Of a DNA stretch of 64,000 nucleotides, positions 1 to 64,000 are shown in pieces; positions within the stretch are counted from its first letter, which is position 1; every line of letters starts with the position of its first letter. The notes beneath the pieces are model-generated. The model saw only the letters and a list, made by a program, of their open reading frames with translations, did not search any database and was not told where the DNA came from. Source of the stretch: an uncultured Bacteroidota bacterium (GTDB lineage: Bacteria > Bacteroidota > Bacteroidia > Flavobacteriales > Flavobacteriaceae); assembly GCA_902620455.1 (NCBI GenBank), contig CACNIG010000005.1, forward strand, positions 1 to 64,000, read 5' to 3'. The position numbers and the translations under genes were made by a program.

Positions 1-1575
1 AACTGGTTGTCTTCCACCAAACCATGGTTCAACAAAACTAAAGCTTCTGGTACTGTAAAAAGTACTGGTTTGAAGTCTTATTGCAAATGTTTGACCATCC
101 CCCATTGGAAGTGGCCTCCACGCCTTTCGGTTTTTTATATTTTTCGTCGAAAAGTTATTAAAAGCAAGTCCGACAGTTCCAATAAATCCTCCACCTCCAT
201 ATCCACCTTGAAGCTCTATTTGACTTGCCCCAGATTCAACTAACCCAAGTTCTATATCAACTGTTCCTTGGTTTGGATCTACATTTTTAAAGTCAGGACT
301 TATCTGCTCGGCATCAAAAAAACCAAGTTGACCAACTTCACGAATTGTTCGTACAACTTTATCTTTACTATACAGTTCGCCAGGTTTTATTCTTAATTCT
401 CTGTAAATTACATTATCATTTGTCTTGGTATTTCCAACAACTGATATTTTATTAAAACTAGCAAGTTTACCCTCATTAATTCTTATTTCAAAGTCAATAG
501 TATCATTTTCAGCACTTACTTCAACAGCATTAACAGAGGAGAAAAGGTATCCATTATTTTGATATAAATTTGAAAGATCATTAGCATCAGGATTATCATC
601 CTGGATTCTCTCTTTAAGTAATACTCCATTATATGAGTCACCTTTTTTAATACCTAAAATTTGATCTAGTTGAAAGTTAGTATATGAGCTGTTCCCAAGG
701 TAATTTATATCTCCAAAATAATATTTATTACCCTCATCAATATTTAAGGCAATATCAATAGTTTTTTCATCGTTAATTATAATTGTGTCAAATTCAACTC
801 TTGCATCCCTATATCCTTTCTCCTTGTAGAAAGAAATCAAATTCTCTTTATCTGCTTCATAGTCAGACTCAATTAATTTTGATTTTTTCCAAAATCTAAG
901 AGGGAACTTTTTCTTTGTTTTTTTTAGTTTTGATTTTAACTTAAAATCACCAAATATTTCATTTCCTGAGAATGTTATATTCTTAATCTTAATTCTTTCC
1001 CCTTTATCAACATTTATGTTAAGATTCAGTCTGTTAGATCCTATTGAGTCTGGGGTTGAGACAATATTTACTCTAGAGTTTAAATAACCATCTTTTTTTA
1101 AGTCATTTTCGATATAATTTTTTGTATTTGTGAGAAAACTTTCAGAAAGTCTTTTACCTTCTGATAATTCTGTTTCTTTCTCAAAAGTTTCAGCCTTGCT
1201 CTTTTTAACTCCATTAATCTTGAAGTTTAGTAAAGTAGGGAGCTCTTCAACGTTTATTTCTAGTTTAATTTTATCATTATTAACATCAGTAACATATAAA
1301 TTTACATCACTAAATAACTCTAGGTTCCAAAGTTTTTTTAAGATAGCACTAACTTCTTCTCCAGGAACTTGAATCTGCTGACCCTGTCTTAGCCCACTAT
1401 AAGTTACAACAGTTCTATCACTGAAATTCTGAAGTCCTACAACAGTAACTGTATCTATAGTGTATGTATTCCCTTTCCTGTAGCTATCTTGGGATAATAG
1501 AAAACAAGTTCCTAAAATAAAAACACCAAATGCCTTAATTATCTTGGATTTATAGTTGTTTACTCGTTTTTCCAA
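1..1575 (-). CDS. bamA: Outer-membrane assembly factor BamA (Omp85), 3' end outside window
   Basis: BamA is the outer-membrane barrel that folds and inserts other barrel proteins. The minus strand reads open from 1575 to the window edge (525 codons). It begins with a hydrophobic signal peptide and continues through successive POTRA-type units (for example the stretches around NITFSGNEIFGD and INYLGNSSYTN), then enters the barrel with a Gly-rich segment (QGGYGGGGFIGTVGLAF). No ATG is available. The best start is TTG at 1575, preceded by a purine-rich AGAGAAAGAAGA and followed by a Lys/Arg-rich, hydrophobic leader; this overlaps the end of uppS by 26 bases, so the two genes are probably translationally coupled. 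The C-terminal barrel is not in the window. Family assignment is firm; the start is an inference. Confidence 0.88.
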   Translation of the reverse strand, partial: MEKRVNNYKSKIIKAFGVFILGTCFLLSQDSYRKGNTYTIDTVTVVGLQNFSDRTVVTYSGLRQGQQIQVPGEEVSAILKKLWNLELFSDVNLYVTDVNNDKIKLEINVEELPTLLNFKINGVKKSKAETFEKETELSEGKRLSESFLTNTKNYIENDLKKDGYLNSRVNIVSTPDSIGSNRLNLNINVDKGERIKIKNITFSGNEIFGDFKLKSKLKKTKKKFPLRFWKKSKLIESDYEADKENLISFYKEKGYRDARVEFDTIIINDEKTIDIALNIDEGNKYYFGDINYLGNSSYTNFQLDQILGIKKGDSYNGVLLKERIQDDNPDANDLSNLYQNNGYLFSSVNAVEVSAENDTIDFEIRINEGKLASFNKISVVGNTKTNDNVIYRELRIKPGELYSKDKVVRTIREVGQLGFFDAEQISPDFKNVDPNQGTVDIELGLVESGASQIELQGGYGGGGFIGTVGLAFNNFSTKNIKNRKAWRPLPMGDGQTFAIRLQTSTFYSTRSFSFVEPWFGGRQPV

Positions 1576-2257
1576 ATCTTCTTTCTCTATTTTGATATTC
1601 AACAATGGCTTTTTCTAGATCTTCTTCAGTAAAGTCAGGCCAATAAACATCTGTAAAATATAATTCAGCATATGCAATTTGCCACAGTAAAAAATTGCTA
1701 ATTCTTTGCTCTCCACTTGTTCTTATTAGAAGATCAACATCAGGTAAATTTTTAGTGTAAAGATGGTCATTAATTAATGAATCATCAAAATTATCAAGAC
1801 ATATCACATCATTTTTAACTTTATCTGAAATTTCTTTGACTGCCTTAAATATTTCTTGCTTTCCTCCATAACTTAATGCAAGAGTTAATACCATTCCTGT
1901 GTTATCCTTTGTACCTTGAATTATTGAGTATAACTCATTTCTGACTTCATCTGGGAGTGTATTTAACTCACCAATAGCATTGAGTTTTATATTGTTTTTT
2001 AATATATCTTCAAATTCATCTTTAAGAGTTTGAACTAAAAGACCCATTAATGTATCAATTTCACTTTGTGGTCTATTCCAATTTTCTAAGGAAAATGTAA
2101 ATAGCGTTAAATATTTAAAATTAAACTTGTTAGCAGCTTCAACAATTTTTCTAACTGCTGAAACTCCATTTTGATGCCCAAATATTCTTGGCATACCTTT
2201 TTGCTCTGCCCATCTACCATTTCCATCCATTATTATAGCTACATGCTTGGGAATCAT
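1550..2257 (-). CDS. uppS: Isoprenyl transferase (undecaprenyl diphosphate synthase)
   Basis: This enzyme makes the C55 polyprenyl diphosphate lipid carrier used for peptidoglycan and surface polysaccharide assembly by adding isopentenyl units to farnesyl diphosphate in cis. The N-terminus carries the family signature IMDGNGRWA (residues 9-17) with the catalytic Asp11. The C-terminal half has DLLIRTSGEQRISNF and the downstream YWPDF block, which form the diphosphate-binding site. At 235 residues it is of normal length. It lies two bases downstream of nadK and overlaps bamA, a gene order common in Flavobacteriia, although the small genes often found between nadK and uppS in relatives are absent here. 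Confidence 0.96.
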   Translation of the reverse strand: MIPKHVAIIMDGNGRWAEQKGMPRIFGHQNGVSAVRKIVEAANKFNFKYLTLFTFSLENWNRPQSEIDTLMGLLVQTLKDEFEDILKNNIKLNAIGELNTLPDEVRNELYSIIQGTKDNTGMVLTLALSYGGKQEIFKAVKEISDKVKNDVICLDNFDDSLINDHLYTKNLPDVDLLIRTSGEQRISNFLLWQIAYAELYFTDVYWPDFTEEDLEKAIVEYQNRERRFGKTSKQL

Positions 2258-2259
2258 TT

Positions 2260-3147
2260 CTAGTTATTAATGTTTTTATTTCTCATATCTTGCCCCCAGA
2301 AAAGTTTTTCTCTTAACCTTTTATAAAAATTGTCATCGTCAAATTTAATAGTTTTAATAGTAAAATTAGCTTTTAAAATTTCTATTTGATTTGAAGAACT
2401 TATAGAATATATCCTAGAATCAACAGAAAGGTTTATTTCATTATCTCCTTCAATGTCTATTTTTATATTTGAATCATCTGGAATAACTAATGATCTCATG
2501 TTAATATTATGTGGTGCAATGGGATTCAATAATATTACATTGGATTCAGGGGATACAATTGAACCTCCATTACTAAGTGAATATCCAGTAGATCCAGTCG
2601 GAGTGGATATAATCAAACCATCTGACCAATAATTAGTTAAATGTTTATTATTGATTTGGCATGAAATATTTAAAAGTGAAGTGGTATCCTTTCTCTGAAT
2701 GGTAACCTCATTAAGGGCAAACGGATAATCAGAAAAAGTATTATTTGAGGAGCTTAAATTAACTTTTAAAACAGTCCTGTTGATAATTGAAAACTTATTG
2801 TTTTTAATATTTAAGATGGCATCACTTATACTTTCTTTTTGAATACTAGTTAAGAAACCTAACCTACCAGTATTAACACCTAAAATTGGAATATCTGAAT
2901 CTTTTACATAAGTTATAGATCTTAGTATTGTTCCATCACCACCAACAGCTAAAACAAAGTCAATATCAGGATCTATACTTTCATTTGAATCAAAAAAAAT
3001 AAGATTACTACTTTTATTTTTGTCAATTTCATTTTTAAGTTTTGAATCAACAACAAGTTGATTGTTATCTGAAACAAGATCAATTATTTCCTTTGAACAA
3101 TCAATCGAAGATTTGTTTTGAAAAGCAATATATAATGCAATTTTCAT
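2260..3147 (-). CDS. nadK: NAD kinase
   Basis: Phosphorylates NAD to NADP with ATP in the cytoplasm. It has the family's GGDGTIL motif (about residues 69-75), the NTGRLGFLT segment and the STPTGSTGYSLSNGG nucleotide-binding loop. I place the start at the ATG at 3147 (protein begins MKIALYIAFQ, 295 residues). An in-frame ATG 15 bases upstream exists, but a promoter-like TATTTTTG box lies between the two, so the longer form would probably not be transcribed. Related NAD kinases also begin near this point. The gene is divergent from pdxJ and heads the nadK-uppS-bamA run. Confidence 0.95.
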   Translation of the reverse strand: MKIALYIAFQNKSSIDCSKEIIDLVSDNNQLVVDSKLKNEIDKNKSSNLIFFDSNESIDPDIDFVLAVGGDGTILRSITYVKDSDIPILGVNTGRLGFLTSIQKESISDAILNIKNNKFSIINRTVLKVNLSSSNNTFSDYPFALNEVTIQRKDTTSLLNISCQINNKHLTNYWSDGLIISTPTGSTGYSLSNGGSIVSPESNVILLNPIAPHNINMRSLVIPDDSNIKIDIEGDNEINLSVDSRIYSISSSNQIEILKANFTIKTIKFDDDNFYKRLREKLFWGQDMRNKNINN

Positions 3148-3151
3148 ATCG

Positions 3152-3159
3152 CAAAAATA
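3152..3159 (-). promoter_or_regulatory. Bacteroidota-type -7 box for nadK
   Basis: On the minus strand the bases read TATTTTTG, a full match to the Bacteroidota -7 consensus TAnnTTTG. Only four bases separate it from the nadK ATG, which would give a leaderless or nearly leaderless transcript. No convincing -33 TTG element was found at the usual distance. Confidence 0.45.
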
Positions 3160-3184
3160 CAATTTTTAAAACTTTATTAAGTAC

Positions 3185-3192
3185 TATATTTG
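3185..3192 (+). promoter_or_regulatory. Bacteroidota-type -7 box for pdxJ
   Basis: TATATTTG matches TAnnTTTG and lies 21 bases before the chosen pdxJ ATG. It sits inside the longer open frame that begins at 3190, which supports the shorter start. A -33 element is not obvious. Confidence 0.45.
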
Positions 3193-3213
3193 CAATTAAG
3201 TTTATATGTAAAA

Positions 3214-3927
3214 ATGACAATACTGAGTGTAAACATTAATAAAATTGCAACCTTAAGAAATGCTCGAGGTGAAAATTATCCTAATTTATTAAATACTGCT
3301 TTGGATATTGTAAAATTTGGTGCTCAAGGTATTACAATTCACCCAAGACCAGATGAAAGGCATATTAGATATAAGGACGCAGTTGATTTAAAAAAAAATA
3401 TTTCCTGTGAGTTAAATATTGAAGGAAATCCAATTAAAAAATTCGTTGATTTAGTTAATGAAGTTAAACCAGCACAAGTAACCTTGGTTCCAGACTCAGA
3501 AGATGCAATTACTTCTAATTCAGGATGGGATACTGTAACTAATTATTCATTTTTAAGGGATATAGTTGATGATTTAAAATCTAATTCAATTAGAGTTTCA
3601 ATTTTTATTAATCCAGATATAAAAATGTTAGAGGGTGCAAAAAAAATAAATGCAGATAGAATAGAACTATTTACAGGCCCATATGCAAAAGAATTTCCAA
3701 ATGATAGATACAGAGCAATAGAGCAATATGTGAAATGCTCAGAGGTAGCAAATGATATTGATATTGAAATTAATGCCGGCCATGATCTAAATCAAAATAA
3801 TTTAAAATTCTTCTGTCAGTCTGTTAAAAATACAAAGGAGGTGTCCATTGGTCATGCACTAATTACTGAATCTCTTTATAATGGTTTAGAATCAACAATT
3901 AAATCCTACCTACAAATACTTAAATGA
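3214..3927 (+). CDS. pdxJ: Pyridoxine 5'-phosphate synthase
   Basis: Condenses 1-deoxyxylulose 5-phosphate with 3-amino-2-oxopropyl phosphate to form pyridoxine 5'-phosphate, the last ring-forming step of DXP-dependent vitamin B6 synthesis. The N-terminal VNINKIATLRNARG and the HPRPDERHI motif are characteristic, as are the central substrate-binding block and the C-terminal NAGHDLN and IGHALI segments. With the start at 3214 the protein is 237 residues, the usual length. The frame is open upstream to 3190, but that would include promoter-like sequence. The next gene starts four bases inside the stop (ATGA overlap). Confidence 0.96.
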   Translation: MTILSVNINKIATLRNARGENYPNLLNTALDIVKFGAQGITIHPRPDERHIRYKDAVDLKKNISCELNIEGNPIKKFVDLVNEVKPAQVTLVPDSEDAITSNSGWDTVTNYSFLRDIVDDLKSNSIRVSIFINPDIKMLEGAKKINADRIELFTGPYAKEFPNDRYRAIEQYVKCSEVANDIDIEINAGHDLNQNNLKFFCQSVKNTKEVSIGHALITESLYNGLESTIKSYLQILK

Positions 3928-4694
3928 AAATCCTTCATTCAAATCTAATTGGAGACTCAGACAGACATCTATTCATAATTCATGGATTTTTAGGTATGGG
4001 AGATAATTGGAAATCTCACGCAAAAAAAATTTCTGAGAATAATTATACTGTTCATCTAATTGATCTAAGAAATCATGGAAGAAGTTTTTGGGATAATAAA
4101 TTCTCATTTGAAATTATGGTTGATGATATTCAAAACTATGCTCTTTTCCATAAAATCAAAAAATTTAGTTTACTCGGCCACTCGATGGGAGGAAATGTAA
4201 GTATGCTTTTTGCTCAAGAACTTCCTGATTTACTAGAAAAAATAATAATAGTAGATATTATACCGAAAAAATACAAGCCATATCATAATAATGTAATGGA
4301 TAGTCTAAAATCAATAGATTTTAAGATAAAAAGATCTAGAAAAGAAGTAGATGATCATATGTCTAATTATATTGAAGATGAGAGAATCAGACAATTTTTG
4401 TTGAAAAATTTATATTGGATTGATAAAGATAGCCTGGGGTTAAAAATTAATATTGATGTTTTGTATGAGTTTAAAGATAAGCTATCACTTGAGCTTCAAG
4501 ATAATTTAAATTATCAAAAACCAACAATGTTTTTATATGGTGACTCCTCTCCTTATGTAGAAAACTCTGATTTACCTTTAATTAAATCACATTTTTCTAA
4601 TGTTGAAATTATTAAAGTACCTCAAGCTGGTCACTGGGTCCATGCAGATAATCCTTCTTTTTTTCTGGATAAAGTAATTAATTTTTTAAATTGA
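3924..4694 (+). CDS. Alpha/beta-hydrolase fold esterase (YbfF-like)
   Basis: A 256-residue single-domain alpha/beta hydrolase with no signal peptide, so presumably cytoplasmic. The oxyanion-hole HGFLGMGDNW lies at residues 20-29, the nucleophile elbow is GHSMGG with Ser87, and the catalytic His is in AGHWVHADNP near the C-terminus. It resembles the YbfF group of short acyl-ester hydrolases, which commonly follows pdxJ in Flavobacteriia. The natural substrate cannot be read from the sequence. It overlaps pdxJ by four bases, so the two are probably co-translated. Confidence 0.85.
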   Translation: MKILHSNLIGDSDRHLFIIHGFLGMGDNWKSHAKKISENNYTVHLIDLRNHGRSFWDNKFSFEIMVDDIQNYALFHKIKKFSLLGHSMGGNVSMLFAQELPDLLEKIIIVDIIPKKYKPYHNNVMDSLKSIDFKIKRSRKEVDDHMSNYIEDERIRQFLLKNLYWIDKDSLGLKINIDVLYEFKDKLSLELQDNLNYQKPTMFLYGDSSPYVENSDLPLIKSHFSNVEIIKVPQAGHWVHADNPSFFLDKVINFLN

Positions 4695-4697
4695 ATT

Positions 4698-5183
4698 GTG
4701 GAAACTCCCAAAATTAGAAAAGCAAATTCCTCAGATGTTAAAGATATAATCAGGTTACTAGTTGAGCTAGCAGTTTATGAAAAAGAACCTGATGCTATTA
4801 AAGTTACAGAAGAAGAATTAATTAAAGATGGTTTTGGTTCTAATCCGAGATATGAATGTCTTTTAGCAGAATTTAATTCTGAGGTTGTAGGTTTAGCATT
4901 CTTTACTCCTAGGTACTCAACATGGGTTGGAGACACACTTCATTTAGAGGATTTAGTTGTAACTGAGAAAATGAGAGGTAAAGGCATCGGAACATTACTT
5001 TATAGAGAGTTTTTGATGGTAGCTAAGGATAGGGGAGTAAACAGAGTTGAATGGTCAGTTTTAGATTGGAATAAAACAGCTATTGATTTTTATAAGAAAA
5101 GTGGTGCAATAGTTGATGGTTTAGAACAATGGAAAATTGTTAGAATGGATAAACAAATAATTGATAAATACCTTTCATCATAA
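4698..5183 (+). CDS. GNAT N-acetyltransferase, diamine/thialysine acetyltransferase-like
   Basis: A 161-residue GNAT enzyme. The acetyl-CoA binding loop is RGKGIGTLLYREF, preceded by HLEDLVV. The block YSTWVGDTLHLEDL together with VEWSVLDWNKTAIDFYKKSGA closely resembles the spermidine/spermine and thialysine acetyltransferase (SAT1-like) group, so a polyamine or amino-acid amine is the likely substrate. The start is GTG at 4698, three bases after the hydrolase stop. Its last six bases overlap the end of the convergent arsC gene. Confidence 0.85.
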   Translation: METPKIRKANSSDVKDIIRLLVELAVYEKEPDAIKVTEEELIKDGFGSNPRYECLLAEFNSEVVGLAFFTPRYSTWVGDTLHLEDLVVTEKMRGKGIGTLLYREFLMVAKDRGVNRVEWSVLDWNKTAIDFYKKSGAIVDGLEQWKIVRMDKQIIDKYLSS

Positions 5184-5585
5184 ATTAACTTTTATAAATT
5201 CAATAATAAAACTTTTTATTTGATCTCGGACTTCAATAAATTCAGTTCCATAAAGACCATTATTTAATTTAGAAGGATCTTTAAAATTTTTATGAATTTT
5301 CTTAGCATTATTATCTATGAAAATGGGGCAAGTTTCTTTTGCATTATCACAAACAGTAATTATAAAATCAAATTGTTTATTAATATATTCATCAACAAGG
5401 TTAGAGGTATAATTTGATATATCTATTCCAATTTCAGCCATACATTTGACAGCATTTTTATTTAATCCATGTTTTTCAACACCTGCACTAAATACTGATA
5501 TTGAATTATCTGTAAGTTGATCTAAAAAACCGTGAGCAATTTGACTTCGACATGAATTACCAGTACAGAGAATAAGAATATTCAT
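5178..5585 (-). CDS. arsC: Arsenate reductase (LMW phosphatase/ArsC family)
   Basis: A 135-residue low-molecular-weight phosphatase-fold protein. The P-loop is CTGNSCRS starting at Cys7 (CX5R). Cys79 and Cys86 in the VCDNAKETC segment complete the three-cysteine relay of thioredoxin-coupled arsenate reductases, which favours arsenate reduction over tyrosine-phosphatase activity. No arsenite pump or ArsR regulator is adjacent; instead the start codon overlaps the mgtE stop by one base at the end of a housekeeping operon. Function as an arsenate reductase is therefore from family resemblance only. Confidence 0.85.
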   Translation of the reverse strand: MNILILCTGNSCRSQIAHGFLDQLTDNSISVFSAGVEKHGLNKNAVKCMAEIGIDISNYTSNLVDEYINKQFDFIITVCDNAKETCPIFIDNNAKKIHKNFKDPSKLNNGLYGTEFIEVRDQIKSFIIEFIKVNL

Positions 5586-6943
5586 TAAAAACCTAATGAA
5601 AGTTTAGCTATGTAGAAAAATAAGAAAATACCAAATATATCATTTGCTGTGGTAATGAATGGACCAGTGGCAATAGCAGGGTCAATTCCTTGCTTATCAA
5701 GTATTATTGGGACAAAAGTCCCAACTAATGCAGCTATTATTATTACCCCCATCATAGAACCAGCAATTGTAAGACTCATCAAAAGATCTTGATTTACAAT
5801 CTGACCAAAAATAACTAAAATTATTGCTAATGCTAAACCATTAATTAGACTTAACCCTACTTCTTTAATAAGTCTTGATAGAAGAGAGCCCTTAACAAGG
5901 TCATTAGCTAAACCTTGAACAATAATTGCAGAAGATTGGACACCAACATTTCCAGCCATAGCTGCAATGAGCGGTGTGTAAAAGAATAGATTCCTAAGAT
6001 CAGGTTGACTCATAATCTGTTCAAAATCTTTCAAAATAAATACACTTCCAAGACCACCCAACAATCCTAAGAATAACCATGGAAGTCTAGCTTTTGTCAA
6101 TTGAAAAATAGAATCATTAACCTCTACCTCTGATGAAATACCAGCAGCTAATTGATAATCTTTGTCTGCTTCATCTTTTATTAAATCAACGATATCATCA
6201 ATTGTAATTCGTCCTAGTAAAGTTTTTCTTTTGTTAGTAACAGGAATAGCCTCAAGATCATATTTAGACATTATCTTAGCAACTTCTTCTCCATCCTGGT
6301 CAGCAGTAACATAATCCACTTTAGGTATAAATATATCTTTAACCTTAGATCTTGACTTAGCCGTGACTACATCTTTTAGAGAAAGCCTCCCTTTTAGTTT
6401 ATTTTTTGAATCTACAACATATATGGAATGAACTCTGGTAACATTTTTGGCTTGTTTTCTTATTTCGTTCAGACAGTTTGAAATACTTAAATTCTCATTT
6501 ACCTTGACAAGTTCTTTTGCCATTAAACCCCCTGCAGTATCTTCCTCATACTTTAATAGCTCTTTAATATCATCTGTTAATTCAGAATCTTTTATTTGTG
6601 AAAATACTCTTTCTTGTCTTTCCTCTGGCAACTCTGATATAACGTCTGTTGCATCATCTGTGTCTAATTCTTCAATTTTTTCTGCAATTTCTTTCTCAGA
6701 AAGATTCTCTAAAATTATCTCTCTTAAATCTTCATCAATTTCAGCTAATGCATCAGCAATTTTTTCTTTATCAAATATTTTAACAAGAAATATTACTTCG
6801 TTAATTTCAAGTGATTCAAAAATTTCAGCAAGATCGGCATAGTGAAGTTCTGCAAGACTCATGATAAGTTTATCCTTGTCATCATTACTAATAAGTCTTT
6901 TAACCTTATTGATTAATTCATCATCGACTTTAAATTGTCTCAT
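5585..6943 (-). CDS. mgtE: Magnesium transporter MgtE
   Basis: An inner-membrane Mg2+ channel of 452 residues. The layout follows the family: an acidic, helical MgtE N domain (about residues 1-125, with repeated Asp/Glu-rich segments), a pair of CBS domains (about 130-255) that gate the pore by sensing cytoplasmic Mg2+, and a C-terminal membrane domain (about 280-452) with five hydrophobic segments. The membrane part contains the conserved AGNVGVQSSAIIV and TTANDIFG stretches. It overlaps rsmA by 14 bases, and the run mgtE-rsmA-serS is probably a single transcript. Confidence 0.95.
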   Translation of the reverse strand: MRQFKVDDELINKVKRLISNDDKDKLIMSLAELHYADLAEIFESLEINEVIFLVKIFDKEKIADALAEIDEDLREIILENLSEKEIAEKIEELDTDDATDVISELPEERQERVFSQIKDSELTDDIKELLKYEEDTAGGLMAKELVKVNENLSISNCLNEIRKQAKNVTRVHSIYVVDSKNKLKGRLSLKDVVTAKSRSKVKDIFIPKVDYVTADQDGEEVAKIMSKYDLEAIPVTNKRKTLLGRITIDDIVDLIKDEADKDYQLAAGISSEVEVNDSIFQLTKARLPWLFLGLLGGLGSVFILKDFEQIMSQPDLRNLFFYTPLIAAMAGNVGVQSSAIIVQGLANDLVKGSLLSRLIKEVGLSLINGLALAIILVIFGQIVNQDLLMSLTIAGSMMGVIIIAALVGTFVPIILDKQGIDPAIATGPFITTANDIFGIFLFFYIAKLSLGF

Positions 6944-7715
6944 TACTTATTTTTTTAGTTAATTTGACAAATTCTTCAATAGTAAGTTGCTCGGGCCTTG
7001 ATTCAAATATACTATCTTCTAATATATTTTTCTGTATATCAAGTCTTTTTAGAGAATTTTTTATTTTTTTTCTTCTTTGCTGAAAGCTCAATTTAATTAC
7101 TTTATCTAATAGAACTAAATCACAATCAATAGTCAAATTCTCTTTTCTAGTTAATGAAATTACTGCAGAGTCTACATTTGGTTTAGGGAAGAAAACATTT
7201 GGCGATATATTAAATAAAATTTTAGCATTATAAAATAGCTGTGTTTTTACTGATAATATTCCATATTGTTTACAATTGTTTTTACTGATTATCCTCTCCG
7301 CAACCTCTTTTTGAAACATACCAATAAGCCCACCAACTGATTCATAATTTTCAATTGATTTAAACAATATTTGAGATGAGATATTATATGGAAAGTTTCC
7401 AATAATTAATATGTCTTTTTCCGATGGATAAGTAGATCCTATATCAAATTTTATGAAATCTGCTTCAATTATATTAAGCTTCTCTTTTTTAAACTCAGTA
7501 TTAAGGAATTCAACGGATTCTTTATCTACCTCAATTAAAGTAAGCATGTCTTTAACATGAAGTAAATGTTTTGTAAGAGCCCCTTTTCCAGGCCCAACTT
7601 CAATAACCTTTTTAAATTTTTTGAAATTAATAGCCTCAACTATTTTTTTTGAAATATTATCATCAATTAGAAAGTGTTGACCCAGGAATTTTTTTGGATT
7701 AACATCTCTATACAT
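6930..7715 (-). CDS. rsmA: 16S rRNA dimethyladenosine transferase (KsgA)
   Basis: Dimethylates two adjacent adenosines in helix 45 of 16S rRNA, a late step in small-subunit maturation. Visible motifs are the N-terminal KKFLGQHFLID, the SAM-binding IEVGPGKGALTKHLL and the catalytic GNFPYNISS. A basic segment QQRRKKIKNSLKR follows in the C-terminal domain. At 261 residues it is of typical length. It starts three bases after serS and its end overlaps mgtE. Confidence 0.96.
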   Translation of the reverse strand: MYRDVNPKKFLGQHFLIDDNISKKIVEAINFKKFKKVIEVGPGKGALTKHLLHVKDMLTLIEVDKESVEFLNTEFKKEKLNIIEADFIKFDIGSTYPSEKDILIIGNFPYNISSQILFKSIENYESVGGLIGMFQKEVAERIISKNNCKQYGILSVKTQLFYNAKILFNISPNVFFPKPNVDSAVISLTRKENLTIDCDLVLLDKVIKLSFQQRRKKIKNSLKRLDIQKNILEDSIFESRPEQLTIEEFVKLTKKISNETI

Positions 7716-7718
7716 AAT

Positions 7719-8993
7719 TTAATTGATTAAATCAAACCCAGTATAAGGGACTAATACTTTTGGAATTTGAATCCCATCATTAGTCTGGTTATTCTCGATG
7801 AGTCCTGCCATAACTCTTGGTAGAGCTAATGAGCTTCCGTTTAGAGTATGTAATAATTCGTTTTTACCTTCTTTATTTTTAAACTTAAGGTTTAAACGGT
7901 TTGATTGGTATGACTTAAAATTTGAGACGGAGCTTATTTCTAACCATTTTTTTTGTCCTTTTGAAAATATCTCAAAATCATATGTTTTAGATGATGTAAA
8001 TCCTAGATCACCTGCACATAAATTAAGAATTCTAAAATCTATCTCAAGTTCATCTAGAATTTTTTTTATATGCTCTTTCATATTAAGTAGAGCTTGACTA
8101 GAATTGTCAGGATGTTCAAGTCTTACTATTTCAACTTTATCAAACTGATGTAGTCTATTTAGGCCTCTGACTTCTGATCCATAACTACCAGCTTCTCTTC
8201 TAAAGCATGGTGTGTATCCTGTAAGTAGAACTGGGATTTCATCAGAAGATAAAATTTTATCTTTGTAAATATTTGTAAGAGGTACTTCGGCAGTAGGAAT
8301 TAAATAAAAGTTATCTTCATTTACGTGATACATTTGGCCATCCTTATCTGGTAACTGTCCAGTAGCAAAAGCTGAATCAGAGTTTACTAGATGAGGAACT
8401 TGGAACTCAGTGTATCCTGCAGATGTGTTTTTATCTAGAAAATAGTTTATAAGTCCTCTTTGAAGTTTAGCTCCTTTCCCTTTGTATACAGGAAAGCCTG
8501 ATCCAGTAATCTTACTTCCAAGTTCAAAATCAATTATATCATACTCTTTTGCAAGATCCCAATGAGTCTTTAGATTCTTATCAGATTCTATTTTTTCATT
8601 GCTTCTGTAAACTTCAATATTATCATCAATAGATAAACCTTCAGGGACTTCATTATCTGGAATATTTGGAATAGTTGTTAATAATTCAAAAATATCTGAT
8701 TTTGTTTTTTCAAGTTGGTCAGATAAATTCTTAGATTTTAATTTTAAATCACTTGATTTCCCTTTCAAAGTAGAGACACTATCATCATTATTTCCAGACT
8801 TAAATATTTCTGAAATTTTCTTTGAAATATTATTTGATTCAAATAAAATTTGATCTAATTCTTGTTGAATTTTTTTTCGAGAGAGATTGAGATCAATAAT
8901 CTTATCAATAATTTTTAAATCCTTAAAACCTCGTTTTTTTAAACCTATGAGTGTCTCCTCTTTATTGTTAGAAATTGTATCAATTGAAAGCAT
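7719..8993 (-). CDS. serS: Seryl-tRNA synthetase
   Basis: Charges tRNA-Ser with serine. The first 110 residues form the long antiparallel coiled-coil arm that grips the tRNA-Ser variable arm (Lys/Asp/Leu heptads). The class II catalytic core has motif 2, FRREAGSYGSEVRGLNRLHQF, and motif 3, NGSSLALPRVMAGLIEN. It is 424 residues, the usual length. A cognate tRNA-Ser(GGA) with a long variable arm is encoded at 58818-58904. Confidence 0.97.
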   Translation of the reverse strand: MLSIDTISNNKEETLIGLKKRGFKDLKIIDKIIDLNLSRKKIQQELDQILFESNNISKKISEIFKSGNNDDSVSTLKGKSSDLKLKSKNLSDQLEKTKSDIFELLTTIPNIPDNEVPEGLSIDDNIEVYRSNEKIESDKNLKTHWDLAKEYDIIDFELGSKITGSGFPVYKGKGAKLQRGLINYFLDKNTSAGYTEFQVPHLVNSDSAFATGQLPDKDGQMYHVNEDNFYLIPTAEVPLTNIYKDKILSSDEIPVLLTGYTPCFRREAGSYGSEVRGLNRLHQFDKVEIVRLEHPDNSSQALLNMKEHIKKILDELEIDFRILNLCAGDLGFTSSKTYDFEIFSKGQKKWLEISSVSNFKSYQSNRLNLKFKNKEGKNELLHTLNGSSLALPRVMAGLIENNQTNDGIQIPKVLVPYTGFDLIN

Positions 8994-9020
8994 AGGTTAT
9001 TTTGACATCAAAGATAAAAC

Positions 9021-9947
9021 TTATTTGTTTATTAATTTTAGGCAATGTTCTTCATCTTTTGCTAATTGAGCTTTTAAAGCATTAATTGAGGAAAACTTTT
9101 TTTCGTCTCTTATTTTTACAACAACATCAACACTAATGACTTTATCATAGATATCCATATCAAAGTTAAATAGGTTTACTTCTATAGACTTTGCTTTATT
9201 ACCAATAGTTGGCCGGTGACCAATATTCATCATACCATTGTATAATTTATTATCAATTGTTGTTCTAATATAGTATACACCATCTTTTGGAATAATTTTA
9301 TAGTCTTCTTCAATTAATATGTTAGCAGTAGGATAATCTATTTGCTTGCCTAGACCATCACCTTTAACAACTTTCCCAGTTAAGCTAAAAAATCTTCCTA
9401 AATACTTTTTCGTTGTTTTCAAGTCACCTTGATTAATCGAGTTTCTAATCTTTGTTGAGCTAATAGCAATTTTTTCAATTTCTTTCGCTTCAATTTCATC
9501 AACTATAAAATTAAATTCACTGGAATATTCTTTAAGATCTGAGACTGAGGCTTCACGTCCTTTGCCAAATCTGTGGTCATATCCTATTATGATATGTTTT
9601 AACTTAAGCTTCTCTACAAGGTATTCTTTTATAAATTGATCAGCAGATAACAATGAAAATTTTTTATCAAATGGATGAATTATAAGATGGTCAATTCCAA
9701 TCTTTTCTAGATGCTCTATTTTTTCATCCAAAGTATCTATCATCTTTATATCATTGTACTTATTTAAAATAATTCTAGGATGTGGGAAAAATGTTAAAAC
9801 TACAGATGATAAATTACTTTGTTTTGACACATTTATAACTTTGTTGAAAATCTTTTGGTGACCTATATGAATACCATCAAATGTCCCAATAGTTACGACA
9901 GAACTTTTTGACTCATTATATTCATCAATACTTTTATAAATTTTCAT
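9021..9947 (-). CDS. ribF: Bifunctional riboflavin kinase/FAD synthetase
   Basis: Converts riboflavin to FMN and FMN to FAD. The N-terminal nucleotidyltransferase domain has GTFDGIHIGHQKIF and the later IIGYDHRFGKGREA and ISSTKIR motifs. The C-terminal riboflavin-kinase domain (from about residue 185) shows GDGLGKQIDYPTANI and the NIGHRPTI segment. It is 308 residues, a full-length two-domain enzyme. The start overlaps the end of pth by 14 bases. FAD/FMN users in the window include the photolyase, the acyl-CoA dehydrogenase and the LLM monooxygenase. Confidence 0.96.
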   Translation of the reverse strand: MKIYKSIDEYNESKSSVVTIGTFDGIHIGHQKIFNKVINVSKQSNLSSVVLTFFPHPRIILNKYNDIKMIDTLDEKIEHLEKIGIDHLIIHPFDKKFSLLSADQFIKEYLVEKLKLKHIIIGYDHRFGKGREASVSDLKEYSSEFNFIVDEIEAKEIEKIAISSTKIRNSINQGDLKTTKKYLGRFFSLTGKVVKGDGLGKQIDYPTANILIEEDYKIIPKDGVYYIRTTIDNKLYNGMMNIGHRPTIGNKAKSIEVNLFNFDMDIYDKVISVDVVVKIRDEKKFSSINALKAQLAKDEEHCLKLINK

Positions 9948-10566
9948 CTATAAAGTTCTTCTTATTATAAAAATTCATAGTTCTTTCTAATCCAGTCTGT
10001 AGAAATGAAAAAATTATTTCAATGGATTTATTTGTTAATAATGGTATTCTTGACTGTTCTTCTTCTGTCCATTTACCAAGTACATAATCTGTCATAGAGA
10101 CATTCTTGTTATTTGAAATACCAATTCTTATCCTAGAATAATTAGAGTTTCCAAGGTATTCTTCAATATCTTTCAGGCCGTTATGTCCTCCGGAATTTCC
10201 TTTTGATTTGATTTTTATATTCCCAAAGTAAAGATTTAGATCATCACAAACTACTAATATATTATTTGCATCAACCTTTTCTTTTTTCATCCAATAAGAA
10301 AGTGACTTCCCAGAATTATTAACATAATTATTGGGTTTAATTAAAATTAATTTTTTCCCTTTATATTTTGCTTCTGCACGGAATGCTAATTTAACAGCAT
10401 CAAAACTAACTTTTAGTTCTGTTGCAAGTTTATCTAGTGTGTCAAATCCAATATTGTGCCTTGTGTTTTGATATTCAGGACCAATATTTCCAATACCTAA
10501 GATGAGATATTTATTCATATCAGACTTTGAAGAGAACCGTGATACGATTTTATTAAAAAAATACAT
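9934..10566 (-). CDS. pth: Peptidyl-tRNA hydrolase
   Basis: Recycles peptidyl-tRNA released from stalled ribosomes. The core motifs are GIGNIGPEYQNTRHNIGFD, with the catalytic His, the KPNNYVNNSGKS substrate loop, VVCDDLNLYFGNI and the GNSGGHNGL segment. The frame as given has a 16-residue leader (MYFFNKIVSRFSSKSD) before a second ATG at 10518 that would match the classical start; leaders like this also occur in related annotations, so both starts are possible. It lies in the rplY-pth-ribF run. Confidence 0.94.
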   Translation of the reverse strand: MYFFNKIVSRFSSKSDMNKYLILGIGNIGPEYQNTRHNIGFDTLDKLATELKVSFDAVKLAFRAEAKYKGKKLILIKPNNYVNNSGKSLSYWMKKEKVDANNILVVCDDLNLYFGNIKIKSKGNSGGHNGLKDIEEYLGNSNYSRIRIGISNNKNVSMTDYVLGKWTEEEQSRIPLLTNKSIEIIFSFLQTGLERTMNFYNKKNFIDENL

Positions 10567-10610
10567 TGTAATGAAATAATCTTATTAAAGTTAAGATTAA
10601 TTATATACAA

Positions 10611-11309
10611 TTATTCTTTTGAGTCTTGAGATTCTTCTTTAGGAGCCTCTGATTTTCCATCAGCACTTTCAGCAGCTTTACCTTCAGCACCTTCAATACC
10701 TTCAGCACCTTCAACACCCTCTTCGCCTTCAACTCCTTCGTCATCTTCTGGTAACGACATAGAAGCTCTTGAAGTTCTAACTTGGCAAACTACCGTATTA
10801 TCTGGGTGAAGTAATTCATAATCATCACTTTCAAGTTCAGATGTATAAAATTTATCACCAAGTTCAAGTTCAGAAATATCAACATTTAGAGAGTCTGGGA
10901 GGTTTCCTGGAAGAGCTTTAACTCTAAGTTTTCTCTTATTTCTTGTTAATATTCCACCACTGTTAAGTACGCCGGGAGCAGAACCACTTAGTTCAACAGG
11001 TATATCCATTGTAACTGGTTTGTCATCATGTAGCTCATAAAAGTCAGCATGAAGAATTTTATCTGATACAGGATGAAATTGAATGTCCTGAAGTATAGCA
11101 TTTTTCTTTTTATCACCAAGATCCAAAATAACAGTATGAGCAGCTGCAGTATAGACTAAATCTTTGAAACCTATCTCAGATGCTGTAAAATGTATGATTT
11201 CATCTCCACCATATAAAACGCATGGAACATTTCCATGTTTTCTGACAGAATTTGTACTAGTTTTTCCGGTAGCTTCTCTAATTAAGCCTTTGATTTCTAT
11301 AGATTTCAT
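10611..11309 (-). CDS. rplY: 50S ribosomal protein L25 (TL5/Ctc form)
   Basis: Binds 5S rRNA in the large subunit. The N-terminal L25 domain (about residues 5-90) is followed by the TL5/Ctc beta domain (about 95-185), which has the characteristic VTMDIPVELSGSAPGV and KVKALPGNLPD-type region. After residue 190 the chain becomes a low-complexity acidic tail of repeated EG/GAEG units. This tail is similar in character to that of S16 in this window. It starts three bases after prs, a conserved prs-rplY-pth order. Confidence 0.95.
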   Translation of the reverse strand: MKSIEIKGLIREATGKTSTNSVRKHGNVPCVLYGGDEIIHFTASEIGFKDLVYTAAAHTVILDLGDKKKNAILQDIQFHPVSDKILHADFYELHDDKPVTMDIPVELSGSAPGVLNSGGILTRNKRKLRVKALPGNLPDSLNVDISELELGDKFYTSELESDDYELLHPDNTVVCQVRTSRASMSLPEDDEGVEGEEGVEGAEGIEGAEGKAAESADGKSEAPKEESQDSKE

Positions 11310-11312
11310 CTT

Positions 11313-12245
11313 TTAATTTATAAATAGTTTATCAATTGATTTGTTATTATGAACATTGAACATAGCTTCAGCAAAAATTTTAGAGCATGTAAGGTGTTCA
11401 ACTTTTTTTGATTTATTCTTTATATCAATTGAATCACTTGTGATTAATTTTTTTAGTTTTGATTTTTCAATTTTTTCATATGCATCTCCAGAAAGAAGTG
11501 CATGAGTACAAATTGCAATTACAGACTCAGCACCTTTGTCAATCATTAAGTCTGCAGCTTTTGTTAATGTGCCTGCGGTGTCAACCATATCATCAATTAA
11601 AATGACATTTTTACCTGTAACATCACCTATTAGTTCCATGTGAGTAATCACATTGCCTTTTGATCTTTGTTTATAACATATTACAACATCTGCATCTAAA
11701 AATTTAGAATATGCATAAGCTCTTTTTGAACCACCCATATCAGGAGAGGCTATAGTTAAATTATTAATATTTAGTGATTTTATGTATGGTACAAAAATTG
11801 ACGAAGCATATAAATGATCAACAGGCTTTTCAAAAAATCCCTGAATTTGGTCAGCATGCAAGTCCATTGTAATTATTCTTGTTGCTCCAGCTGTTTCAAG
11901 TAGTTTTGCAACTAATTTTGCACCAATTGGAACTCTAGGTTTATCTTTTCTATCTTGTCTTGCCCAACCAAAATAAGGTATAACAGCTGTGATATGTCGA
12001 GCTGAAGATCTTTTTGCAGCATCCAACATAAGAAGCATTTCCATTAAATTATCAGATGATGGGTTTGTTGATCCAATTATAAATACCCTAGACCCTCTAA
12101 CAGATTCTTCAAATGAAGGCTGAAATTCTCCATCATTATATCTTTGAAAATTTACATTACCCAGATTTTGCCCAAAGTGTTCTGCAATCTGGTTAGACAA
12201 AGACAGGCTTTGAGTGCAAGAAAATAGTTTAACTGGTGTTTCCAC
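11313..12245 (-). CDS. prs: Ribose-phosphate pyrophosphokinase
   Basis: Makes PRPP from ribose 5-phosphate and ATP for nucleotide, NAD, His and Trp synthesis. Recognisable are the N-terminal domain with FQRYNDGEFQPSFEESVRG, PYFGWARQDRK, the DLHADQIQGFF segment and the PRPP-binding loop VILIDDMVDTAGTL. It is 310 residues, of family length. The start codon is GTG at 12245; an ATG two bases upstream is out of frame. It heads the long minus-strand run down to arsC and has a good -7 box in front. Confidence 0.97.
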   Translation of the reverse strand: METPVKLFSCTQSLSLSNQIAEHFGQNLGNVNFQRYNDGEFQPSFEESVRGSRVFIIGSTNPSSDNLMEMLLMLDAAKRSSARHITAVIPYFGWARQDRKDKPRVPIGAKLVAKLLETAGATRIITMDLHADQIQGFFEKPVDHLYASSIFVPYIKSLNINNLTIASPDMGGSKRAYAYSKFLDADVVICYKQRSKGNVITHMELIGDVTGKNVILIDDMVDTAGTLTKAADLMIDKGAESVIAICTHALLSGDAYEKIEKSKLKKLITSDSIDIKNKSKKVEHLTCSKIFAEAMFNVHNNKSIDKLFIN

Positions 12246-12263
12246 ATCAAATTAATTGGTTTG

Positions 12264-12271
12264 CAAATTTA
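12264..12271 (-). promoter_or_regulatory. Bacteroidota-type -7 box for the prs operon
   Basis: The minus strand reads TAAATTTG, matching TAnnTTTG, about 18 bases before the prs GTG. It would drive the prs-rplY-pth-ribF-serS-rsmA-mgtE-arsC run. No clear -33 TTG is seen. Confidence 0.45.
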
Positions 12272-12329
12272 TAAATAATTATTGTTCAGTATAATTTTAT
12301 TATAAATTATTTAATATGATGGAATTTCT

Positions 12330-12337
12330 TAATTTTG
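12330..12337 (+). promoter_or_regulatory. Bacteroidota-type -7 box for tRNA-Leu(CAA)
   Basis: TAATTTTG matches TAnnTTTG and ends nine bases before the first base of the tRNA gene, a suitable distance for a short 5' leader. The photolyase just downstream may share this transcript. Confidence 0.5.
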
Positions 12338-12346
12338 AGCCCTTTA

Positions 12347-12428
12347 GCTTCGGTGGCGAAACTGGTAGACGCGCTGGATTCAAAATCCAGTTCCATCTGG
12401 AGTGTGGGTTCGATTCCCACCCGAAGTA
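12347..12428 (+). tRNA. tRNA-Leu (anticodon CAA)
   Basis: The acceptor arm GCTTCGG pairs with CCGAAGT, with a terminal G-T wobble and discriminator A. The D-arm region contains GGTAGAC. The anticodon stem CTGGA/TCCAG carries loop TTCAAAA, giving anticodon CAA. The variable arm is a long hairpin (TCCA-TC-TGGA), as expected for tRNA-Leu. The T arm is GTGGG-TTCGATT-CCCAC. No 3' CCA is encoded. Decodes UUG. Confidence 0.96.
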
Positions 12429-12437
12429 CTAGTTATT

Positions 12438-13886
12438 ATGCCCCACAATAAAAAAAATATTGAACTAGATATTATTTGGTTTAAGAGAGACCTGCGAACA
12501 ATAGACAATAAATCACTTGAATTCGCTTCAAAATCAGCTAACCCAACATTATTTATATACATTTTTGAACCATCAATCATAAATTCCCCTGATTTTGACC
12601 AACGTCATATTAGATTTATACATGAGTCATTAATTGATATAGAAAACAGGTTAAAAAAATATTCCTTAGATATTTTTTTCATTAAATCTGAGGCATTAGA
12701 ATTTTTTCAAGAAATTCTAAAAACATATAAAATTAAAAATGTTTTATCGTATCAAGAAGTAGGGAACAATCTCACTTACACTAGAGATAAAAAAATAGCA
12801 AAATTCTTTAGAAGTAAAAATATAAATTGGATTCAGAACAAAACAAATGGTGTAATAAGAGGTCTAAAATCAAGAAAAAATTGGAAAAAGAAATGGTTGG
12901 ATGAGATGAAATCTGAAATTGTAGTGACTGATTTAAACTCAATAAATAAACAAAAAGTAAAAATTCCATCAAGAATTAGACTTTTTAACTACAAATATAA
13001 ATTTGACAAAAACTTCCAGCCTGGAGGAGAAACCTACGCATGGATGTATATAAAATCTTTTCAAAAATCTAGACATATTGGTTACACTAAAAACATTAGC
13101 AGACCAAATGAAAGCAGAGTCTCCTGTAGTAGACTATCTCCCTACATAACTTATGGTAATTTATCTTCAAAACAAGTTTATCAGTTTTTTAACAAAACAT
13201 CAAAGAGTAGAGATATTAGGAATTTTTTGTCAAGACTTCAGTGGAGATGCCATTTTATGCAAAAATTTGACGATGAGCCTTCAATGGAGTTTAAAAATAT
13301 CAATAGAGCATACGATTCATTAAGAAGTAATCATAATGATAATGTACTAAAAAATTGGAGAGATGGTATGACAGGTATTCCTATTGTCGATGCATGTATG
13401 CGTTGTTTAGATCATACAGGTTACCTTAATTTTAGAATGAGGGCAATGATCGTATCGTTTGCAGCATTTAATTTATGGCAAGATTGGAAACATTTTAGTC
13501 ATCATTTAGCTAAGAAATTTCTTGATTATGAACCTGGCATTCACTACTCACAAATTCAAATGCAATCAGCTGTCACAGGAATCAATACCGTAAGAGTATA
13601 TAATCCTGTAAAAAACTCTATTGATTTAGATCCTAATGGTGATTTCATAAGAAAGTGGGTAACAGAGCTTGAGTCCATTCCTTCAGAGTATATCCACGAA
13701 CCATGGAAAATGACTAAAATAGAACAAGCAATGTATAATTTTAAAATTGGTAAAGATTATCCAATTCCTATTGTAGACATTGACTTGACAAGAAAAGAGG
13801 CTTTAAGTAAAATATGGAAAATTAAAAAATCTGCTAAAAGTAAGAGCTTTGCAAAAAAGATTTTGAACAAACACGCCAATTTATAG
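12438..13886 (+). CDS. Photolyase/cryptochrome family flavoprotein
   Basis: A 482-residue member of the photolyase/cryptochrome family, probably repairing UV-induced cyclobutane dimers with light energy. The N-terminal Rossmann-like antenna domain begins [13 protein letters not shown]. The C-terminal FAD-binding domain contains [53 protein letters not shown] and [14 protein letters not shown], the class I pattern. A CPD photolyase and a repair-inactive cryptochrome cannot be separated by eye. The frame is open upstream into the tRNA gene; the first ATG after the tRNA is at 12438 and is taken as the start. Confidence 0.9.
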
Positions 13887-13924
13887 AATTTTATAAATTG
13901 CTAAATAATCTAAATCAATTTAAT

Positions 13925-14719
13925 ATGAAAAAAATTATAACATTAGCTTTAATTTCTATAATAACATCAAATATTAATGCACAGTTTGATGCAACTAATA
14001 TGACTTTCTCCGATGGGGAGCGTTATATAATGAACAAGTGGACTCCAAAAAATGGAAAGACCTCTGATTTTATGAAAGCTGCAGGTAAGAAGACTAAATT
14101 GTTCAATAATTCTCCTGAAAATGCAATTGTAACATATCAAGTACTTAATGGTCCTGATACTGGTCAATTTTTAAGAATTAATTTATATGCGACAATGGAA
14201 AACTTCGTTGGCTATAATTCCAATAACTCTGAAGAAAGAGAGTACTGGGAGAAAAATGTTATACCCCTAACTCAATCAAATGATGGGCCAACAATTTGGA
14301 GAAGATTATCCTCAAGAAGTAATAATTGGCCTGACCCTAATGATGGTGTTATTGAGCCTTCAAAGTATATGGTTGTTGATACTTATACAGTTTCATCAGA
14401 AGGTTACGCAGACCATAGGGAAATAATTGGTAAAATTTATACAATAATAAAAGAGGGAGGATCCTCGGCAAAAACCTCACTTTTTAAAGTTGAATCTGGA
14501 GGAAATCCAAACACTTATATGAGAGTCAGAATGTTTGACGATCCCAATGAAAGAGCTCAGTGGGCAGAACAGGAGAGAACATTTGAGCAAATGTATAATC
14601 AAAGATATGGATACAGGTCTTTTGAGAAAGATAGCCAAACACTAAATGAATCAATCATGTCCTGGTCCAAAACATCTGAGATTGTAATGTTTGTCCCCTC
14701 GATGTCAGCAGGTAATTAA
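13925..14719 (+). CDS. Secreted protein of unknown function with two similar halves
   Basis: Not recognised as a named family. Starting at the ATG at 13925, it has a clear Sec signal peptide (MKKIITLALISIITSNINA, cleavage before QFDA) and a mature part of about 245 residues with no membrane segments. The mature chain seems to consist of two halves of about 105 residues. Each runs from an aromatic Tyr-Ile/Met-Val strand through a Gly/Ala/Lys-rich helix to a strand with Thr-Tyr or Leu-Phe and then a Phe/Arg-Ile/Val-Arg strand. This recalls a duplicated ferredoxin-like (ABM/dimeric alpha-beta barrel) unit, but that is inference. The second half is rich in Trp, Glu and Arg. It follows the photolyase by 38 bases and ends at a strong terminator. 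Confidence 0.75.
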   Translation: MKKIITLALISIITSNINAQFDATNMTFSDGERYIMNKWTPKNGKTSDFMKAAGKKTKLFNNSPENAIVTYQVLNGPDTGQFLRINLYATMENFVGYNSNNSEEREYWEKNVIPLTQSNDGPTIWRRLSSRSNNWPDPNDGVIEPSKYMVVDTYTVSSEGYADHREIIGKIYTIIKEGGSSAKTSLFKVESGGNPNTYMRVRMFDDPNERAQWAEQERTFEQMYNQRYGYRSFEKDSQTLNESIMSWSKTSEIVMFVPSMSAGN

Positions 14720-14725
14720 CTTATT

Positions 14726-14762
14726 AAAAAATAGGCTTATTGAAATGATAAGCCTATTTTTT
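14726..14762. terminator. Bidirectional rho-independent terminator
   Basis: A 14-base perfect inverted repeat (AAAAAATAGGCTTA and its complement) around the nine-base loop TTGAAATGA, with A runs on one side and T runs on the other, so it can work in both directions between the convergent secreted-protein and HAD genes. The hairpin includes the last codons and stop of the HAD gene. Confidence 0.85.
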
Positions 14763-15399
14763 TTAATTTAAAATTAATATTTACATAATTTTTTATAGTT
14801 CCTTTTGCACCAGCACTTTTGAGAATTTTATCTGATGAGCTGGACTTTACACCTATTGCATCTATTCCTGAATTTACAGCTCCTTGAAGACCTTCAATTG
14901 AATCCTCAAAAATTAAGCAATCTTTTTTATCTAACTTGAATCTTTTTACAGTTTTATTGAACATTTCTGGATTTGGTTTCCCGTTATCTACCTCGTCTCC
15001 GCATATTATACTATTAAAATCATTATATATTTTTAACTCATTTAATATCATCTTCACATTCTTTCTTATTGCATTGCTTGCAAGTCCAACTAATATTTTT
15101 TGTGATTTAATTGATTCTAACATTTGAATGAAACCTTCAATTGGTATCACATTATCTTTATATATATCCCTGAATATAATTTCTTTATCATCAACCATAG
15201 ATTTTAGTTCTTTTTTTGAAAAATTATTACCTAACACTGTAGTCAGTAAATCAAGAGTTCCACCACCTTTATAATCTTTTAATTTTTCTGAAAAATTTTC
15301 AACTTTATTCTCCTTAAAAAAAATTTTCCAAGCTTTGTAATGATAGGGTAAACTATCAACTATAGTACCATCCATGTCAAAGATTATACCCTTTTTCAT
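14737..15399 (-). CDS. HAD-superfamily phosphatase (beta-phosphoglucomutase-like)
   Basis: A 220-residue HAD hydrolase. Motif I is FDMDGTIVDS at the N-terminus with the nucleophile and acid/base Asp pair, motif II is GLASNA, and motif IV is IFEDSIEGLQGA. The helical cap lies between residues 15 and 80. The pattern matches the phosphoglucomutase/sugar-phosphatase subgroup, but the substrate is not determinable. I start at the second Met (15399), where MKKGIIFDMDG begins; the frame extends seven codons upstream. The last three residues and the stop codon lie inside the terminator hairpin. Confidence 0.88.
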   Translation of the reverse strand: MKKGIIFDMDGTIVDSLPYHYKAWKIFFKENKVENFSEKLKDYKGGGTLDLLTTVLGNNFSKKELKSMVDDKEIIFRDIYKDNVIPIEGFIQMLESIKSQKILVGLASNAIRKNVKMILNELKIYNDFNSIICGDEVDNGKPNPEMFNKTVKRFKLDKKDCLIFEDSIEGLQGAVNSGIDAIGVKSSSSDKILKSAGAKGTIKNYVNINFKLKKIGLSFQ

Positions 15400-15487
15400 T
15401 TTATAAACTATTATTAACAAAGTATTTAATTATATTTAAAGTTAAGTATCAACTTAAAAAAAACTAATATTAATTATCAACATTATT

Positions 15488-16405
15488 ATGAATTCAAGAA
15501 GAAGTTTTATCAAAAAATCATCTCTAATTACACTAGGAGCACTAAATTATAATTTTACCCCAATCATAAATAATATAAATGGTGTTGATATATCTGTAAT
15601 TACTTATTCGTTTAATACAGGTTCTGAAGAATCAAATATTATACTTCAAAATTGCTTAGATTCAGGTTTAGATAATATTGAATTAATGGGTAATCACATA
15701 GAAAAAACTTTAGGGATTCCTAGATCAACTAGACAACATGCTAATTGGAGATCAAATTTAACAAATAGGCAACTAAAGAATATGAGGAAATTTTTTAATG
15801 ATAACGGTGTAAATATATTTGCTTTTAAACCCAATTGTATAAGTTCAAGAAACACAGATGGTGAAATTGAATATGCTATGAGGGCTACAAAAGCTTTAGG
15901 AGCTGACTTTCTAATGAACGAGTTATTAGATAATAAAGATATTGATAGAGTTAATTATTTTGCTGAAAAACACAAAGTTAAAATAGGCTATCATACACAT
16001 AGCAATAATCTTGGGTCAAACAAGATAACTACTGACCAAGCATGGGATTATGCTCTAAGCTCATCAAAAAGAAACTATATAAATTTAGATATTGGACATT
16101 ATATAAATGTTAGAGGCAATACAAAAGAATCTTTAATAGAATTTATTAAAAACAATCACAAAAAAATATGCAGCCTTCATTTAAAAGACAGACAATTTGG
16201 TAAATATGCTAACCCTGGCGTTAGTGATAATCAAATATGGGGCTTTGGAGAAACCCCAATTGATAAGGTATTAAGATTAATGAGAGATAACTCTTATAAA
16301 TTTACTGCAACTATAGAGCTTGAATATAGAATTCCTGAAGGATCAAATAGAGTTAAAGAGGTTAAAAGATGCTTGGATTATTGTAAAAAAGCACTGAGTT
16401 CATAA
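15488..16405 (+). CDS. Exported TIM-barrel sugar-phosphate isomerase/epimerase-like protein
   Basis: A 305-residue xylose-isomerase-like TIM-barrel protein. The N-terminus MNSRRSFIKKSS followed by a hydrophobic stretch is a twin-arginine signal, so it is predicted to be folded before export to the periplasm. Metal-ligand segments typical of the family are seen: ELM near residue 60, GYHTHSNN, NLDIGHYIN, SLHLKDRQ and IELEY. Such proteins act on sugars or cyclitols, but the substrate is unknown. It abuts the TonB-dependent receptor gene with no intervening base, suggesting a joint uptake and modification role. Confidence 0.85.
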   Translation: MNSRRSFIKKSSLITLGALNYNFTPIINNINGVDISVITYSFNTGSEESNIILQNCLDSGLDNIELMGNHIEKTLGIPRSTRQHANWRSNLTNRQLKNMRKFFNDNGVNIFAFKPNCISSRNTDGEIEYAMRATKALGADFLMNELLDNKDIDRVNYFAEKHKVKIGYHTHSNNLGSNKITTDQAWDYALSSSKRNYINLDIGHYINVRGNTKESLIEFIKNNHKKICSLHLKDRQFGKYANPGVSDNQIWGFGETPIDKVLRLMRDNSYKFTATIELEYRIPEGSNRVKEVKRCLDYCKKALSS

Positions 16406-18745
16406 ATGAGTAGGCAATTAGTCACTTTTTGTTCATTGCTTATATTCTTAAACATACAATCTCAAAATTTAGGTACTATTTCAGGAAAAGTTTTTAATAA
16501 CGAGAATGGACTTATTCTTGAAGGTGCAACAATCCAAGTTGAAGATTCTGACTTTTTTGCAATAACCAATAGTGAAGGCCTTTTTGAAATTAAGGATATT
16601 CCTACTTCAAGTTATAATGTTAAGGCCAGTTTTGTAGGGTTCAAATCTCAGACTATATTTAATGTTATAGTTAAATCAGCTGGAAACCAAACTTTGCTGT
16701 ATGGGTTAAACCCATCATCTGAAGAACTTGAAGAAGTAATTTTGGTGGAGTCACCATTTAAAACTTCAATCGAGACTCCATTATCAACCCAAACATTCTC
16801 AGCTGTTGAGATAGAAACTTATCCTGGAGGTAATAATGATATTACAAGAGTTATTCAAAGTTTACCGGGTATTTCACCATCAGTTGGTGGATTTAGAAAT
16901 GATATAATCATAAGGGGTGGAGGTCCAAATGAAACAGTTTATTATATAGATGGAATTGAAATTCCAAACATTAATCATTTTAGTACACAAGGAAGTTCAG
17001 GGGGGCCAGTGGGGCTTGTGAATATATCTTTTATAAAAGACGTTACTCTTAAAACATCCTCATTTGGTGCAGAATATGATAATGCTTTATCGGGTGTACT
17101 ATCGTTTGTTCAAAAAGAAGCAAACAAAGAAAAAATTTCAGGAAATTTTCGAATTGGTTCAAGTGAAGCTGGAATTACTTTAGATGGTCCTATAAATAAA
17201 GATACTTCTTTTATTTTTTCCTTAAGGAGAAGCTATTTGCAATTTATTTTTAAAGCATTTGGTTTTTCATTTCTTCCTGACTATTGGGATTATCAAATGA
17301 AGTTAAATCATAAAATTGATGATTTCAACTATATAAATTTTATTGGTATAGGATCAATTGATGAGTTAACAGTTAATGAACCTGATGAGTTCGATTTTGA
17401 GAATCAATCAACAATTGAACAAATACCGATTACTAATCAAAAATCAAGGACTTTTGGAGTCACTTGGAAAAGAATTTATAAAAATTCAAATGGATTTTTC
17501 AATTTATCCCTAAGTAATAACAAACTTGAAAATAACTTCGAAAGATTTGAGGATAATGTGTCCAAAACAAATAAAGTCTATTCAAATCTATCAACTGAAG
17601 AGGATGTAAAATTAAGATTCATAAGCAACAACAATTTTGATAATTATAAATTTTCATTTGGTGGAAATTTTCAACTATCAAAATATTCTAATAGAACATT
17701 GTTTAAATTTTACAATATTGATTATAATTCAAATATTGATTTTTTTAAGTATGGCCTATTTTTAAAATCTTCTAAAAGATTCTTCAATGATAATTTATCT
17801 GTATCATTTGGAATAAGAACAGATCAAGATAATTTTACATCGGAAAATAAAATTTTTGAGAACATCTCACCAAGGATAGCACTTTCATTATCATTATCTA
17901 GAAACAAAAAGTGGAATTTAAATTTTACATCTGGGCGATATTACAAAATGCCAACATATACTTCACTTGGATTTAGGGACTTAAACAATATGTTGACAAA
18001 CAAAAATTCAAAATATACTCAAAGTGATCATATAGTTTTTGGACTTGAGTTTATTAATTCAGAGTCATCCAGATTTACTATTGAATTATTTGATAAAAGA
18101 TATAGTAACTACCCTGTATCTTTAACTGACATGGTCTCTTTAGCAAATAAAGGTGGTGATTTTGAAGTTTTAGGTAATGAAAAAATATTAACTATAGGTA
18201 AAGGAAAATCATATGGACTGGAACTTCTATATCAACAAAAACTTAAAAATAATTTCTATGGTATTTTATCTTACACTTTCTTTTATTCAAAATTTTCTGG
18301 AATTGACAAAATCTATTTGCCTTCAGTTTGGGATAACAGGAACTTGATTTCATTCACAGGCGGTTACAAATTGAAAAAAAATTGGGAGATCAGTTCTAAA
18401 CTTAGATATACAGACAAAACACCATACGCTCCGATTAATTTTGAATTAAGTAATGTTTCATATCCTGAAATAATATTTGACTATTCTCAGTTAGGTAACT
18501 ATTTTTTAAATAAGTTTTTGAAGCTAGACTTAAGGATTGATAAAAGATGGAATTTTAAGTCAACATCTATGAATTTTTATATTGATGCTGAAAATCTTTT
18601 AGCAAACGAAATTCCAGTTCCACCCGAATATGGACTTTTACGAGATAGTAATCAAAATGTGATTATACCTAGAAGTTTAATTGAAGTTGAAAGTGATAAT
18701 AGGACATCAATTATCCCAAGTGTTGGGTTTGTATTTTACTTTTAA
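16406..18745 (+). CDS. TonB-dependent outer-membrane receptor
   Basis: A 779-residue TonB-dependent transporter. After a signal peptide (to about residue 19) comes a carboxypeptidase-D regulatory-like beta domain (about 22-110; GTISGKVFNNENG), then the plug domain (about 120-235; IIRGGGPNETVYYIDGIEIP). The rest is an outer-membrane barrel ending in the aromatic PSVGFVFYF typical of barrel proteins. No SusD-like partner is present, so it is not a classical polysaccharide-utilisation pair. The ATG immediately follows the stop of the Tat TIM-barrel gene. Energy would come from an ExbB/ExbD complex such as that at 61528-63875. Ligand unknown. Confidence 0.93.
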   Translation: MSRQLVTFCSLLIFLNIQSQNLGTISGKVFNNENGLILEGATIQVEDSDFFAITNSEGLFEIKDIPTSSYNVKASFVGFKSQTIFNVIVKSAGNQTLLYGLNPSSEELEEVILVESPFKTSIETPLSTQTFSAVEIETYPGGNNDITRVIQSLPGISPSVGGFRNDIIIRGGGPNETVYYIDGIEIPNINHFSTQGSSGGPVGLVNISFIKDVTLKTSSFGAEYDNALSGVLSFVQKEANKEKISGNFRIGSSEAGITLDGPINKDTSFIFSLRRSYLQFIFKAFGFSFLPDYWDYQMKLNHKIDDFNYINFIGIGSIDELTVNEPDEFDFENQSTIEQIPITNQKSRTFGVTWKRIYKNSNGFFNLSLSNNKLENNFERFEDNVSKTNKVYSNLSTEEDVKLRFISNNNFDNYKFSFGGNFQLSKYSNRTLFKFYNIDYNSNIDFFKYGLFLKSSKRFFNDNLSVSFGIRTDQDNFTSENKIFENISPRIALSLSLSRNKKWNLNFTSGRYYKMPTYTSLGFRDLNNMLTNKNSKYTQSDHIVFGLEFINSESSRFTIELFDKRYSNYPVSLTDMVSLANKGGDFEVLGNEKILTIGKGKSYGLELLYQQKLKNNFYGILSYTFFYSKFSGIDKIYLPSVWDNRNLISFTGGYKLKKNWEISSKLRYTDKTPYAPINFELSNVSYPEIIFDYSQLGNYFLNKFLKLDLRIDKRWNFKSTSMNFYIDAENLLANEIPVPPEYGLLRDSNQNVIIPRSLIEVESDNRTSIIPSVGFVFYF

Positions 18746-19914
18746 AATGCACTGTGACCAGTAATTTCATTACCTAAAATAAGCAGGTGAATGTCATGAG
18801 TCCCCTCATATGTTATAACTGATTCTAGATTCATCATGTGCCTCATTATGCTGTACTCTCCGGTAATACCCATTCCACCTAATATTTGCCTTGCATCTCT
18901 TGCAATATTAATTGCCATATCTACATTATTTCTCTTAGCAAGAGAAATTTGTGCAGAAGATGCAGCGTCATCGTTTTTTAGCTTTCCTAATTTCCAAGAT
19001 AATAACTGAGCTTTTGTAATTTCAGTTAACATCTCAGCTAATTTTTTTTGTTGAAGCTGTTTGGCCGCAATCGGTTTTCCAAATTGAACTCTTTCTAGCG
19101 AGTATTTAAGTGCTGTATTGTAACAGTCCATTGCAACACCAATAGCACCCCATGATATTCCATATCTAGCGGAGTCAAGACACATAAGTGGTGCACCAAG
19201 CCCTGATTTTCCTGGAAGAATATTTTCCTTTGGCACTTTAACATTATCAAAGATTAATTCACCGGTAGAAGAGGCTCTTAATGACCATTTGTTATGAGTT
19301 TCGGGGGTTGAAAAACCTTCCATGCCTCTTTCAACAATTACCCCATGTATCCTTTTGTTCTCATCTTTAGCCCATACAATTGCAATGTCAGCAAATGGAG
19401 AGTTTGAAATCCACATTTTAGATCCATTTAATATTATATGATCACCATGATCTTTGAAATTAGTAATCATCCCACCTGGATTTGAACCATGATCAGGTTC
19501 AGTTAGACCAAAACATCCCATTATCTCACCAGTTGCAAGTTTAGGTAAAAACTTTTCTTTTTGTCCCTCACTTCCAAATTTATAAATAGGGTACATTACT
19601 AATGAAGATTGAACAGATGCAGTAGATCTTATTCCACTATCTCCTCTCTCAATTTCTTGCATCATGATACCGTAACTAATCTGGTCAAGCCCAGCACCCC
19701 CATATTCTTCAGGTATATATGGTCCAAAAGCACCAATCTCTCCAAGTTCTTTTACAAGATGCTTTGGGAATTCAGCTTTTTGAGCATAGTCCTCAATGAT
19801 AGGGGAAACGGATTTAGATACCCACTGCCTTGTTGACTCTCTTATTAACTTGTGTTCTTCAGAAAGTAGATCATCAATTTGATAAAAATCTGGAGATGTA
19901 AAATTGTCATGCAT
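18742..19914 (-). CDS. Acyl-CoA dehydrogenase, glutaryl-CoA dehydrogenase-like
   Basis: A 390-residue FAD-dependent acyl-CoA dehydrogenase. Motifs are CFGLTEPDHGSNPGGM, WISNSPFADIAIVWAK, ARYGISWGA, VQFGKPIAAKQLQQKKLAEM, and the C-terminal YEGTHDIHLLILGNEITG with the catalytic Glu. The combination EPDHGSNP, ARYGI.WG and QLQQKKLA is the glutaryl-CoA dehydrogenase pattern, so the likely reaction is oxidative decarboxylation of glutaryl-CoA to crotonyl-CoA in Lys/Trp breakdown. The product could feed the beta-oxidation genes at 44817-48373. Stop codons of this gene and the convergent TonB receptor share four bases. Confidence 0.9.
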   Translation of the reverse strand: MHDNFTSPDFYQIDDLLSEEHKLIRESTRQWVSKSVSPIIEDYAQKAEFPKHLVKELGEIGAFGPYIPEEYGGAGLDQISYGIMMQEIERGDSGIRSTASVQSSLVMYPIYKFGSEGQKEKFLPKLATGEIMGCFGLTEPDHGSNPGGMITNFKDHGDHIILNGSKMWISNSPFADIAIVWAKDENKRIHGVIVERGMEGFSTPETHNKWSLRASSTGELIFDNVKVPKENILPGKSGLGAPLMCLDSARYGISWGAIGVAMDCYNTALKYSLERVQFGKPIAAKQLQQKKLAEMLTEITKAQLLSWKLGKLKNDDAASSAQISLAKRNNVDMAINIARDARQILGGMGITGEYSIMRHMMNLESVITYEGTHDIHLLILGNEITGHSAF

Positions 19915-19932
19915 AATTTGGAACTTATGTTA

Positions 19933-19940
19933 CAAAAATA
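19933..19940 (-). promoter_or_regulatory. Bacteroidota-type -7 box for the acyl-CoA dehydrogenase gene
   Basis: The minus strand reads TATTTTTG, matching TAnnTTTG, 18 bases before the ATG at 19914. No -33 TTG at the expected spacing was found. Confidence 0.4.
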
Positions 19941-19956
19941 TGAATTAAATATTCAA

Positions 19957-20472
19957 TTAAATAATTTCTAATAATCCATTAGGAATATCTAAATAAATTA
20001 TTCTGTTTTTTTTATCAATTTTTTTAATTAAGTCTTCATGAATCGGAATTAAAACTTTTCTTGAGTCATAGATTATTTCAAAAACTGGTTGGGGTAGCTT
20101 AGAATTAATATTCTCAATTCTACCAATTTTTTTAGAATCAGTGATAACTTCAAAATTTATGAGATCATTATAAAAGAATCCTGAGTCTATATTAGATGCC
20201 ATTTCAGCAGAATCAACATAAATATTCTTATTAATAACTTCGTTGACTTTATCCTCAGAACTTATTTCTTTAAGTTTTACAATTAAAACATTTTTTGAGA
20301 ATGATCTTACATTGTCAATCTTAAAGGGAATAAAACAACCATCTAAGTCAATAAAAAGATATTTTAAGTCTGGAAAAGTATCTCGATTATTTGATGATAC
20401 ACTTATTTTTATATCACCCTTATAACCATGTTTTGAAACAACAGTTCCAATTTTTACATGATTAGTGTACAT
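19957..20472 (-). CDS. rimM: Ribosome maturation factor RimM
   Basis: Assists assembly of the 30S head around S19. It has the N-terminal RimM domain (VKIGTVVSKHGYKGDIKIS) and a C-terminal PRC-barrel-like half ending with FEIIYDSRKVLIPIHEDLI and IIYLDIPNGLLEI. The length of 171 residues is normal. It lies six bases downstream of rpsP, the conserved rpsP-rimM order. Confidence 0.95.
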   Translation of the reverse strand: MYTNHVKIGTVVSKHGYKGDIKISVSSNNRDTFPDLKYLFIDLDGCFIPFKIDNVRSFSKNVLIVKLKEISSEDKVNEVINKNIYVDSAEMASNIDSGFFYNDLINFEVITDSKKIGRIENINSKLPQPVFEIIYDSRKVLIPIHEDLIKKIDKKNRIIYLDIPNGLLEII

Positions 20473-20478
20473 AAAAAA

Positions 20479-21048
20479 TTATTTGTCTTCTTCAGCAGGA
20501 GCCTCATCAGCAGGAGCCTCATCAGCAGGAGCCTCATCAGCAGGAGCCTCATCAGCAGGAGCCTCTTCAGCAGGAGCTTCTTCAGCTTTAGCTTTTTCTT
20601 TAGCTTTTGCTTCTTCTAACTTTTTCTTTCTGTATTCTTCTTCTCTTTCTCTTGCTTCTTTCTTGTTTGACTCAAGTGCTGCATTAGCATCTTGAATTTT
20701 TTTCTCAATTTTAGCACTTTTATCTTTCATCCATGCATCAAATTTCTTTTTTGCTTCAGCTTCAGTAAATGCACCTTTCTTTACACCTCCATCTAAGTGC
20801 CTTTTCAATAAAACACCAGTATATGATAGAATAGCTTTTGCAGTACTTGTAGGCTGGGCACCTTTATCTAACCAGCCCAAGGCTGAATCAAAGTTCAATT
20901 CAATTGCTGCTGGTTTTTGATTTGGATCATATGTCCCAATTTTTTCTAAATATTTACCATCTCTTTTAGATCTAGCGTCTGCTGCAACTATCCAATAAAA
21001 TGGTTTTCCTTTCTTTCCGTGTCTTTGAAGTCTAATTTTTACTGCCAT
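20479..21048 (-). CDS. rpsP: 30S ribosomal protein S16 with long acidic repeat tail
   Basis: The N-terminal 85 residues are a canonical S16 (MAVKIRLQRHGKKGKPFYWIV, the DARSKRDGKYLEKIGTYDP segment). Unlike the short proteobacterial form, the protein continues to 189 residues: a Lys/Glu-rich helical stretch (about 100-160) and then a tail of repeated ADEAP/AEEAP pentapeptides ending EEDK. Extended S16 tails are common in Bacteroidota, but the exact tandem DNA repeat here is notable. First gene of the rpsP-rimM unit, with a strong -7 box about 48 bases upstream. Confidence 0.96.
   Translation of the reverse strand: MAVKIRLQRHGKKGKPFYWIVAADARSKRDGKYLEKIGTYDPNQKPAAIELNFDSALGWLDKGAQPTSTAKAILSYTGVLLKRHLDGGVKKGAFTEAEAKKKFDAWMKDKSAKIEKKIQDANAALESNKKEAREREEEYRKKKLEEAKAKEKAKAEEAPAEEAPADEAPADEAPADEAPADEAPAEEDK
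20492..20581 (+). repeat. 15-bp tandem repeat, six units, inside rpsP
   Basis: Six head-to-tail copies of TCAGCAGGAGCCTCA (plus-strand reading) with phases starting at 20492, 20507, 20522, 20537, 20552 and 20567. The first four are identical; the last two carry one or two changes. On the coding strand each unit encodes an Asp/Glu-Glu-Ala-Pro-Ala pentapeptide. Being a multiple of three, unit gain or loss would keep the frame. Confidence 0.92.
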
Positions 21049-21095
21049 AATTTTAATATTTTGGGTGCTCGACCCAGGTTACTAATTTTAGGAAG

Positions 21096-21103
21096 CAAAT
21101 TTA
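21096..21103 (-). promoter_or_regulatory. Bacteroidota-type -7 box for rpsP-rimM
   Basis: Minus-strand TAAATTTG matches TAnnTTTG and leaves a leader of roughly 40-45 bases before the rpsP ATG. The 162-base rpsP/clpP intergenic region also holds the clpP promoter on the other strand. Confidence 0.45.
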
Positions 21104-21186
21104 ACAAAATATATCATACTATTTAATTATAACAAAAACTTAAGTTAAATAATCAATATATATCTTTTATTTAGACTTCTTTTGAT

Positions 21187-21194
21187 TAATTTTG
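21187..21194 (+). promoter_or_regulatory. Bacteroidota-type -7 box for clpP-clpX
   Basis: TAATTTTG matches TAnnTTTG and ends 16 bases before the clpP ATG at 21211. It would drive clpP and the adjoining clpX. Confidence 0.45.
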
Positions 21195-21210
21195 AATTAA
21201 AATTTTACAG

Positions 21211-21867
21211 ATGAATTATTCAAAAGAGTTTAAGGATTATGCAACAAAACACCATGGAGTAAGTTCTACTTACTATGAGAAAATTGTAAGCAGTATGACT
21301 CCCTACATTATTGAGGAAAGACAGCTTAATGTTGCTCAGATGGATGTGTTTTCGAGGCTAATGATGGATCGTATAATGTTTTTGGGAACAGCAATTAATG
21401 ATAGTGTTGCAAATGTTATACAGGCTCAATTACTTTTCTTACAGAGTACTGATTCTTCAAGAGATATTCAAATGTATATAAACTCACCAGGTGGAAGTGT
21501 GTATGCAGGTCTTGGGATATATGATACTATGCAATACATTAAACCAGATGTAGCAACAATTTGTACAGGATGTGCTGCATCAATGGCTGCTGTTCTTCTG
21601 TGTGCAGGAAAAAAAGGAAAAAGATCTGCTCTAAAACATTCAAGAGTTATGATTCATCAACCCTTAGGTGGTGTATCGGGTCAAGCAACTGATATTGAGA
21701 TAACAGCTAGAGAAATACTTAAGTTGAAGGATGAGCTCTACAAAATAATCTCAAAACACTCTGGTCAAACTTTTAAAAAAGTTAGTGCAGATAGTGACAG
21801 AGACTATTGGATGAAAGCTGAAGAAGCTCATAAGTATGGAATGGTTGATGAAGTTCTAAATAAATAA
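21211..21867 (+). CDS. clpP: ATP-dependent Clp protease proteolytic subunit
   Basis: Forms the tetradecameric serine-protease chamber that degrades proteins unfolded by ClpX. The catalytic Ser124 is in [11 protein letters not shown] and His149 in [10 protein letters not shown]; the DRDYWM segment with the Asp region and the C-terminal YGMVDEVL are also present. [10 protein letters not shown] is the oxyanion-strand motif. It is 218 residues. The clpX start lies two bases after the stop, so the two are co-transcribed. Confidence 0.97.
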
Positions 21868-21869
21868 AT

Positions 21870-23099
21870 ATGAGTGAGGAGGAAATTTTATGTTCCTTTT
21901 GTGGAAGGGCAAAATCTCAGACAAAACTTCTTATAGCTGGTTTAGACGCTCACATCTGTGATATATGTATATCTCAAGCAGATATGATTGTCAAAGATGA
22001 TGAGGCTAGCAAAGAATCAAGTGACTTTACAGTTGATCTAAAACCTCCTCAAGAAATTAAAAACTTTCTTGACCAACATGTAATTGGTCAAGAACAAGCA
22101 AAAAAGACATTAGCAGTCGCAGTTTACAACCATTACAAAAGAATAAATCAAAGAAAACTTTCTGATGATATTGAAATTCAAAAAAGCAATCTTTTATTGG
22201 TTGGCCCAACTGGAACTGGTAAAACACTATTAGCTCAGACGATTTCCAAGTTTTTAAATGTCCCTATTGCAATTGTTGATGCAACCGTTTTGACTGAGGC
22301 TGGGTATGTTGGAGAAGATGTTGAAAGCATATTAAGCAAACTGCTTCAAGCAGCTGAATTTGATGTAGAAAAGGCAGAAAATGGAATAGTATTTATTGAT
22401 GAAATCGATAAAATTGCCAGAAAGAGTGACAATCCTTCAATTACTAGAGATGTGTCAGGTGAGGGGGTTCAACAGGCAATGCTTAAATTATTAGAAGGGA
22501 CAACAGTAAATGTTCCTCCAAAGGGTGGTAGAAAGCATCCAGATCAAAAGTTTATTGAATTAAACACTTCGAATATTTTATTTATAGCTGGTGGTGCCTT
22601 TGATGGAATAGATAAAATAATCAAGACTAGGCTAAATTTACAATCTATTGGTTTTAAATCCTCAGAAAAAAAAGTTGTTAATGATGATGAAAAAAATGTT
22701 TTAAGATTTGTTAATCCTCATGATATTAGATCATATGGTCTAATTCCAGAGATAATCGGTAGACTACCTGTAATGTGTCATTTAAATCCCCTATCAAAAG
22801 ATGCATTAAAAGATATTATGACAGTCCCTAAGAATGCTCTTGTAAAACAGTATACTAAACTTTTTGAAATGGATGATATTGAGTTTTCTATTACACCAAG
22901 TGCTATTGACTATATCGTTGAAAAAGCATTTGAATTTAAAATAGGAGCAAGAGGTCTTAGAACTCTTTGTGAAGCAATATTAAATGATGCAATGTTCAAC
23001 CTGCCGAGTTCTGACACTAAAGAATTAAAGATTACAAAAGTTTATGCTGATCATAAACTTCAAAATGTAGATATATCTCATCTTAAAGCTGTTTCTTAA
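21870..23099 (+). CDS. clpX: ATP-dependent Clp protease ATPase subunit ClpX
   Basis: AAA+ unfoldase that recognises tagged substrates and feeds them to ClpP. The N-terminal zinc-binding domain has CSFCGR and CDICISQ (four Cys). The ATPase core shows Walker [13 protein letters not shown], the pore loop region AGYVGEDVE, Walker [12 protein letters not shown] and sensor 2 [10 protein letters not shown]. The ClpP-docking IGF-type loop (QSIGFKSS) is visible. It is 409 residues, the normal length. Its stop overlaps that of the convergent GH3-like gene by four bases. Confidence 0.97.
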
Positions 23100-24598
23100 T
23101 TAATCCCCAAAAGTTCTTCAACATATTCTCTAGAATTCGAGAGTCTTGGAATCTTGTTTTGCCCACCTAGTTTATTTCTAGATCTTAACCAATCATAGAA
23201 AAGATTTTTTCTCCCCTTTATAATTTTTGGCAACTCTAATGTAGAGTCTTTATATCTTTTTGCTTCATAATCTGAATTCAGACTTTGTAAACTTAAATCC
23301 AATATTTCAGTAAACTTATTCATATCGTCTGGTTCTTTTGAAAATTCAATTATCCATTCATGAGATCCTTTAGTTTTATCACCCATAAATATTGGCCCAA
23401 CAGTATAATTAGATATTTCAGATTTAGTTAGTTCGGTTGTTTTGGATAATGCCATTTCAGCATTTTCAACAACTAATTCCTCGCCAAAAACATTTATGAA
23501 ATGTTTTGTTCTTCCTGTAACTTTAACTCTGAATGGATTTAAACATGTAAATTTGATAGTATCACCAATTTTGTACCTCCAAAGACCAGAATTTGTAGTT
23601 ATTACCATTTCATAATTTTTATTAAGTTTCACATCTGCTAAAGAAACTATCTCAGACTCTGATCCATTTACTGGTATAAATTCGTAGAATATACCATAAT
23701 CTAGCATTAACAATAACTCTGTTGAGCTATTTTGATCCTGAATAGCAAAAAAACCTTCAGAGGCATTAAAAATTTCAAAATATTTAAAATCTTTTGATGG
23801 AAATAATTTGTTGTATAAATTTCTATATGGTTCAAAACTTACACCTCCATGAAAATAAACCTCTGCATCTTGCCATATTTCAAGAATATTATCCTTGCCC
23901 GTTTTATCTATAACCTGCTGAAGTAAGGATAGCATCCAAGATGGAACTCCCGCAAAGCTTGTTACTTTTTGATTCATTGATTCTTTAATAATTGCCTTGA
24001 CTTTATCTTCCCATTCAGGAATAAGAGATGTTTTAGAACTTGGAGTACTGCTTAACTCAGCCCAGAATGGTAAGTTATCTATCATTATGGCTGATAAATC
24101 TCCATAATAACTATCATTATTTTCATAGATCTCTCTTGAGCCGCCTAGGCGTAGACATTTTCCAACCAAAAGTTGAGAATCTATATTATTATTAAAATAA
24201 AGAGATAACATATCCTTACCTGCTTTGTAATGACAATCTTCTAAAGATTCATAGCTTATTGGAATAAATTTACTTTTTGCATTAGTTGTTCCGCTTGATT
24301 TTGCAAACCATTTAATAGGAGTTCGCCAAAATATATTTTGCTCTCCTTTTCTATTTCTTTCTATGTCTTTATAAATTTCCTCATATGTTACTGTTGGTAT
24401 TCTTTCTTTAAAATCATTATAATGTCTGATTGTTTTAAAATCATACTTTTTTCCAATCTCAGTATCAATTGAATAAACAATCATTTTTCTAAGTACTTCT
24501 TGTTGAACTTCAATAGGATAATCTTTAAAAAGCTCTATTTGACTAATTCTTCTTTTTAAAAAGAATGAAGCAACAGAATTAAAAATTGGAATTGGCAT
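23096..24598 (-). CDS. GH3-type acyl-adenylating family protein
   Basis: A 500-residue protein of the GH3 family, named after plant enzymes that adenylate jasmonate or auxin and join them to amino acids. The ATP-binding loop [18 protein letters not shown] lies near residue 93, followed by [11 protein letters not shown], the [12 protein letters not shown] adenine-binding block and [13 protein letters not shown] with [16 protein letters not shown] at the C-terminal lid. Bacterial versions are widespread in Bacteroidota; their substrate is unknown to me. It is a single gene between clpX and the DUF2797-type gene. Confidence 0.87.
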
Positions 24599-24639
24599 GG
24601 AATGTATATATTTATCATAAAAATAGTAAACATTAAAAT

Positions 24640-25431
24640 ATGTTTTCAGGAGTATTTAAAAAAATGATTTCAATTCATGATGACCCTGTAAGATATATTC
24701 TAGACTTTGAAGATGATCTACTATTTCTTAATCAGTCAATTGGAAAAAATTTTAAAATTCAGAAAACAGGTTATTGTTGCCTTTCATGTAATGATAATAT
24801 TGAGATCTTTGCAAATGGATTTTGTAAAAAGTGCTTTTTTGAATCGCCAATGTCAGGTGATTGGGTCATGAAGCCTGAATTAAGTAAAGCCCATCTTGAC
24901 CTAGAGGATAGAGATCTTGAATATGAGAGGAAAATTCAACTACAAGACCATATTGTCTACCTTTCAAAAACAAGCGGTATTAAGGTTGGTGTAACCAGAT
25001 CTAATAATAAAACTACAAGATGGATTGACCAGGGAGCAATTGAAGCAATTGAGTTGATAGAAGTTCCAAACAGATACCTTGCTGGCATTGCTGAAGTTAA
25101 ATTAAAAGATAAGTTTTCTGATAAAACCAATTGGAGAAAAATGTTAACTAATAATATTGAGGAGGGAAATATTATTGATCTAAAGGAAGATGCGCTAGAT
25201 ATTTTAGGATCTGAGTTCAAAGACTATTTTAAAACAGACAATAAGGTTGTTAAGTTTAATTATTTCAGGGAGAATCAAATTGATAGTGTAAAGTCAGCAA
25301 GCTTAAAAAAAACAGATACAATTGAAGGAAAATTAATTGGTATTAAAGGTCAATATTTAATATTTGAAGACTCAACGGTATTTAACGTAAGGTCAAATGA
25401 AGGTTACAAAGTGGATATTACAATCAATTAA
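24640..25431 (+). CDS. DUF2797-type zinc-motif protein
   Basis: A 263-residue cytoplasmic protein of the uncharacterised DUF2797 type. Near the N-terminus there is a four-cysteine zinc-ribbon-like cluster (CCLSC followed by CKKCFF). Then comes the characteristic HIVYLSKTSGIKVGVTRS, and WIDQGAIEAIELIEVPNRYLAGIAEV; the middle part recalls a GIY-YIG-like strand arrangement (YLSKTSGIKVGVTR), though no nuclease function is claimed. Its last eight bases overlap the end of the convergent pseudouridine synthase gene. Confidence 0.8.
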   Translation: MFSGVFKKMISIHDDPVRYILDFEDDLLFLNQSIGKNFKIQKTGYCCLSCNDNIEIFANGFCKKCFFESPMSGDWVMKPELSKAHLDLEDRDLEYERKIQLQDHIVYLSKTSGIKVGVTRSNNKTTRWIDQGAIEAIELIEVPNRYLAGIAEVKLKDKFSDKTNWRKMLTNNIEEGNIIDLKEDALDILGSEFKDYFKTDNKVVKFNYFRENQIDSVKSASLKKTDTIEGKLIGIKGQYLIFEDSTVFNVRSNEGYKVDITIN

Positions 25432-26143
25432 TAAATAGCTGCCCAATTTCATCATTGTTCAGATTTCTGTATTCTCCAACTTTTGTGTCAAGGTGAATAT
25501 CCATTATTCTTACTCGTTTTAATTTAGTAACTCTATAACCAAGAACTTCACACATTCTTCTTATCTGTCTATTCATTCCTTGAGTCAAGATAATTTTAAA
25601 TCTATTTTCATGAATTTTTTTTACAAAACATTTTCTAGTTATCCTACCCATTATCCTTACCCCTTTTCTCATTTTATCTATAAATTCAGTCGTAATTTTT
25701 TTATTAACTGTTACTATATATTCTTTTTCTTTTCTATTCTCAGCTCGTAAAACATTATTGACTATATCACCATCATTTGTAAGTAAAATTAGACCCTCAC
25801 TTTGCTTATCAATTCTTCCAATAGTAAAAAGCCTCTCTTTATGATTAATATAGTCAATTATATTATCCTTTACTTTATTATTACCTGTACACTCAATTCC
25901 AACGGGTTTATTAAATGCTATGTAAACTTTTTTCTTGTCCTTATTTTGAATAATCTCACCATCAACAGAAATTTCATCTTCAATACTTACCTTAGAGCCA
26001 AGTAGAGCAGGTTTACCATTAATATATACTCTTCCATCTGAAATATAATCATCAGCTTTTCTTCTGGAGCAAAAACCAACCTCACTCAGATATTTATTTA
26101 TTCTCTTTTTATCCAATTCAATTAAGCTTAATTTCTTCTCCAA
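25424..26143 (-). CDS. 23S rRNA pseudouridine synthase, RluF-like
   Basis: A 239-residue RsuA/RluF-family pseudouridine synthase. The S4 RNA-binding domain (about residues 12-70; INKYLSEVGFCSRRKADDYI) precedes the catalytic domain with GRIDKQSEGLILLTNDG containing the active-site Asp, and the C-terminal GMNRQIRRMCEVLGYRVTKLKRVRI. The latter pattern is typical of the RluF (23S U2604) group, although RsuA or RluB activity cannot be excluded by eye. The start overlaps the transporter gene by 26 bases. Confidence 0.88.
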   Translation of the reverse strand: MEKKLSLIELDKKRINKYLSEVGFCSRRKADDYISDGRVYINGKPALLGSKVSIEDEISVDGEIIQNKDKKKVYIAFNKPVGIECTGNNKVKDNIIDYINHKERLFTIGRIDKQSEGLILLTNDGDIVNNVLRAENRKEKEYIVTVNKKITTEFIDKMRKGVRIMGRITRKCFVKKIHENRFKIILTQGMNRQIRRMCEVLGYRVTKLKRVRIMDIHLDTKVGEYRNLNNDEIGQLFIN

Positions 26144-26822
26144 CTTTTAAGTTAAATTTTCTCCTAAATAACCATACGCATAGATACAAAAGAGGGGTAT
26201 CAAAAATTGCAACCATTACTTTGAAAAGAAAACCAGAAACAATTAATACTAAAAATTTATCCTGTGGTAAGATTTCAAAAATTATAAGAAGAGATACAAT
26301 AGTAAATGTATCAACAAATTGTGATGTAAAAGTTGAAAAGTTGTTTCTCAACCAAAGATGTTTACCCCTTGTTAGCCTTTTCCAAAAATGGTAAACTCTT
26401 ATATCTATGAATTGAGCAAATAAGTATGTCAACATAGATGCAAGAACAGCAAGTGGAGCATTAAGGAAGACATTATTAAATGTGGTATCATCAATGGGTG
26501 ATCCCTCAATTGCTGGGACTTGACTTGAAATAAAAATTAATAATATTGAAAAAACAGATGCAAATATTCCTGTAATTACGACCTGATCAGCTTTTTTTTG
26601 ACCATAAATTTCAGATATTAAGTCTGTAATCAAAAATGTTAATGGGTATGGGAGTATTCCTACAGATAATTCGAAAAGCTTTACACCCATAAAATTTATA
26701 TCAAAAGGATACCAATAAAATATTTTTGTAAATATTAAATTTGAGGCTACAAGAGATGTTATAAATAATCCAGCTAGAATTAAATATATTTTATTAGCAA
26801 GAGAAATTTGATTAGTTTTCAT
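26118..26822 (-). CDS. Queuosine precursor transporter (YhhQ/QPTR family)
   Basis: An inner-membrane protein of 234 residues with about six hydrophobic segments. The family blocks are VASNLIFTKIF near the N-terminus, LPYPLTFLITDLISEIYGQKKA, the DIRVYHFWKRLTRGKHLWLRNNFST stretch (split around the central loop) and FVDTFTI. The family imports queuosine precursors such as preQ1 for modification of GUN-anticodon tRNAs. No de novo queC/D/E genes are in the window. It is divergent from folK with 14 bases between starts and overlaps the pseudouridine synthase, so both products concern RNA modification. Confidence 0.88.
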   Translation of the reverse strand: MKTNQISLANKIYLILAGLFITSLVASNLIFTKIFYWYPFDINFMGVKLFELSVGILPYPLTFLITDLISEIYGQKKADQVVITGIFASVFSILLIFISSQVPAIEGSPIDDTTFNNVFLNAPLAVLASMLTYLFAQFIDIRVYHFWKRLTRGKHLWLRNNFSTFTSQFVDTFTIVSLLIIFEILPQDKFLVLIVSGFLFKVMVAIFDTPLLYLCVWLFRRKFNLKVGEEIKLN

Positions 26823-26836
26823 GGTATTTCAAATAT

Positions 26837-27331
26837 ATGAGAAAGATTTACTTATCTATAGGCAGTAACAAAGGTAATCGTTATTCTTTTATTAAAGAAG
26901 CTTTAAGATTAATTCGAAAAGATATCGGCAAAGTAATTTTAATGTCTAAAATATATGAGACGAAATCGTGGGGATTTCATTCAGATGATTTTCTTAACAT
27001 TTGTATAATGATTAAATCTGAATTATTTCCAGCTGAACTTTTAAATAAACTAAAAAATATAGAGGATAGAATAGGAAGAATTAGAAATTCTACTAAAATT
27101 TTAGCTAGAGAAATTGATATCGATATATTGTTTTATTCGGATAAAATTGTTGATCATGAAGATTTGATAATTCCCCATCCTAGATTACATCTTAGAAATT
27201 TTGTTTTATATCCGCTGAATGATATTGCAAGCGAGTTCATTCATCCCATTTTATTAAAACCCATCAACGAATTATTAGAGGAATGTGAGGATGATGACAG
27301 TCCAAAAGAGTCATCATTAAGCTTATTATAA
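26837..27331 (+). CDS. folK: 2-amino-4-hydroxy-6-hydroxymethyldihydropteridine pyrophosphokinase
   Basis: Transfers pyrophosphate from ATP to the dihydropterin in folate synthesis. The N-terminal YLSIGSNKGNR and the signature LAREIDIDILFYSD with IIPHPRLHLRNFVLYPLNDI are decisive. It is 164 residues. The acidic, Ser-rich C-terminal tail is encoded over a perfect eight-base inverted repeat (ATGATGAC at 27291 and GTCATCAT at 27310) just before the stop, which might act as a weak hairpin between the convergent genes. Confidence 0.95.
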   Translation: MRKIYLSIGSNKGNRYSFIKEALRLIRKDIGKVILMSKIYETKSWGFHSDDFLNICIMIKSELFPAELLNKLKNIEDRIGRIRNSTKILAREIDIDILFYSDKIVDHEDLIIPHPRLHLRNFVLYPLNDIASEFIHPILLKPINELLEECEDDDSPKESSLSLL

Positions 27332-27337
27332 TAACTA

Positions 27338-27868
27338 CTATATTTCTGTCTTGTAAAAAAAGTCCCAGAGAACAATTCCAGCAGCAACTGATACGTTTAA
27401 AGAATGTTTGGTTCCAACCTGAGGTATTTCAACAACTTCATCTGATACATTAATTATTTCATCTTGAATTCCCTCCACCTCATTACCAAAAATAAATGCA
27501 TATTTATTACCAGCAGCCGGTCTAAAATTTTCAATTTTAATAGACTTGTCAGCTTGTTCTATGGAGACAACTTTAATTCCCTTTCTTTTTAGTTTTTCAA
27601 TAGTTTTTATTATGTCCTCGGAATATTCCCAGTCAACTGAATCAGATGAACCCAAGGCTGTTTTAAGCATTTTTGGATTATCTGGAGTTGCTGTGTATCC
27701 TGAAATTATAATTTTTTCAATTAAGAAAGAATCAGATGTTCTAAAAATAGAGCCCACATTGTGTATGCTTCTAATATTGTCAAGAATAACTATTGCAGAG
27801 GTTTTTTTTGATTTTTTAAACTCTTCAACTGACTTTCGATTTAGTTCAGTATTTTTTAATTTTCGCAT
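27338..27868 (-). CDS. TrmH/SpoU-type RNA 2'-O-methyltransferase
   Basis: A 176-residue SPOUT-fold methyltransferase. The three family motifs are visible: LDNIRSIHNVGSIFRT, AFIFGNEVEGIQDEII and IPQVGTKHSLNVSVAAGIVLWD. It lacks the extra N-terminal substrate domain of RlmB, so a tRNA 2'-O-methylation role is more likely than 23S rRNA modification, but the target is not determinable. Ends six bases from the convergent folK stop. Confidence 0.88.
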   Translation of the reverse strand: MRKLKNTELNRKSVEEFKKSKKTSAIVILDNIRSIHNVGSIFRTSDSFLIEKIIISGYTATPDNPKMLKTALGSSDSVDWEYSEDIIKTIEKLKRKGIKVVSIEQADKSIKIENFRPAAGNKYAFIFGNEVEGIQDEIINVSDEVVEIPQVGTKHSLNVSVAAGIVLWDFFYKTEI

Positions 27869-27911
27869 TTAAGTAAAAATAAAAATATTTACATTAGCAC
27901 AAATCATAATT

Positions 27912-30500
27912 GTGACTAAAGCTACTAAAATCACTCCCTTAATGAAGCAGTATAATGATATTAAATCAAAATATCCTGATACTATACTTTTATTTAGAGT
28001 TGGCGATTTTTATGAAACATTTGGAGAAGATGCTATTCTAGCATCTAAGATTCTTGGGATTGTACTTACGAAAAGAGGAGCAGGATCAACAAGTGAAACT
28101 GAGTTAGCTGGTTTTCCTCATCATTCAATTGAAAATTATTTACCAAAACTTGTAAAAGCAGGAAATCGTGTAGCTATTTGCGATCAACTAGAAGACCCAA
28201 AATTGACAAAAAAAATTGTTAAAAGAGGTGTTACAGAGATTGTTACACCTGGAATTGCAATTAATGATGGTGTCTTAGATCAGAAAAAAAATAATTATCT
28301 AGCATCTATACATATTGAAAAAACCCAATGCGGCATTTCTTTTCTAGATGTTTCGACAGGAGATTTTTATGTCTCTCAAGGAGATATCAAACTTATGGAT
28401 CAATTAATTGCAAATTTTTCACCTAATGAAATTTTAATTTCAAAGCCTTCAAAAAATAAATTTAATGAATTGATTGGCAGCTCATATAATGTATTTCCAC
28501 TAGATGACTGGGTATATGATAGTTCATATTCCCATAATAAACTATTGGATCATTTTAAAACAAGAAGCCTTAAAGGTTTCGGAGTGGATGAAATTAAATT
28601 AGGTACAATAGCAGCAGGCTCAATTATTCACTATCTAGATGATACTGAACATAATAATTTAAGTCATATTTCAAACCTTCAAAGAATTTTTCCAGACTCA
28701 TATGTTTGGATGGATAAATTCACAATGAAAAATCTAGAATTGTTTAACTCAAATGCAACTAATGGCTTTAATCTTTCTGAAACAATTGATGATACCGTTA
28801 CTAGTATGGGTTCTAGAAAATTAAAAAAGTGGATTGCATTTCCTCTTATAGATAAAAAAGAAATTATAGGGCGTCAAGAAATTGTAAATTCAATTATCAA
28901 TGATGATAATATTAGCGATACACTTGACTTAAATTTAAACAGTATATCAGATGTTGAGAGATTAATGTCAAAAATAGCAACTTATAAAATATCTCCTAGA
29001 GAACTAGTTTATCTAAAAAATTCTCTTGAAAATGTTAAGGTTATCAAAGAGTCTATGACTAAAGTAAAAGGAAAATTAAAAAGTTTTGGAGATAAAATAC
29101 CTAGCTCAAAATTTATAGTTGATGAAATCTCAAAAACACTAAAAGAGGACTCACCGGTTTCTGTTTTAAAAGGAGATTTTATAAATGATAATTATTCAAA
29201 AGAATTAGATGATTTAAGAGAGATAAGATCTTCAGGGAAACAATATTTGAATCAAATACTAGACAGAGAAACTGCTAATACAAAAATACCATCATTAAAG
29301 ATATCCTTTAATAATGTTTTTGGATACTATATAGAAGTAAGAAATACCCATAAGGATAAGGTTCCTGAAGAATGGATTAGAAAACAAACCCTTGTTAACG
29401 CAGAGAGGTACATTACCCAAGAATTAAAAGAGTACGAAGAAAAAATAGTTAATGCTGATGAAAAAATTAAGGATTTAGAGTTAAAATTATTTCTAAAACT
29501 AATAGATAGACTTCAAGATGGGCTTTCAACTTTAAAATTGATTTCAGAAAAAGTTTCAATAATTGATATTCTAAATTCATTTTCAAAAAGAGCAATTAAA
29601 TACAAATATTCATGCCCGGATATAATTGAAGAAAAAAGGATTGAAATTATAGAAGGAAGGCATCCAGTTATTGAAGCAAATATTTCTCACGACGAAAGAT
29701 ATATTCCAAATGATATCTTACTAGATAATGATCAACAAATTATCATGATTACGGGTCCTAATATGTCCGGGAAATCAGCTATACTAAGACAAACTGCACT
29801 AGTCACAATATTAGCTCAAATTGGAAGCTTTGTTCCTGCAAAACATATGAAATTTTCAATAGTTGATAGAATATTCACTAGAGTAGGGGCTAGTGATAAT
29901 ATATCCATGGGTGAATCAACATTTATGGTTGAGATGAATGAGACTGCATCGATATTAAATAATTTAACAAAAAACAGTCTAATTCTTTTAGATGAAATTG
30001 GTAGGGGAACAAGTACCTATGATGGAATCTCGATTGCATGGGCCATTGCTGAATTTCTTCATGAAAATAAAAATAAACCTCATGTTCTTTTTGCAACTCA
30101 TTATCATGATCTCAATGAAATGGAATCTTTATTTAAACGAATTAAGAACTTTAATGTAAGCGTTAAAGAGACAAAAAATGATGTAACATTTCTTAGAAAG
30201 CTAGTTAGTGGAGGAAGCAATCATAGCTTTGGTATCCATGTAGCAAAAATGGCTGGGATGCCTAAGCTTGTTTTAGACTCTGCAAAAAACAAATTAAAAT
30301 TGATGGAAAGAAATAAGCCAAAAGAACAAAAAGAAGCAAGTAAAGATGTTGATTTTCAGCTCAGTTTTTTTGATGTTGAAGATCCAAAGATGCAAGAAAT
30401 TAGAAAAATAATTGAAGACCTGGATATTGATAATTTAAGCCCAGTTGAGGCACTCATTAAACTAAATCAAATTAAAAAAGAGATTAAGGATGAAGATTGA
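27912..30500 (+). CDS. mutS: DNA mismatch repair protein MutS
   Basis: Recognises mismatches and recruits MutL. The 862-residue chain has the mismatch-binding domain I (KYPDTILLFRVGDFYETFGEDA, with the Phe-x-Glu element), connector, lever and clamp domains. The ATPase follows: Walker A ITGPNMSGKSAILRQ, SMGESTFMVEM, Walker B LILLDEIGRGTSTYDG and FATHYHDL. The start is GTG at 27912. A small Smr-domain gene overlaps the end by 11 bases. Confidence 0.97.
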   Translation: MTKATKITPLMKQYNDIKSKYPDTILLFRVGDFYETFGEDAILASKILGIVLTKRGAGSTSETELAGFPHHSIENYLPKLVKAGNRVAICDQLEDPKLTKKIVKRGVTEIVTPGIAINDGVLDQKKNNYLASIHIEKTQCGISFLDVSTGDFYVSQGDIKLMDQLIANFSPNEILISKPSKNKFNELIGSSYNVFPLDDWVYDSSYSHNKLLDHFKTRSLKGFGVDEIKLGTIAAGSIIHYLDDTEHNNLSHISNLQRIFPDSYVWMDKFTMKNLELFNSNATNGFNLSETIDDTVTSMGSRKLKKWIAFPLIDKKEIIGRQEIVNSIINDDNISDTLDLNLNSISDVERLMSKIATYKISPRELVYLKNSLENVKVIKESMTKVKGKLKSFGDKIPSSKFIVDEISKTLKEDSPVSVLKGDFINDNYSKELDDLREIRSSGKQYLNQILDRETANTKIPSLKISFNNVFGYYIEVRNTHKDKVPEEWIRKQTLVNAERYITQELKEYEEKIVNADEKIKDLELKLFLKLIDRLQDGLSTLKLISEKVSIIDILNSFSKRAIKYKYSCPDIIEEKRIEIIEGRHPVIEANISHDERYIPNDILLDNDQQIIMITGPNMSGKSAILRQTALVTILAQIGSFVPAKHMKFSIVDRIFTRVGASDNISMGESTFMVEMNETASILNNLTKNSLILLDEIGRGTSTYDGISIAWAIAEFLHENKNKPHVLFATHYHDLNEMESLFKRIKNFNVSVKETKNDVTFLRKLVSGGSNHSFGIHVAKMAGMPKLVLDSAKNKLKLMERNKPKEQKEASKDVDFQLSFFDVEDPKMQEIRKIIEDLDIDNLSPVEALIKLNQIKKEIKDED

Positions 30501-30717
30501 TTTACATGGAAAAACCCATCCTGAAAGTCTTGAGCTTATTGAGGAGTATATGCTTTTAAACTCTGTTAAAGGGAGCGTTAGTTTGCATGTTATAACCGGT
30601 AACTCTCCAGTTATGCAGAAAAAAATTATTGATCAAATATGTGATAAATATGGTTTCTCTTATTATATCCCATCTCACAATCCAGGAGAAATGATTATAC
30701 AATATGAGAAATTGTAA
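30490..30717 (+). CDS. Free-standing Smr-domain peptide
   Basis: A 75-residue protein made almost entirely of an Smr (small MutS-related) domain: it opens with KIDLHGKTHPESLELIEEYM and continues with LHVITGNSPVMQKKII and a short C-terminal strand pair. The LDLHG-like and HxxTGNS elements are the family's key residues. Smr domains usually form the nuclease tail of MutS2 or of larger proteins. Here the domain stands alone and its ATG lies 11 bases inside the mutS1 stop, so it is translationally coupled to mutS. A DNA-incision or RNA-binding role is inference. The next gene overlaps its end by 14 bases. Confidence 0.82.
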   Translation: MKIDLHGKTHPESLELIEEYMLLNSVKGSVSLHVITGNSPVMQKKIIDQICDKYGFSYYIPSHNPGEMIIQYEKL

Positions 30718-31822
30718 ATACTTTTTTTTATCTCTATTATTAATATTTATCTCTTGTTCAAAAGAAGATGAGATTAATGAACTTAACGAGACAATAATTT
30801 CACTTCAGTCTGAAATTTCAAATCTTAATTCTGAAATCAATGATTATGCGTTTCAAATAAACGAGTTGATTTCTCAGAATAATATTCAATTAGGTCAAAT
30901 AAATGAGTTAAATACCCAAATTAATGGTTTTCAGAATCAAATTGAGGAATATATAAGTCAAATAGAAGTTTTGACCGAATCAAATGAAATTTTTGAGGCT
31001 AACAACAATGATTTGACAAATCAATTAAATGATCTTCAAGATCAGTTATATTCAATTCAATCACAAAGTGCTGAAGACGGTGTCTACCTTTTCAATAAGA
31101 TTAATGTTTTAGAACCACCTTTTGGAGGAACAATGTGGGATCTTCCTGATTTAATTAAACCATCTGATTATACTGTATACTCAACATCATCTTACATTGG
31201 AATTGAAGATAGATTATTTTATGATAATTCTATACCTGACTTTGTTACTTACCCTGCTCACGTATACAAGGTAAATTTTGGTGACGGTTTATCAGTTGAT
31301 TTCGAAATCTATTCTGAATTTACACTCGAGGAAGCAGCTAGCATTGAACTCAAATATGCTCCTTTAATTGGTCAACTTGGAAAAGAGTTAAGAAAAAATA
31401 TTAAGTCTTTTGAGTTTTTAAAAGGAGAAGAAGTGGCTTCAGCTCAAAAAACAGATGACCTGAATTATGCAAATATTACATTCCATATTGACTGGCTTGA
31501 TAATGTTGTATCAACAAGACCTGATGGAGATAGGACAGAGGAACTAATGATTCATGAGTCAGCACATCTTTCAATTGATCCCTACGTTTATGGACAGCAA
31601 GGATGGAATGATGCTGTTTTACTTGATGGCAATTACCTGTCAACATATGCTAGAGATAGTCCAGATTCTGAGGATGTGGCTGAAACTTTTCAAGCTTATA
31701 TAGCTGTTAAATATTTTCCGGAAAGAATTTCTAATTCCTTAAGAGATACAATACTATCAATTTGTCTAAACAGGTTTAAATATTTTGATTCATTAAATTT
31801 AGATTTATCGATATATAAATAA
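30704..31822 (+). CDS. Coiled-coil lipoprotein with HExxH motif
   Basis: No named family recognised. A lipoprotein signal (hydrophobic stretch ending LIFISCSK, lipobox Cys18) is followed by a long predicted coiled coil (about residues 22-128) of repeated Ile-Asn-Glu-Leu and Gln-Ile heptads. The C-terminal globular part (about 130-372) contains MIHESAHLSID (HExxH at about residues 283-287) and, some 35-40 residues later, SEDVAETFQAY with a candidate third ligand Glu. This suggests a surface- or periplasm-exposed zinc metalloprotease held away from the membrane by the coil; metal binding and activity are inference. It is the third gene of the mutS-Smr unit, linked by overlaps. Confidence 0.8.
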   Translation: MRNCKYFFLSLLLIFISCSKEDEINELNETIISLQSEISNLNSEINDYAFQINELISQNNIQLGQINELNTQINGFQNQIEEYISQIEVLTESNEIFEANNNDLTNQLNDLQDQLYSIQSQSAEDGVYLFNKINVLEPPFGGTMWDLPDLIKPSDYTVYSTSSYIGIEDRLFYDNSIPDFVTYPAHVYKVNFGDGLSVDFEIYSEFTLEEAASIELKYAPLIGQLGKELRKNIKSFEFLKGEEVASAQKTDDLNYANITFHIDWLDNVVSTRPDGDRTEELMIHESAHLSIDPYVYGQQGWNDAVLLDGNYLSTYARDSPDSEDVAETFQAYIAVKYFPERISNSLRDTILSICLNRFKYFDSLNLDLSIYK

Positions 31823-31840
31823 AGTTTCTTATTTTTAATC

Positions 31841-32572
31841 ATGACCAAGACAAATAATAGTTTAAAAAATTTTCTTAGAAATAATATTTTACAAGCACTT
31901 GTAATCATTTTAAGTGTTCTTCTGTCTTTTTATTTAGAGCAAAGGAGACAGGTAAATATCACTAAACAAGAAAAAAACTATCTTTTAACTGATCTAACAA
32001 AAACTCTAGAAAGTGATATTGACCAGATTGAGTTAATTTTAAATGGTCTTGCTGTATCTGACAAGAACTTGTTAAAACTTCTAGATGATATTAACAATAA
32101 TCATACCTTATTATCTGATCGTGAAGTTGCAGAGATCCTCTTACAAGTCCAAATTGGAACATCCTTTTTCCCTCAAGATGGTATTTTTAATGAATTAATT
32201 TCAAATGGGTCATTTAATTTAATTGAGAATGATGAATTAAAAGCATTGCTTTTAAATATGTATACTCATAAAAAGGAGAGAAATTATGCAACTTCTACAG
32301 AAATAGATAATTTTAATCTTCTATGGAGAAGACAAATCATGGGTAATTTCAGAATTCAATTTAATTATAATTCATATGATGGTGAGATATATGGTCAACA
32401 AGAACTGACAAGATTTAGATTTGACAAACAGTATTACCTTTCTAATGAATTATATGGAGCATTATCGCAATCTAGAATATATGTTGGTATGTACACTAGA
32501 TTTTTAAATGATCAATTAAACGAGTATAAAACAGCTCTTGCTCTTTCAAAGACTGAAATTGGTGAAGATTAA
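31841..32572 (+). CDS. Membrane-anchored protein, DUF6090-like
   Basis: A 243-residue protein with one N-terminal membrane segment (LQALVIILSVLLSFYLEQ, about residues 18-36) preceded by a basic/polar cytoplasmic tip and followed by a helix-rich soluble domain. The motif FYLEQRRQ after the membrane segment and the later GIFNELISNGSFNLIENDELK recall the DUF6090-type family common in Flavobacteriia, whose function is unknown to me. It is 18 bases after the lipoprotein gene and precedes the tRNA pair. Confidence 0.75.
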   Translation: MTKTNNSLKNFLRNNILQALVIILSVLLSFYLEQRRQVNITKQEKNYLLTDLTKTLESDIDQIELILNGLAVSDKNLLKLLDDINNNHTLLSDREVAEILLQVQIGTSFFPQDGIFNELISNGSFNLIENDELKALLLNMYTHKKERNYATSTEIDNFNLLWRRQIMGNFRIQFNYNSYDGEIYGQQELTRFRFDKQYYLSNELYGALSQSRIYVGMYTRFLNDQLNEYKTALALSKTEIGED

Positions 32573-32606
32573 TTAGCCAATACTTCTCATATAATTTAAA
32601 TTATTA

Positions 32607-32614
32607 TAAATTTG
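32607..32614 (+). promoter_or_regulatory. Bacteroidota-type -7 box for tRNA-Gly/tRNA-Leu
   Basis: TAAATTTG matches TAnnTTTG and ends eight bases before the tRNA-Gly gene, the same spacing class as at the tRNA-Leu(CAA) gene. It should transcribe both tRNAs up to the terminator at 32794. Confidence 0.5.
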
Positions 32615-32622
32615 CATTCTCT

Positions 32623-32695
32623 GCGAAAGTAGCTCAGCTGGTAGAGCATCACCTTGCCAAGGTGAGGGTCGCGGGTTCAAATCCCGTCTTTCGCT
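32623..32695 (+). tRNA. tRNA-Gly (anticodon GCC)
   Basis: The acceptor GCGAAAG pairs with CTTTCGC with discriminator T. The D arm is GCTC-AGCTGGTA-GAGC. The anticodon stem TCACC/GGTGA holds loop TTGCCAA, giving GCC. The T arm is GCGGG-TTCAAAT-CCCGT (one wobble). No CCA is encoded. Decodes GGC/GGU. Confidence 0.96.
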
Positions 32696-32700
32696 CAATT

Positions 32701-32786
32701 GCTCGAGTGGTGGAATTGGTAGACACGTTGGACTTAAAATCCAATGAACAGTAATGTTCGTGCGGGTTCAAGTCCCGCCTCGAGTA
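32701..32786 (+). tRNA. tRNA-Leu (anticodon TAA)
   Basis: The acceptor GCTCGAG pairs with CTCGAGT (terminal G-T wobble) with discriminator A. The anticodon stem TTGGA/TCCAA carries loop CTTAAAA, giving TAA. A long variable-arm hairpin (GAACA-GTAA-TGTTC) and T arm GCGGG-TTCAAGT-CCCGC are present. Five bases after tRNA-Gly, so co-transcribed. The 3' part of this gene is the sequence repeated at 38541, the probable right end of a genomic island. Confidence 0.96.
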
Positions 32787-32841
32787 CTTAGAAAATCGTA
32801 ATAGGCTATTTAAAAGTTTGTTACGGTTTTTTTTATTACCC
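32765..32841 (+). repeat. Direct repeat A (attL-like): tRNA-Leu 3' end plus terminator
   Basis: From the T arm of tRNA-Leu(UAA) through its terminator to TTATTACCC, this segment recurs in the same orientation at 38541-38615. By eye roughly four-fifths of positions agree: the first 26 bases differ at five, followed by ATCGTAA, AGTTTGTT and the T run with TTATTACCC in both. The repeat begins within the tRNA, not before it, as for tRNA-targeted integration. Confidence 0.75.
32794..32834 (+). terminator. Terminator after tRNA-Gly/tRNA-Leu
   Basis: Arms AATCGTAA and TTACGGTT (one wobble) around a 19-base loop, followed by a run of T. It ends the tRNA transcript and isolates it from the island genes. 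Confidence 0.7.
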
Positions 32842-32893
32842 ATTTGGTAACATATTGAAAACAAAACAGAGAATATTTTGTTAAATTGTAGGA

Positions 32894-33166
32894 ATGGGAG
32901 ACAGCGAAAAAAAAGAATTGAGAAATAAAGGGGAAGAGTTTCTTAAGAAATTAAGAGCTGCACCCTATAACAATGATAAAGTAGGTCAATCTTTTATTAA
33001 AAAAACATCAAGCAAACCAAAGACAGTAAAAGATACATCTAACTTGAAGCCAGGTGGTAAGTTCTACGAACTATTTAAAGATGTTCCTTTTAATAATGCT
33101 TTAGCTGGAAAATCTTTTATTAGAAAAGTTTCAAAAAAAAATGAACAAGACAAACAAACAGATTAA
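32894..33166 (+). CDS. Small protein with duplicated 25-residue motif, first gene of the island
   Basis: Not recognised. A 90-residue, Lys-rich protein with no signal or membrane segment. It contains two copies of one motif, residues 13-37 and 54-78, exactly 41 residues apart: G-x-x-F, then Pro-Tyr/Phe-Asn-Asn, a Gly three residues after a short spacer, and Ser-Phe-Ile-Lys/Arg-Lys. The linker is Lys/Ser/Thr-rich. A good ribosome-binding site (TAGGA) precedes the ATG. Its last 26 bases overlap the first methyltransferase gene, so it is translationally coupled to the module. It might be a DNA-binding accessory or regulator, but it has no visible helix-turn-helix; that is speculation. Confidence 0.75.
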   Translation: MGDSEKKELRNKGEEFLKKLRAAPYNNDKVGQSFIKKTSSKPKTVKDTSNLKPGGKFYELFKDVPFNNALAGKSFIRKVSKKNEQDKQTD

Positions 33167-33791
33167 ATCTAAAGAAAGAGTTTCTCAGCATGGGGAAGTT
33201 TATACTTCAGAAAGAGAAGTAAACAACATGTTAGACCTTGTAAAAAATGAAACTGAAAGATTGGATTCTAGATTTTTAGAACCAGCTTGTGGAGATGGCA
33301 ACTTTTTGATAAACATTCTAGAAAGAAAAATGAATATCCTTGTATCTAGGTACAAAAAACAACAGCACGAATTTGAAAAGTATTCGATTGTTGTAATATC
33401 ATCAATATATGGAATTGATATTTTGAAAGACAACATTGAGGAGACCAAAAAAAGACTATATGATTATTATTTTAAAGTCTATTCTAAGACTTTTAAAAAT
33501 TCTCAAAACAATGAACTTTTAAAAAACATACAATATATACTGGATAAGAACATGATTCTTGGTGATGCACTTTCTTTAAAAAAAGTTGATTTAGATGAGC
33601 CTGTAACTTTTTCTGAATGGAGTTTAGTAAATAATTCAATTAAAAGAAGAGATTTTACTTTTGAAAACCTTCTTCAAAACTCACCATTGGAGGGAGAGAA
33701 TCTTTTTTCTGATTTAGGAGACGATGTATTTATCCCTACACCTGTAAAAGAATATCCATTAGTTCACTATTCAAAAATATCTGAGTTATGA
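33141..33791 (+). CDS. N6-adenine DNA methyltransferase-like protein, SAM-binding half
   Basis: A 216-residue protein with the start of an adenine-methyltransferase fold. KERVSQHGEVYTSEREVNNM leads into motif I, FLEPACGDGNFL (residues 45-56), which binds S-adenosylmethionine. It continues with IYGIDILKDNIEETKKRL (acidic motif II) and MILGDAL (motif III). There is no NPPY catalytic motif IV anywhere in the chain, and the protein is far shorter than a complete enzyme. The start overlaps the small repeat protein by 26 bases and the end overlaps the next methyltransferase gene by four. It is probably one component of a two-part methyltransferase; that pairing is inference. Confidence 0.82.
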   Translation: MNKTNKQIKSKERVSQHGEVYTSEREVNNMLDLVKNETERLDSRFLEPACGDGNFLINILERKMNILVSRYKKQQHEFEKYSIVVISSIYGIDILKDNIEETKKRLYDYYFKVYSKTFKNSQNNELLKNIQYILDKNMILGDALSLKKVDLDEPVTFSEWSLVNNSIKRRDFTFENLLQNSPLEGENLFSDLGDDVFIPTPVKEYPLVHYSKISEL

Positions 33792-35278
33792 TAAAAAAAG
33801 TTCATAATCCCGATGTTTTAACATGTATTGCTAATTTAAGTAGTGATGAGGTGTTTACACCTCCATCTGTTGTAAATCAAATGTTAGATTCACTACCTAA
33901 GGAATTATGGAGTAATGAAAAAACTACTTTTCTTGACCCTGTTTCTAAATCAGGGGTTTTCCTTCGAGAAATCACCAAAAGATTGATTGATGGATTGGAA
34001 AGTAAGATTCCAAACCTTGAAAACAGAATAGAACATATTCTTCACTATCAAGTATTTGGAATAGGAATCACAGAACTTACTTCGCTTATCTCAAGAAGAA
34101 GCTTGTACTGTTCAAAATATGCTAATGGAAAATATTCTATTGTTCAATTTGATGATGAACAAGGAAACCTAAAGTATTTTAAGGCTGAACATGTCTGGGA
34201 AGGTGGGGTTTGTAGATACTGTGGAGTAAGTAAAGAAATTTATGACAGAGGGGATGAATTAGAGAATTACGCTTATTCATTCATTCATTCTGATAACCCT
34301 TTAAAATTATTTAATATGAAATTTGATGTAATCGTTGGTAATCCACCTTATCAAATGAGTGATGGAGGAGGAGGAGGAAGTGCTACTCCTCTATACCATA
34401 AGTTTATTGACACAGCTAAAAAATTAAATCCCAGGTTTTTAACTATGATTATCCCTTCAAGATGGTTTTCAGGAGGTAGAGGTTTAGATTCTTTTCGAGA
34501 AGAAATGTTAAAGGATAGAAGAATTTCTAAACTAGTAGATTTCCCACTTTCATCGGATTGTTTTCCGGGGGTTGAAATCAAAGGTGGGGTATGTTACTTT
34601 CTATGGGAAAAGGATTACAACGATAAATGTAATGTAGTAACCTTTAGAAATGGGGAATCTGACTCATATCTAAGATATTTAAATCAATTTGGAGATAACC
34701 TATTCATAAGGTTTAACAACTCCATTTCAATACTAGAAAAAGTTTTAAAGTTAAAAGAACCATCTTTTTCAAAGGTTGTAAGTAATCAAAAACCATTTGG
34801 TTTAAGAACATTTGAAAGGGGTTCAACGGTTCCATCCACTGGAAAAATAGAATTATTTACTAACAAAGGAGTTCAGTATGTATCAAAAGAAAAAGTAACT
34901 AAAAACCCTCATTGGATAAATGAGTTTAAAATCTTTATCACAATGGCGTATGGTGCTGGTGAGGATTTTCCTCACCAAATAATTAATAAACCTTTACTTG
35001 GAGGAAAGGATTCGTGTTGTACTGAAACCTATTTAGTTATTGGACCCTTTTCTTCTTTGGAAAGAACAAATAATGTAATTAGTTACATCAAAACGAAGTT
35101 TTTTAGATTTTGTGTTCTACAAATAAAAAACACTCAACATGCATCAAAATCAGTATATCGGTTTGTCCCTGAACAAAATTTTGATGAAGAATGGACAGAT
35201 GAAAAATTGTACAAAAAGTATGATTTAAATAAAGAAGAGATTGAATTTATAGAGAGTATGATAAGACCAATGGAATAA
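33788..35278 (+). CDS. Eco57I-like N6-adenine DNA methyltransferase with NPPY motif
   Basis: A 496-residue methyltransferase-like protein. The motif I position reads FLDPVSKSGVFL (residues 48-59), with Lys where a Gly is usual. It is followed by VFGIGITELTSLISRRSLYCSK (motif II region), a CRYCG cysteine pair (residues 142-146) and the catalytic motif IV, VIVGNPPYQMSDGGGGG (NPPY at about 185). The segment FLTMIIPSRWFSGGRGLD and a C-terminal target-recognition-like domain complete it. The fold matches the Eco57I-type family of adenine methylases found in restriction-modification systems. It overlaps the preceding half-methyltransferase by four bases and ends five bases before the helicase gene. 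Confidence 0.85.
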   Translation: MIKKVHNPDVLTCIANLSSDEVFTPPSVVNQMLDSLPKELWSNEKTTFLDPVSKSGVFLREITKRLIDGLESKIPNLENRIEHILHYQVFGIGITELTSLISRRSLYCSKYANGKYSIVQFDDEQGNLKYFKAEHVWEGGVCRYCGVSKEIYDRGDELENYAYSFIHSDNPLKLFNMKFDVIVGNPPYQMSDGGGGGSATPLYHKFIDTAKKLNPRFLTMIIPSRWFSGGRGLDSFREEMLKDRRISKLVDFPLSSDCFPGVEIKGGVCYFLWEKDYNDKCNVVTFRNGESDSYLRYLNQFGDNLFIRFNNSISILEKVLKLKEPSFSKVVSNQKPFGLRTFERGSTVPSTGKIELFTNKGVQYVSKEKVTKNPHWINEFKIFITMAYGAGEDFPHQIINKPLLGGKDSCCTETYLVIGPFSSLERTNNVISYIKTKFFRFCVLQIKNTQHASKSVYRFVPEQNFDEEWTDEKLYKKYDLNKEEIEFIESMIRPME

Positions 35279-35283
35279 AAATT

Positions 35284-37776
35284 ATGAGTAAAGAATTCTT
35301 CCCACCAAAACCAGAAGTAAATCCAACTATATATGGATATACTGAACTTTCAGCTGAATATGACGGTTTGATAAAGGTTGGATATACTGAGAGAACTACT
35401 TCTGAAAGAATGAAGGAACACTATCCAACAAAAGGACCTGATAGTTTAAAAAAATATAAAGTCCTTTTAGATGAATCCGCAATGAGAAACGATGGTACTC
35501 ACTTTAAAGACTATGATGTTCACAAAGTACTAAAAGAAAGAGGGTTTGAGAATGTTGGTGGTGAATGGTTTAGGGTCAGTGTTGATGAATTAAAATCTAT
35601 AATATTATCCCTTAAGGAAGGAATAGCTCTTGAGCTTTCCAGAACAAATAATTTCAAACCACGCCCTGAACAGGAAGAGGCAATCGACAGGACTTATAAT
35701 TACTTCAAACACTTCAAATCACAGGAAGGTAAACCACCTCATTTTTTATGGAATTGTAAAATGAGATTTGGAAAAACTTTCACCACATATAAACTTGCTC
35801 AAAAAATGGATTGGAGCAAGGTTTTAATATTAACTTTTAAGCCTGCAGTAGAAAATTCTTGGAGAGAGGATTTGAATACTCACGTTGATTTTGAGGGGTG
35901 GCAATTCATATCAAGAGGTGGAAAAAGTTATGATGAGATTGATAAATCAAAACCGTTCGTATGCTTTGCATCTTTTCAAGACTTTCTAGGCAAAAATCAG
36001 TTGGGGGGAATTAAATTAAAAAACCAGTGGGCTCATAAAGTTGATTGGGATTGTATTGTTTTAGATGAATATCATTACGGTTCATGGAGAGATACAGCTA
36101 AGGAATTATATGAAGCTGAGGATTTAAAAGATTTGAAAGAAGAGAGGTTGGATGAAATGGAGAATTGGGATGAGGATATTGTTCCACTTAAAACAAATGG
36201 TTTCTTGTACTTAAGTGGTACTCCATTTAGAGCAATAGAATCGGGTGAGTTTATAGAAGAGCAAATTTTTAATTGGACTTATTCAGATGAACAAGAAGCC
36301 AAAGAAAAATGGCAAGATGATGATAATCCATATGCATCTTTACCTAGGATGGTTATGATGACATACCAACTTCCTGACTCCATAACACAGTTCACAGATA
36401 GAGGTGAATTTGATGAATTTGATTTGAATATCTTTTTCTCTGCAGAGGGCGAGTATGAAGAATCAAAGTTCAAATATGAAAATGAAGTACAAAAATGGTT
36501 AAACTTAATTAGAGGAGCAGACTTTAATAGGCTTTATGATAGCTTAAAAATAGGTGCTAATAAAGCTTTTCTTCCGTTCTCACATACTGCATTGCTAAAT
36601 AACTTAAACCATACATTCTGGTTTTTACCATCTGTTTCTTCATGTTATGCTATGAAAAACTTGTTAGAACAACCTCAAAATGTGTTCTTTCATGAATTTG
36701 ATATTCTTGTAATTGCAGGAAAAAAAGTTGGTGTAGGGGTCAAATCACTAGAACCTGTAAGAAAAAGCATGCAGAATCCGCTAAAGACAAAATCAATTAC
36801 TTTGTCTTGTGGAAAGTTAACAACTGGAGTTACAGTAAAACCATGGAGTGGTTTATTCATGTTGAGAAATACTAGCTCTCCTGAAACTTATTTTCAAACT
36901 GCTTTTAGGGTGCAATCTCCATGGACAATTTCGAGTTCTGATAAAGACTCTCCCGATAAAAAAGAAATTGTAAAAGGAGAGTGTTATGTGTTCGACTTTG
37001 CACCTAATAGAGCTTTAAAATTAATTACAGACTATAGTTGTAGACTAGATGTTCGTGAAAATAATCCTGAACAAAAAGTACACGAGTTTATAAAATTCCT
37101 ACCAGTTTTATGCTTTGATGGCAGCTCAATGAAAGTTTTAAACTCTCAGGATGTTCTTGATATAGGAATGGTTGGAACCTCAGGAACTCAACTTGCTAAA
37201 AAATTCGAGAGTGCACGTCTAGTTCATGTAGATGACATGACTCTAAAAAGGCTTATGCAAAATCAAAAGGCAATGGATATTCTCATGAAAATTGAGGGAT
37301 TTAGAAGTTTAAATACAGATTTAGAAAAAATAATTAATAAATCAGAAAAAATTAAAAAATTAAAAAAGGAACCTTCAGATGATGATAATAAGAAAAAAAA
37401 GAGAGAAATATCTCAAGAAGAGAGAGAGCAAAGAAGCTTAAGAAAACAAATACAAGAGAAGCTTCAAAAATTTATTACCAGAATACCAGTATTTATGTAT
37501 CTAACTGATTATCGTGAAAGAACATTAGATGATGTTATTACTCAGCTTGAACCAGCTTTATTTAAAAAGGTAACAAGTCTATCAGTTAGTGATTTTGAAT
37601 TACTTCGAGAAATAGGATTATTTAATAGTAGTGAGCTCAATAGTTCTGTATTTTCATTTAAAAGATATGAGGACTCTTCTCTGTCCTACACAGGTGTATG
37701 GAAACATAAAAATGAGGACATTGGTCTTTTTAATACTGTAATTAGTAGTGAAGAGTTTAAAGGAGAAACTGATTAA
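35284..37776 (+). CDS. SF2 helicase with N-terminal GIY-YIG-like region (restriction subunit candidate)
   Basis: An 830-residue protein with two parts. Residues 16-115 resemble the GIY-YIG/T5orf172 nuclease fold: IYGYTEL, then LIKVGYTERTTSERMKEH with the Arg, and GGEWFRVS with a candidate catalytic Glu. The rest is a superfamily 2 helicase/translocase: RPEQEEAI, Walker A KMRFGKTFTT (Lys164), ILTFKPAVENSW, Walker B variant VLDEYHYG (residues 259-266), LSGTPFRAI, and motifs V/VI LTTGVTVKPWSGLFML and QTAFRVQSPW. The C-terminal third is Lys/Glu-rich with a coiled segment (about 680-725). No PD-(D/E)XK nuclease was found, so the GIY-YIG-like region is the probable cutter. Position after two methyltransferases supports a restriction role; activity is inference. 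Confidence 0.82.
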   Translation: MSKEFFPPKPEVNPTIYGYTELSAEYDGLIKVGYTERTTSERMKEHYPTKGPDSLKKYKVLLDESAMRNDGTHFKDYDVHKVLKERGFENVGGEWFRVSVDELKSIILSLKEGIALELSRTNNFKPRPEQEEAIDRTYNYFKHFKSQEGKPPHFLWNCKMRFGKTFTTYKLAQKMDWSKVLILTFKPAVENSWREDLNTHVDFEGWQFISRGGKSYDEIDKSKPFVCFASFQDFLGKNQLGGIKLKNQWAHKVDWDCIVLDEYHYGSWRDTAKELYEAEDLKDLKEERLDEMENWDEDIVPLKTNGFLYLSGTPFRAIESGEFIEEQIFNWTYSDEQEAKEKWQDDDNPYASLPRMVMMTYQLPDSITQFTDRGEFDEFDLNIFFSAEGEYEESKFKYENEVQKWLNLIRGADFNRLYDSLKIGANKAFLPFSHTALLNNLNHTFWFLPSVSSCYAMKNLLEQPQNVFFHEFDILVIAGKKVGVGVKSLEPVRKSMQNPLKTKSITLSCGKLTTGVTVKPWSGLFMLRNTSSPETYFQTAFRVQSPWTISSSDKDSPDKKEIVKGECYVFDFAPNRALKLITDYSCRLDVRENNPEQKVHEFIKFLPVLCFDGSSMKVLNSQDVLDIGMVGTSGTQLAKKFESARLVHVDDMTLKRLMQNQKAMDILMKIEGFRSLNTDLEKIINKSEKIKKLKKEPSDDDNKKKKREISQEEREQRSLRKQIQEKLQKFITRIPVFMYLTDYRERTLDDVITQLEPALFKKVTSLSVSDFELLREIGLFNSSELNSSVFSFKRYEDSSLSYTGVWKHKNEDIGLFNTVISSEEFKGETD

Positions 37777-37794
37777 TAGGCTGAAGTTATAGAG

Positions 37795-38151
37795 ATGAAA
37801 GTGGTTCAATATCAAAATTTTGGAAAATCAATAGAATCAATTCCTAATTCAAAAGGCAACATAGATATGCAGATGTTCTTTTCAGTTTATGAGCTTGATA
37901 ATGGAAAAACAATTTGCTTAGAAACAATTAAGTATTTTAATGAAGAAAAAAGTGAGTTTGAATGGGGAGAGTTTTCAGATTGTGTTAAACATAATTGTAT
38001 TTATCTAGAACACTTCAAGTTTGGAGATGAATTTCATGAATGGTTTGATAAAACACCAAAATGGACTCCTGAAACAAAATGGCCAAATAGCGATGAAGAA
38101 GCTTTAGTAATAAATTTTTATGAGAACAAAATCAAAGTCAGTGAAAATTAA
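37795..38151 (+). CDS. Small protein of unknown function in the island
   Basis: Not recognised. A 118-residue soluble, acidic protein rich in Phe, Trp and Glu (for example FEWGEFSDCV, EFHEWFDKTPKW, ETKWPNSDEE), without signal peptide or membrane segment. It starts 18 bases after the helicase gene and its 3' end overlaps the next small gene by 32 bases, so it belongs to the same operon. An immunity, inhibitor or specificity role is possible but nothing in the sequence shows it. Confidence 0.6.
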   Translation: MKVVQYQNFGKSIESIPNSKGNIDMQMFFSVYELDNGKTICLETIKYFNEEKSEFEWGEFSDCVKHNCIYLEHFKFGDEFHEWFDKTPKWTPETKWPNSDEEALVINFYENKIKVSEN

Positions 38152-38455
38152 TGAAAAAGAATTTATAAAGAAGTTTAAGTCCTTTTCTAAACATCAAACA
38201 TGGACAAAAGACAAACATGATAAGAAAGAAGAGCTTTTTTCTTTTATAAGTGAATTTGAAAACATACAATTCCTGATTAATTATCACAATAATCCTTTTG
38301 GATTTTCTCAAAAATCTTGGGAGCTTAAAAAATATAAAGTTCCCCACAATAAATTAGGTCATTTGAAGAAATACAGAGACATGAAAGTTTTGTTATTGAA
38401 CATTGGTAAAAAAAACATGTTTAAATTAGAAATAATAGCCCTTCCTATTGAGTAA
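38120..38455 (+). CDS. Small basic protein of unknown function, last gene of the island
   Basis: Not recognised. A 111-residue, strongly basic protein (many Lys, with a KKFKSFSKHQTWTKDKHDKK stretch near the N-terminus), predicted cytoplasmic. It overlaps the preceding acidic protein gene by 32 bases. The opposite charge of the two neighbours would suit a complex, but that is speculation. It ends 86 bases before the second tRNA-Leu-like repeat. Confidence 0.55.
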   Translation: MRTKSKSVKINEKEFIKKFKSFSKHQTWTKDKHDKKEELFSFISEFENIQFLINYHNNPFGFSQKSWELKKYKVPHNKLGHLKKYRDMKVLLLNIGKKNMFKLEIIALPIE

Positions 38456-38540
38456 CCAGTTTCTTTTAACAAATGTAATTTTTTGAGTTATTGATTTTAA
38501 TTTAATATATACAGTATATGATAAATATATCAATTGTATA

Positions 38541-38615
38541 GATTCGAGTCCCACCTCAAATACTTAAAGAAATCGTAAAAGACTATATTAAGTTTGTTGT
38601 GATTTTTTTATTACC
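38541..38615 (+). repeat. Direct repeat B (attR-like): partial tRNA-Leu 3' end plus terminator
   Basis: Starting GATTCGAGTCCCACCTC, this is a diverged copy of the tRNA-Leu(UAA) T arm, acceptor end and downstream terminator at 32765-32841. The rest of a tRNA is absent upstream, where instead there is an AT-rich stretch with the palindrome ATATAC-A-GTATAT (38507-38519). It cannot encode a functional tRNA. Confidence 0.75.
38571..38610 (+). terminator. Second copy of the tRNA-Leu terminator
   Basis: Arms AATCGTAA and TTGTGATT pair fully if two G-T wobbles are allowed, followed by a T run. Changes in the right arm relative to the first copy keep the pairing, so it may still end transcription of the island operon. 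Confidence 0.6.
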
Positions 38616-38659
38616 CCCTAAATCAATTTTATAACTTGTAACAATGAAAAAACCCTTAT

Positions 38660-39790
38660 ATGAAAATTGATGGTGTAGAAGTTTCCTGGTTTGCCCCGCT
38701 GTGTGATGGAGATGATGATTTTTTAGGGAATCGGAATCCAGCCTATAAAAGTAGCTGGGAAAACACATCAAAAATTATAAAAACGGCTGATGAATTAGGT
38801 TTCAGAAATGTTCTTTGTCCCTCGTCTTACCAAGTTGGTCAAGACACACTTTCATATGTGGCTGGTATGGCCACCGTTACAAAGCAAATAAATTTTTTAG
38901 CAGCTGTTCGTTGTGGTGAATTACACCCTCCAATGCTAGCTAGAACTATTTCCACTTTAGACCATATGCTTAAAGGTCGACTTACTATCAATATTATATC
39001 TTCTGACTTGCCAGGAGTAAAACTCTCTTCATCAGAGCGATATGCTCGATCACGAGAAGTCATAGAAATTCTTAAACAATCATGGACACAAGACAGAATT
39101 GAGTTTAATGGTAAATACTATCAACTAAGTTTGCCAACAGATCCTGTAAAACCATATCAACAAAATGGAGGTCCGCTGCTTTATTTTGGTGGCTATTCAC
39201 CTGATGGTGTTGATTTGTGCGCCGAACATTGTGATGTTTATTTAATGTGGCCTGAAACAGAACAAAAACTTCAAGGGCTAATGAACGACATGACAAATAG
39301 AGCCTCAGATTATGAGCGTACGGTTCAGTTTGGACTTCGAGTACATGTAATAGTTAGGGAGACAGAGAAAGAGGCAAGATCCTATGCTAATAACTTACTT
39401 TCAAAATTGGATTTGGATTTAGGAAAAGATATTAGAAACAGAGCACAGGATGCGACTTCTTTAGGAGTATCTCGACAAGCTATACTAAGAGAAGAAGCTG
39501 ATAATCAACATTATGTAGAACCAAATTTATGGACAGGAATTGGACTTGCAAGGTCTGGATGTGGTGCAGCTATTGTTGGAGATCCAGATCAAGTCTTGGC
39601 AAAAATCAATAGATATATGGATATGGGAATAAGATCATTTATATTTTCAGGATATCCACACCATCAAGAGTGTGAATTATTTGCAAAATATGTTTTACCG
39701 CACATTAAAACAGTTTCTCTTCCAGAAGTTTTTGGAAGACGTCCTAAAAAAACACCTAACAGCCCTTTAGGCAATGGATTTAGAAAATAA
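38660..39790 (+). CDS. LLM-class FMNH2-dependent monooxygenase, alkanesulfonate monooxygenase-like
   Basis: A 376-residue luciferase-like (LLM) flavin monooxygenase. It shows the family's TIM-barrel progression: VSWFAPLCDGDD, ELGFRNVLCPSSY, NFLAAVRCGELHPPMLARTISTLDHMLKGRL split over two strands, NIISSDLPG, RYARSREVIEILK and LLYFGGYSPDG. The layout is closest in character to SsuD-type enzymes, which cleave alkanesulfonates to aldehyde and sulfite using reduced FMN from a partner reductase. No ssuE-like reductase or ABC transporter is adjacent; a sodium/solute symporter follows by three bases. Substrate is inferred, not shown. The gene starts 44 bases after the island's right-hand repeat. Confidence 0.83.
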   Translation: MKIDGVEVSWFAPLCDGDDDFLGNRNPAYKSSWENTSKIIKTADELGFRNVLCPSSYQVGQDTLSYVAGMATVTKQINFLAAVRCGELHPPMLARTISTLDHMLKGRLTINIISSDLPGVKLSSSERYARSREVIEILKQSWTQDRIEFNGKYYQLSLPTDPVKPYQQNGGPLLYFGGYSPDGVDLCAEHCDVYLMWPETEQKLQGLMNDMTNRASDYERTVQFGLRVHVIVRETEKEARSYANNLLSKLDLDLGKDIRNRAQDATSLGVSRQAILREEADNQHYVEPNLWTGIGLARSGCGAAIVGDPDQVLAKINRYMDMGIRSFIFSGYPHHQECELFAKYVLPHIKTVSLPEVFGRRPKKTPNSPLGNGFRK

Positions 39791-39793
39791 GAT

Positions 39794-41335
39794 ATGCTAG
39801 ACTTTATAATTGTTCTGTTTTATTTTTTCGTAATTATGCTAGTAGCTCTTCGTGGAAAAATCAAAGCAGACAGCTCAGCGGAAGAATATTTTTTAAGCTC
39901 AAGAAACCTTCCCTGGTATTCCGTTGCTCTCTCAACTATTGCAACAAATATTCAAGGATACCAATTTCTTGGTATGATGGGTTCTGCATATTTATTTGGA
40001 CTAGCTCAAGCTAATCTTGAAATAAATGCAATTCAAGGAATATTAATTGGAGCTTTCGTCTTTGTTCCCCTTTTTTTACGTGAAAAAATTATGACAATAA
40101 CACAGTTTATTGCAAAAAAGCTTGGACAGAGAATAGCGTTGTTTTATTCAATTGCTAACATAGCCTTGTTCGCAACAGTTACAATTGGGGCAGCTCTTTT
40201 TTGGGGAGCATATGCTGCAGAACTTGTTTTTGGGGAGCAATTAACGGTTTTGCACTCAAATAGAATAGTTAGAATAGCAATATTGATTTTAATACTAGGA
40301 ATATTTTCAGCTATATATACTTATTTAGGTGGTTTAAGTGCAGTGGTTAAAACAGATATTATACAATTTAGCGTGTTAATTATTGGTGGAATTGTGGTTT
40401 GTTTTACAGCAGTAAATCAATTAGGCGGATGGGAACAAATTTATATAAAAACACCAGAGAGAATGCATCTACATTTACCTTCAGATCATCCAACTTTACC
40501 ATGGACTCATTTATTCGGATTATTCTTACTTAATATAAACTATTGGTGTGCTAATCAAACAGTAATGCAAAGAGCATTAGCTGCTAAAAGTGTTGCACAC
40601 GCCCAAGCAGGTTTATTGGCTGGTGGCTTAATAAAATATTTGATGGCTATAATTATTATTATTCCTGGAATAGCACTTTATGGTATTTTAGGTGATACTT
40701 TAGGCGAGCCTGACATGGCATTTCCATACATTGTAAATACCTATCTTCCAGTAGGAATTAAAGGCATTATACTTTGTGGACTATTCGCCTCCCTAATGAG
40801 TACTGTTGATTCAACTTTTAATTCACTAGCTACTTTGTGGTCAACAGATATTTATTCAAAATACATAAATAAAAAAGCGAGCGATCAAGAAAAAATTAAA
40901 GCTGGACAAAAGGCTATTTTATTTAGTTTAGGAACAGCACTAATAATGGGAATGGTTTTATTGTACTTAAAATTTGATGATCCTAATTCAGCATTTACAC
41001 ATACCCTAAATAATCTAAGATATTATATAAATTGCGGAATAGTAGTGCTAATTTGTAGTGCAGTTATTTTAACAAAGCCAAGACAAGAAATTGTTCTATT
41101 TGCTTTTATTGTGACACTTCCTGTAAATATATCACTGCAGATTTTTTTACCGGAAATGAATTATTTTGTGAGAGCTTTTTGGGTTATCCTAATAGGCTTA
41201 TTATTGACAACCCTAGCCAGCAGGGGGCGATTCAACTCCTTATTATCATTATTTAGACCAGCAAATAATTTGACCAGAAATTTTGGCTGGGCATTAGCCA
41301 TTAGCCTTATTTTACTACATATAATTTTCCATTAA
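39794..41335 (+). CDS. Sodium/solute symporter (SSS family)
   Basis: An inner-membrane symporter of 513 residues with about 13-14 hydrophobic segments. Family landmarks include SAEEYFLSSRNLPWYSVALSTIATNI near the N-terminus (split over the first loop), YTYLGGLSAVVKTDIIQF, and the LFASLMSTVDSTFNSLATLWSTDIY signature with sodium-site Ser/Thr residues. Co-directional and three bases after the LLM monooxygenase, so it probably imports that enzyme's substrate with Na+. The ligand cannot be read from sequence. Confidence 0.88.
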   Translation: MLDFIIVLFYFFVIMLVALRGKIKADSSAEEYFLSSRNLPWYSVALSTIATNIQGYQFLGMMGSAYLFGLAQANLEINAIQGILIGAFVFVPLFLREKIMTITQFIAKKLGQRIALFYSIANIALFATVTIGAALFWGAYAAELVFGEQLTVLHSNRIVRIAILILILGIFSAIYTYLGGLSAVVKTDIIQFSVLIIGGIVVCFTAVNQLGGWEQIYIKTPERMHLHLPSDHPTLPWTHLFGLFLLNINYWCANQTVMQRALAAKSVAHAQAGLLAGGLIKYLMAIIIIIPGIALYGILGDTLGEPDMAFPYIVNTYLPVGIKGIILCGLFASLMSTVDSTFNSLATLWSTDIYSKYINKKASDQEKIKAGQKAILFSLGTALIMGMVLLYLKFDDPNSAFTHTLNNLRYYINCGIVVLICSAVILTKPRQEIVLFAFIVTLPVNISLQIFLPEMNYFVRAFWVILIGLLLTTLASRGRFNSLLSLFRPANNLTRNFGWALAISLILLHIIFH

Positions 41336-41344
41336 AAGCTTTGT

Positions 41345-41752
41345 CTAACTTAGATATGTAAAAGAAATATTTTTCTCTACATTTTCGGATAATGTATGAT
41401 GGACTGGACAATTATAAGCTGCTTTTTCTAGAACAATTTTAGTTCTAGAGTCGTATTCTCTTGGGAAAGTTAAATCAATATCAATTTTTGCAATTCTCCT
41501 AGGATTTTTTCCCATTGTTTTTTTAACAACTGCAGTAGTGCCTTTAATATCAATATCATCCCTTTCAACAGCAATTGCCATAATAGTTAATATACAACTT
41601 GCTAAAGCAGTACATACCATATCTGTAGGAGAAAATTTCTCTCCAAGTCCATGATTATCTTTTGGGGCATCCGTAATTATTTTAGATCCAGAGTCTAAAT
41701 GTATTGCAGTTGTTCTTAGATCTCCTTTGTATTTAATTTCAAATGTGTTCAT
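41345..41752 (-). CDS. OsmC/Ohr-family peroxide-defence protein
   Basis: A 135-residue OsmC-fold protein; the family reduces organic hydroperoxides with a Cys pair. The first Cys lies in SPTDMVCTALASCILTIMAI and the second in the C-terminal YNCPVHHTLSEN, the canonical spacing. The N-terminal strand region DAPKDNHGLGEKFSPTDMV matches OsmC rather than Ohr. First gene downstream of the DinB-like gene on the minus strand, nine bases from the convergent symporter. Confidence 0.9.
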   Translation of the reverse strand: MNTFEIKYKGDLRTTAIHLDSGSKIITDAPKDNHGLGEKFSPTDMVCTALASCILTIMAIAVERDDIDIKGTTAVVKKTMGKNPRRIAKIDIDLTFPREYDSRTKIVLEKAAYNCPVHHTLSENVEKNISFTYLS

Positions 41753-41762
41753 AATATGATTT

Positions 41763-42320
41763 TTACTGATTTCTTTTACCTTCTTTTTTTATACTTTTTT
41801 TAGCTATTTCTATATGTACTAAATGATGTTTAGTATGCCATGCGTACATTCCAACATGTTCGTGAAGAATAATATTTTTATCGCGTGCAGAGTGATAGTA
41901 AGTCTTTTTAAAGTCTTCTTCTGATAAAGTTTTTAGCAGTGAGACCCATTTTGCATGTATCCCATCTATAACATTTAGACTATCATTTATATCTAATACA
42001 TTTGATTCAGGAGTTTTTAAAAACTCACTTACCTCATACATTTTTACACTAGGATTATTCTCTAAAAGAGTATGCTTGGTTCTCATAAATGCATAAGTGT
42101 GAGTATCGCAGAAGTGATGAATGATTTGAGCTATGTTCATTCCCCCATCCCTGTAGGTCTTTTTTAAATCAGTTTTATCAAGTCCTTTTACAGCTTCTTT
42201 TAGTTTTTTTGAAAATGACTCAAGGGTTTTAATATCCTCAACAGTTCTTGAAAAATTAAACTCAAGAATTGCTTTATATTTTCCAATAGGAAATTTTAGT
42301 TTTTCAATGTTTTTTTCCAT
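41763..42320 (-). CDS. DinB/YfiT-family putative metal-dependent hydrolase
   Basis: A 185-residue DinB-superfamily four-helix protein. RDGGMNIAQIIHHFCDTHTYAFMRTKHTL carries the first His ligand and YAWHTKHHLVHI the other two, the arrangement of YfiT/BstA-type thiol transferases that coordinate a divalent metal. YfiT relatives in Bacillus join bacillithiol to electrophiles; whether that thiol exists here is unknown. It stands between the glycosyltransferase and OsmC genes with 8 and 10 base gaps, all on the minus strand, so a stress-defence grouping is plausible. Confidence 0.85.
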   Translation of the reverse strand: MEKNIEKLKFPIGKYKAILEFNFSRTVEDIKTLESFSKKLKEAVKGLDKTDLKKTYRDGGMNIAQIIHHFCDTHTYAFMRTKHTLLENNPSVKMYEVSEFLKTPESNVLDINDSLNVIDGIHAKWVSLLKTLSEEDFKKTYYHSARDKNIILHEHVGMYAWHTKHHLVHIEIAKKSIKKEGKRNQ

Positions 42321-42328
42321 GATAACTT

Positions 42329-43327
42329 TTAGTTAAGATTTGAGTAATCGTTAATTAATTTTTCAACTATTTCTTTTGACTCGTCTTTATACTTTATTTC
42401 AAAAATTTTTGGTGAGTCAACCCATTTTGAAATATGATCAATATTTTTAGAAGAGAACCTGTCAATTACCGTAACCCCTTCTTTTTTTAGTGCTGCTGCG
42501 TTAAATTGCTGTTCTATTTGAGCTTCAACAGGTACAACTAACATAGGTTTTCCAAGAAAAATTGCCTCAGATGTTGTTGCAAACCCACCAGCACAAACAA
42601 TCCCATAACACGATGCAAATTTTTCTAAAAATAATTCTTCAGACAATGGCTCCAAATTAACTTTTGAAATAATCTCTCTTGATTTTACATCAGCTGAAAA
42701 AATTGTCCATTTTTTATTTTGTGGAAGCTGACTGATTACTTCAATTAAATTCAAAGGAGAATAAGTGGGTAAATAAATAATTATTTCATCACTTCTTGAA
42801 ATGTCAAGGTTCCTCACTTTGTCTCTAATTATTGGAAAAAAAATTCTATCTGTATATTTTTTATAGTGATATCCATAACCAAGATTTGAAGGAATAATAT
42901 ATTTAATTGCATGCAAAACTATTCTTGAATAATTATTTGGCTTTGGTATATTTTTAAGCCCCATTGAATATTGATTGGTAAGCTCAAAACATTTAATATT
43001 TTTAAATTTAGCTGACCAAGCTGAAACAGGTTCGAAATCATTTATAATTAAGTCATATTTTCTAATTGGGCATGAGATGATCTCTTTGATGAACCTAAAA
43101 TAATTATTTAAAAAAATAGTTTTTAACCAGTTGACTGCACCAGTATCGGTATAGAAAAATGTTAGTCCATAATAATGATAGATGGGTTTTTCTTCTAATA
43201 AAAAATCATTTTTAGGACCGCTTGTAATAATATCAATATTTGCAATTTCTTTTAATCTGGGAATTATACTTTGAGCTCTCGCGAGATGTCCATTCCCTGT
43301 AGTTTGAATTGCATAAAGAATTTTCAT
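42329..43327 (-). CDS. GT-B glycosyltransferase, UDP-glycosyltransferase-like
   Basis: A 332-residue protein of the GT-B fold. The N-terminus MKILYAIQTTGNGHLARAQ is the acceptor-site glycine/His loop seen in MurG and UDP-glycosyltransferases, and the C-terminal CAGGFATTSEAIFLGKPMLVVPVEAQIEQQFNA-type region (spanning about residues 250-285) is the nucleotide-sugar binding site. It has no signal peptide, so it acts at the inner face of the membrane or in the cytoplasm. Its start codon overlaps the metallophosphoesterase gene by four bases, pointing to a shared pathway, possibly a glycolipid. Donor and acceptor unknown. Confidence 0.82.
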   Translation of the reverse strand: MKILYAIQTTGNGHLARAQSIIPRLKEIANIDIITSGPKNDFLLEEKPIYHYYGLTFFYTDTGAVNWLKTIFLNNYFRFIKEIISCPIRKYDLIINDFEPVSAWSAKFKNIKCFELTNQYSMGLKNIPKPNNYSRIVLHAIKYIIPSNLGYGYHYKKYTDRIFFPIIRDKVRNLDISRSDEIIIYLPTYSPLNLIEVISQLPQNKKWTIFSADVKSREIISKVNLEPLSEELFLEKFASCYGIVCAGGFATTSEAIFLGKPMLVVPVEAQIEQQFNAAALKKEGVTVIDRFSSKNIDHISKWVDSPKIFEIKYKDESKEIVEKLINDYSNLN

Positions 43328-44163
43328 TTATCCTGTAAAATTTTAAACTCAGCTATAAGATCTTTGTAGAGTTCCTTGTTGGTCATTTCAATTCTAGAGT
43401 CATTATCACCTTTATACTCTTGTTCAGTCCTTTTATGCATATATATTGACCATTTATTGTCTGCATATTCTAAGGAAGAAAGGCTCTCAAGCCAATCTCC
43501 CGAATTCATGTAAATTACTTGCTCTCCATTTATGTTGAACGATTCAATTTTTGGTGTATGAATATGCCCACAGACTACATATTTATATCCATTTTTTTGT
43601 GCTACTTCAGCTGCTTTCATCTCAAAATTTGCAAAATACTGAACTGCGGTTTTGACATTTGACTTAATTGTTTTCGAAAAATTCAATCTTTTTTGACCAA
43701 GTGGTCTCATAATTTTTTTATTGATCCAGCTATTAAATATTATCATATAGTCATATAGAAATCCAGCAAGTTTTGTTAGCCATTGAGTCTGGATAGAAAA
43801 ATCAAAAACATCTCCATGGAAAATCCAGACCTTGCCTTCATCAGTTTCTAGAACGATTTGATTAACAATTTTAAAGTTTTGAATTTTAAAGTTTAAAAAC
43901 TTTCTCATTAATTCATCATGATTTCCAGTAACGTAATATATTTCTTTGCCCTGAGAAATTAAGTCAAGAAAATACTTAATTACTTTCATGTGAGAAGAAG
44001 GCCAAAAGCGTTTATTAAAAAGCATTATATCAACAAAGTCACCATTAATTACAATTTTGTCTGCATTAATTGAGTCAAGATAGGCTAAAACTTCATCAGC
44101 TTCAGACCCATATGTTCCAAGATGTAGATCAGAAATAACTAGAATGTCTAAATTTCGCTTCAC
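43324..44163 (-). CDS. Calcineurin-like metallophosphoesterase, LpxH-like
   Basis: A 279-residue two-metal phosphoesterase. The five ligand blocks are all present: ISDLHLG, VINGDFVD, YVTGNHDELMRK, IFHGDVFD and VVCGHIHTPKI, followed by YMNSGDWLES. The pattern resembles the UDP-2,3-diacylglucosamine diphosphatase (LpxH) group and related LpxH-like proteins, but the central insert (about residues 125-185, hydrophobic and basic) is longer than in classical LpxH. Overlaps the glycosyltransferase by four bases. Substrate could be a nucleotide-linked lipid or sugar. Confidence 0.82.
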   Translation of the reverse strand: MKRNLDILVISDLHLGTYGSEADEVLAYLDSINADKIVINGDFVDIMLFNKRFWPSSHMKVIKYFLDLISQGKEIYYVTGNHDELMRKFLNFKIQNFKIVNQIVLETDEGKVWIFHGDVFDFSIQTQWLTKLAGFLYDYMIIFNSWINKKIMRPLGQKRLNFSKTIKSNVKTAVQYFANFEMKAAEVAQKNGYKYVVCGHIHTPKIESFNINGEQVIYMNSGDWLESLSSLEYADNKWSIYMHKRTEQEYKGDNDSRIEMTNKELYKDLIAEFKILQDK

Positions 44164-44202
44164 CAGTTTGCAAATTTAATGAAAGATAACTATAAAGATT
44201 AA

Positions 44203-44403
44203 TTACAGTTTTTTTATGTAATCTTTAAAAGAAGTTCCATAAAATGTTTCAAAATTTTCTTCAAATTCTTTTTTAGATTTGAAACCACAAAGTTCCCAAA
44301 TCTTATTTATGGTAGATATGTCACTAGGAGATAGAGACTTAGCTAGAGTGATGGCATATTTAACTCTAGAACGATTAATTTTTATATCAATTTTATTGAT
44401 CAT
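44203..44403 (-). CDS. Free-standing AraC-type half DNA-binding domain
   Basis: A 66-residue protein that matches the second half of an AraC-type DNA-binding domain: RVKYAITLAKSL, INKIWELCGFKSKKEFEENFETFYGTSFKDYIKKL, where the CGF turn and the FYGTSFKDY end are the classic C-terminal helix-turn-helix. No ligand-binding or first helix-turn-helix domain is present and no AraC-like sequence is seen upstream. It may be a genuine small regulator or a decayed remnant; the reading frame is intact. It is 39 bases upstream of the phosphoesterase gene. Confidence 0.65.
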   Translation of the reverse strand: MINKIDIKINRSRVKYAITLAKSLSPSDISTINKIWELCGFKSKKEFEENFETFYGTSFKDYIKKL

Positions 44404-44452
44404 TGGTTTATAGTCAACTACAATTTAATCAAAAAATTGATACAAACAAATA

Positions 44453-44746
44453 TTACATGAAAGCTTGCAGCTTCATTGCTAATCCTTGATCACCTTTAAT
44501 TTTGAGTTTTCCACTCATAACGGCCATCATTGGATTTACTTTACCATTTTTAAGATCTTCCATTAATGATCCTGCCATAGTAATTGTGCAATCAGCTTCC
44601 ATATCCTCTAATAAAATCTTATTTTCTGAACCTGTACCATCAATACAAATTGCATTTCCATCAATTTCAAATTTAATTGTTCCACCAATAGGGGCAGCAT
44701 TTTTTGCCTTTTCTTGAAAGTTTGAAAGTATATTTTCTTTATCCAT
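44453..44746 (-). CDS. SCP2 sterol-carrier-like lipid-binding protein
   Basis: A 97-residue SCP2-fold protein. [52 protein letters not shown] (across residues 51-85) and LAMKLQAFM are the family's strand and helix pattern. SCP2 proteins bind fatty acyl groups or acyl-CoA in a hydrophobic pocket. Divergent from the beta-oxidation gene at 44817 with only 70 bases between, so a role in fatty-acid handling fits the context. Confidence 0.9.
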
Positions 44747-44816
44747 AATTTTTCGTTAAAATGTAAAGGTAATAATAAAATAATTTTATTTAGATTAGCA
44801 TTTATTATAAAAAGAT

Positions 44817-47201
44817 ATGAGCTACAAAGTAAAAAAAGCAGCAGTCTTAGGATCAGGAGTAATGGGTTCTGGAATAGCATGTCATCTTGCAAATGTTGGT
44901 ATTGATGTTTTAATGCTGGATATACAGCCCAATGATAAGTCAATTAAAAATAAAAACATTATCGCAGATGAATCATTAAAGAACGCTATTAAATCAAGGC
45001 CAAACCCATTATATAAAAAAGAATATGCAAGTAGAATTACAACAGGAAACTTTGATGATGATTTTGAAAAGATTAAAGATGCAGATTGGATAATTGAAGT
45101 AATTGTTGAAAACCTAGAGATTAAAAAAACTGTTTTTGAAAAAGTTGAAAAATATAAATCTGGTCATGCTTTTGTTACTTCTAATACCTCAAGCATACCA
45201 ATATCGCTTTTGTGTGAAGGAAGGTCTGATGATTTTAAATCTAAATTTTGCGGAACACATTTCTTTAATCCTCCAAGATACTTGAGATTATTTGAGGTAA
45301 TTCCCCATACTGATTCTGACCCATCCCTAGTATCATTTTTAATGGAATTTGGTGATGTTATTCTGGGAAAACAAACAGTTCTGTGTAAAGATACTCCAGG
45401 GTTTATTGGTAATAGAATAGGTGTAATGTGTGGAATTAAATCTTCTCAATTAACTGATAAGTATAAATTTAAAATCGAAGAAGTAGATCTTATGACTGGT
45501 AGTGTTATTGGTCTTCCTAATTCAGGAACATTTAGGTTGCAAGACTTAGTTGGACTTGATACAAGCAATAATGTAACCAACTTCTTAGTAAACAATGTTA
45601 CAGATGATTCTTTCTATAGTAAACTTAAAGATGAACCAGAAAATAAATCATTTAATTTCTTAATTGAAAATAAATTTTTTGGAAATAAATCTGGAAAAGG
45701 ATACTATGAGAAAACTAAAGAAAAAGATGACAATGGAAGATCTGTTATAAATGCTCTTGACCTAGAGTCAAATACTTATAGAAAGTCAATTAAACCAAAC
45801 ATTCCTGAGGTAAAACAGGCTAAGTCTATAGAGCTTTTTGATAGAAGACTTAAGTATTTAGTTGAGGGAGACTCTGATGTAAACAAGTTTTACAGGGAGT
45901 ATTTTTCATGTCTTCTTTCATATTCAGCTATGAGCATTCCAGAAATTGCAGATGACTTTTACCAAATAGATGATGCAATTAGAACAGGATATGCGTGGAG
46001 CTATGGACCTTTTGAGATATGGGATAATCTTGGTATTAATGAAGCAGTTGAGATGATAAAAAGTTGTGGTGAAGAGCTTCCAAACTGGATAACTGATATG
46101 GTTGATTCTGGAGCAAAATCGTTCTATGTTTTTGAAGATGGAAAAAAGAAATTCTATGATATAAATACAAAGAAATATACAACTGTTCCTAGTTCTGAAA
46201 ACCATTATATTTTAGATGCTTTTAGGGAAAATAAACAAATTCTCAAAAACCCAGAGTGTACTGTTCATGATATTGGTGATGGTGTAATGTGTATTGAGTT
46301 TCAAACAAAAGGTAACTCAATTGGAGAAGGAATTGCAAAGGGCATAAATGAAGCAATTGATATAGCAGAAAAGGATGGATGGAATGGTATTGTAATTGGA
46401 AACAACGATAAGCAGTTTTCAGTAGGCGCTAATTTGATGAATATGGGAATGATGGCCATGCAGAAGAATTTTGACGAAATAGAAAAGTTTTTAGTTGGAT
46501 TTCAAAAAATATTGATGAGAATGAGGACATGTAATGTTCCAGTAGTTTCTGCAACTCATGGATTTGTCTTGGGAGGGGGGCTTGAAGTTTCAATCCATTG
46601 TGATGCTGGAATACACGCGTCAGAATCATATATTGGCCTTGTAGAAGCAGGTGTTGGTCTAATCCCTGGCGGAGGTGGTACGAAAGAAATGGCCATGAGG
46701 GCATCAGATTCATTTAACTCTGGTGATGTCAAAATGCCTTCATTAATTGATCATTTTAAATCTATTGCAATGGGAGCAGTTTCAACTTCTGCATTTGAGG
46801 CTTATGATCATCATTATCTTCTTCAGGAAAGAGATTTTGTTTGTATGAACAGAATGAGAAATATAAGTATGGCAAAAGAAAAAGCTTTAAGCCTCAAAAC
46901 AGGGTATATACCTCCATCTTCAAGGCAGGACATTGAGGTTCTTGGAAGAGCTGGACTATCAACATTATACTCTGCAATTAATGAGTTTAGATTAGGAAAC
47001 TATATGTCGGACTACGATGTGGAAGTATCCAGAAAAATAGCATATGTGATGTGTGGAGGGGATCTAACATATTCTCAGAATGTTAGTGAGGAATACCTGC
47101 TAGACCTTGAGAGAGAAAACTTCATGAGTTTGCTTGGAAATCAAAAAACTTTGGATAGAATTCAGCATATGCTGATGACTAAAAAACCTTTAAGAAATTA
47201 A
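44817..47201 (+). CDS. 3-hydroxyacyl-CoA dehydrogenase/enoyl-CoA hydratase fusion
   Basis: A 794-residue bifunctional beta-oxidation enzyme. The dehydrogenase comes first: the NAD loop VLGSGVMGSGIACHLANVG (residues 10-28), SNTSSIPISLL, GTHFFNPPRYLRLFEV and CKDTPGFIGNRIG with the catalytic His/Glu pair. The hydratase/isomerase domain is C-terminal (about 480-700): GIVIGNNDKQFSVGANL, THGFVLGGGLEVSIHCD and GLVEAGVGLIPGGGG. This order is opposite to E. coli FadB/FadJ and is the usual form in Flavobacteriia. The thiolase follows two bases later. Confidence 0.93.
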   Translation: MSYKVKKAAVLGSGVMGSGIACHLANVGIDVLMLDIQPNDKSIKNKNIIADESLKNAIKSRPNPLYKKEYASRITTGNFDDDFEKIKDADWIIEVIVENLEIKKTVFEKVEKYKSGHAFVTSNTSSIPISLLCEGRSDDFKSKFCGTHFFNPPRYLRLFEVIPHTDSDPSLVSFLMEFGDVILGKQTVLCKDTPGFIGNRIGVMCGIKSSQLTDKYKFKIEEVDLMTGSVIGLPNSGTFRLQDLVGLDTSNNVTNFLVNNVTDDSFYSKLKDEPENKSFNFLIENKFFGNKSGKGYYEKTKEKDDNGRSVINALDLESNTYRKSIKPNIPEVKQAKSIELFDRRLKYLVEGDSDVNKFYREYFSCLLSYSAMSIPEIADDFYQIDDAIRTGYAWSYGPFEIWDNLGINEAVEMIKSCGEELPNWITDMVDSGAKSFYVFEDGKKKFYDINTKKYTTVPSSENHYILDAFRENKQILKNPECTVHDIGDGVMCIEFQTKGNSIGEGIAKGINEAIDIAEKDGWNGIVIGNNDKQFSVGANLMNMGMMAMQKNFDEIEKFLVGFQKILMRMRTCNVPVVSATHGFVLGGGLEVSIHCDAGIHASESYIGLVEAGVGLIPGGGGTKEMAMRASDSFNSGDVKMPSLIDHFKSIAMGAVSTSAFEAYDHHYLLQERDFVCMNRMRNISMAKEKALSLKTGYIPPSSRQDIEVLGRAGLSTLYSAINEFRLGNYMSDYDVEVSRKIAYVMCGGDLTYSQNVSEEYLLDLERENFMSLLGNQKTLDRIQHMLMTKKPLRN

Positions 47202-47203
47202 TT

Positions 47204-48373
47204 ATGGAAGCATATATAGTAGCTGGATTTAGATCAGCAGTTGGAAAAGCAAAAAAAGGCGGCTTTAAAAATTATAGAACCGATGATTTAGCAGTAGATG
47301 TTATTAAACATCTTACCTCACAAGTTCCTGAACTTGACACAACCAAAGTTGATGATGTAATTGTAGGTTGTGCTAATCCCGAAGGTGAGCAAGGCCTACA
47401 AGTTGCAAGATTAATTTCTGCAAGAGCTCTTGGAAAAGAAGTCCCTGGAGTAACAATTAACAGATATTGTGCCTCTGGTTTAGAAGCAATTTCTATGGCT
47501 GTAAGTAAAATCAGGGCTGGTTTTGGAGACATTTTTATTGCCGGAGGTATTGAGAGTATGAGCTTAATACCAATGACAGGATATAAATTGGCACCAAGTT
47601 ATAATGCTAATCTTGAAAATATGAACTATCACATAGGAATGGGTCATACTGCTGAGGCAGTTGCTGAAAAGTATAAAATAACAAGAGAAGCTTCAGATAA
47701 ATTTTCATGTGAGTCACATACTAAAGCTGCTAATGCGATTGATAATGGATATTTTAAAGATGAAATTGTTCCAGTAACTGTAGAGGAAGTATTTGTTAAA
47801 GATGGTAAGAAAGTTTCTAAATCCCATACAGTTGATATGGATGAAGGGGTTAGAAGAGAGACAACAATTGAAGCATTATCAAAATTAAGACCTGCATTTA
47901 AGCTAGGAGGTATAGTAACCGCAGGTAGTTCGTCACAAATGTCTGATGGAGCTGCTTTTGTTCTTGTTATGTCTGAAGAAATGGTCAAGCAATTAGGTGT
48001 TGAGCCTATTGCTAGAATGATCACTTGTACTTCTGGCGGAGTAGACCCACTATATATGGGGATTGGACCTGTCGAGGCTATTCCTAAAGCTCTAAAACAA
48101 GCTGGTTTAAAGCTCTCTGATATTGAACAAACTGAGTTAAATGAAGCTTTTGCTGCTCAAGCACTTGCTGTAATTCAAGAAAGTGGTCTTGATCCTGAAA
48201 CAGTTAATGTTAACGGTGGTGCAATCGCTCTTGGTCATCCTTTAGGTTGTACGGGTGCTAAACTTTCGATTCAGTTATTAAATGAAATGAAAAGAAGAAA
48301 TCAAAAATATGGAATGGTAACAGCCTGTGTTGGAGGTGGTCAAGGTATAGCTGGTATTTATGAGAGACTTTAG
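47204..48373 (+). CDS. fadA: Acetyl-CoA acyltransferase (3-ketoacyl-CoA thiolase)
   Basis: Cleaves 3-ketoacyl-CoA to acetyl-CoA and a shortened acyl-CoA. Acyl-binding Cys89 is in NRYCASGLEAI, GGIESMSLIPM follows, and the C-terminal NGGAIALGHPLGCTGA and ACVGGGQGIAGIYE hold the catalytic His and second Cys. It is 389 residues. Two bases downstream of the fusion enzyme, forming a complete beta-oxidation core. The stop codon overlaps that of the convergent umuD by three of four bases. Confidence 0.95.
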   Translation: MEAYIVAGFRSAVGKAKKGGFKNYRTDDLAVDVIKHLTSQVPELDTTKVDDVIVGCANPEGEQGLQVARLISARALGKEVPGVTINRYCASGLEAISMAVSKIRAGFGDIFIAGGIESMSLIPMTGYKLAPSYNANLENMNYHIGMGHTAEAVAEKYKITREASDKFSCESHTKAANAIDNGYFKDEIVPVTVEEVFVKDGKKVSKSHTVDMDEGVRRETTIEALSKLRPAFKLGGIVTAGSSSQMSDGAAFVLVMSEEMVKQLGVEPIARMITCTSGGVDPLYMGIGPVEAIPKALKQAGLKLSDIEQTELNEAFAAQALAVIQESGLDPETVNVNGGAIALGHPLGCTGAKLSIQLLNEMKRRNQKYGMVTACVGGGQGIAGIYERL

Positions 48374-48798
48374 ATCTTTTTAACTACATAAGTTACAACT
48401 CCCCAGACTATAAATTCATTTTCTTCAGTAACCTTAATTGGATCATACCTTTTATTTTCAGGAATTAGATAGATGTGGTCTTTTTCAATTTTCACTCTTT
48501 TCACTGTAAACTCTCCATTCAAATAACATACTGCAATTTTATTATTTTTTAATTCCTCACTTCGGTCTATTACTAAAATATCCCCATCATTTAGACCTGC
48601 ATCTTTCATTGATTCTCCTGAAACCTTTGCATAAAATGTTGCTTCTTTATTTTTAACTACAACTTTTTCAAGACTAATCCTTGACTCTTCAAAGTCACCT
48701 GCTGGTGAAGGAAATCCAGCAGATATTCCTTCTTCAATAAATAAGTTATTCAAGTAGTTGTCTTTATTCGGTTTAAATATTTTGATATTATTTTTCAT
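48370..48798 (-). CDS. umuD: UmuD-like SOS mutagenesis peptidase (S24)
   Basis: A 142-residue LexA/UmuD-type protein without a DNA-binding domain. The RecA-stimulated self-cleavage site is visible as Ala27-Gly28 in SAGFPSPAGDFEE, the nucleophile is Ser63 in SGESMKD and the general base is Lys100 in FTVKRVK. Cleavage would yield the active partner of the error-prone polymerase. The gene lies three bases downstream of umuC, the reverse of the more usual umuD-umuC order. No SOS box was recognised. Confidence 0.92.
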   Translation of the reverse strand: MKNNIKIFKPNKDNYLNNLFIEEGISAGFPSPAGDFEESRISLEKVVVKNKEATFYAKVSGESMKDAGLNDGDILVIDRSEELKNNKIAVCYLNGEFTVKRVKIEKDHIYLIPENKRYDPIKVTEENEFIVWGVVTYVVKKI

Positions 48799-48801
48799 AC
48801 T

Positions 48802-50061
48802 CTAGCGAACAATTAATATATCATCAATTTCAGTTGTGTAATTCCTTGAAAGTCTTTGTCTTTTCATTTTCCATATTCTTTTCTGATCCTGACTTCCGAG
48901 TCTTACTTTGTAGAGCCCATATTTATTATCAATGCTGTCAATACTCTTCATTAACTTTTTTTGTTTTTCAAGGTCCTTATCAAACATACTGAACTGGTGA
49001 TTAGACTGAGGAGATAAGCCCATCAATATTACTCCAGCTTTCTTGTAAAGCTTATTATTAGAATAAATTTTTCTCAAAAGACTTACAGCAAATTTACTTA
49101 TTTCAATACTTGAGTTTGTCGAGAAAGGAAGTGATCCTGTTAAACTGAAATGGTATTTTTTGCCATCTTGTTTAAAAGGATTACTACGAATAAAAACACA
49201 AATCATATTACACTCACTATTTTGTCTTCTTAGTTTTTTAGAAGCAACCACAGAGAATGTAGTAATTCTCTCAATTAAATCATCTAATGAAGAAATTTCA
49301 GATTCAAAACTTCTAGTCGTAGCAATAGACTTCTTATCCACTTTTCCTTCCTCTATGTCTAAGGTAGGATTCCCCTCAAGTTCTTTTTTGAGTTTAAGGC
49401 CTATGATACTCATATTCTTTTTGACCCATTTATCAGGAAGACTTATAAAGTCCATTCCTGTTTTGACATTAATCCTTGACAACTTTTTTTCATTTTGAAG
49501 ACCAATTCCCCATATGTCTCTAGTAAAAATATTATCTAAAGCTTCTAGTCTTTTCTTCTCACTACTAATTGAATAAAATCCATTTGTTTTATGAGAGTTT
49601 TTTTTAGCAATTCTATTAGCAACTTTTGCGAGTGACTTAGTTGACGCTAAGCCTATTGAAACAGGTATACCTGTCCACTTAAGTACAGTATTTATTATCT
49701 CTTTACATTTTTTGTTAGCTTCATCTTCTGAGAATCCACTAAACTTTATAAATGCCTCATCAATACTATATATTTCAACTTCTGGTACGTGTCTTGCAAT
49801 AATAGACATTACTCTATTACTCATATCCCCATACAACGTAAAATTGGAAGAAAAAATTTGAACATTATTTTTTTGAAAAATTTCTTTGTATTTAAATGCT
49901 GGAGCCCCCATAGGAATTCCAAGTGATTTTGCCTCATTACTTCTAGCTATGACACACCCATCATTATTTGATAAAATTACAAGTGGTTTACCATTTAGAT
50001 GAGGTTGGAAAACTCTTTCACAAGAAGCATAAAAATTATTACAATCAATTAGGGCAAACAT
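48802..50061 (-). CDS. umuC: Y-family DNA polymerase UmuC (Pol V catalytic subunit)
   Basis: A translesion polymerase of 419 residues. Motif I is LIDCNNFYASCERVFQPHL with a metal-binding Asp, motif III is VEIYSIDEAFIKF with the catalytic Asp-Glu, and the thumb helix-hairpin-helix lies near DIWGIGLQNEKKLSRI. The C-terminal LITTLE finger and DUF4113-like end (GLSPQSNHQFSMFD, KVRLGSQDQKRIWKMKR) are of UmuC rather than DinB type. It precedes umuD and is divergent from sucA with 71 bases between; a near-match GATTTTTG box lies close to the start. Confidence 0.94.
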   Translation of the reverse strand: MFALIDCNNFYASCERVFQPHLNGKPLVILSNNDGCVIARSNEAKSLGIPMGAPAFKYKEIFQKNNVQIFSSNFTLYGDMSNRVMSIIARHVPEVEIYSIDEAFIKFSGFSEDEANKKCKEIINTVLKWTGIPVSIGLASTKSLAKVANRIAKKNSHKTNGFYSISSEKKRLEALDNIFTRDIWGIGLQNEKKLSRINVKTGMDFISLPDKWVKKNMSIIGLKLKKELEGNPTLDIEEGKVDKKSIATTRSFESEISSLDDLIERITTFSVVASKKLRRQNSECNMICVFIRSNPFKQDGKKYHFSLTGSLPFSTNSSIEISKFAVSLLRKIYSNNKLYKKAGVILMGLSPQSNHQFSMFDKDLEKQKKLMKSIDSIDNKYGLYKVRLGSQDQKRIWKMKRQRLSRNYTTEIDDILIVR

Positions 50062-50132
50062 GATACAAAAATCTGAAAATTATTGAGAAACATGAAAAAC
50101 AAGTTGTAATTTTATTAACTATATGACATTGA

Positions 50133-52886
50133 ATGGATAAATTCTCATTTCTTAATTCAGCACATACAAGTTTTTTTGCAGAAATGTATGACCAATACCT
50201 GGAGTCTCCTGATAGTTTAGAGCCAAGTTGGAAAGCTTTTTTTCAGGGTTTTGATTTTGGATTGGAAAATGCAAATATTACTGTTGAAGAGAAGAAATTT
50301 GAAGTCCCAGAGAATATAAGTAAAGAGTTCAAAGTTGTAAATCTTATTGACGCTTACAGACAAAGAGGGCATCTTTTTACAATAACAAATCCTGTTAGAC
50401 AGAGAAGAAAGTATTCTCCAACACTTGATATTGAAAATTTTGGTTTGACTAAAACAGATCTCGATCTGGTTTTTAGTGCTGGGGAAGTAGTTGGCATTGG
50501 ACCAGATAAGTTGAGCAATATCATTGATCATCTTCAAAAAATATATTGTGAATCAATTGGATTAGAATATATGTACATAAGAGATCCAGAAAAAGTTAAA
50601 TGGATACAAAATTTTATTAATATTAATGGTAATCAACCAAATTTTTCAAAAGATGAGAAACTATCAATCTTGGATAGCTTAAATAAGGCTTATACATTTG
50701 AAAATTTTCTTCAAAAAAAATATGTTGGTCAAAAAAGATTTTCTCTTGAAGGAGGGGAGTCATTAATTCCAGCTATAGACTTTCTAATTAACTCTGCAGC
50801 TGAAAAGGGAATTGAAGAATTTGTAATGGGAATGTCTCACAGAGGTAGATTAAATACTCTAGTAAATATTTTTGGAAAATCAAGTAGAGATATTTTTGGT
50901 GAGTTTGAAGGCAAGGATTATGAAGAAGATATTTTTGATGGAGATGTGAAATATCATCTTGGATGGACATCAGAGAGAATATCAACATCAGGTAAAAAAA
51001 TTAATATGAACCTCGCACCAAATCCATCTCATCTTGAATCTGTTGATCCTATTGTTCAGGGAATTGCTAGAGCAAAGCTTGAGAATGATTTTGATAACAA
51101 TACTAATAAAGTTCTACCTATAATTGTTCATGGAGATGCTGCTATTGCTGGTCAAGGAGTTGTATACGAAGTAATTCAAATGTCAAGACTTAAAGGATAC
51201 TCAACTGGAGGTACAATTCATTTGATAGTTAATAATCAAGTTGGATTTACTACTAACTATCTTGATGCTAGGTCAAGTACATATTGTTCAGATGTTGGTA
51301 AAGTAACACTTTCTCCAGTCCTACATGTTAACTCAGATGATGTTGAAGCAGTTATTCATGCAGTAACTTTTGCACTAGAATACAGAAACAAATTTAATAG
51401 GGATGTTTTTATTGACTTATTAGGATACAGAAAATATGGCCATAATGAAGGAGATGAACCTCGATTTACTCAGCCTAAACTATATAAGTATATATCTGGT
51501 CATCCAAATCCAAGAGATATATACGCATCTAAACTTAAGAATCAAGGAATAATAAATGATGATCATGTTTCTAAAATTGAATTAGAATATTTTTCAAAAC
51601 TAGAAGCTGAGTTAACTGATTCTAAGAAAAAACAAAAAACAAACATTACACCATTCATGCAAGAAGTATGGGAAGGGTTTACAAGAGTTGATGAGAAAAA
51701 AATGCTCGAAGATTATAAAACAAGTTCGGTAAAAAAAGATATACTCAATGTTGCAAGATCTATTATTTCATTACCGAACAAACCATTTTTGAGAAAGATT
51801 ATTAAGCTATTTGATTCTAGAGAGAAGTTAATATTTGAAAATGGAAAGGTTGATTGGGCTATGGCTGAACTACTCGCATATGGAACTTTATTAAGTGAAG
51901 GTTTTAATGTAAGAATTTCGGGACAGGATGTCGAAAGAGGAACCTTTTCTCACAGACATGCAGTTTTAAAATCTGAGGATTCAGAGGAAGAATATCTCCC
52001 TCTAAATAATGTTGATTCAATTAACAAAGGATTATTTAGAATATATAACTCTCCTTTATCTGAATATGGTGTTTTAGGATTTGATTATGGTTATGCGCTT
52101 GCTAGTCCTAATTGCTTGACGATTTGGGAAGCTCAATTTGGAGATTTTTCAAATGGAGCTCAAATAATCATTGATCAGTATATTTCTTCTGCTGAAGATA
52201 AATGGAAATTGCAAAATGGTATAGTATTATATCTACCTCATGGTTATGAAGGGCAGGGAGCTGAACACTCTTCTGCAAGGATGGAACGCTATTTGCAGTT
52301 ATGTGCAAAGGACAATATGTATGCAGCAAATTGTACTACTCCATCAAATCTTTTTCACCTACTAAGAAGGCAAATGCTAACTAAATTTAGAAAACCTTTA
52401 ATTTTATTTACTCCAAAAAGTCTTCTTCGTCATCCTCAAGTTATCTCTAATATTGATGAGTTAACAAGTTCTAAATTTATTCCAGTAATTACTGATTCTG
52501 AAATTGAGCCTGATAAAGTAGATTCTCTTGTATTCTGTAGTGGAAAATTTTATTTTGATTTAATTGATTATAGAGAAAAGAATAACATAAAAAATGCTGC
52601 AATTGTAAGAATAGAACAATTATTTCCTCTTCCAGTTAAATTGATTATTTCTGAAATTAAAAAATTCTCAAATGCTACAGATATAGTTTGGGCACAGGAA
52701 GAACCAAGAAATATGGGTGCCTGGAATCATATTCAAACCTACCATCCAATTGCAAAAAACATGAGACCTGCAACAAGAAGATTCTATGGGTCAACAGCAT
52801 CAGGAAGCTTTACTAGATTTGAGCGAAGACATAATCAAGTCATTGAATATGTTTTTGATAAAACAAAAAACAATTTTAGAAAATAA
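50133..52886 (+). CDS. sucA: 2-oxoglutarate dehydrogenase E1 component
   Basis: Thiamine-diphosphate enzyme of the TCA cycle that decarboxylates 2-oxoglutarate and passes the succinyl group to the E2 lipoyl arm. The N-terminal E2-binding segment (FLNSAHTSFFAEMYDQYLESP) and EFVMGMSHRGRLNTLVN are typical. The HGDAAIAGQGVVYE ThDP motif, YRKYGHNEGDEPRFTQP, and the C-terminal domain with HGYEGQGAEHSSARMERYLQ are also present. It is 917 residues. The matching E2 gene is not adjacent but 4 kb away at 56853, after four unrelated genes. Confidence 0.97.
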   Translation: MDKFSFLNSAHTSFFAEMYDQYLESPDSLEPSWKAFFQGFDFGLENANITVEEKKFEVPENISKEFKVVNLIDAYRQRGHLFTITNPVRQRRKYSPTLDIENFGLTKTDLDLVFSAGEVVGIGPDKLSNIIDHLQKIYCESIGLEYMYIRDPEKVKWIQNFININGNQPNFSKDEKLSILDSLNKAYTFENFLQKKYVGQKRFSLEGGESLIPAIDFLINSAAEKGIEEFVMGMSHRGRLNTLVNIFGKSSRDIFGEFEGKDYEEDIFDGDVKYHLGWTSERISTSGKKINMNLAPNPSHLESVDPIVQGIARAKLENDFDNNTNKVLPIIVHGDAAIAGQGVVYEVIQMSRLKGYSTGGTIHLIVNNQVGFTTNYLDARSSTYCSDVGKVTLSPVLHVNSDDVEAVIHAVTFALEYRNKFNRDVFIDLLGYRKYGHNEGDEPRFTQPKLYKYISGHPNPRDIYASKLKNQGIINDDHVSKIELEYFSKLEAELTDSKKKQKTNITPFMQEVWEGFTRVDEKKMLEDYKTSSVKKDILNVARSIISLPNKPFLRKIIKLFDSREKLIFENGKVDWAMAELLAYGTLLSEGFNVRISGQDVERGTFSHRHAVLKSEDSEEEYLPLNNVDSINKGLFRIYNSPLSEYGVLGFDYGYALASPNCLTIWEAQFGDFSNGAQIIIDQYISSAEDKWKLQNGIVLYLPHGYEGQGAEHSSARMERYLQLCAKDNMYAANCTTPSNLFHLLRRQMLTKFRKPLILFTPKSLLRHPQVISNIDELTSSKFIPVITDSEIEPDKVDSLVFCSGKFYFDLIDYREKNNIKNAAIVRIEQLFPLPVKLIISEIKKFSNATDIVWAQEEPRNMGAWNHIQTYHPIAKNMRPATRRFYGSTASGSFTRFERRHNQVIEYVFDKTKNNFRK

Positions 52887-52906
52887 TTTTTATCTTAAAT
52901 TTGATT

Positions 52907-53392
52907 ATGGCTATGAAAGATATGTTAGTTAAACTTTATGATCTACCAAAAAAATGTAAAGAACTTGAAGATCTTTCAAAATCAATCTCATTTAGGCGCC
53001 CATTAGCAGCTGAAAAATCTATTGTTAATAAATGGGTAAAAAAAGAATTTGGTGATGGATGGGAAAGTGAGGTAGATGTTTCTTTTTCAAGAAAACCAAT
53101 AACAACTTATGTAGCTATTGAAGATGATCAAATTCTTGGCTTCGCTACATATGATGCAGCCTATTTAAATTTTCTTGGTCCTATGGGAGTCAAAAAAAAT
53201 AGTAGAAAAAAGGGATTAGGTAAAGCATTACTTTTTTTAGCTCTAAACTCTATGAAAGAAATGGGTTATGCTTATGCCATAATCGGCGGTGTTGGTCCTG
53301 CTAAATTTTATGAGAAAACTTTTAATGCTAAAATAATAGAAGGATCTGACCCTGGAATTTACAAAGGAATATTAAGCGATGTCCCTGTCTAA
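52907..53392 (+). CDS. GNAT-family N-acetyltransferase
   Basis: A 161-residue GNAT protein when started at the ATG at 52907 (a TTG six bases earlier is also in frame). The acetyl-CoA loop is SRKKGLGKALLFLAL, preceded by NFLGPMGVKKN, and the C-terminal FYEKTFNAKII is typical. The GGVGPAKFYEKTF segment occurs in a GNAT subgroup of unknown substrate. It overlaps the following amino-acid permease gene by 14 bases, so acetylation of an imported amine or amino acid is possible. Confidence 0.82.
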   Translation: MAMKDMLVKLYDLPKKCKELEDLSKSISFRRPLAAEKSIVNKWVKKEFGDGWESEVDVSFSRKPITTYVAIEDDQILGFATYDAAYLNFLGPMGVKKNSRKKGLGKALLFLALNSMKEMGYAYAIIGGVGPAKFYEKTFNAKIIEGSDPGIYKGILSDVPV

Positions 53393-54785
53393 AGTTGATA
53401 AGGATTCCAAATTACTTGCAAAATTTGGTTACAGACAGGATCTAAATAGGTCAATGAAAGGTTTCTCATCCTTTGCGATATCTTTTTCTTTGATATCTAT
53501 TTTAACAGGAATTTTTGCAAACTTTCATTTTGGGTACTCTGAGGTTGGCCCATGGATATCAATTTCTTGGTTAATAGTTTTCATTGGACAATTTTTTGTA
53601 GCCTTAATAATGGCTGAATTATCAATTAGATTTCCAATCTCAGGATATGGCTATCAATGGTCATCTAGACTCGTAAATTCAAAATTAGGTTTTGCAACAG
53701 GTTGGCTGTTACTAATGCAGTTTCTAACTGGATTTCCAGGAATCTGTAAAACTTTGGGTATAGTATTAAGTGATTTTTTATCTCAAGTGTTCTCTCTGGA
53801 AGTAAGCGATATTACTATATCAATAATTATAATTTGGGTAATTACTTTAATTCATAAAAATGGAATTAAAATGGTTTCTTATATTAATAACATTGGAGTT
53901 ATAACAGAAATCATAGGAGTAATTCTTTTGATATTTGCACTAGGTTTCTTTGTGACTAATGGGGTTGAGGATTTTTCAATTTCAAAAATGACCAATGATT
54001 TTAAAATTTCAGATATAGGGTTTGAATCTTTTGCATTATCAATTTTACTGGGAGCTTGGTGCCTAACAGGATTTGAAGCAGCTGCAGATATGTCTGAAGA
54101 AACAAAAAACCCAACAAAGATTGTTCCTAAGTCAATAATTAATTCTCTATTAACATCTGGGTTTTTTGGAATAGTGATAATAATATTTTCTGTCATTTTA
54201 TTGCAAAAGGATATTTATACGACTGGTTCTGAAAATTTTTTGACAGATTTACTTAGAAATGAATTTGGGGTATTAATATACTCTGTAATTCTTTTATTTG
54301 TAATCGCTGCAATTTTTGCATGTGGAGTTGCTTGTATGGCTACTGCTTCAAGGCTAATTTTCTCAATGTCTAGAGATTCTGTTCTTCCAAACTCAACTTG
54401 GCTTAAGACAATTGATAAAAATAAATCTCCTGTGAATTCACTAATTCTTATCGGAGTATTAGCAACACTTTTTATAATCATCTTTAATAAAATTGAGGTA
54501 ATAACAAGTGTATCTGCAATTGCTGGCTATATTGGATATTGTGGAATTATCTTTTCATCATTTTATCTTAACAATGATAACAAAGATGGAATTAGAACCC
54601 CCAAATATGTTAAGTTTTTTACACTACTTTGGTGTGTGTTTGTTGTATTATGCTTAATAATACCAGGACAGTCTATTGATGGCTTCGATACTGAATATAT
54701 TCCTGCTATTTCGACTGGAATATTTATAATATTAGGACTAATAATCTTTACAATTAAAAACAAGAATAAAAATGCAATACTTTAG
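53379..54785 (+). CDS. APC-family amino acid permease
   Basis: An inner-membrane transporter of 468 residues with about 12 hydrophobic segments. The N-terminal SSFAISFSLISILTGIFANF and WISISWLIVFIGQFFVALIMAELS match helices 1 and 2 of the APC superfamily, followed by PISGYGYQWSSRL and the GFEAAADMSEETKNPTKIVPKSI motif after helix 6. Resembles the gamma-aminobutyrate/choline-type permease subgroup; the substrate is not certain. It overlaps the GNAT gene upstream and the dehydrogenase gene downstream by 14 bases each, a tightly coupled trio. Confidence 0.88.
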   Translation: MSLSKVDKDSKLLAKFGYRQDLNRSMKGFSSFAISFSLISILTGIFANFHFGYSEVGPWISISWLIVFIGQFFVALIMAELSIRFPISGYGYQWSSRLVNSKLGFATGWLLLMQFLTGFPGICKTLGIVLSDFLSQVFSLEVSDITISIIIIWVITLIHKNGIKMVSYINNIGVITEIIGVILLIFALGFFVTNGVEDFSISKMTNDFKISDIGFESFALSILLGAWCLTGFEAAADMSEETKNPTKIVPKSIINSLLTSGFFGIVIIIFSVILLQKDIYTTGSENFLTDLLRNEFGVLIYSVILLFVIAAIFACGVACMATASRLIFSMSRDSVLPNSTWLKTIDKNKSPVNSLILIGVLATLFIIIFNKIEVITSVSAIAGYIGYCGIIFSSFYLNNDNKDGIRTPKYVKFFTLLWCVFVVLCLIIPGQSIDGFDTEYIPAISTGIFIILGLIIFTIKNKNKNAIL

Positions 54786-55800
54786 TTTAAATACAAATGT
54801 CAAACAATTAAGGATTGGGAGAGGTGTCTCCAAGGGAATAGGGAAAGAACTTGGAAAATATGTTGTTGCTACAATGGAGATTCCATGGAATATTATTAAA
54901 AATGATATGGGTAAATCTCCAGAAAAAGTTATTAATGTGACCTCTGTTGAGAAACAGTGGATTGAGGATCAGATAAAAGAACTTCCTGAATTTGACACAA
55001 TTGTAGGTATTGGAGGAGGAATGGCTATTGATGTAGCTAAATATATTTCATGGAAATTAAATAAAAAGTTAGTCTCAATTCCAACAATTTTAAGTGTAGA
55101 TGCTTTTACAACCCCAGCAGCTGGTGTGAGGGTTAACCATGATGTAGAGTATCTTGGAATTGCTTCACCTAATCCTCTTATAATTGATTATGATTTATTA
55201 AGGTCTGCACCTAAAGAACTAAACATTGCTGGTGTTGGAGATCTATTTTCTATTCATACTGCATCATTTGATTGGCAATATGCAAATTCAAGAGGAAAGT
55301 CAGAGTATCCATATAGCCAAAATGCCATTGATAATGGAAAAAAAATTCTTGACTTCATTTATGATAATATCGGTAATATAAAAGAAAACAATGATAATGG
55401 ATTAAGGTCTATTGTTGAAGCATATATTTCACTAAACACTATTTGTCTTCCAATAGATCATTTTCGAATTGAAGAGGGTTCAGAGCATTATCTTTTTTAT
55501 GAACTAGAAGAAAGACTTAAGCGTCCATTTATTCATGGGAATATTATAGGTCTTGGTATATACTTGTTAAGTAGGCTTCAAAAAAATGATCCTTTGTTTA
55601 TCACAGAGATGATGGATGAGTCAGGCCTAATTTACCATCCAAACTCTATGAATATTAAAAGAGAAGATTTGAGAGAATCTCTTCTTTCTTTAAAAAATTA
55701 CGTAAAGTCTAAAGATAAACTATGGTTTACAGTTATTGATGACTCTATGATTGATGAAGAATGGATTAATGAAAATTTAAGTGATTTAAAATTTAAATAA
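54772..55800 (+). CDS. sn-Glycerol-1-phosphate dehydrogenase-like enzyme (AraM/EgsA family)
   Basis: A 342-residue member of the DHQ-synthase/iron-alcohol-dehydrogenase superfamily. The NAD-binding TIVGIGGGMAIDVAKYISWK, the SIPTILSVDAFTTPAA segment, metal-ligand Asp in AGVGDLFSIHTASFDWQ and His residues in EEGSEHYLFYE and PFIHGNIIGLGI match glycerol-1-phosphate dehydrogenases, which reduce dihydroxyacetone phosphate to sn-glycerol 1-phosphate. In bacteria this product is not the normal phospholipid precursor. No prenyl-glyceryl phosphate synthase is nearby. It overlaps the APC permease by 14 bases. A different polyol or ketose phosphate is possible. Confidence 0.83.
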   Translation: MQYFSLNTNVKQLRIGRGVSKGIGKELGKYVVATMEIPWNIIKNDMGKSPEKVINVTSVEKQWIEDQIKELPEFDTIVGIGGGMAIDVAKYISWKLNKKLVSIPTILSVDAFTTPAAGVRVNHDVEYLGIASPNPLIIDYDLLRSAPKELNIAGVGDLFSIHTASFDWQYANSRGKSEYPYSQNAIDNGKKILDFIYDNIGNIKENNDNGLRSIVEAYISLNTICLPIDHFRIEEGSEHYLFYELEERLKRPFIHGNIIGLGIYLLSRLQKNDPLFITEMMDESGLIYHPNSMNIKREDLRESLLSLKNYVKSKDKLWFTVIDDSMIDEEWINENLSDLKFK

Positions 55801-55805
55801 TCAAC

Positions 55806-56765
55806 TTAAAAAATTCCAGCATTTTCGAAGCTTCTTTTAATTGAATTAAAAGTTACTCTGGCTGCATCTTCATTGTTCATCTTATTTAATTCCTTATTAA
55901 ATGGTTCTGCATTAACAGTTCCTTCATAACCAATATTATTTAAAAAATTCAAGAATGGGGCTGTGTCAATCAATCCAGATTCACCAGGAAGTTCTCTCTC
56001 ATTATCTAACTGTTCGTCTCTAGATCTTCCAAGAACAGCATCATTAATTTCACACAAAATTATGTCATCTTTTTTTAAAAATTTTAAATCCTCAACTGCA
56101 TGATTTGCGCAATATAAATGAAAGGCATCAAGTTGATAACCAACATTCTTTTCATTAATGGCAACAATTAACTCTCTTAGTTCATCAATTGTTCTAATAA
56201 ATGAAAATTGATCTCTTGACATCAAAGTTTTGGGCCCTACAAATTCCAATCCAAGTTTCATGCCATGGTCCCCAATAATTTTTGCACACTCTTTAAGTCT
56301 TTCTTTGTGTATTTTAAAATTTTTTAAATAAGTTAATTTGTTATTTGTTGGCATAATCCAAGTATTAAAACCCTTTACATTTAACTTGTTTAAAATTTTA
56401 CAGTGATTATCTAAAGTGACCAATCCTTTATTAAACTGATTCTTGCTTGTTCTAAATTGAAGTGGTAATCCGGACACATCAAATGAAATTCTATTTTCAC
56501 TCATTTTTTCAAGATAACTATCAATTTCTTTTTGATCCATTTCCTGAAATTCACTTACAATAGGGATAATCGAATCAAAATTATATTTTTTGGCGAGTTC
56601 AAGAAGTTCTAAAGCTGTACAATTAATTCCAACTTTATAAGGATTTAAACTGATCTTGATCTTTCTATTTGAACTTCTCTGTAAAGAATATAGATTTTGG
56701 TTTAATGAAATTAGACCAATTGACGCAATGGCTGACGACTTAATAAATCCTCTTCTATTCGACAT
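55806..56765 (-). CDS. Exported TIM-barrel sugar-phosphate isomerase/epimerase-like protein
   Basis: A 319-residue xylose-isomerase-like TIM-barrel protein with a twin-arginine signal (SNRRGFIKSSAIASIGLI). Metal-ligand segments include LGLEFVGPKT, GYQLDAFHLYCA, LCEINDAVLGRS and VNAEPFNKEL. It is a paralogue in architecture of the protein at 15488-16405, though clearly diverged. Convergent with the glycerol-1-phosphate dehydrogenase-like gene (five bases apart). Substrate unknown. Confidence 0.85.
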   Translation of the reverse strand: MSNRRGFIKSSAIASIGLISLNQNLYSLQRSSNRKIKISLNPYKVGINCTALELLELAKKYNFDSIIPIVSEFQEMDQKEIDSYLEKMSENRISFDVSGLPLQFRTSKNQFNKGLVTLDNHCKILNKLNVKGFNTWIMPTNNKLTYLKNFKIHKERLKECAKIIGDHGMKLGLEFVGPKTLMSRDQFSFIRTIDELRELIVAINEKNVGYQLDAFHLYCANHAVEDLKFLKKDDIILCEINDAVLGRSRDEQLDNERELPGESGLIDTAPFLNFLNNIGYEGTVNAEPFNKELNKMNNEDAARVTFNSIKRSFENAGIF

Positions 56766-56852
56766 ATTTTTTTGTTCATTAAGATAATGATTATTTAAAT
56801 AGTTTCAATTTTATGATTAATTTAGATAACTTAAAAAAGCTAAAGATTACTC

Positions 56853-58043
56853 ATGGTCCTTGAAATGAAAATTCCTTCCCCTGGTGAGTCAATAACAGAA
56901 GTTGAAATATCTCAATGGCTTGTAAAAGATGGAGATATCGTTACTAAGGATCAAACGATTGCAGAAATAGATTCAGACAAAGCTACACTCGATCTTCCAG
57001 CTGAAGCATCTGGAAAAATTACCTTAAAAGCTGAAGAGGGTGACTCAATGTCTGTTGGTGATATTGTATGTCTAATTGATACATCTGATGCTTCAAATTC
57101 TGAATCTATAAATTCAGAGTCTCTATTGGATAATATAAAAGAGGAAAAAAAGATTGATCCGAATAAGATTGAAGAAGTAAGTATTACTCCTCTTGCTAGA
57201 AATATTGCTTCTGATAAAGGTATTGATATCAATGAAATAGAGTCAAAAGGAGATAAAATAACAAAAGATGATGTCTTAAAAGTAGTTCCAGCTATGGGCT
57301 CTTCAAATCACGGAGGCAGGATTGAAAATAGAGAAAAACTTTCAATGTTAAGAAGAAAAGTTTCTGAAAGACTAGTTTCTGTTAAAAATGAAACAGCTAT
57401 GTTAACTACTTTCAACGAAGCTGATTTGTCAAAAATATTTGATATTAGAAAAAAGTTTAAGGAAGCCTTTTCTCAAAAATATGGTGTAAGTCTTGGTTTT
57501 ATGAGTTTTTTCACTAAAGCTGTCACAAGGGCACTTGAACTTTATCCTGATGTAAATTCCATGATTGATGGTAATGAAAAAATTTCCTATAACTACTCTG
57601 ATATAAGTATTGCTGTCTCTGGTCCAAAAGGACTGATGACTCCAGTGCTTAGAAATGCCCAAGAATTGTCTTTTGCTGCTGTTGAGCAAGAGATAAAAAG
57701 ACTTGCAGATAATGTAAGGAATAAATCAATAACCGTGGATGATTTAACTGGTGGTACTTTTACAATATCAAATGGAGGAGTTTTTGGGTCAATGCTTTCT
57801 ACACCAATTATTAATCCTCCACAATCAGGAATTCTTGGAATGCATAATATTATTCAAAGACCAATTGCTGTTGATGGAAAAGTTGAGATAAGACCCATGA
57901 TGTATTTAGCTTTATCATATGATCACAGAATTATTGATGGTAATCAATCTGTTGGATTTCTAATTGCTGTCAAAGAAGGAGTAGAGGATCCAGAAAATAT
58001 TTTAATGGATGGAAAAGTTAAAAAATCCCTAGGACTTAATTAA
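56853..58043 (+). CDS. sucB: 2-oxoglutarate dehydrogenase E2 (dihydrolipoyl succinyltransferase)
   Basis: Carries the lipoyl arm and transfers succinyl groups to CoA. The lipoyl domain (residues 1-78) has the target Lys in [14 protein letters not shown] flexible linker leads to the E1/E3-binding domain (about 108-145; [20 protein letters not shown]), then the catalytic domain with [23 protein letters not shown] and YDHRIIDG with the active-site His. It is 396 residues with a single lipoyl domain. tatD follows two bases later. Confidence 0.95.
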
Positions 58044-58044
58044 T

Positions 58045-58806
58045 TTGATTGATACTCACACCCATTTATATTTAGATCATTTTAAGGATGATATTGATGA
58101 TGTAATTCATAGAGCAGTTGCTGTTGGTGTCGAAAAATTTTATTTACCATCAATTAGTTCAAAGCATAATAAGAGTATGCATGATTTGAAAAATAAATTT
58201 CCAAATAGAATTTTTTGTATGATTGGCCTTCATCCTTGTTACGTTGATCAAAACTTTGAATTGGAAATTGAATTTGTAAAAAAACAAATTAAAGAACATG
58301 ATTATAAAGCTATTGGGGAAATTGGAATAGACCTATTTCATGAAAAAAAATATTTTGATCAGCAAGTAATTGCATTTGAGGAACAAATAAAATTATCTAT
58401 TGATTATGACATGCCGATTGTAATTCACTCTAGAGACTCTTTTAATGAAATTTTTGAAGTTCTTCAACAATTTAAATCAAACAAACTGAGAGGAATTTTT
58501 CACTGTTTTACTGGTAATGTGGAACAGGCCAATAAGATAATTGATTTAAATTTTCATATAGGAATTGGAGGAGTTGTAACATTTAAAAATGGAAAAATTT
58601 CAGAATTTTTAAGTTCTGTTCCAATAGAAAGGATTGTTCTGGAAACAGATTCTCCATATTTGGCTCCGTCTCCTTTCAGAGGGAAAAGAAATGAGAGTTC
58701 ATATTTGACTATAATAGCTGATAAGCTATCAGAGATATATAATTTAGATGTTTCAGAAATATCAAGAATAACACAGAAAAATTCCTATGAAATTTTTGGT
58801 GATTAA
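58045..58806 (+). CDS. tatD: TatD-family metal-dependent hydrolase
   Basis: A 253-residue TIM-barrel hydrolase; family members have DNase or exonuclease activity. Metal ligands are seen in IDTHTHLYL, IGEIGIDLFH, IVIHSRDS, GIFHCFTGN and LETDSPYLAPSPFRGKRNES. The start is TTG at 58045, immediately after the sucB stop, so that the protein begins with the conserved IDTHTH; no ATG fits. tRNA-Ser follows 11 bases after the stop and may share the transcript. Confidence 0.92.
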   Translation: MIDTHTHLYLDHFKDDIDDVIHRAVAVGVEKFYLPSISSKHNKSMHDLKNKFPNRIFCMIGLHPCYVDQNFELEIEFVKKQIKEHDYKAIGEIGIDLFHEKKYFDQQVIAFEEQIKLSIDYDMPIVIHSRDSFNEIFEVLQQFKSNKLRGIFHCFTGNVEQANKIIDLNFHIGIGGVVTFKNGKISEFLSSVPIERIVLETDSPYLAPSPFRGKRNESSYLTIIADKLSEIYNLDVSEISRITQKNSYEIFGD

Positions 58807-58817
58807 TATATTTAATT

Positions 58818-58904
58818 AGAGAGGTGGCCGAGTGGTTTAAGGCGCACGCTTGGAAAGCGTGTATTCTAGAAATGGAATCGTGGGTTCGAATCCCATCCTC
58901 TCTG
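58818..58904 (+). tRNA. tRNA-Ser (anticodon GGA)
   Basis: The acceptor AGAGAGG pairs with CCTCTCT and the discriminator is G, as expected for Ser. The D arm is GGCC-rich (GGCCGAGTGGTTTAAGGC). The anticodon stem CACGC/GCGTG holds loop TTGGAAA, giving GGA. A long variable arm (ATTCTA-GAAA-TGGAAT) and T arm GTGGG-TTCGAAT-CCCAT follow. No CCA is encoded. Decodes UCC/UCU. Confidence 0.96.
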
Positions 58905-59005
58905 CAATTTTAAAAAGCATAATACTTTAAAAATTTAGTAGTCATTAATTATATATTATATAAAACCAACTAATTAATTTTCTTAACTTGAAAAAAAACC
59001 AAAAA

Positions 59006-60013
59006 ATGTATAATTCAAAAATATCTGGATTAGGTAAATATCTCCCTGATAATGTCGTTACCAATGATGATCTTTCAAAAATTATGGATACATCAAACGA
59101 GTGGATTATTGAAAGAACAGGCATAAAAGAGAGAAGACATATAAAGAAAGGTGACGGGGATACAACTGCTACAATGGGAGTTAAGGCTGCGAAAATTGCA
59201 ATTGAAAGAGCTGGAATTGATAAAAATGATATTGATCTAATCCTTTTTGCTACTCTTAGTCCAGACTATTATTTTCCTGGAAGTGGAGTTCTAGTTCAAG
59301 AATTACTAGAGATTCCCACTTGTCCAGCAATGGATATTCGGAATCAGTGCTCTGGTTTTATTTATGCAATTTCAACCGCAGATCAATTTGTGAAATCGGG
59401 TATGTATAAAAATATTTTAGTCATTGGCTCCGAGAATCATTCTGGAGGTTTGGACATGACTACTAGAGGTAGGGGTGTTTCAGTAATTTTTGGTGATGGG
59501 GCTGGTGCTGCAGTTATATCTCGTGAAGATGATCTTTCAAAAGGCATCTTATCCTCTCATTTACATTCTGAGGGTAAACATGCAGAAGAATTATCTTTGA
59601 TTGGACCTAGTACCAACAGATGGGTCCCAGAAATTATTGATGCAAATGATCCAGAGGATATTTCTTACTATCCATATATGAATGGCCAATTAGTATTTAA
59701 AAATGCTGTTGTTAGATTTTCAGAGGTTATCATGGAAGGTTTAAATCATAATGATTTAACTCCAGACAAAATTAATATGTTGATACCTCATCAAGCCAAT
59801 CTCAGGATATCTCAATTTGTTCAAAAGAAATTTGGTCTTTCTGATGATCAGGTTTATAATAATATTCAAAAATATGGAAATACAACCGCAGGTTCAATTC
59901 CAATTGCTCTTACTGAAGCTTGGGAAAATTCAAAAATAAATGATGGCGACATAGTAGTATTAGCAGCATTTGGAAGTGGATTTACCTGGGGAAGCACAAT
60001 TATAAGATGGTAA
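59006..60013 (+). CDS. fabH: Beta-ketoacyl-ACP synthase III
   Basis: Starts fatty-acid synthesis by condensing acetyl-CoA (or a branched acyl-CoA) with malonyl-ACP. The catalytic Cys115 is in RNQCSGFIYAI, His in MLIPHQANLRI and Asn in YGNTTAGSIPIAL; DTSNEWIIERTGIKERR is the family's N-terminal block. I use the ATG at 59006 (335 residues); a TTG six codons upstream is also possible. It is the likely source of the iso-branched fatty acids typical of the class, but that is family knowledge. Followed 16 bases later by the PqaA-like gene. Confidence 0.94.
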   Translation: MYNSKISGLGKYLPDNVVTNDDLSKIMDTSNEWIIERTGIKERRHIKKGDGDTTATMGVKAAKIAIERAGIDKNDIDLILFATLSPDYYFPGSGVLVQELLEIPTCPAMDIRNQCSGFIYAISTADQFVKSGMYKNILVIGSENHSGGLDMTTRGRGVSVIFGDGAGAAVISREDDLSKGILSSHLHSEGKHAEELSLIGPSTNRWVPEIIDANDPEDISYYPYMNGQLVFKNAVVRFSEVIMEGLNHNDLTPDKINMLIPHQANLRISQFVQKKFGLSDDQVYNNIQKYGNTTAGSIPIALTEAWENSKINDGDIVVLAAFGSGFTWGSTIIRW

Positions 60014-60029
60014 CATAATTTAAGTAAAT

Positions 60030-61424
60030 ATGTCTTTAAAAAAATTTCTTTTAGCTTTTGCACTTGTTATGGCATACTTTGGTCTTAACTATGCTTTTTT
60101 ATCAGATCAAAGTTACGACTCAATGAAAGATTATATTGAAACTACAAAGAATGAATTTAGTTATGAAGTTGAGAATATTATTTATGAGGAAGAATGGACA
60201 GGATTTCACATTAAGATGATCTCAGGTGAATGGCTAGATAAAAAAAAGGTAAAAGATGTTGAATGGTCCCACTATGTTGATATAGTTATACCAAACGAAA
60301 CTCTAACTGAAACTGCAATTATGTTTATTGATGGTGGAGACAAAGATGAAACTTATTTTAGACTTGATACTGTATCTGTTGGTTATGCTTTAAAAACAAA
60401 ATCTATTATTGTAAATATTCATAATATTCCTTCACAACCAATTAATTTTATTGCCTCAGATCAGGAATACTTTTATGAAGATGATTTAATTGCTTATGCC
60501 TGGAGTCAATTTTTAGAGAGAGGTGCCAAGAAAGAAGATATTGAGTGGCTTCCACGATTGCCAATGACAAGAGCTGTGGTTAGATCGATGGATTTAGCTC
60601 AAGAGATAGTTGCACAGAATAATAAAAAACTTAATGACTTTGTGGTCTCAGGTGCGTCTAAGAGAGGATGGACTGCATGGACTACTGCTGCAGTTGATGA
60701 TAGAGTTGTTGGGGTTGTTCCGATGGTAATAGACATGCTTAATCTAGTTCCTTCTTTTGAGAATCACTTTAGAAGCTATGGCGAGTACTCTCCTGCAGTT
60801 CAGGAATATGTTAACTATAATATCCCTGACTGGATGGGAACAGAAGAATTTGAGGTGCTTATGAGCTATGTTGAACCATATTCTTTTAAAGATAGATTTA
60901 CTATGCCTAAATATATTATTAATGCTGGGTCTGATGAGTTTTTCTCTACAGATTCCTGGAGATTTTATTATGAAGAACTACCTGAGAATAAATTGATAAG
61001 ATATGTTCCTAATGCTAATCACTCTCTTAGTGGAGAATATTTGACCAGAGATTTAATTAGTTTCTTCTACAGAGTAGTAAATAATATTGATTTACCCGTA
61101 CTTGATTGGGAGTTATTAGATAGAAATTTGAATGTTTCTTTGGATTATAACGGAGAATACTCTGTATCTACTTGGAAAGCATTTAACGAAAACGGAAGGG
61201 ATTTCAGGCTATGGCAAGAAGGAGAGCTTTGGAAGAAGTCAAACATGAAGAAAAATGAAAATAACAAATACAATATTGAAATAGATAATAATAATACTGG
61301 TTATCAGGCTATTATGGTTGAGTTTACTCTAGATCCAGACTCAGATTTCCCACTTAAAATCTCTACGGGTCCTTTTGTTTTTCCAAATTCATATCCTTAT
61401 GAAAAATATGAACCCATTAAGTAA
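60030..61424 (+). CDS. PhoPQ-activated pathogenicity-related (PqaA-type) exported hydrolase-like protein
   Basis: A 464-residue protein with an N-terminal signal or anchor (FLLAFALVMAYFGLNYAF). The rest is an alpha/beta-hydrolase-like fold of the PhoPQ-related family: WSHYVDIVIPNE, FIDGGDKDE, the nucleophile segment FVVSGASKRGWTAWTTAAVDDRV (across residues about 206-228), PKYIINAGSDEFF and PNANHSLSG with a candidate acid and His. The family name comes from Salmonella PqaA; eukaryotic amoebae carry many copies. The biochemical function is not established to my knowledge. Lies between fabH and exbB. Confidence 0.85.
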   Translation: MSLKKFLLAFALVMAYFGLNYAFLSDQSYDSMKDYIETTKNEFSYEVENIIYEEEWTGFHIKMISGEWLDKKKVKDVEWSHYVDIVIPNETLTETAIMFIDGGDKDETYFRLDTVSVGYALKTKSIIVNIHNIPSQPINFIASDQEYFYEDDLIAYAWSQFLERGAKKEDIEWLPRLPMTRAVVRSMDLAQEIVAQNNKKLNDFVVSGASKRGWTAWTTAAVDDRVVGVVPMVIDMLNLVPSFENHFRSYGEYSPAVQEYVNYNIPDWMGTEEFEVLMSYVEPYSFKDRFTMPKYIINAGSDEFFSTDSWRFYYEELPENKLIRYVPNANHSLSGEYLTRDLISFFYRVVNNIDLPVLDWELLDRNLNVSLDYNGEYSVSTWKAFNENGRDFRLWQEGELWKKSNMKKNENNKYNIEIDNNNTGYQAIMVEFTLDPDSDFPLKISTGPFVFPNSYPYEKYEPIK

Positions 61425-61527
61425 AATAATTTGCTTTAAACAAAAGAATATTATCAAAAAAAAAAAATTTGAATCATATAATAATTTTTATATCTTTCGA
61501 TTCTCAATTATTGAAAATACTAGAAAA

Positions 61528-62307
61528 ATGAAAAAATTATTATTTGCCTTAATCCTTTCTGTAATCGTAGGTTCAACTACTACAAACTATGCTTTCGCCT
61601 CGACTACAATTAATAGTATAGTTACTGTTCAGGATACACAAGATGAACCAATGATGGAGTCTTCAGATGAAGCCCCAGCTGGTTTTACACAAGAATTAAA
61701 GAAACGTTTTATTGAAGGTGGTCCTGGTTTTATGGGAATCGTTCTTATATGTTTAATTTTAGGATTAGCTATTTCAATTGAAAGAATAATTTACCTTAAC
61801 CTATCAACTACAAACTCAAATAAACTAACAGAAGATGTTGAAGATGCTCTCAAATCAGGAGGTGTCGAAGCTGCTAAAGAGGTTTGTAGAAATACAAAAG
61901 GTCCTGTTGCTTCAATTTTTTATCAGGGACTTGACAGAGCAAAAGATGGAGTCGAAAGTGCAGAAAAAGCTGTTATATCATATGGTGGTGTCCAAATGGG
62001 TCAACTTGAAAAAAATGTTTCATGGATTTCACTCTTTATAGCATTAGCACCAATGCTTGGTTTCATGGGAACTGTTATTGGAATGATTAATGCATTTGAT
62101 AGAATCGAAGCTGCTGGAGATATGCAACCTTCACTTGTTGCAGGTGGTATTAAAATAGCACTTTTAACAACTGTATTTGGTCTTATTGTAGCAATTATTC
62201 TTCAAGTTTTTTATAATTACATAGTTGCAAAAATTGATTCAATAGTAAATGATATGGAAGATGCATCAATTACCTTAATTGATATTCTTTCTGCTCAGAA
62301 AAAATAG
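61528..62307 (+). CDS. exbB: ExbB/TolQ-type proton channel subunit
   Basis: Inner-membrane subunit of the proton-driven motor that energises TonB-dependent receptors. I start at ATG 61528 (259 residues), where MKKLLFALILSVIVGS gives a signal-like first segment; the frame is open upstream but runs over the end of the previous gene. Three further membrane segments follow: GIVLICLILGLAISIERIIYL, the WISLFIALAPMLGFMGTVIGMI pair-forming helix with the conserved Pro/Gly residues, and LLTTVFGLIVAIILQVFYNYI. The extra N-terminal segment is usual in Bacteroidota. First of the exbB-exbD cluster. Confidence 0.93.
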   Translation: MKKLLFALILSVIVGSTTTNYAFASTTINSIVTVQDTQDEPMMESSDEAPAGFTQELKKRFIEGGPGFMGIVLICLILGLAISIERIIYLNLSTTNSNKLTEDVEDALKSGGVEAAKEVCRNTKGPVASIFYQGLDRAKDGVESAEKAVISYGGVQMGQLEKNVSWISLFIALAPMLGFMGTVIGMINAFDRIEAAGDMQPSLVAGGIKIALLTTVFGLIVAIILQVFYNYIVAKIDSIVNDMEDASITLIDILSAQKK

Positions 62308-62313
62308 TATATT

Positions 62314-62763
62314 ATGAATCTAGAAAAAATAACTAGAATTGGGTGTATAGCCCTCGGAGTGCTAGGGATGATATTTTTATCATTAGTGTTTTTTACTGGT
62401 GATGATAGTATTAAAATGTCTGCTGCCTCTGGTGATTACGGAGTAATTACACCAATAATTTTACTTAGTCAAATTGTATTATTCATTGCTGTACTAGTCA
62501 CTTTAACATTTTCTCTAAGAGGAATAGCTAAAGACAAAGCTAAAATGAAAAATGCAATAAAGTCCACAGGTTTATTCCTTTTGGTTGTTCTAATTGGCTT
62601 TCTACTCTCAAATGGAGTTGAAACTCCGATGAGAGATGGAAAAGTTCTTTCTGCAATGGGCTCAAGATTGGTTGGCACAGGTATTAATGTATTCTTTATC
62701 TTAACAATCATTGCTGTTGGTTTAATGGTTTTTCCAGGAACAAAAAAAATATTTAAAAAATAA
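62314..62763 (+). CDS. Four-helix membrane protein between exbB and exbD
   Basis: A 149-residue inner-membrane protein with four predicted membrane segments (about residues 9-28, 46-66, 82-102, 121-143) and short loops. It is not a recognised enzyme. A small membrane protein in this position is a usual part of flavobacterial exbB-exbD clusters. It begins six bases after exbB and ends three bases before exbD, so it is likely an accessory part of the TonB motor; that is inference from position. Confidence 0.8.
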   Translation: MNLEKITRIGCIALGVLGMIFLSLVFFTGDDSIKMSAASGDYGVITPIILLSQIVLFIAVLVTLTFSLRGIAKDKAKMKNAIKSTGLFLLVVLIGFLLSNGVETPMRDGKVLSAMGSRLVGTGINVFFILTIIAVGLMVFPGTKKIFKK

Positions 62764-62766
62764 GAA

Positions 62767-63390
62767 ATGGCTAAAAGAAAAGCACCAGAAGTTAATGCAG
62801 GATCTATGGCTGATATTGCCTTCCTACTTTTGATTTTCTTTCTAGTAACCACAACTATTGAAACTGATAGTGGAATAAATAGAAAGCTTCCTCCAATGGA
62901 AGACCAAATTGATCCCCCTATCATTAGAGAAAAAAATATTTTTACTGTTGTTGTAAATAAGAATAATCAATTATTAGTTGAGGAATCATTGACAGATATT
63001 AAAGATTTGAGAGGCCTTGCTGTTGATTTTCTTGATAATGGCGGTGGCTCTGGTGAAGAAGCTTGTGATTATTGTCAAGGTAAAAGAGATCCTAGATCAT
63101 CTGATAATCCAGACAAAGCTATTATATCATTGAAAAATGATAGGGAAACTGAATATAAAATATACATAGCTGTTCAAAATGAGCTTGTTGCTGCTTATAA
63201 TGAGCTTAGGAACAGAGAATTTTCCAGATTGAATCCCAACCTTGGAATATCCTATGTTGAGGCTGATCTAATTTATAGTGATCCTAGGACATCTGCAGAT
63301 GATAAAGCTAGCTTAAAAGATAAGTTAGATGTTGTTAAACAATTATATCCTCAGAAATTATCAGAGGCTGAACCAAGTAAAGTAAATTAA
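62767..63390 (+). CDS. exbD: ExbD/TolR-family biopolymer transport protein (first copy)
   Basis: A 207-residue ExbD. The single membrane helix (about residues 16-33; GSMADIAFLLLIFFLVTTTI) contains the conserved Asp that carries protons. The periplasmic domain begins NRKLPPMEDQI and IFTVVVNKNNQLLVEE. Relative to ordinary ExbD it has an insertion with a CDYCQGKRDP cysteine pair (residues about 99-108) and a longer tail. Two different ExbD genes in tandem are common in Bacteroidota. Confidence 0.93.
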   Translation: MAKRKAPEVNAGSMADIAFLLLIFFLVTTTIETDSGINRKLPPMEDQIDPPIIREKNIFTVVVNKNNQLLVEESLTDIKDLRGLAVDFLDNGGGSGEEACDYCQGKRDPRSSDNPDKAIISLKNDRETEYKIYIAVQNELVAAYNELRNREFSRLNPNLGISYVEADLIYSDPRTSADDKASLKDKLDVVKQLYPQKLSEAEPSKVN

Positions 63391-63392
63391 TA

Positions 63393-63875
63393 ATGGCAAA
63401 ATTTAATAAAAAGAAAAGTGGAGATCTACCTGCAATATCAACTGCCTCATTGCCTGATATTGTTTTTATGTTATTGTTCTTCTTCATGGTTGCAACTGTT
63501 ATGCGTGATAGTACCTTAATGGTACAAAATACTCTGCCTGCTGCTGATCAAGTTCAAAAATTAGATAAAAAAGATAGAGTTATTTATATATATGCTGGTA
63601 AGCCATCAAGTAGATATGTTGACACATATGGTACTCAGGCTAGAATTCAATTAAATGACAAGTTTGGATCTGTAGAAGAAGTTGGAGCATTTGTTCTTGC
63701 AGAAAGAGCTGCTAAGCGTCAAGAACTTCAAAATGTTTTAACTACCGCACTGAAAGTTGATAGTGACACAAAGATGGGCATCATCAGTGATATAAAGCAA
63801 GAACTTAGAAAAGTCAATGCTTTAAAGCTAAACTATACAACTAGAGTTGGAGACTACACTCAAAATTTTAATTGA
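63393..63875 (+). CDS. exbD: ExbD/TolR-family biopolymer transport protein (second copy)
   Basis: A 160-residue ExbD paralogue two bases after the first. The membrane helix is ASLPDIVFMLLFFFMVATVM (about residues 18-37) with the proton-carrying Asp, followed by a periplasmic domain starting NTLPAADQVQKL and VIYIYAGKPSSRY. It lacks the cysteine insert of the first copy, so the two subunits probably have distinct roles in one complex. Confidence 0.93.
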   Translation: MAKFNKKKSGDLPAISTASLPDIVFMLLFFFMVATVMRDSTLMVQNTLPAADQVQKLDKKDRVIYIYAGKPSSRYVDTYGTQARIQLNDKFGSVEEVGAFVLAERAAKRQELQNVLTTALKVDSDTKMGIISDIKQELRKVNALKLNYTTRVGDYTQNFN

Positions 63876-64000
63876 AAAAAGGTTTTTTTTACTTTTTTTT
63901 CTGCTGTTCTTCACCCAATTAAGTTTTACACAGTCTGGTATAAGTAAAGACTTTTATAGAGAAGATCAATTCTATTTTGGGTCTAGTTATTTTATTCAAA
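63847..64000 (+). CDS. Start of a probable outer-membrane barrel (porin-family) protein, 3' end outside window
   Basis: After the second exbD, a frame continues to the window edge and reads a basic then strongly hydrophobic leader (EKRFFLLFFLLFFTQLSFTQ) followed by a mature start SGISKDFYREDQFYFGSSYF. This looks like an exported beta-barrel protein of the PorT/porin type often found after exbD in Flavobacteriia, although only about 50 codons are visible. No ATG fits; a TTG at 63847 overlapping exbD by 29 bases is the best start I can see, with ATT at 63871 as an alternative. Identity is tentative. Confidence 0.5.
   Translation, partial: METTLKILIEKRFFLLFFLLFFTQLSFTQSGISKDFYREDQFYFGSSYFIQ

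What the first reader, a model, noticed from the sequence alone, without database searches (positions are those of the whole stretch)
32894..38455. Six-gene restriction-like operon with two partial adenine methyltransferases and a GIY-YIG helicase
The six genes overlap or nearly touch, so they form one unit. The order is small repeat protein, short SAM-binding protein, NPPY methyltransferase, SF2 helicase with GIY-YIG-like N-terminus, and two small unknown proteins. Adenine methylation plus a translocase and a nuclease-like domain points to defence against foreign DNA. The mix does not fit the classical type I (no HsdS), type II or type III (no Mod/Res pair with PD-(D/E)XK) layouts. I recognise the methyltransferase and helicase family types but not the complete six-gene set as a named system.
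Basis: partly seen in the sequence, partly recalled or inferred. Interest (0 to 1): 0.75.

Follow-up and report, generated by a model that had tools for sequence, protein, structure and literature searches.

The report
Split DrdVI-type restriction system on island
A small bacterial genome carries a three-gene DNA-restriction system of an already known but barely studied kind, together with three unrelated small genes, on a short insertion at a tRNA gene; its methylating enzyme appears to be divided into one chain that holds the methyl donor and another that holds the catalytic site.

Summary
The core (M1 216 aa, M2 496 aa, R 830 aa) matches, gene for gene and in order, the DrdVI system of Deinococcus plasmid pDrdVI (M1 40%, M2 49%, R 48% identity). 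DrdVI is published as M1-2.DrdVI, m6A, GCAGCC, "IIG" (PMC6430315); MaeIV (GCACY) is put in the same "split methylase/RM" family (PMC10113651). R relatives are widespread (at least 566 stretches in species genomes). Genes 1, 5 and 6 have no relative in the core loci held: cargo. The set lies between diverged 75-bp repeats at a tRNA-Leu gene, and the site is empty in five congeners. The part worth following is the methyltransferase: M1 keeps the SAM motifs but has no NPPY (0 of 105); M2 has NPPY (111 of 111) but a Lys in motif I (111 of 111) and no motif II acid (0 of 111). As cloned M1+M2 of relatives methylate DNA, either the active site is shared between chains or M2 binds SAM unusually.

The parts
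32701..32787 (+). tRNA-Leu (taa), insertion site of the island
   Evidence: ARAGORN; same tRNA-Gly/tRNA-Leu pair at the five empty sites of congeners
32767..32841 (+). left direct repeat (attL-like): last 21 nt of tRNA-Leu plus 54 nt downstream
   Evidence: window flanks overlap by 68-76 bp on five empty sites; local alignment with the right copy scores 73, maximum of 300 shuffles 32; alignment
32894..33166 (+). 90-aa ORF with two similar stretches (PYNNDKVGQSFIKK / PFNNALAGKSFIRK); cargo, function unknown
   Evidence: coding score 0.486; no relative in the core loci, in 198 other family genomes or in viral contigs
33141..33791 (+). M1: half-size SAM-binding methyltransferase subunit (motifs X, I, II, III; no NPPY; no TRD)
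   Evidence: AlphaFold2 pLDDT 87.8 with strands b1-b3 plus a hairpin; aligns to CamA residues 10-154
33273..33308 (+). M1 SAM motif I, residues 45-56 (FLEPACGDGNFL)
   Evidence: Gly51 and Gly53 in 105 of 105
33788..35278 (+). M2: Eco57I/CamA-like N6-adenine methyltransferase subunit with target-recognition domain
   Evidence: Pfam Eco57I E 3.6e-35; AlphaFold2 pLDDT 87.3, pTM 0.85; best structural match CamA, Z 22.2
33929..33967 (+). M2 degenerate motif I, residues 48-60 (FLDPVSKSGVFLR), Lys54 in place of the first Gly
   Evidence: Lys 111 of 111
34109..34222 (+). M2 insertion between motif II and motif IV with Cys108, His135, Cys142, Cys145 (possible zinc site)
   Evidence: Cys108 107 of 111, the other three 111 of 111
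34340..34351 (+). M2 catalytic motif IV, NPPY
   Evidence: 111 of 111
34628..35125 (+). M2 target-recognition region (about residues 281-446)
   Evidence: least conserved part; only weakly correlated in history with M1, the M2 N-domain and R (r 0.20-0.36 for the M2 part after residue 280)
35284..37776 (+). R: GIY-YIG nuclease plus SF2 translocase subunit
   Evidence: residues tallied
35329..35604 (+). GIY-YIG domain of R, residues 16-107 (Arg42, Glu94)
   Evidence: T5orf172 E 1.8e-9; Arg42 and Glu94 130 of 130
35635..37263 (+). SF2 motor of R, about residues 118-660 (Walker A RFGKT, DEYH, SGTP, QTAFRVQ)
   Evidence: ResIII E 4.7e-8; Walker A GKT, DEYH and SGTP 130 of 130
37795..38151 (+). 118-aa ORF, cargo; small family of hypothetical proteins
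   Evidence: weak relatives in 3 of 198 other genomes of the window's family, none near a DrdVI-type core in the 9-18 kb fetched around them
38120..38455 (+). 111-aa ORF, cargo or spurious
   Evidence: no relative in 198 other family genomes, plasmids or viral contigs; coding score ambiguous
38543..38616 (+). right direct repeat (attR-like), diverged copy of 32767-32841

Best explanation
A DrdVI-type split restriction-modification system carried on a 5.7-kb island inserted at a tRNA-Leu gene. M1 and M2 together form the m6A methyltransferase: M2 reads an asymmetric short site with its exchangeable recognition domain and presents the flipped adenine at NPPY; M1 adds an intact SAM-binding half (whether the SAM on M1 is the one used is left open here, see the section on the most novel reading and the third rival). 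R carries a GIY-YIG nuclease on an SF2 motor; it joins M1-M2 at an unmodified site, uses ATP to move or slide along DNA and cuts. Known DrdVI-type sites (GCAGCC, GCACY) have no fixed adenine on the opposite strand, so one daughter site is left bare after replication and cutting most likely needs communication between two sites, as in type III and type ISP. Genes 1, 5 and 6 are passengers. Shown: anatomy, homology, gene order, conservation, island borders. Inferred: subunit assembly, methylation, translocation, cleavage, the two-site rule, and defence in this organism.
For: Same three genes in the same order as DrdVI, and in 94 of 99 loci (gathered by similarity to R) with at least 3 kb held upstream of R. 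M1-2.DrdVI was cloned and expressed in E. coli and matched to m6A at GCAGCC (PMC6430315, whole text); the cloned M1-M2.MaeIV gives m6A at GCACY (PMC10113651, passages); DrdVI R is described as 'a fused translocase and REase', with a GIY-YIG relative (PMC4996451, passage). GIY-YIG Arg42 and Glu94 and the motor's Walker A GKT, DEYH and SGTP are in 130 of 130. M1, the M2 N-domain and R share history (r 0.77-0.88 in 98 loci, permutation maximum 0.13); the M2 C-part only weakly (r 0.20-0.36, still above its permutation maximum of 0.10). M2 folds like CamA, BrxX, DrdV and LlaGI. Direct repeats, and empty sites in 5 of 12 congeners that hold the neighbour gene.
Against: No activity was measured for this locus and its recognition site is unknown. 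Identity to DrdVI is 40-49%. The papers and passages I saw show methylation only; I saw no cleavage or phage test of a DrdVI-type system. The right repeat is diverged (an old insertion) and the island has no integrase.
Confidence: 0.85

Rival explanations
1. The six genes act together as a new defence system in which genes 1, 5 and 6 are working subunits or regulators.
For: Tight overlaps put all six in one unit; all six lie inside the same island borders; genes 1 and 5 look coding.
Against: No relative of the three in the core loci held when tested (tblastn against 144 loci; phmmer). The relatives of gene 5 found in 3 of 198 other family genomes are not near a core in the 9-18 kb fetched. Other core loci carry different extra genes between M2 and R (10 of 47 such ORFs scanned: DUF1016/YhcG, RhuM, BRO-N, AAA, SLFN, HARE-HTH, three without a hit), as expected of swapped cargo.
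Confidence: 0.08
2. A decaying or methylation-only remnant that no longer restricts.
For: Small 1.24-Mb genome; diverged right repeat; Bibersteinia has broken pieces of such a system (PMC4996451 passage); the nearest relative L022 has all three M2 copies broken.
Against: All three core genes are full length and the residues that are invariant in the family are present in the window; codon usage is gene-like.
Confidence: 0.1
3. M2 alone is the active methyltransferase with unusual SAM binding, and M1 is a structural or allosteric partner.
For: M2 has a predicted complete methyltransferase fold and keeps Asp50 (110 of 111) and Gly56 (111 of 111); the first Gly of motif I is not absolute, as M.TaqI has AxAxG (PMC8187626 passage). 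In 5 of 8 distant loci M1's own motif I is changed to CGEAPY.
Against: The motif II acid that holds the SAM ribose in CamA is absent in 111 of 111 M2 proteins, Lys54 is invariant, and M1 keeps its own motif I glycines, motif II acid and motif III Asp/Asn in 105 of 105, which would be hard to explain if M1 bound no SAM.
Confidence: 0.35

Closest known systems
DrdVI (M1.DrdVI, M2.DrdVI, DrdVI REase), Deinococcus wulumuqiensis 479 plasmid pDrdVI
   Same: Same three genes, order and similar sizes; M1 40%, M2 49%, R 48% identity
   Different: Specificity of the window's M2 unknown; three extra small genes; tRNA-Leu island in a genome contig, not a plasmid
MaeIV, Methanococcus aeolicus
   Same: Placed by its authors in the DrdVI-like split methylase/RM family (passages)
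   Different: Archaeal, GCACY; sequence not compared here
R-M2 fused relatives (Enterococcus and Pediococcus plasmid proteins; PADLOC model PDLC03626)
   Same: Pediococcus L018 and Enterococcus L178: GIY-YIG/SF2 part and Eco57I methyltransferase in one protein, with a separate M1-like gene upstream. PDLC03626 (1359 positions) matches R's motor at 150-800 and M2 at 863-1359
   Different: R and M2 joined; M1 motif I altered to CGEAPY in L018 (intact in L178). The GIY-YIG part of PDLC03626 was not matched, so not shown
Type ISP (LlaGI, LlaBIII)
   Same: Motor plus m6A methyltransferase with one TRD; M2 model matches LlaGI, Z 19.2
   Different: ISP is one polypeptide with an Mrr-like nuclease (recalled); here three chains with GIY-YIG
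OspHL35III type (PMC4752239 S4 Fig legend)
   Same: Separate methyltransferase/TRD, translocase and GIY-YIG parts (passage)
   Different: Translocase and GIY-YIG on separate chains and one MmeI-like methyltransferase, not a split one

Membership tests
DrdVI-type split R-M | Separate short M1 with SAM motif I, upstream of M2 | tested here: met
DrdVI-type split R-M | M2 with NPPY and a C-terminal recognition domain | tested here: met
DrdVI-type split R-M | R = GIY-YIG nuclease fused to an SF2 translocase | tested here: met
DrdVI-type split R-M | M1+M2 make m6A at an asymmetric short site | not testable with these tools
   Reported for DrdVI and MaeIV; needs long-read methylome or cloning
DrdVI-type split R-M | ATP-dependent restriction by R | not testable with these tools
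   Needs biochemistry
Type I R-M | HsdS specificity subunit | tested here: not met
   No HsdS family listed for any of the six proteins
Type III R-M | Mod/Res pair, Res with PD-(D/E)XK | tested here: not met
   The nuclease domain found is GIY-YIG and the methyltransferase is two chains
Type ISP | Single polypeptide | tested here: not met
   Three separate ORFs
Classical type IIG (MmeI-like) | Endonuclease and methyltransferase in one chain | tested here: not met
   New England Biolabs nevertheless files DrdVI as IIG
BREX | PglX with PglZ and other BREX genes | tested here: not met
   Only weak PglX hits, no other BREX model, among the six proteins

The most novel reading that the evidence does not exclude
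The DrdVI-type methyltransferase has a two-chain composite active site, with the methyl donor bound on M1 and the target adenine held by NPPY on M2. M1 is the SAM-binding half of a CamA-like enzyme that stands in for M2's own disabled half, whose invariant Lys54 and lost motif II acid block canonical SAM binding. This would be a reciprocal-loss heterodimer, unlike METTL3/METTL14-type pairs, where one chain keeps both pockets (recalled).
Probability: 0.42. Interest if true: 0.7.

Novelty: new member of a known kind. Interest (0 to 1): 0.42.

Why it matters
The window locus is one more member of a restriction family whose R subunit has relatives in at least 566 stretches of species genomes, the best 80 in MAGs and isolates of many bacterial phyla and three MAGs titled archaeal. 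In the open papers I could search I saw it only in genome announcements and short passages. The invariant division of SAM-binding and catalytic motifs between two chains makes a sharp question testable: can donor and acceptor pockets of an adenine methyltransferase lie on different proteins? It also bears on annotation, since M1 is often called hypothetical protein or N-6 DNA methylase, and on building new specificities by swapping only the M2 recognition domain.

Tried and rejected
Six-gene system: rejected, see rivals. Natural M1-M2 fusion to fold as one chain: none seen; M1 hits (E up to 1e-12) in 29 of 394 other genomes of the window's phylum had open frames of 77-283 aa, apart from one weak hit in a 510-aa frame, L212, not followed. 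Pair alignment (A5) failed: MAFFT stacked M2 rows on M1 in every mode and subset tried, so no complex was modelled. Models came without coordinates, so no pocket distances were measured. Recognition site: not predicted; the window TRD is at most 54% identical to any other in the set (L100), median 33%. Genes 1, 5, 6: no match in plasmids (genes 5, 6), phages (gene 5) or viral contigs (genes 1, 6); gene 1 was not searched in plasmids or phages. Viral-contig search with the single R sequence found no relative; with the alignment it found 43. R as a 9-row profile matched only NAP1-related proteins in the PDB (E 0.002-0.006, residues 683-773), probably spurious. Passages of two reviews (PMC12602166, PMC12707154) held nothing on this type.

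Against my reading or limiting it: in 5 of the 8 distant loci printed (L018, L008, L181, L180, L144; L008 and L181 are alike) M1 motif I is CGEAPY, not CGxGN, so the intact M1 site is not universal; the Lys is kept in all 8 (by eye; L143 is also one of the 111 rows). Loci were gathered by similarity to R, some viral contigs are near-duplicates, and no weighting was applied, so 105/111/130 are not independent samples. In one search rows with partial genes and the fused loci L007, L008 and L018 were left out. The two models used 46 rows each, picked by hand from the loci. M1's structural match is tied between MmeI and CamA.
Full report
OBSERVATION. The six ORFs exist at the stated coordinates on the + strand. 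Domains: gene 2 weak MmeI_Mtase/MTase_II, gene 3 Eco57I methylase, gene 4 T5orf172 (GIY-YIG) plus ResIII, genes 1, 5 and 6 nothing above cut-off in Pfam and no hit in PADLOC, NCBIfam or PHROGs. Codon-usage scores are gene-like for genes 1-5 and ambiguous for gene 6.

IDENTITY OF THE CORE. tblastn of R finds 79 plasmid records, 13 of them over at least 80% of the query. In seven plasmid neighbourhoods read, the order is a short gene annotated as methylase, DNA methyltransferase, 'subunit M' or hypothetical, then 'Eco57I methylase', then 'GIY-YIG' or 'DEAD/DEAH helicase', and likewise in a gut phage. Corynebacterium pCRULAC2 has R without M1 or M2, and in Pseudosulfitobacter M2 is cut by the record start. 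One of the seven is pDrdVI of Deinococcus wulumuqiensis 479, whose paper, read whole, lists M1-2.DrdVI, GCAGCC, 6mA, IIG, cloned and expressed in E. coli (PMC6430315). [quoted passage not shown] Identity of the window to DrdVI: M1 40%, M2 49%, R 48%.

BREADTH. Viral contigs gave 43. Of 136 loci with R, three (L018, L143, L144) were set aside as divergent; of the other 133, 99 hold at least 3 kb upstream and 94 of these 99 have M1 and M2; the five without both are L009, L029, L037, L048 and L136. Among 122 loci with separate M2 and R, 88 have a gap of 150 bp or less (L144 counted although its order differs); among 108 with M1 and M2, 97 do. Of 47 ORFs found in the longer M2-R gaps, 10 were scanned: DUF1016/YhcG twice, RhuM, BRO-N, AAA, SLFN, HARE-HTH, three without a hit. 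M1 occurs in 29 of 394 other genomes of the window's phylum. R occurs in 3 of 99 other near relatives and in none of the 24 other genus members, many of them incomplete; only one of the three is a full-length R (59%) with M1 and M2 beside it.

CARGO. tblastn of genes 1, 5 and 6 against the 144 loci then held found only the window's own locus, plus one chance hit at E 0.22; phmmer against ORFs of at least 40 aa in these loci, own locus removed, found nothing at E 1. Loci fetched later were not tested this way, except L174-L177 and L160. Gene 5 has weak relatives (24-38% identity) in 3 of 198 other family genomes, none next to a DrdVI core in the 9-18 kb fetched; genes 1 and 6 have none in 198.

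ISLAND. Of 12 other genus genomes holding the right-hand neighbour gene, 5 (G010, G013, G014, G015, G023) have an uninterrupted tRNA-Gly/tRNA-Leu to monooxygenase junction. In all five, the window segment ending at 32833-32842 and the one starting at 38543 overlap on the empty site by 68 to 76 bp, i.e. the insertion is flanked by direct repeats 32767-32841 and 38543-38616 (alignment score 73, maximum of 300 shuffles 32). All six genes and no integrase lie between. In G017 the same place holds other ORFs. The right repeat is diverged, so the insertion is probably not recent.

SPLIT METHYLTRANSFERASE. Alignments of M1 (105 rows), M2 (111) and R (130), window included, show a strict division. M1: Glu47, Gly51 and Gly53 in 105 of 105, motif II Asp (78) or Glu (27) at 93, motif III Asp (88) or Asn (17) at 142, and no [DNS]PP[YFW] in any of 105. 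M2: NPPY in 111 of 111, but Lys54 in 111 of 111 where PglX/BrxX chains have Gly, and Ala/Gly/Ser/Pro in 111 of 111 where they have the motif II Asp (weak profile alignments, whole-sequence E 0.04-0.24). M1's motif I aligns Gly on Gly with an HsdM, MmeI and M.BseCI. M2 also has an insertion with Cys108 (107 of 111), His135, Cys142 and Cys145 (111 of 111 each). In CamA, SAH is held by Asp60 (motif I), Asp114 (motif II, ribose) and Asp149 (motif III) (PMC8187626 passages). M1 and M2 N-termini are related (hhalign probability 97.3, E 2.4e-11, with EPACGDG over DPVSKSG and GIDI over GIGI). AlphaFold2: M2 pLDDT 87.3, pTM 0.85, nearest CamA (Z 22.2, 405 residues, rmsd 5.5). M1 pLDDT 87.8, pTM 0.83, strands b1-b3 and a hairpin (156-173) whose first strand might stand for b4; it aligns best to MmeI (Z 12.4, 139 residues, rmsd 2.9, chain range 162-524) and to CamA residues 10-154 (Z 12.4, 126 residues, rmsd 2.9), in CamA just short of NPPY (Asn165-Tyr168). 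Foldseek alone gave only E 7e-3 for M1. So M1 looks like the SAM half and M2 like a whole enzyme with a disabled SAM half. In eight distant loci printed the Lys is kept in all 8, but M1 motif I is CGEAPY in 5, which limits the generality.

MECHANISM. Shown: domains, invariance, gene order, co-inheritance of M1, M2 N-domain and R (r 0.77-0.88) against a much looser M2 C-part (r 0.20-0.36, still above its permutation maximum of 0.10) in 98 loci. Among all pairs of the 111 M2 rows, 13 pairs have recognition regions more alike than their N-domains (by over 0.05, N-domain under 0.75) and 5 pairs the reverse (N-domain at 0.8 or more, recognition region under 0.35). Inferred: M1-M2 assembly, m6A, ATP-driven movement and GIY-YIG cutting. 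GCAGCC and GCACY have a fixed adenine on one strand only, so a two-site rule as in type III/ISP is likely (established knowledge of those types, recalled).

NOVELTY. The core is a new member of a known, thinly described kind. My searches touching a published account of the family or of the reciprocal motif loss showed none of the latter in the listings and passages I saw; they cover open PubMed Central papers only and not REBASE, so this is not proof of novelty.

Noticed in passing
L022 1320-9496 (Flavobacteriaceae bacterium bin25 MAG): One M1 and one R flank three tandem M2 copies with alike N-halves and different recognition parts; each copy is broken at a homopolymer (G9 at 2534, G9 at 4334, C12 at 6758, the only G/C runs of 7 or more in 16.5 kb). 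It looks like a phase-variable specificity array; 1 of 113 loci with an M2 N-domain hit.
   Followed up: partly
L022 3500-3763: Between M2 copies 1 and 2 lies a short ORF that reads as an R start joined to an M1 end (R part by blast; M1 part by eye), as a tandem duplication would leave.
   Followed up: no
window 34364-34378: GGA x5 in M2 just after NPPY, at the place where two of the L022 copies carry G9; a change of whole units would not shift the frame.
   Followed up: partly
L160 6936-10825: In congener G017 the same tRNA-Leu site holds two ORFs of 282 and 1006 aa instead of the R-M unit, so the site is variable.
   Followed up: partly
L176 7438-16494: A gene-5 relative sits near several genes whose starts look like DNA methyltransferases (by eye), possibly a defence island, in another genome of the family.
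   Followed up: no
L015 8684-10191 and L020 5536-7043: Two mycobacterial plasmids carry TIR-domain and HIT-domain genes right behind the DrdVI-type core, on the opposite strand.
   Followed up: no
L212: Weak M1-profile match inside a 510-aa open frame (G291), possibly another methyltransferase type.
   Followed up: no

What the first reader, a model, noticed from the sequence alone, without database searches (positions are those of the whole stretch)
33141..35278. Methyltransferase motifs appear divided between two overlapping genes
The 216-residue protein has an intact SAM-binding motif I (EPACGDGNFL) but no NPPY catalytic motif. The 496-residue protein has NPPY but a motif I (DPVSKSGVFL) where the usual Gly is Lys. 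The genes overlap by four bases. Each half alone looks incomplete, and together they make one set of motifs. Inference: an obligate heteromeric methyltransferase.
Basis: partly seen in the sequence, partly recalled or inferred. Interest (0 to 1): 0.6.

Follow-up and report, generated by a model that had tools for sequence, protein, structure and literature searches.

The report
Split DNA methyltransferase of DrdVI type
Two overlapping genes encode the two halves of one bacterial DNA-methylating enzyme, with a third gene for a DNA-cutting motor: a new member of a known but little-studied family (DrdVI), in which one half carries a conserved, apparently dead copy of the cofactor-binding module.

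Summary
M1 (33141-33791) has an intact SAM motif I and no NPPY. A third gene (35284-37776) encodes a GIY-YIG nuclease plus SF2 translocase. The same three genes lie on Deinococcus plasmid pDrdVI, whose co-cloned M1+M2 methylate GCAGCC; M1-M2.MaeIV is a second characterised case. So the heteromeric enzyme belongs to a known 'split methylase' family.

The partition is fixed across phyla: M1 keeps GxG and the acid in 178/178; M2 has Lys in 155/155 and never the acid. M2's N-terminal lobe is a degenerate paralogue of M1. Natural variants suggest the wiring. Phages carry M1 fused straight to the NPPY lobe, or M1 plus a NPPY-lobe-only gene, without the dead lobe or the nuclease gene. Other loci carry the dead lobe on the nuclease chain. 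Best model: M1 supplies SAM, M2's C-lobe catalyses, and the dead lobe couples to the nuclease/translocase. AlphaFold2 also places the dead lobe in the canonical N-lobe site of M2 alone, so exact assembly is open. 'Obligate' is untested.

The parts
33141..33791 (+). M1 subunit (216 aa): SAM-binding N-lobe half of a gamma-class N6-adenine MTase, no NPPY
33279..33308 (+). M1 motif I, EPACGDGNFL (residues 47-56), GxG intact
   Evidence: GxG in 178/178 relatives
33417..33419 (+). M1 motif II acid (D93 of YGIDI)
   Evidence: D/E in 178/178
33788..35278 (+). M2 subunit (496 aa): dead N-lobe plus catalytic NPPY lobe with probable target-recognition region; overlaps M1 by ATGA
33788..34315 (+). pN: degenerate N-lobe of M2 (residues 1-176), paralogous to M1
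   Evidence: (M1 profile hits it, E 5.3e-7)
33935..33964 (+). Degenerate motif I of M2, DPVSKSGVFL; K54 at 33947-33949
34211..34222 (+). Invariant CxxC (CRYC, residues 142-145), possible metal-binding knuckle in the pN-to-C linker
   Evidence: both Cys 127/127
34316..35278 (+). C-lobe of M2 (M177 onward): NPPY plus TRD-like region; M177 corresponds to the start codon of C-lobe-only genes in phages
34340..34351 (+). Motif IV NPPY (residues 185-188)
35284..37776 (+). R subunit (830 aa): GIY-YIG-type (T5orf172/MUG113) nuclease plus ResIII SF2 helicase/translocase
32767..32841 (+). Left copy of ~75-bp direct repeat (80% identical) covering the 3' end of tRNA-Leu: att-like left edge of the island
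38543..38616 (+). Right copy of the direct repeat; relatives without the island join about 32842 to about 38543

Best explanation
A DrdVI-type split restriction-modification system. M1 is the SAM-binding N-terminal half, and M2's C-lobe is the catalytic (NPPY) and probably target-recognising half, of one gamma-class N6-adenine DNA methyltransferase. They assemble so that SAM held by M1 faces the NPPY pocket. M2's own N-lobe (pN) is a duplicated N-lobe that has lost SAM motifs I and II but kept a strictly conserved Lys; it most likely couples the methyltransferase to R, the GIY-YIG nuclease/translocase. Shown here: the motif partition, its conservation, the paralogy of the two N-lobes, the natural fusions and module shuffles, and the association of pN with R. 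Published for relatives: the M1+M2 pair methylates m6A. Inferred: that M1 docks on the C-lobe in place of pN, that pN couples R, and that both subunits are required.
For: Same gene order on pDrdVI; M2 49% identical over 99%. M1-2.DrdVI and M1-M2.MaeIV methylate when co-expressed. Motif partition invariant in 178 M1 and 155 M2. Natural single chains L182 and L184 join an M1 N-lobe directly to the C-lobe; L184 folds confidently as a CamA/M.TaqI-like MTase (pLDDT 90.9, pTM 0.88). L208, L186 and Tenacibaculum phage PTm1 have an M1-type gene plus a C-lobe-only gene. L141 and L217, where the only N-lobe found is pN-type, keep intact motif I and acid. pN with its KSG/KQG signature lies on the R chain in other loci. 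Dead lobe and R co-occur: 130 both, 6 neither, 1 and 1 discordant (Fisher p=6e-9, related sequences not independent).
Against: AlphaFold2 of M2 alone puts pN in the canonical N-lobe position (pTM 0.86; top hits CamA), so M1 would have to displace it, and no M1:M2 complex was modelled. Covariation between M1 and the C-lobe is not detectable with 138 pairs. Two loci, L067 and L136, show no M1 beside M2. The systems without pN are few and viral.
Confidence: 0.75

Rival explanations
1. M2 is the whole methyltransferase: its N-lobe binds SAM in a non-canonical way with K54 inside the pocket, and M1 is a regulatory, stabilising or allosteric subunit.
For: M2 alone is modelled as a complete gamma-class MTase fold. 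K54 is strictly conserved rather than drifting.
Against: Motif-I Gly and motif-II acid are both gone in every M2, while M1 keeps both in 178/178. Phage systems lacking pN keep M1 and the C-lobe. The Lys persists where pN sits on the R chain away from the C-lobe.
Confidence: 0.15
2. M1 and pN form a pseudo-symmetric N-lobe pair, and the C-lobe switches between them: the M1-bound state methylates, the pN-bound state with R restricts.
For: Both lobes are homologous and both can be modelled on the C-lobe. pN tracks R. M1-pN covariation exceeds M1-C and pN-C.
Against: No direct evidence for switching. The covariation may be shared ancestry of two conserved lobes against a hypervariable TRD. (This is a sub-case of the best explanation, not exclusive of it.)
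Confidence: 0.25
3. The system is decaying: M2's motif I is a chance lesion and the locus is inactive.
For: A single Gly-to-Lys change could inactivate a lone enzyme; M2 was found in only this one of 25 genus genomes.
Against: The same Lys is in all M2 relatives across phyla, including the plasmid carrying active DrdVI. All three reading frames here are intact.
Confidence: 0.03

Closest known systems
DrdVI (M1.DrdVI, M2.DrdVI, DrdVI R) of Deinococcus wulumuqiensis plasmid pDrdVI
   Same: Same three genes in the same order; M2 49% identical over 99%; same motif partition. M1-2.DrdVI methylates GCAGCC as m6A.
   Different: Specificity of the window's enzyme is unknown; here on a tRNA-Leu-associated chromosomal island, not a plasmid.
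M1-M2.MaeIV of Methanococcus aeolicus
   Same: [quoted passage not shown] pair gives m6A at GCACY.
   Different: Archaeal; its sequence was not compared here.
Bibersteinia trehalosi Btr188ORF1790/ORF1760
   Same: M1.DrdVI-like N-terminus and M2.DrdVI-like C-terminus in one ORF, plus a GIY-YIG gene.
   Different: Frameshifted or fragmented and inactive there.
Gamma-class N6A MTases CamA, M.TaqI, BrxX/PglX
   Same: Nearest solved folds for both the M1-C fusion and M2.
   Different: Single chains with motifs I and IV together and no dead second N-lobe (general knowledge).
Type ISP enzymes (LlaGI)
   Same: Nuclease, translocase, MTase and TRD act as one system; LlaGI is among the fold hits.
   Different: One polypeptide with an Mrr-family nuclease and one MTase core (titles in the PMC3874165 reference list, and general knowledge); here three genes, GIY-YIG nuclease and two N-lobes.

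Membership tests
DrdVI-type split methylase RM | Adjacent M1, M2 and GIY-YIG/translocase genes in one operon | tested here: met
DrdVI-type split methylase RM | Homology of M1 and M2 to the DrdVI subunits | tested here: met
   M2 49% over 99%, 50% in alignment; M1 42%
DrdVI-type split methylase RM | SAM motifs in M1 and NPPY in M2 | tested here: met
DrdVI-type split methylase RM | m6A methylation by the M1+M2 pair | not testable with these tools
   shown for DrdVI and MaeIV only
DrdVI-type split methylase RM | Both subunits required for activity | not testable with these tools
   the passages read report pairs cloned together; no single-subunit assay found
Gamma-class N6-adenine MTase | Order motif I then NPPY in a TaqI/CamA-like fold | tested here: met
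   met for natural M1-C fusion L184; M2 alone has the fold but not motif I
Type IIG (the label used by NEB for DrdVI) | Nuclease and MTase in one polypeptide, no translocase | tested here: not met
   R is a separate gene with a ResIII helicase domain; PMC4752239 uses 'Type IIG-like' for atypical gene layouts
Type ISP | Nuclease, translocase, MTase and TRD in a single polypeptide | tested here: not met
   three genes here
Type I | Separate HsdS specificity subunit | tested here: not met
   no additional specificity-subunit gene among the ORFs of the island; no specificity-subunit Pfam hit for the small ORFs

The most novel reading that the evidence does not exclude
The family uses three lobes: a live SAM lobe (M1), a catalytic NPPY lobe, and a SAM-dead lobe with an invariant Lys that is present only when the nuclease/translocase is. 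The dead lobe is a dedicated coupling or switching device that competes with M1 for the catalytic lobe and so decides between methylation and restriction; phages that capture the enzyme for self-protection discard both the dead lobe and the nuclease.
Probability: 0.25. Interest if true: 0.68.

Novelty: new member of a known kind. Interest (0 to 1): 0.42.

Why it matters
The locus itself is a further DrdVI-type system, but the comparison turns an undescribed 'split methylase' label into a testable mechanism: which of two homologous N-lobes feeds SAM to the catalytic lobe, and why a dead lobe with an invariant Lys is kept wherever the nuclease is present. The pN-less phage versions are natural deletion experiments. 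A naturally split adenine methyltransferase could also be a ready-made reconstitution tool for targeted m6A marking.

Tried and rejected
(1) Direct modelling of an M1:M2 complex: the structure tool takes single chains of native sequence. A read-through M1-stop-M2 chain (L093) was considered, but MAFFT kept aligning M1 rows onto the paralogous M2 N-lobe in every set of useful depth, so it was dropped; the natural M1-C fusion L184 and M2 alone were folded instead. (2) Mutual information on 138 M1/M2 pairs: M1-pN signal is strong, M1-C and pN-C near zero; not read as contact because the C-lobe is hypervariable and ancestry confounds it. (3) A single-sequence viral scan with M2 found nothing; the profile scan worked. 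(4) Sequence search of PDB with M2 or its profile: no hit; M1 profile only a type I HsdM. (5) Chance or pseudogene explanation rejected by conservation. (6) Type I, ISP and classical IIG membership rejected on gene layout. (7) A literature search for a described heterodimeric adenine MTase with SAM and catalytic motifs on different chains found none in the held library, which is limited to open-licence papers.

Full report
WHAT IS THERE. The two ORFs are exactly as described: M1 33141-33791 and M2 33788-35278, overlapping by ATGA. Six bases past M2's stop a third ORF, 35284-37776, encodes a T5orf172/MUG113 (GIY-YIG-type) domain and a ResIII SF2 helicase. Pfam gives Eco57I methylase for M2 (E 3.6e-35) and only weak MTase hits for M1. 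PADLOC model PDLC03626, a 1359-residue type IIG protein, matches R over its positions 150-800 and M2 over 863-1359, i.e. R-like and M2-like parts fused in one chain.

KNOWN FAMILY. The best full-length plasmid match is pDrdVI of Deinococcus wulumuqiensis 479 (49% over 99% of M2), with the same three-gene order. The NEB genome paper reports M1-2.DrdVI, GCAGCC, 6mA, cloned and expressed in methylation-deficient E. coli (PMC6430315). [quoted passage not shown] A fused, frameshifted relative is described in Bibersteinia (PMC4996451). The heteromeric enzyme is therefore not new. I found no description of how the split works in the held library.

CONSERVATION OF THE SPLIT. Relatives were taken from plasmids, phages, GTDB genomes and viral contigs. 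In 127 aligned M2s, position 54 is Lys in 127, the motif-II position is A/G/S/P and never D/E, and NPPY is intact in 126. The genome and viral scans for M2 partly used the Lys as a search pattern, so I checked subsets not conditioned on it: 26 of 26 and 11 of 11 have Lys. M1 keeps GxG in 178/178 and the motif-II acid in 178/178, and lacks NPP[YFW] except in two fusions. A profile of M1 hits M2's N-lobe (E about 1e-5 to 1e-10 in relatives, 5e-7 in the window itself), so M2 carries a dead paralogue of M1. I call it pN.

NATURAL REARRANGEMENTS. (a) L182 and L184 (viral contigs; L184 beside a phage RNA polymerase): one ORF joins an M1 N-lobe directly to the C-lobe at M-x-FDVIIGNPPY, with pN absent. 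(b) L186, L208 and Tenacibaculum phage PTm1 (L017): an M1-type gene plus a C-lobe-only gene that begins at or next to the residue equivalent to M2's M177; M177 is Met in 124 of 127 full M2s. (c) L201, L202, L205, L213, L214, L223: M1, C-lobe-only gene, and a pN-type lobe on a separate downstream chain; in L201 that chain is the R subunit (MUG113 plus ResIII, pN at its C-terminus). (d) Bacillota plasmids L015, L016, L018, L019: M1 plus one R-pN-C chain. (e) L141 and L217: a C-lobe gene followed by a single pN-type lobe with intact motif I and acid; these lie at the base of the pN clade (SH-aLRT 90-94, long branches). Even in the most diverged R-linked pN lobes the signature K[SQ]G survives (DLYTKSG, DIASKQG, EINSKSG); one exception is L197. 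Counting loci with room to see R: dead lobe and R 130, neither 6, dead lobe without R 1 (L012, where a Tn3-family transposase gene lies where R should be), R without the Lys signature 1 (L197); Fisher p = 6e-9. The sequences are related and the pN-less cases few, so the p-value is indicative only.

STRUCTURE. AlphaFold2 of the L184 fusion: pLDDT 90.9, pTM 0.88; nearest solved folds are CamA (E 3.9e-17), BrxX/PglX, M.TaqI and LlaGI. Hence an M1-type lobe and the C-lobe make one complete gamma-class MTase. The window's M2 alone: pLDDT 88.8, pTM 0.86, also CamA-like over its length. So pN can be modelled in the same place, and the models do not decide which lobe sits there in the real complex. 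No M1:M2 model could be made.

MECHANISM. Inference from the above: SAM is bound by M1 and presented to the NPPY pocket of M2's C-lobe. pN, unable to bind SAM canonically, serves the link with R. Steps shown: partition, conservation, paralogy, module shuffling, pN-R association. Steps inferred: docking of M1 on the C-lobe, the role of pN and its Lys, and the need for both subunits.

CONTEXT. The system lies on a 5.7-kb island that is absent at this site in three related genomes: G013, G015 and G023 join the DNA at about 32842 to about 38543. A 75-bp, 80% identical direct repeat containing the 3' end of tRNA-Leu(taa) flanks the island. No integrase was recognised among its ORFs. M2 was found in none of the 24 other genus genomes.

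VERDICT. Observation confirmed; a heteromeric methyltransferase is very likely and already known as a family; 'obligate' untested. The added value is the three-lobe anatomy and the dead lobe's tie to the nuclease.

Noticed in passing
window 32767-32841 and 38543-38616: The RM island (about 32842-38542) is flanked by a 75-bp imperfect direct repeat that includes the 3' end of tRNA-Leu(taa), yet shows no recognisable integrase gene; three related genomes show the empty site.
   Followed up: yes
L191, L192, L194, L198, L200, L204, L206, L211, L219 and similar viral loci: Phages carry stand-alone M1-like N-lobes (about 136-180 aa, SAM motif I intact) with no NPPY lobe found: 16 of 18 viral records had no Eco57I-family match, and no shared neighbour gene was seen. 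Function unexplained; anti-restriction decoy is one idea.
   Followed up: partly
L039 4119-4994, L082 4111-4953, L016 761-1681, L017 4926-5933: A second, very diverged M1 subfamily (motif I LEITCGEAPY, YGYEWQGDN) pairs with ordinary M2, with an R-pN-C chain, or with a bare C-lobe gene in phage PTm1.
   Followed up: partly
window 32894-33166: A 90-aa ORF just upstream of and overlapping M1 (by 26 bases), with two similar internal segments (PYNNDKVGQSFIKK / PFNNALAGKSFIRK); no confident family match and absent from 24 genus relatives.
   Followed up: partly
window 37795-38151 and 38120-38455: Two small ORFs of unknown function at the 3' end of the island, without confident family matches.
   Followed up: no
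L093 5001-6512: Avibacterium M2 has NLPY instead of NPPY, the only one of 127; possibly inactive.
   Followed up: no
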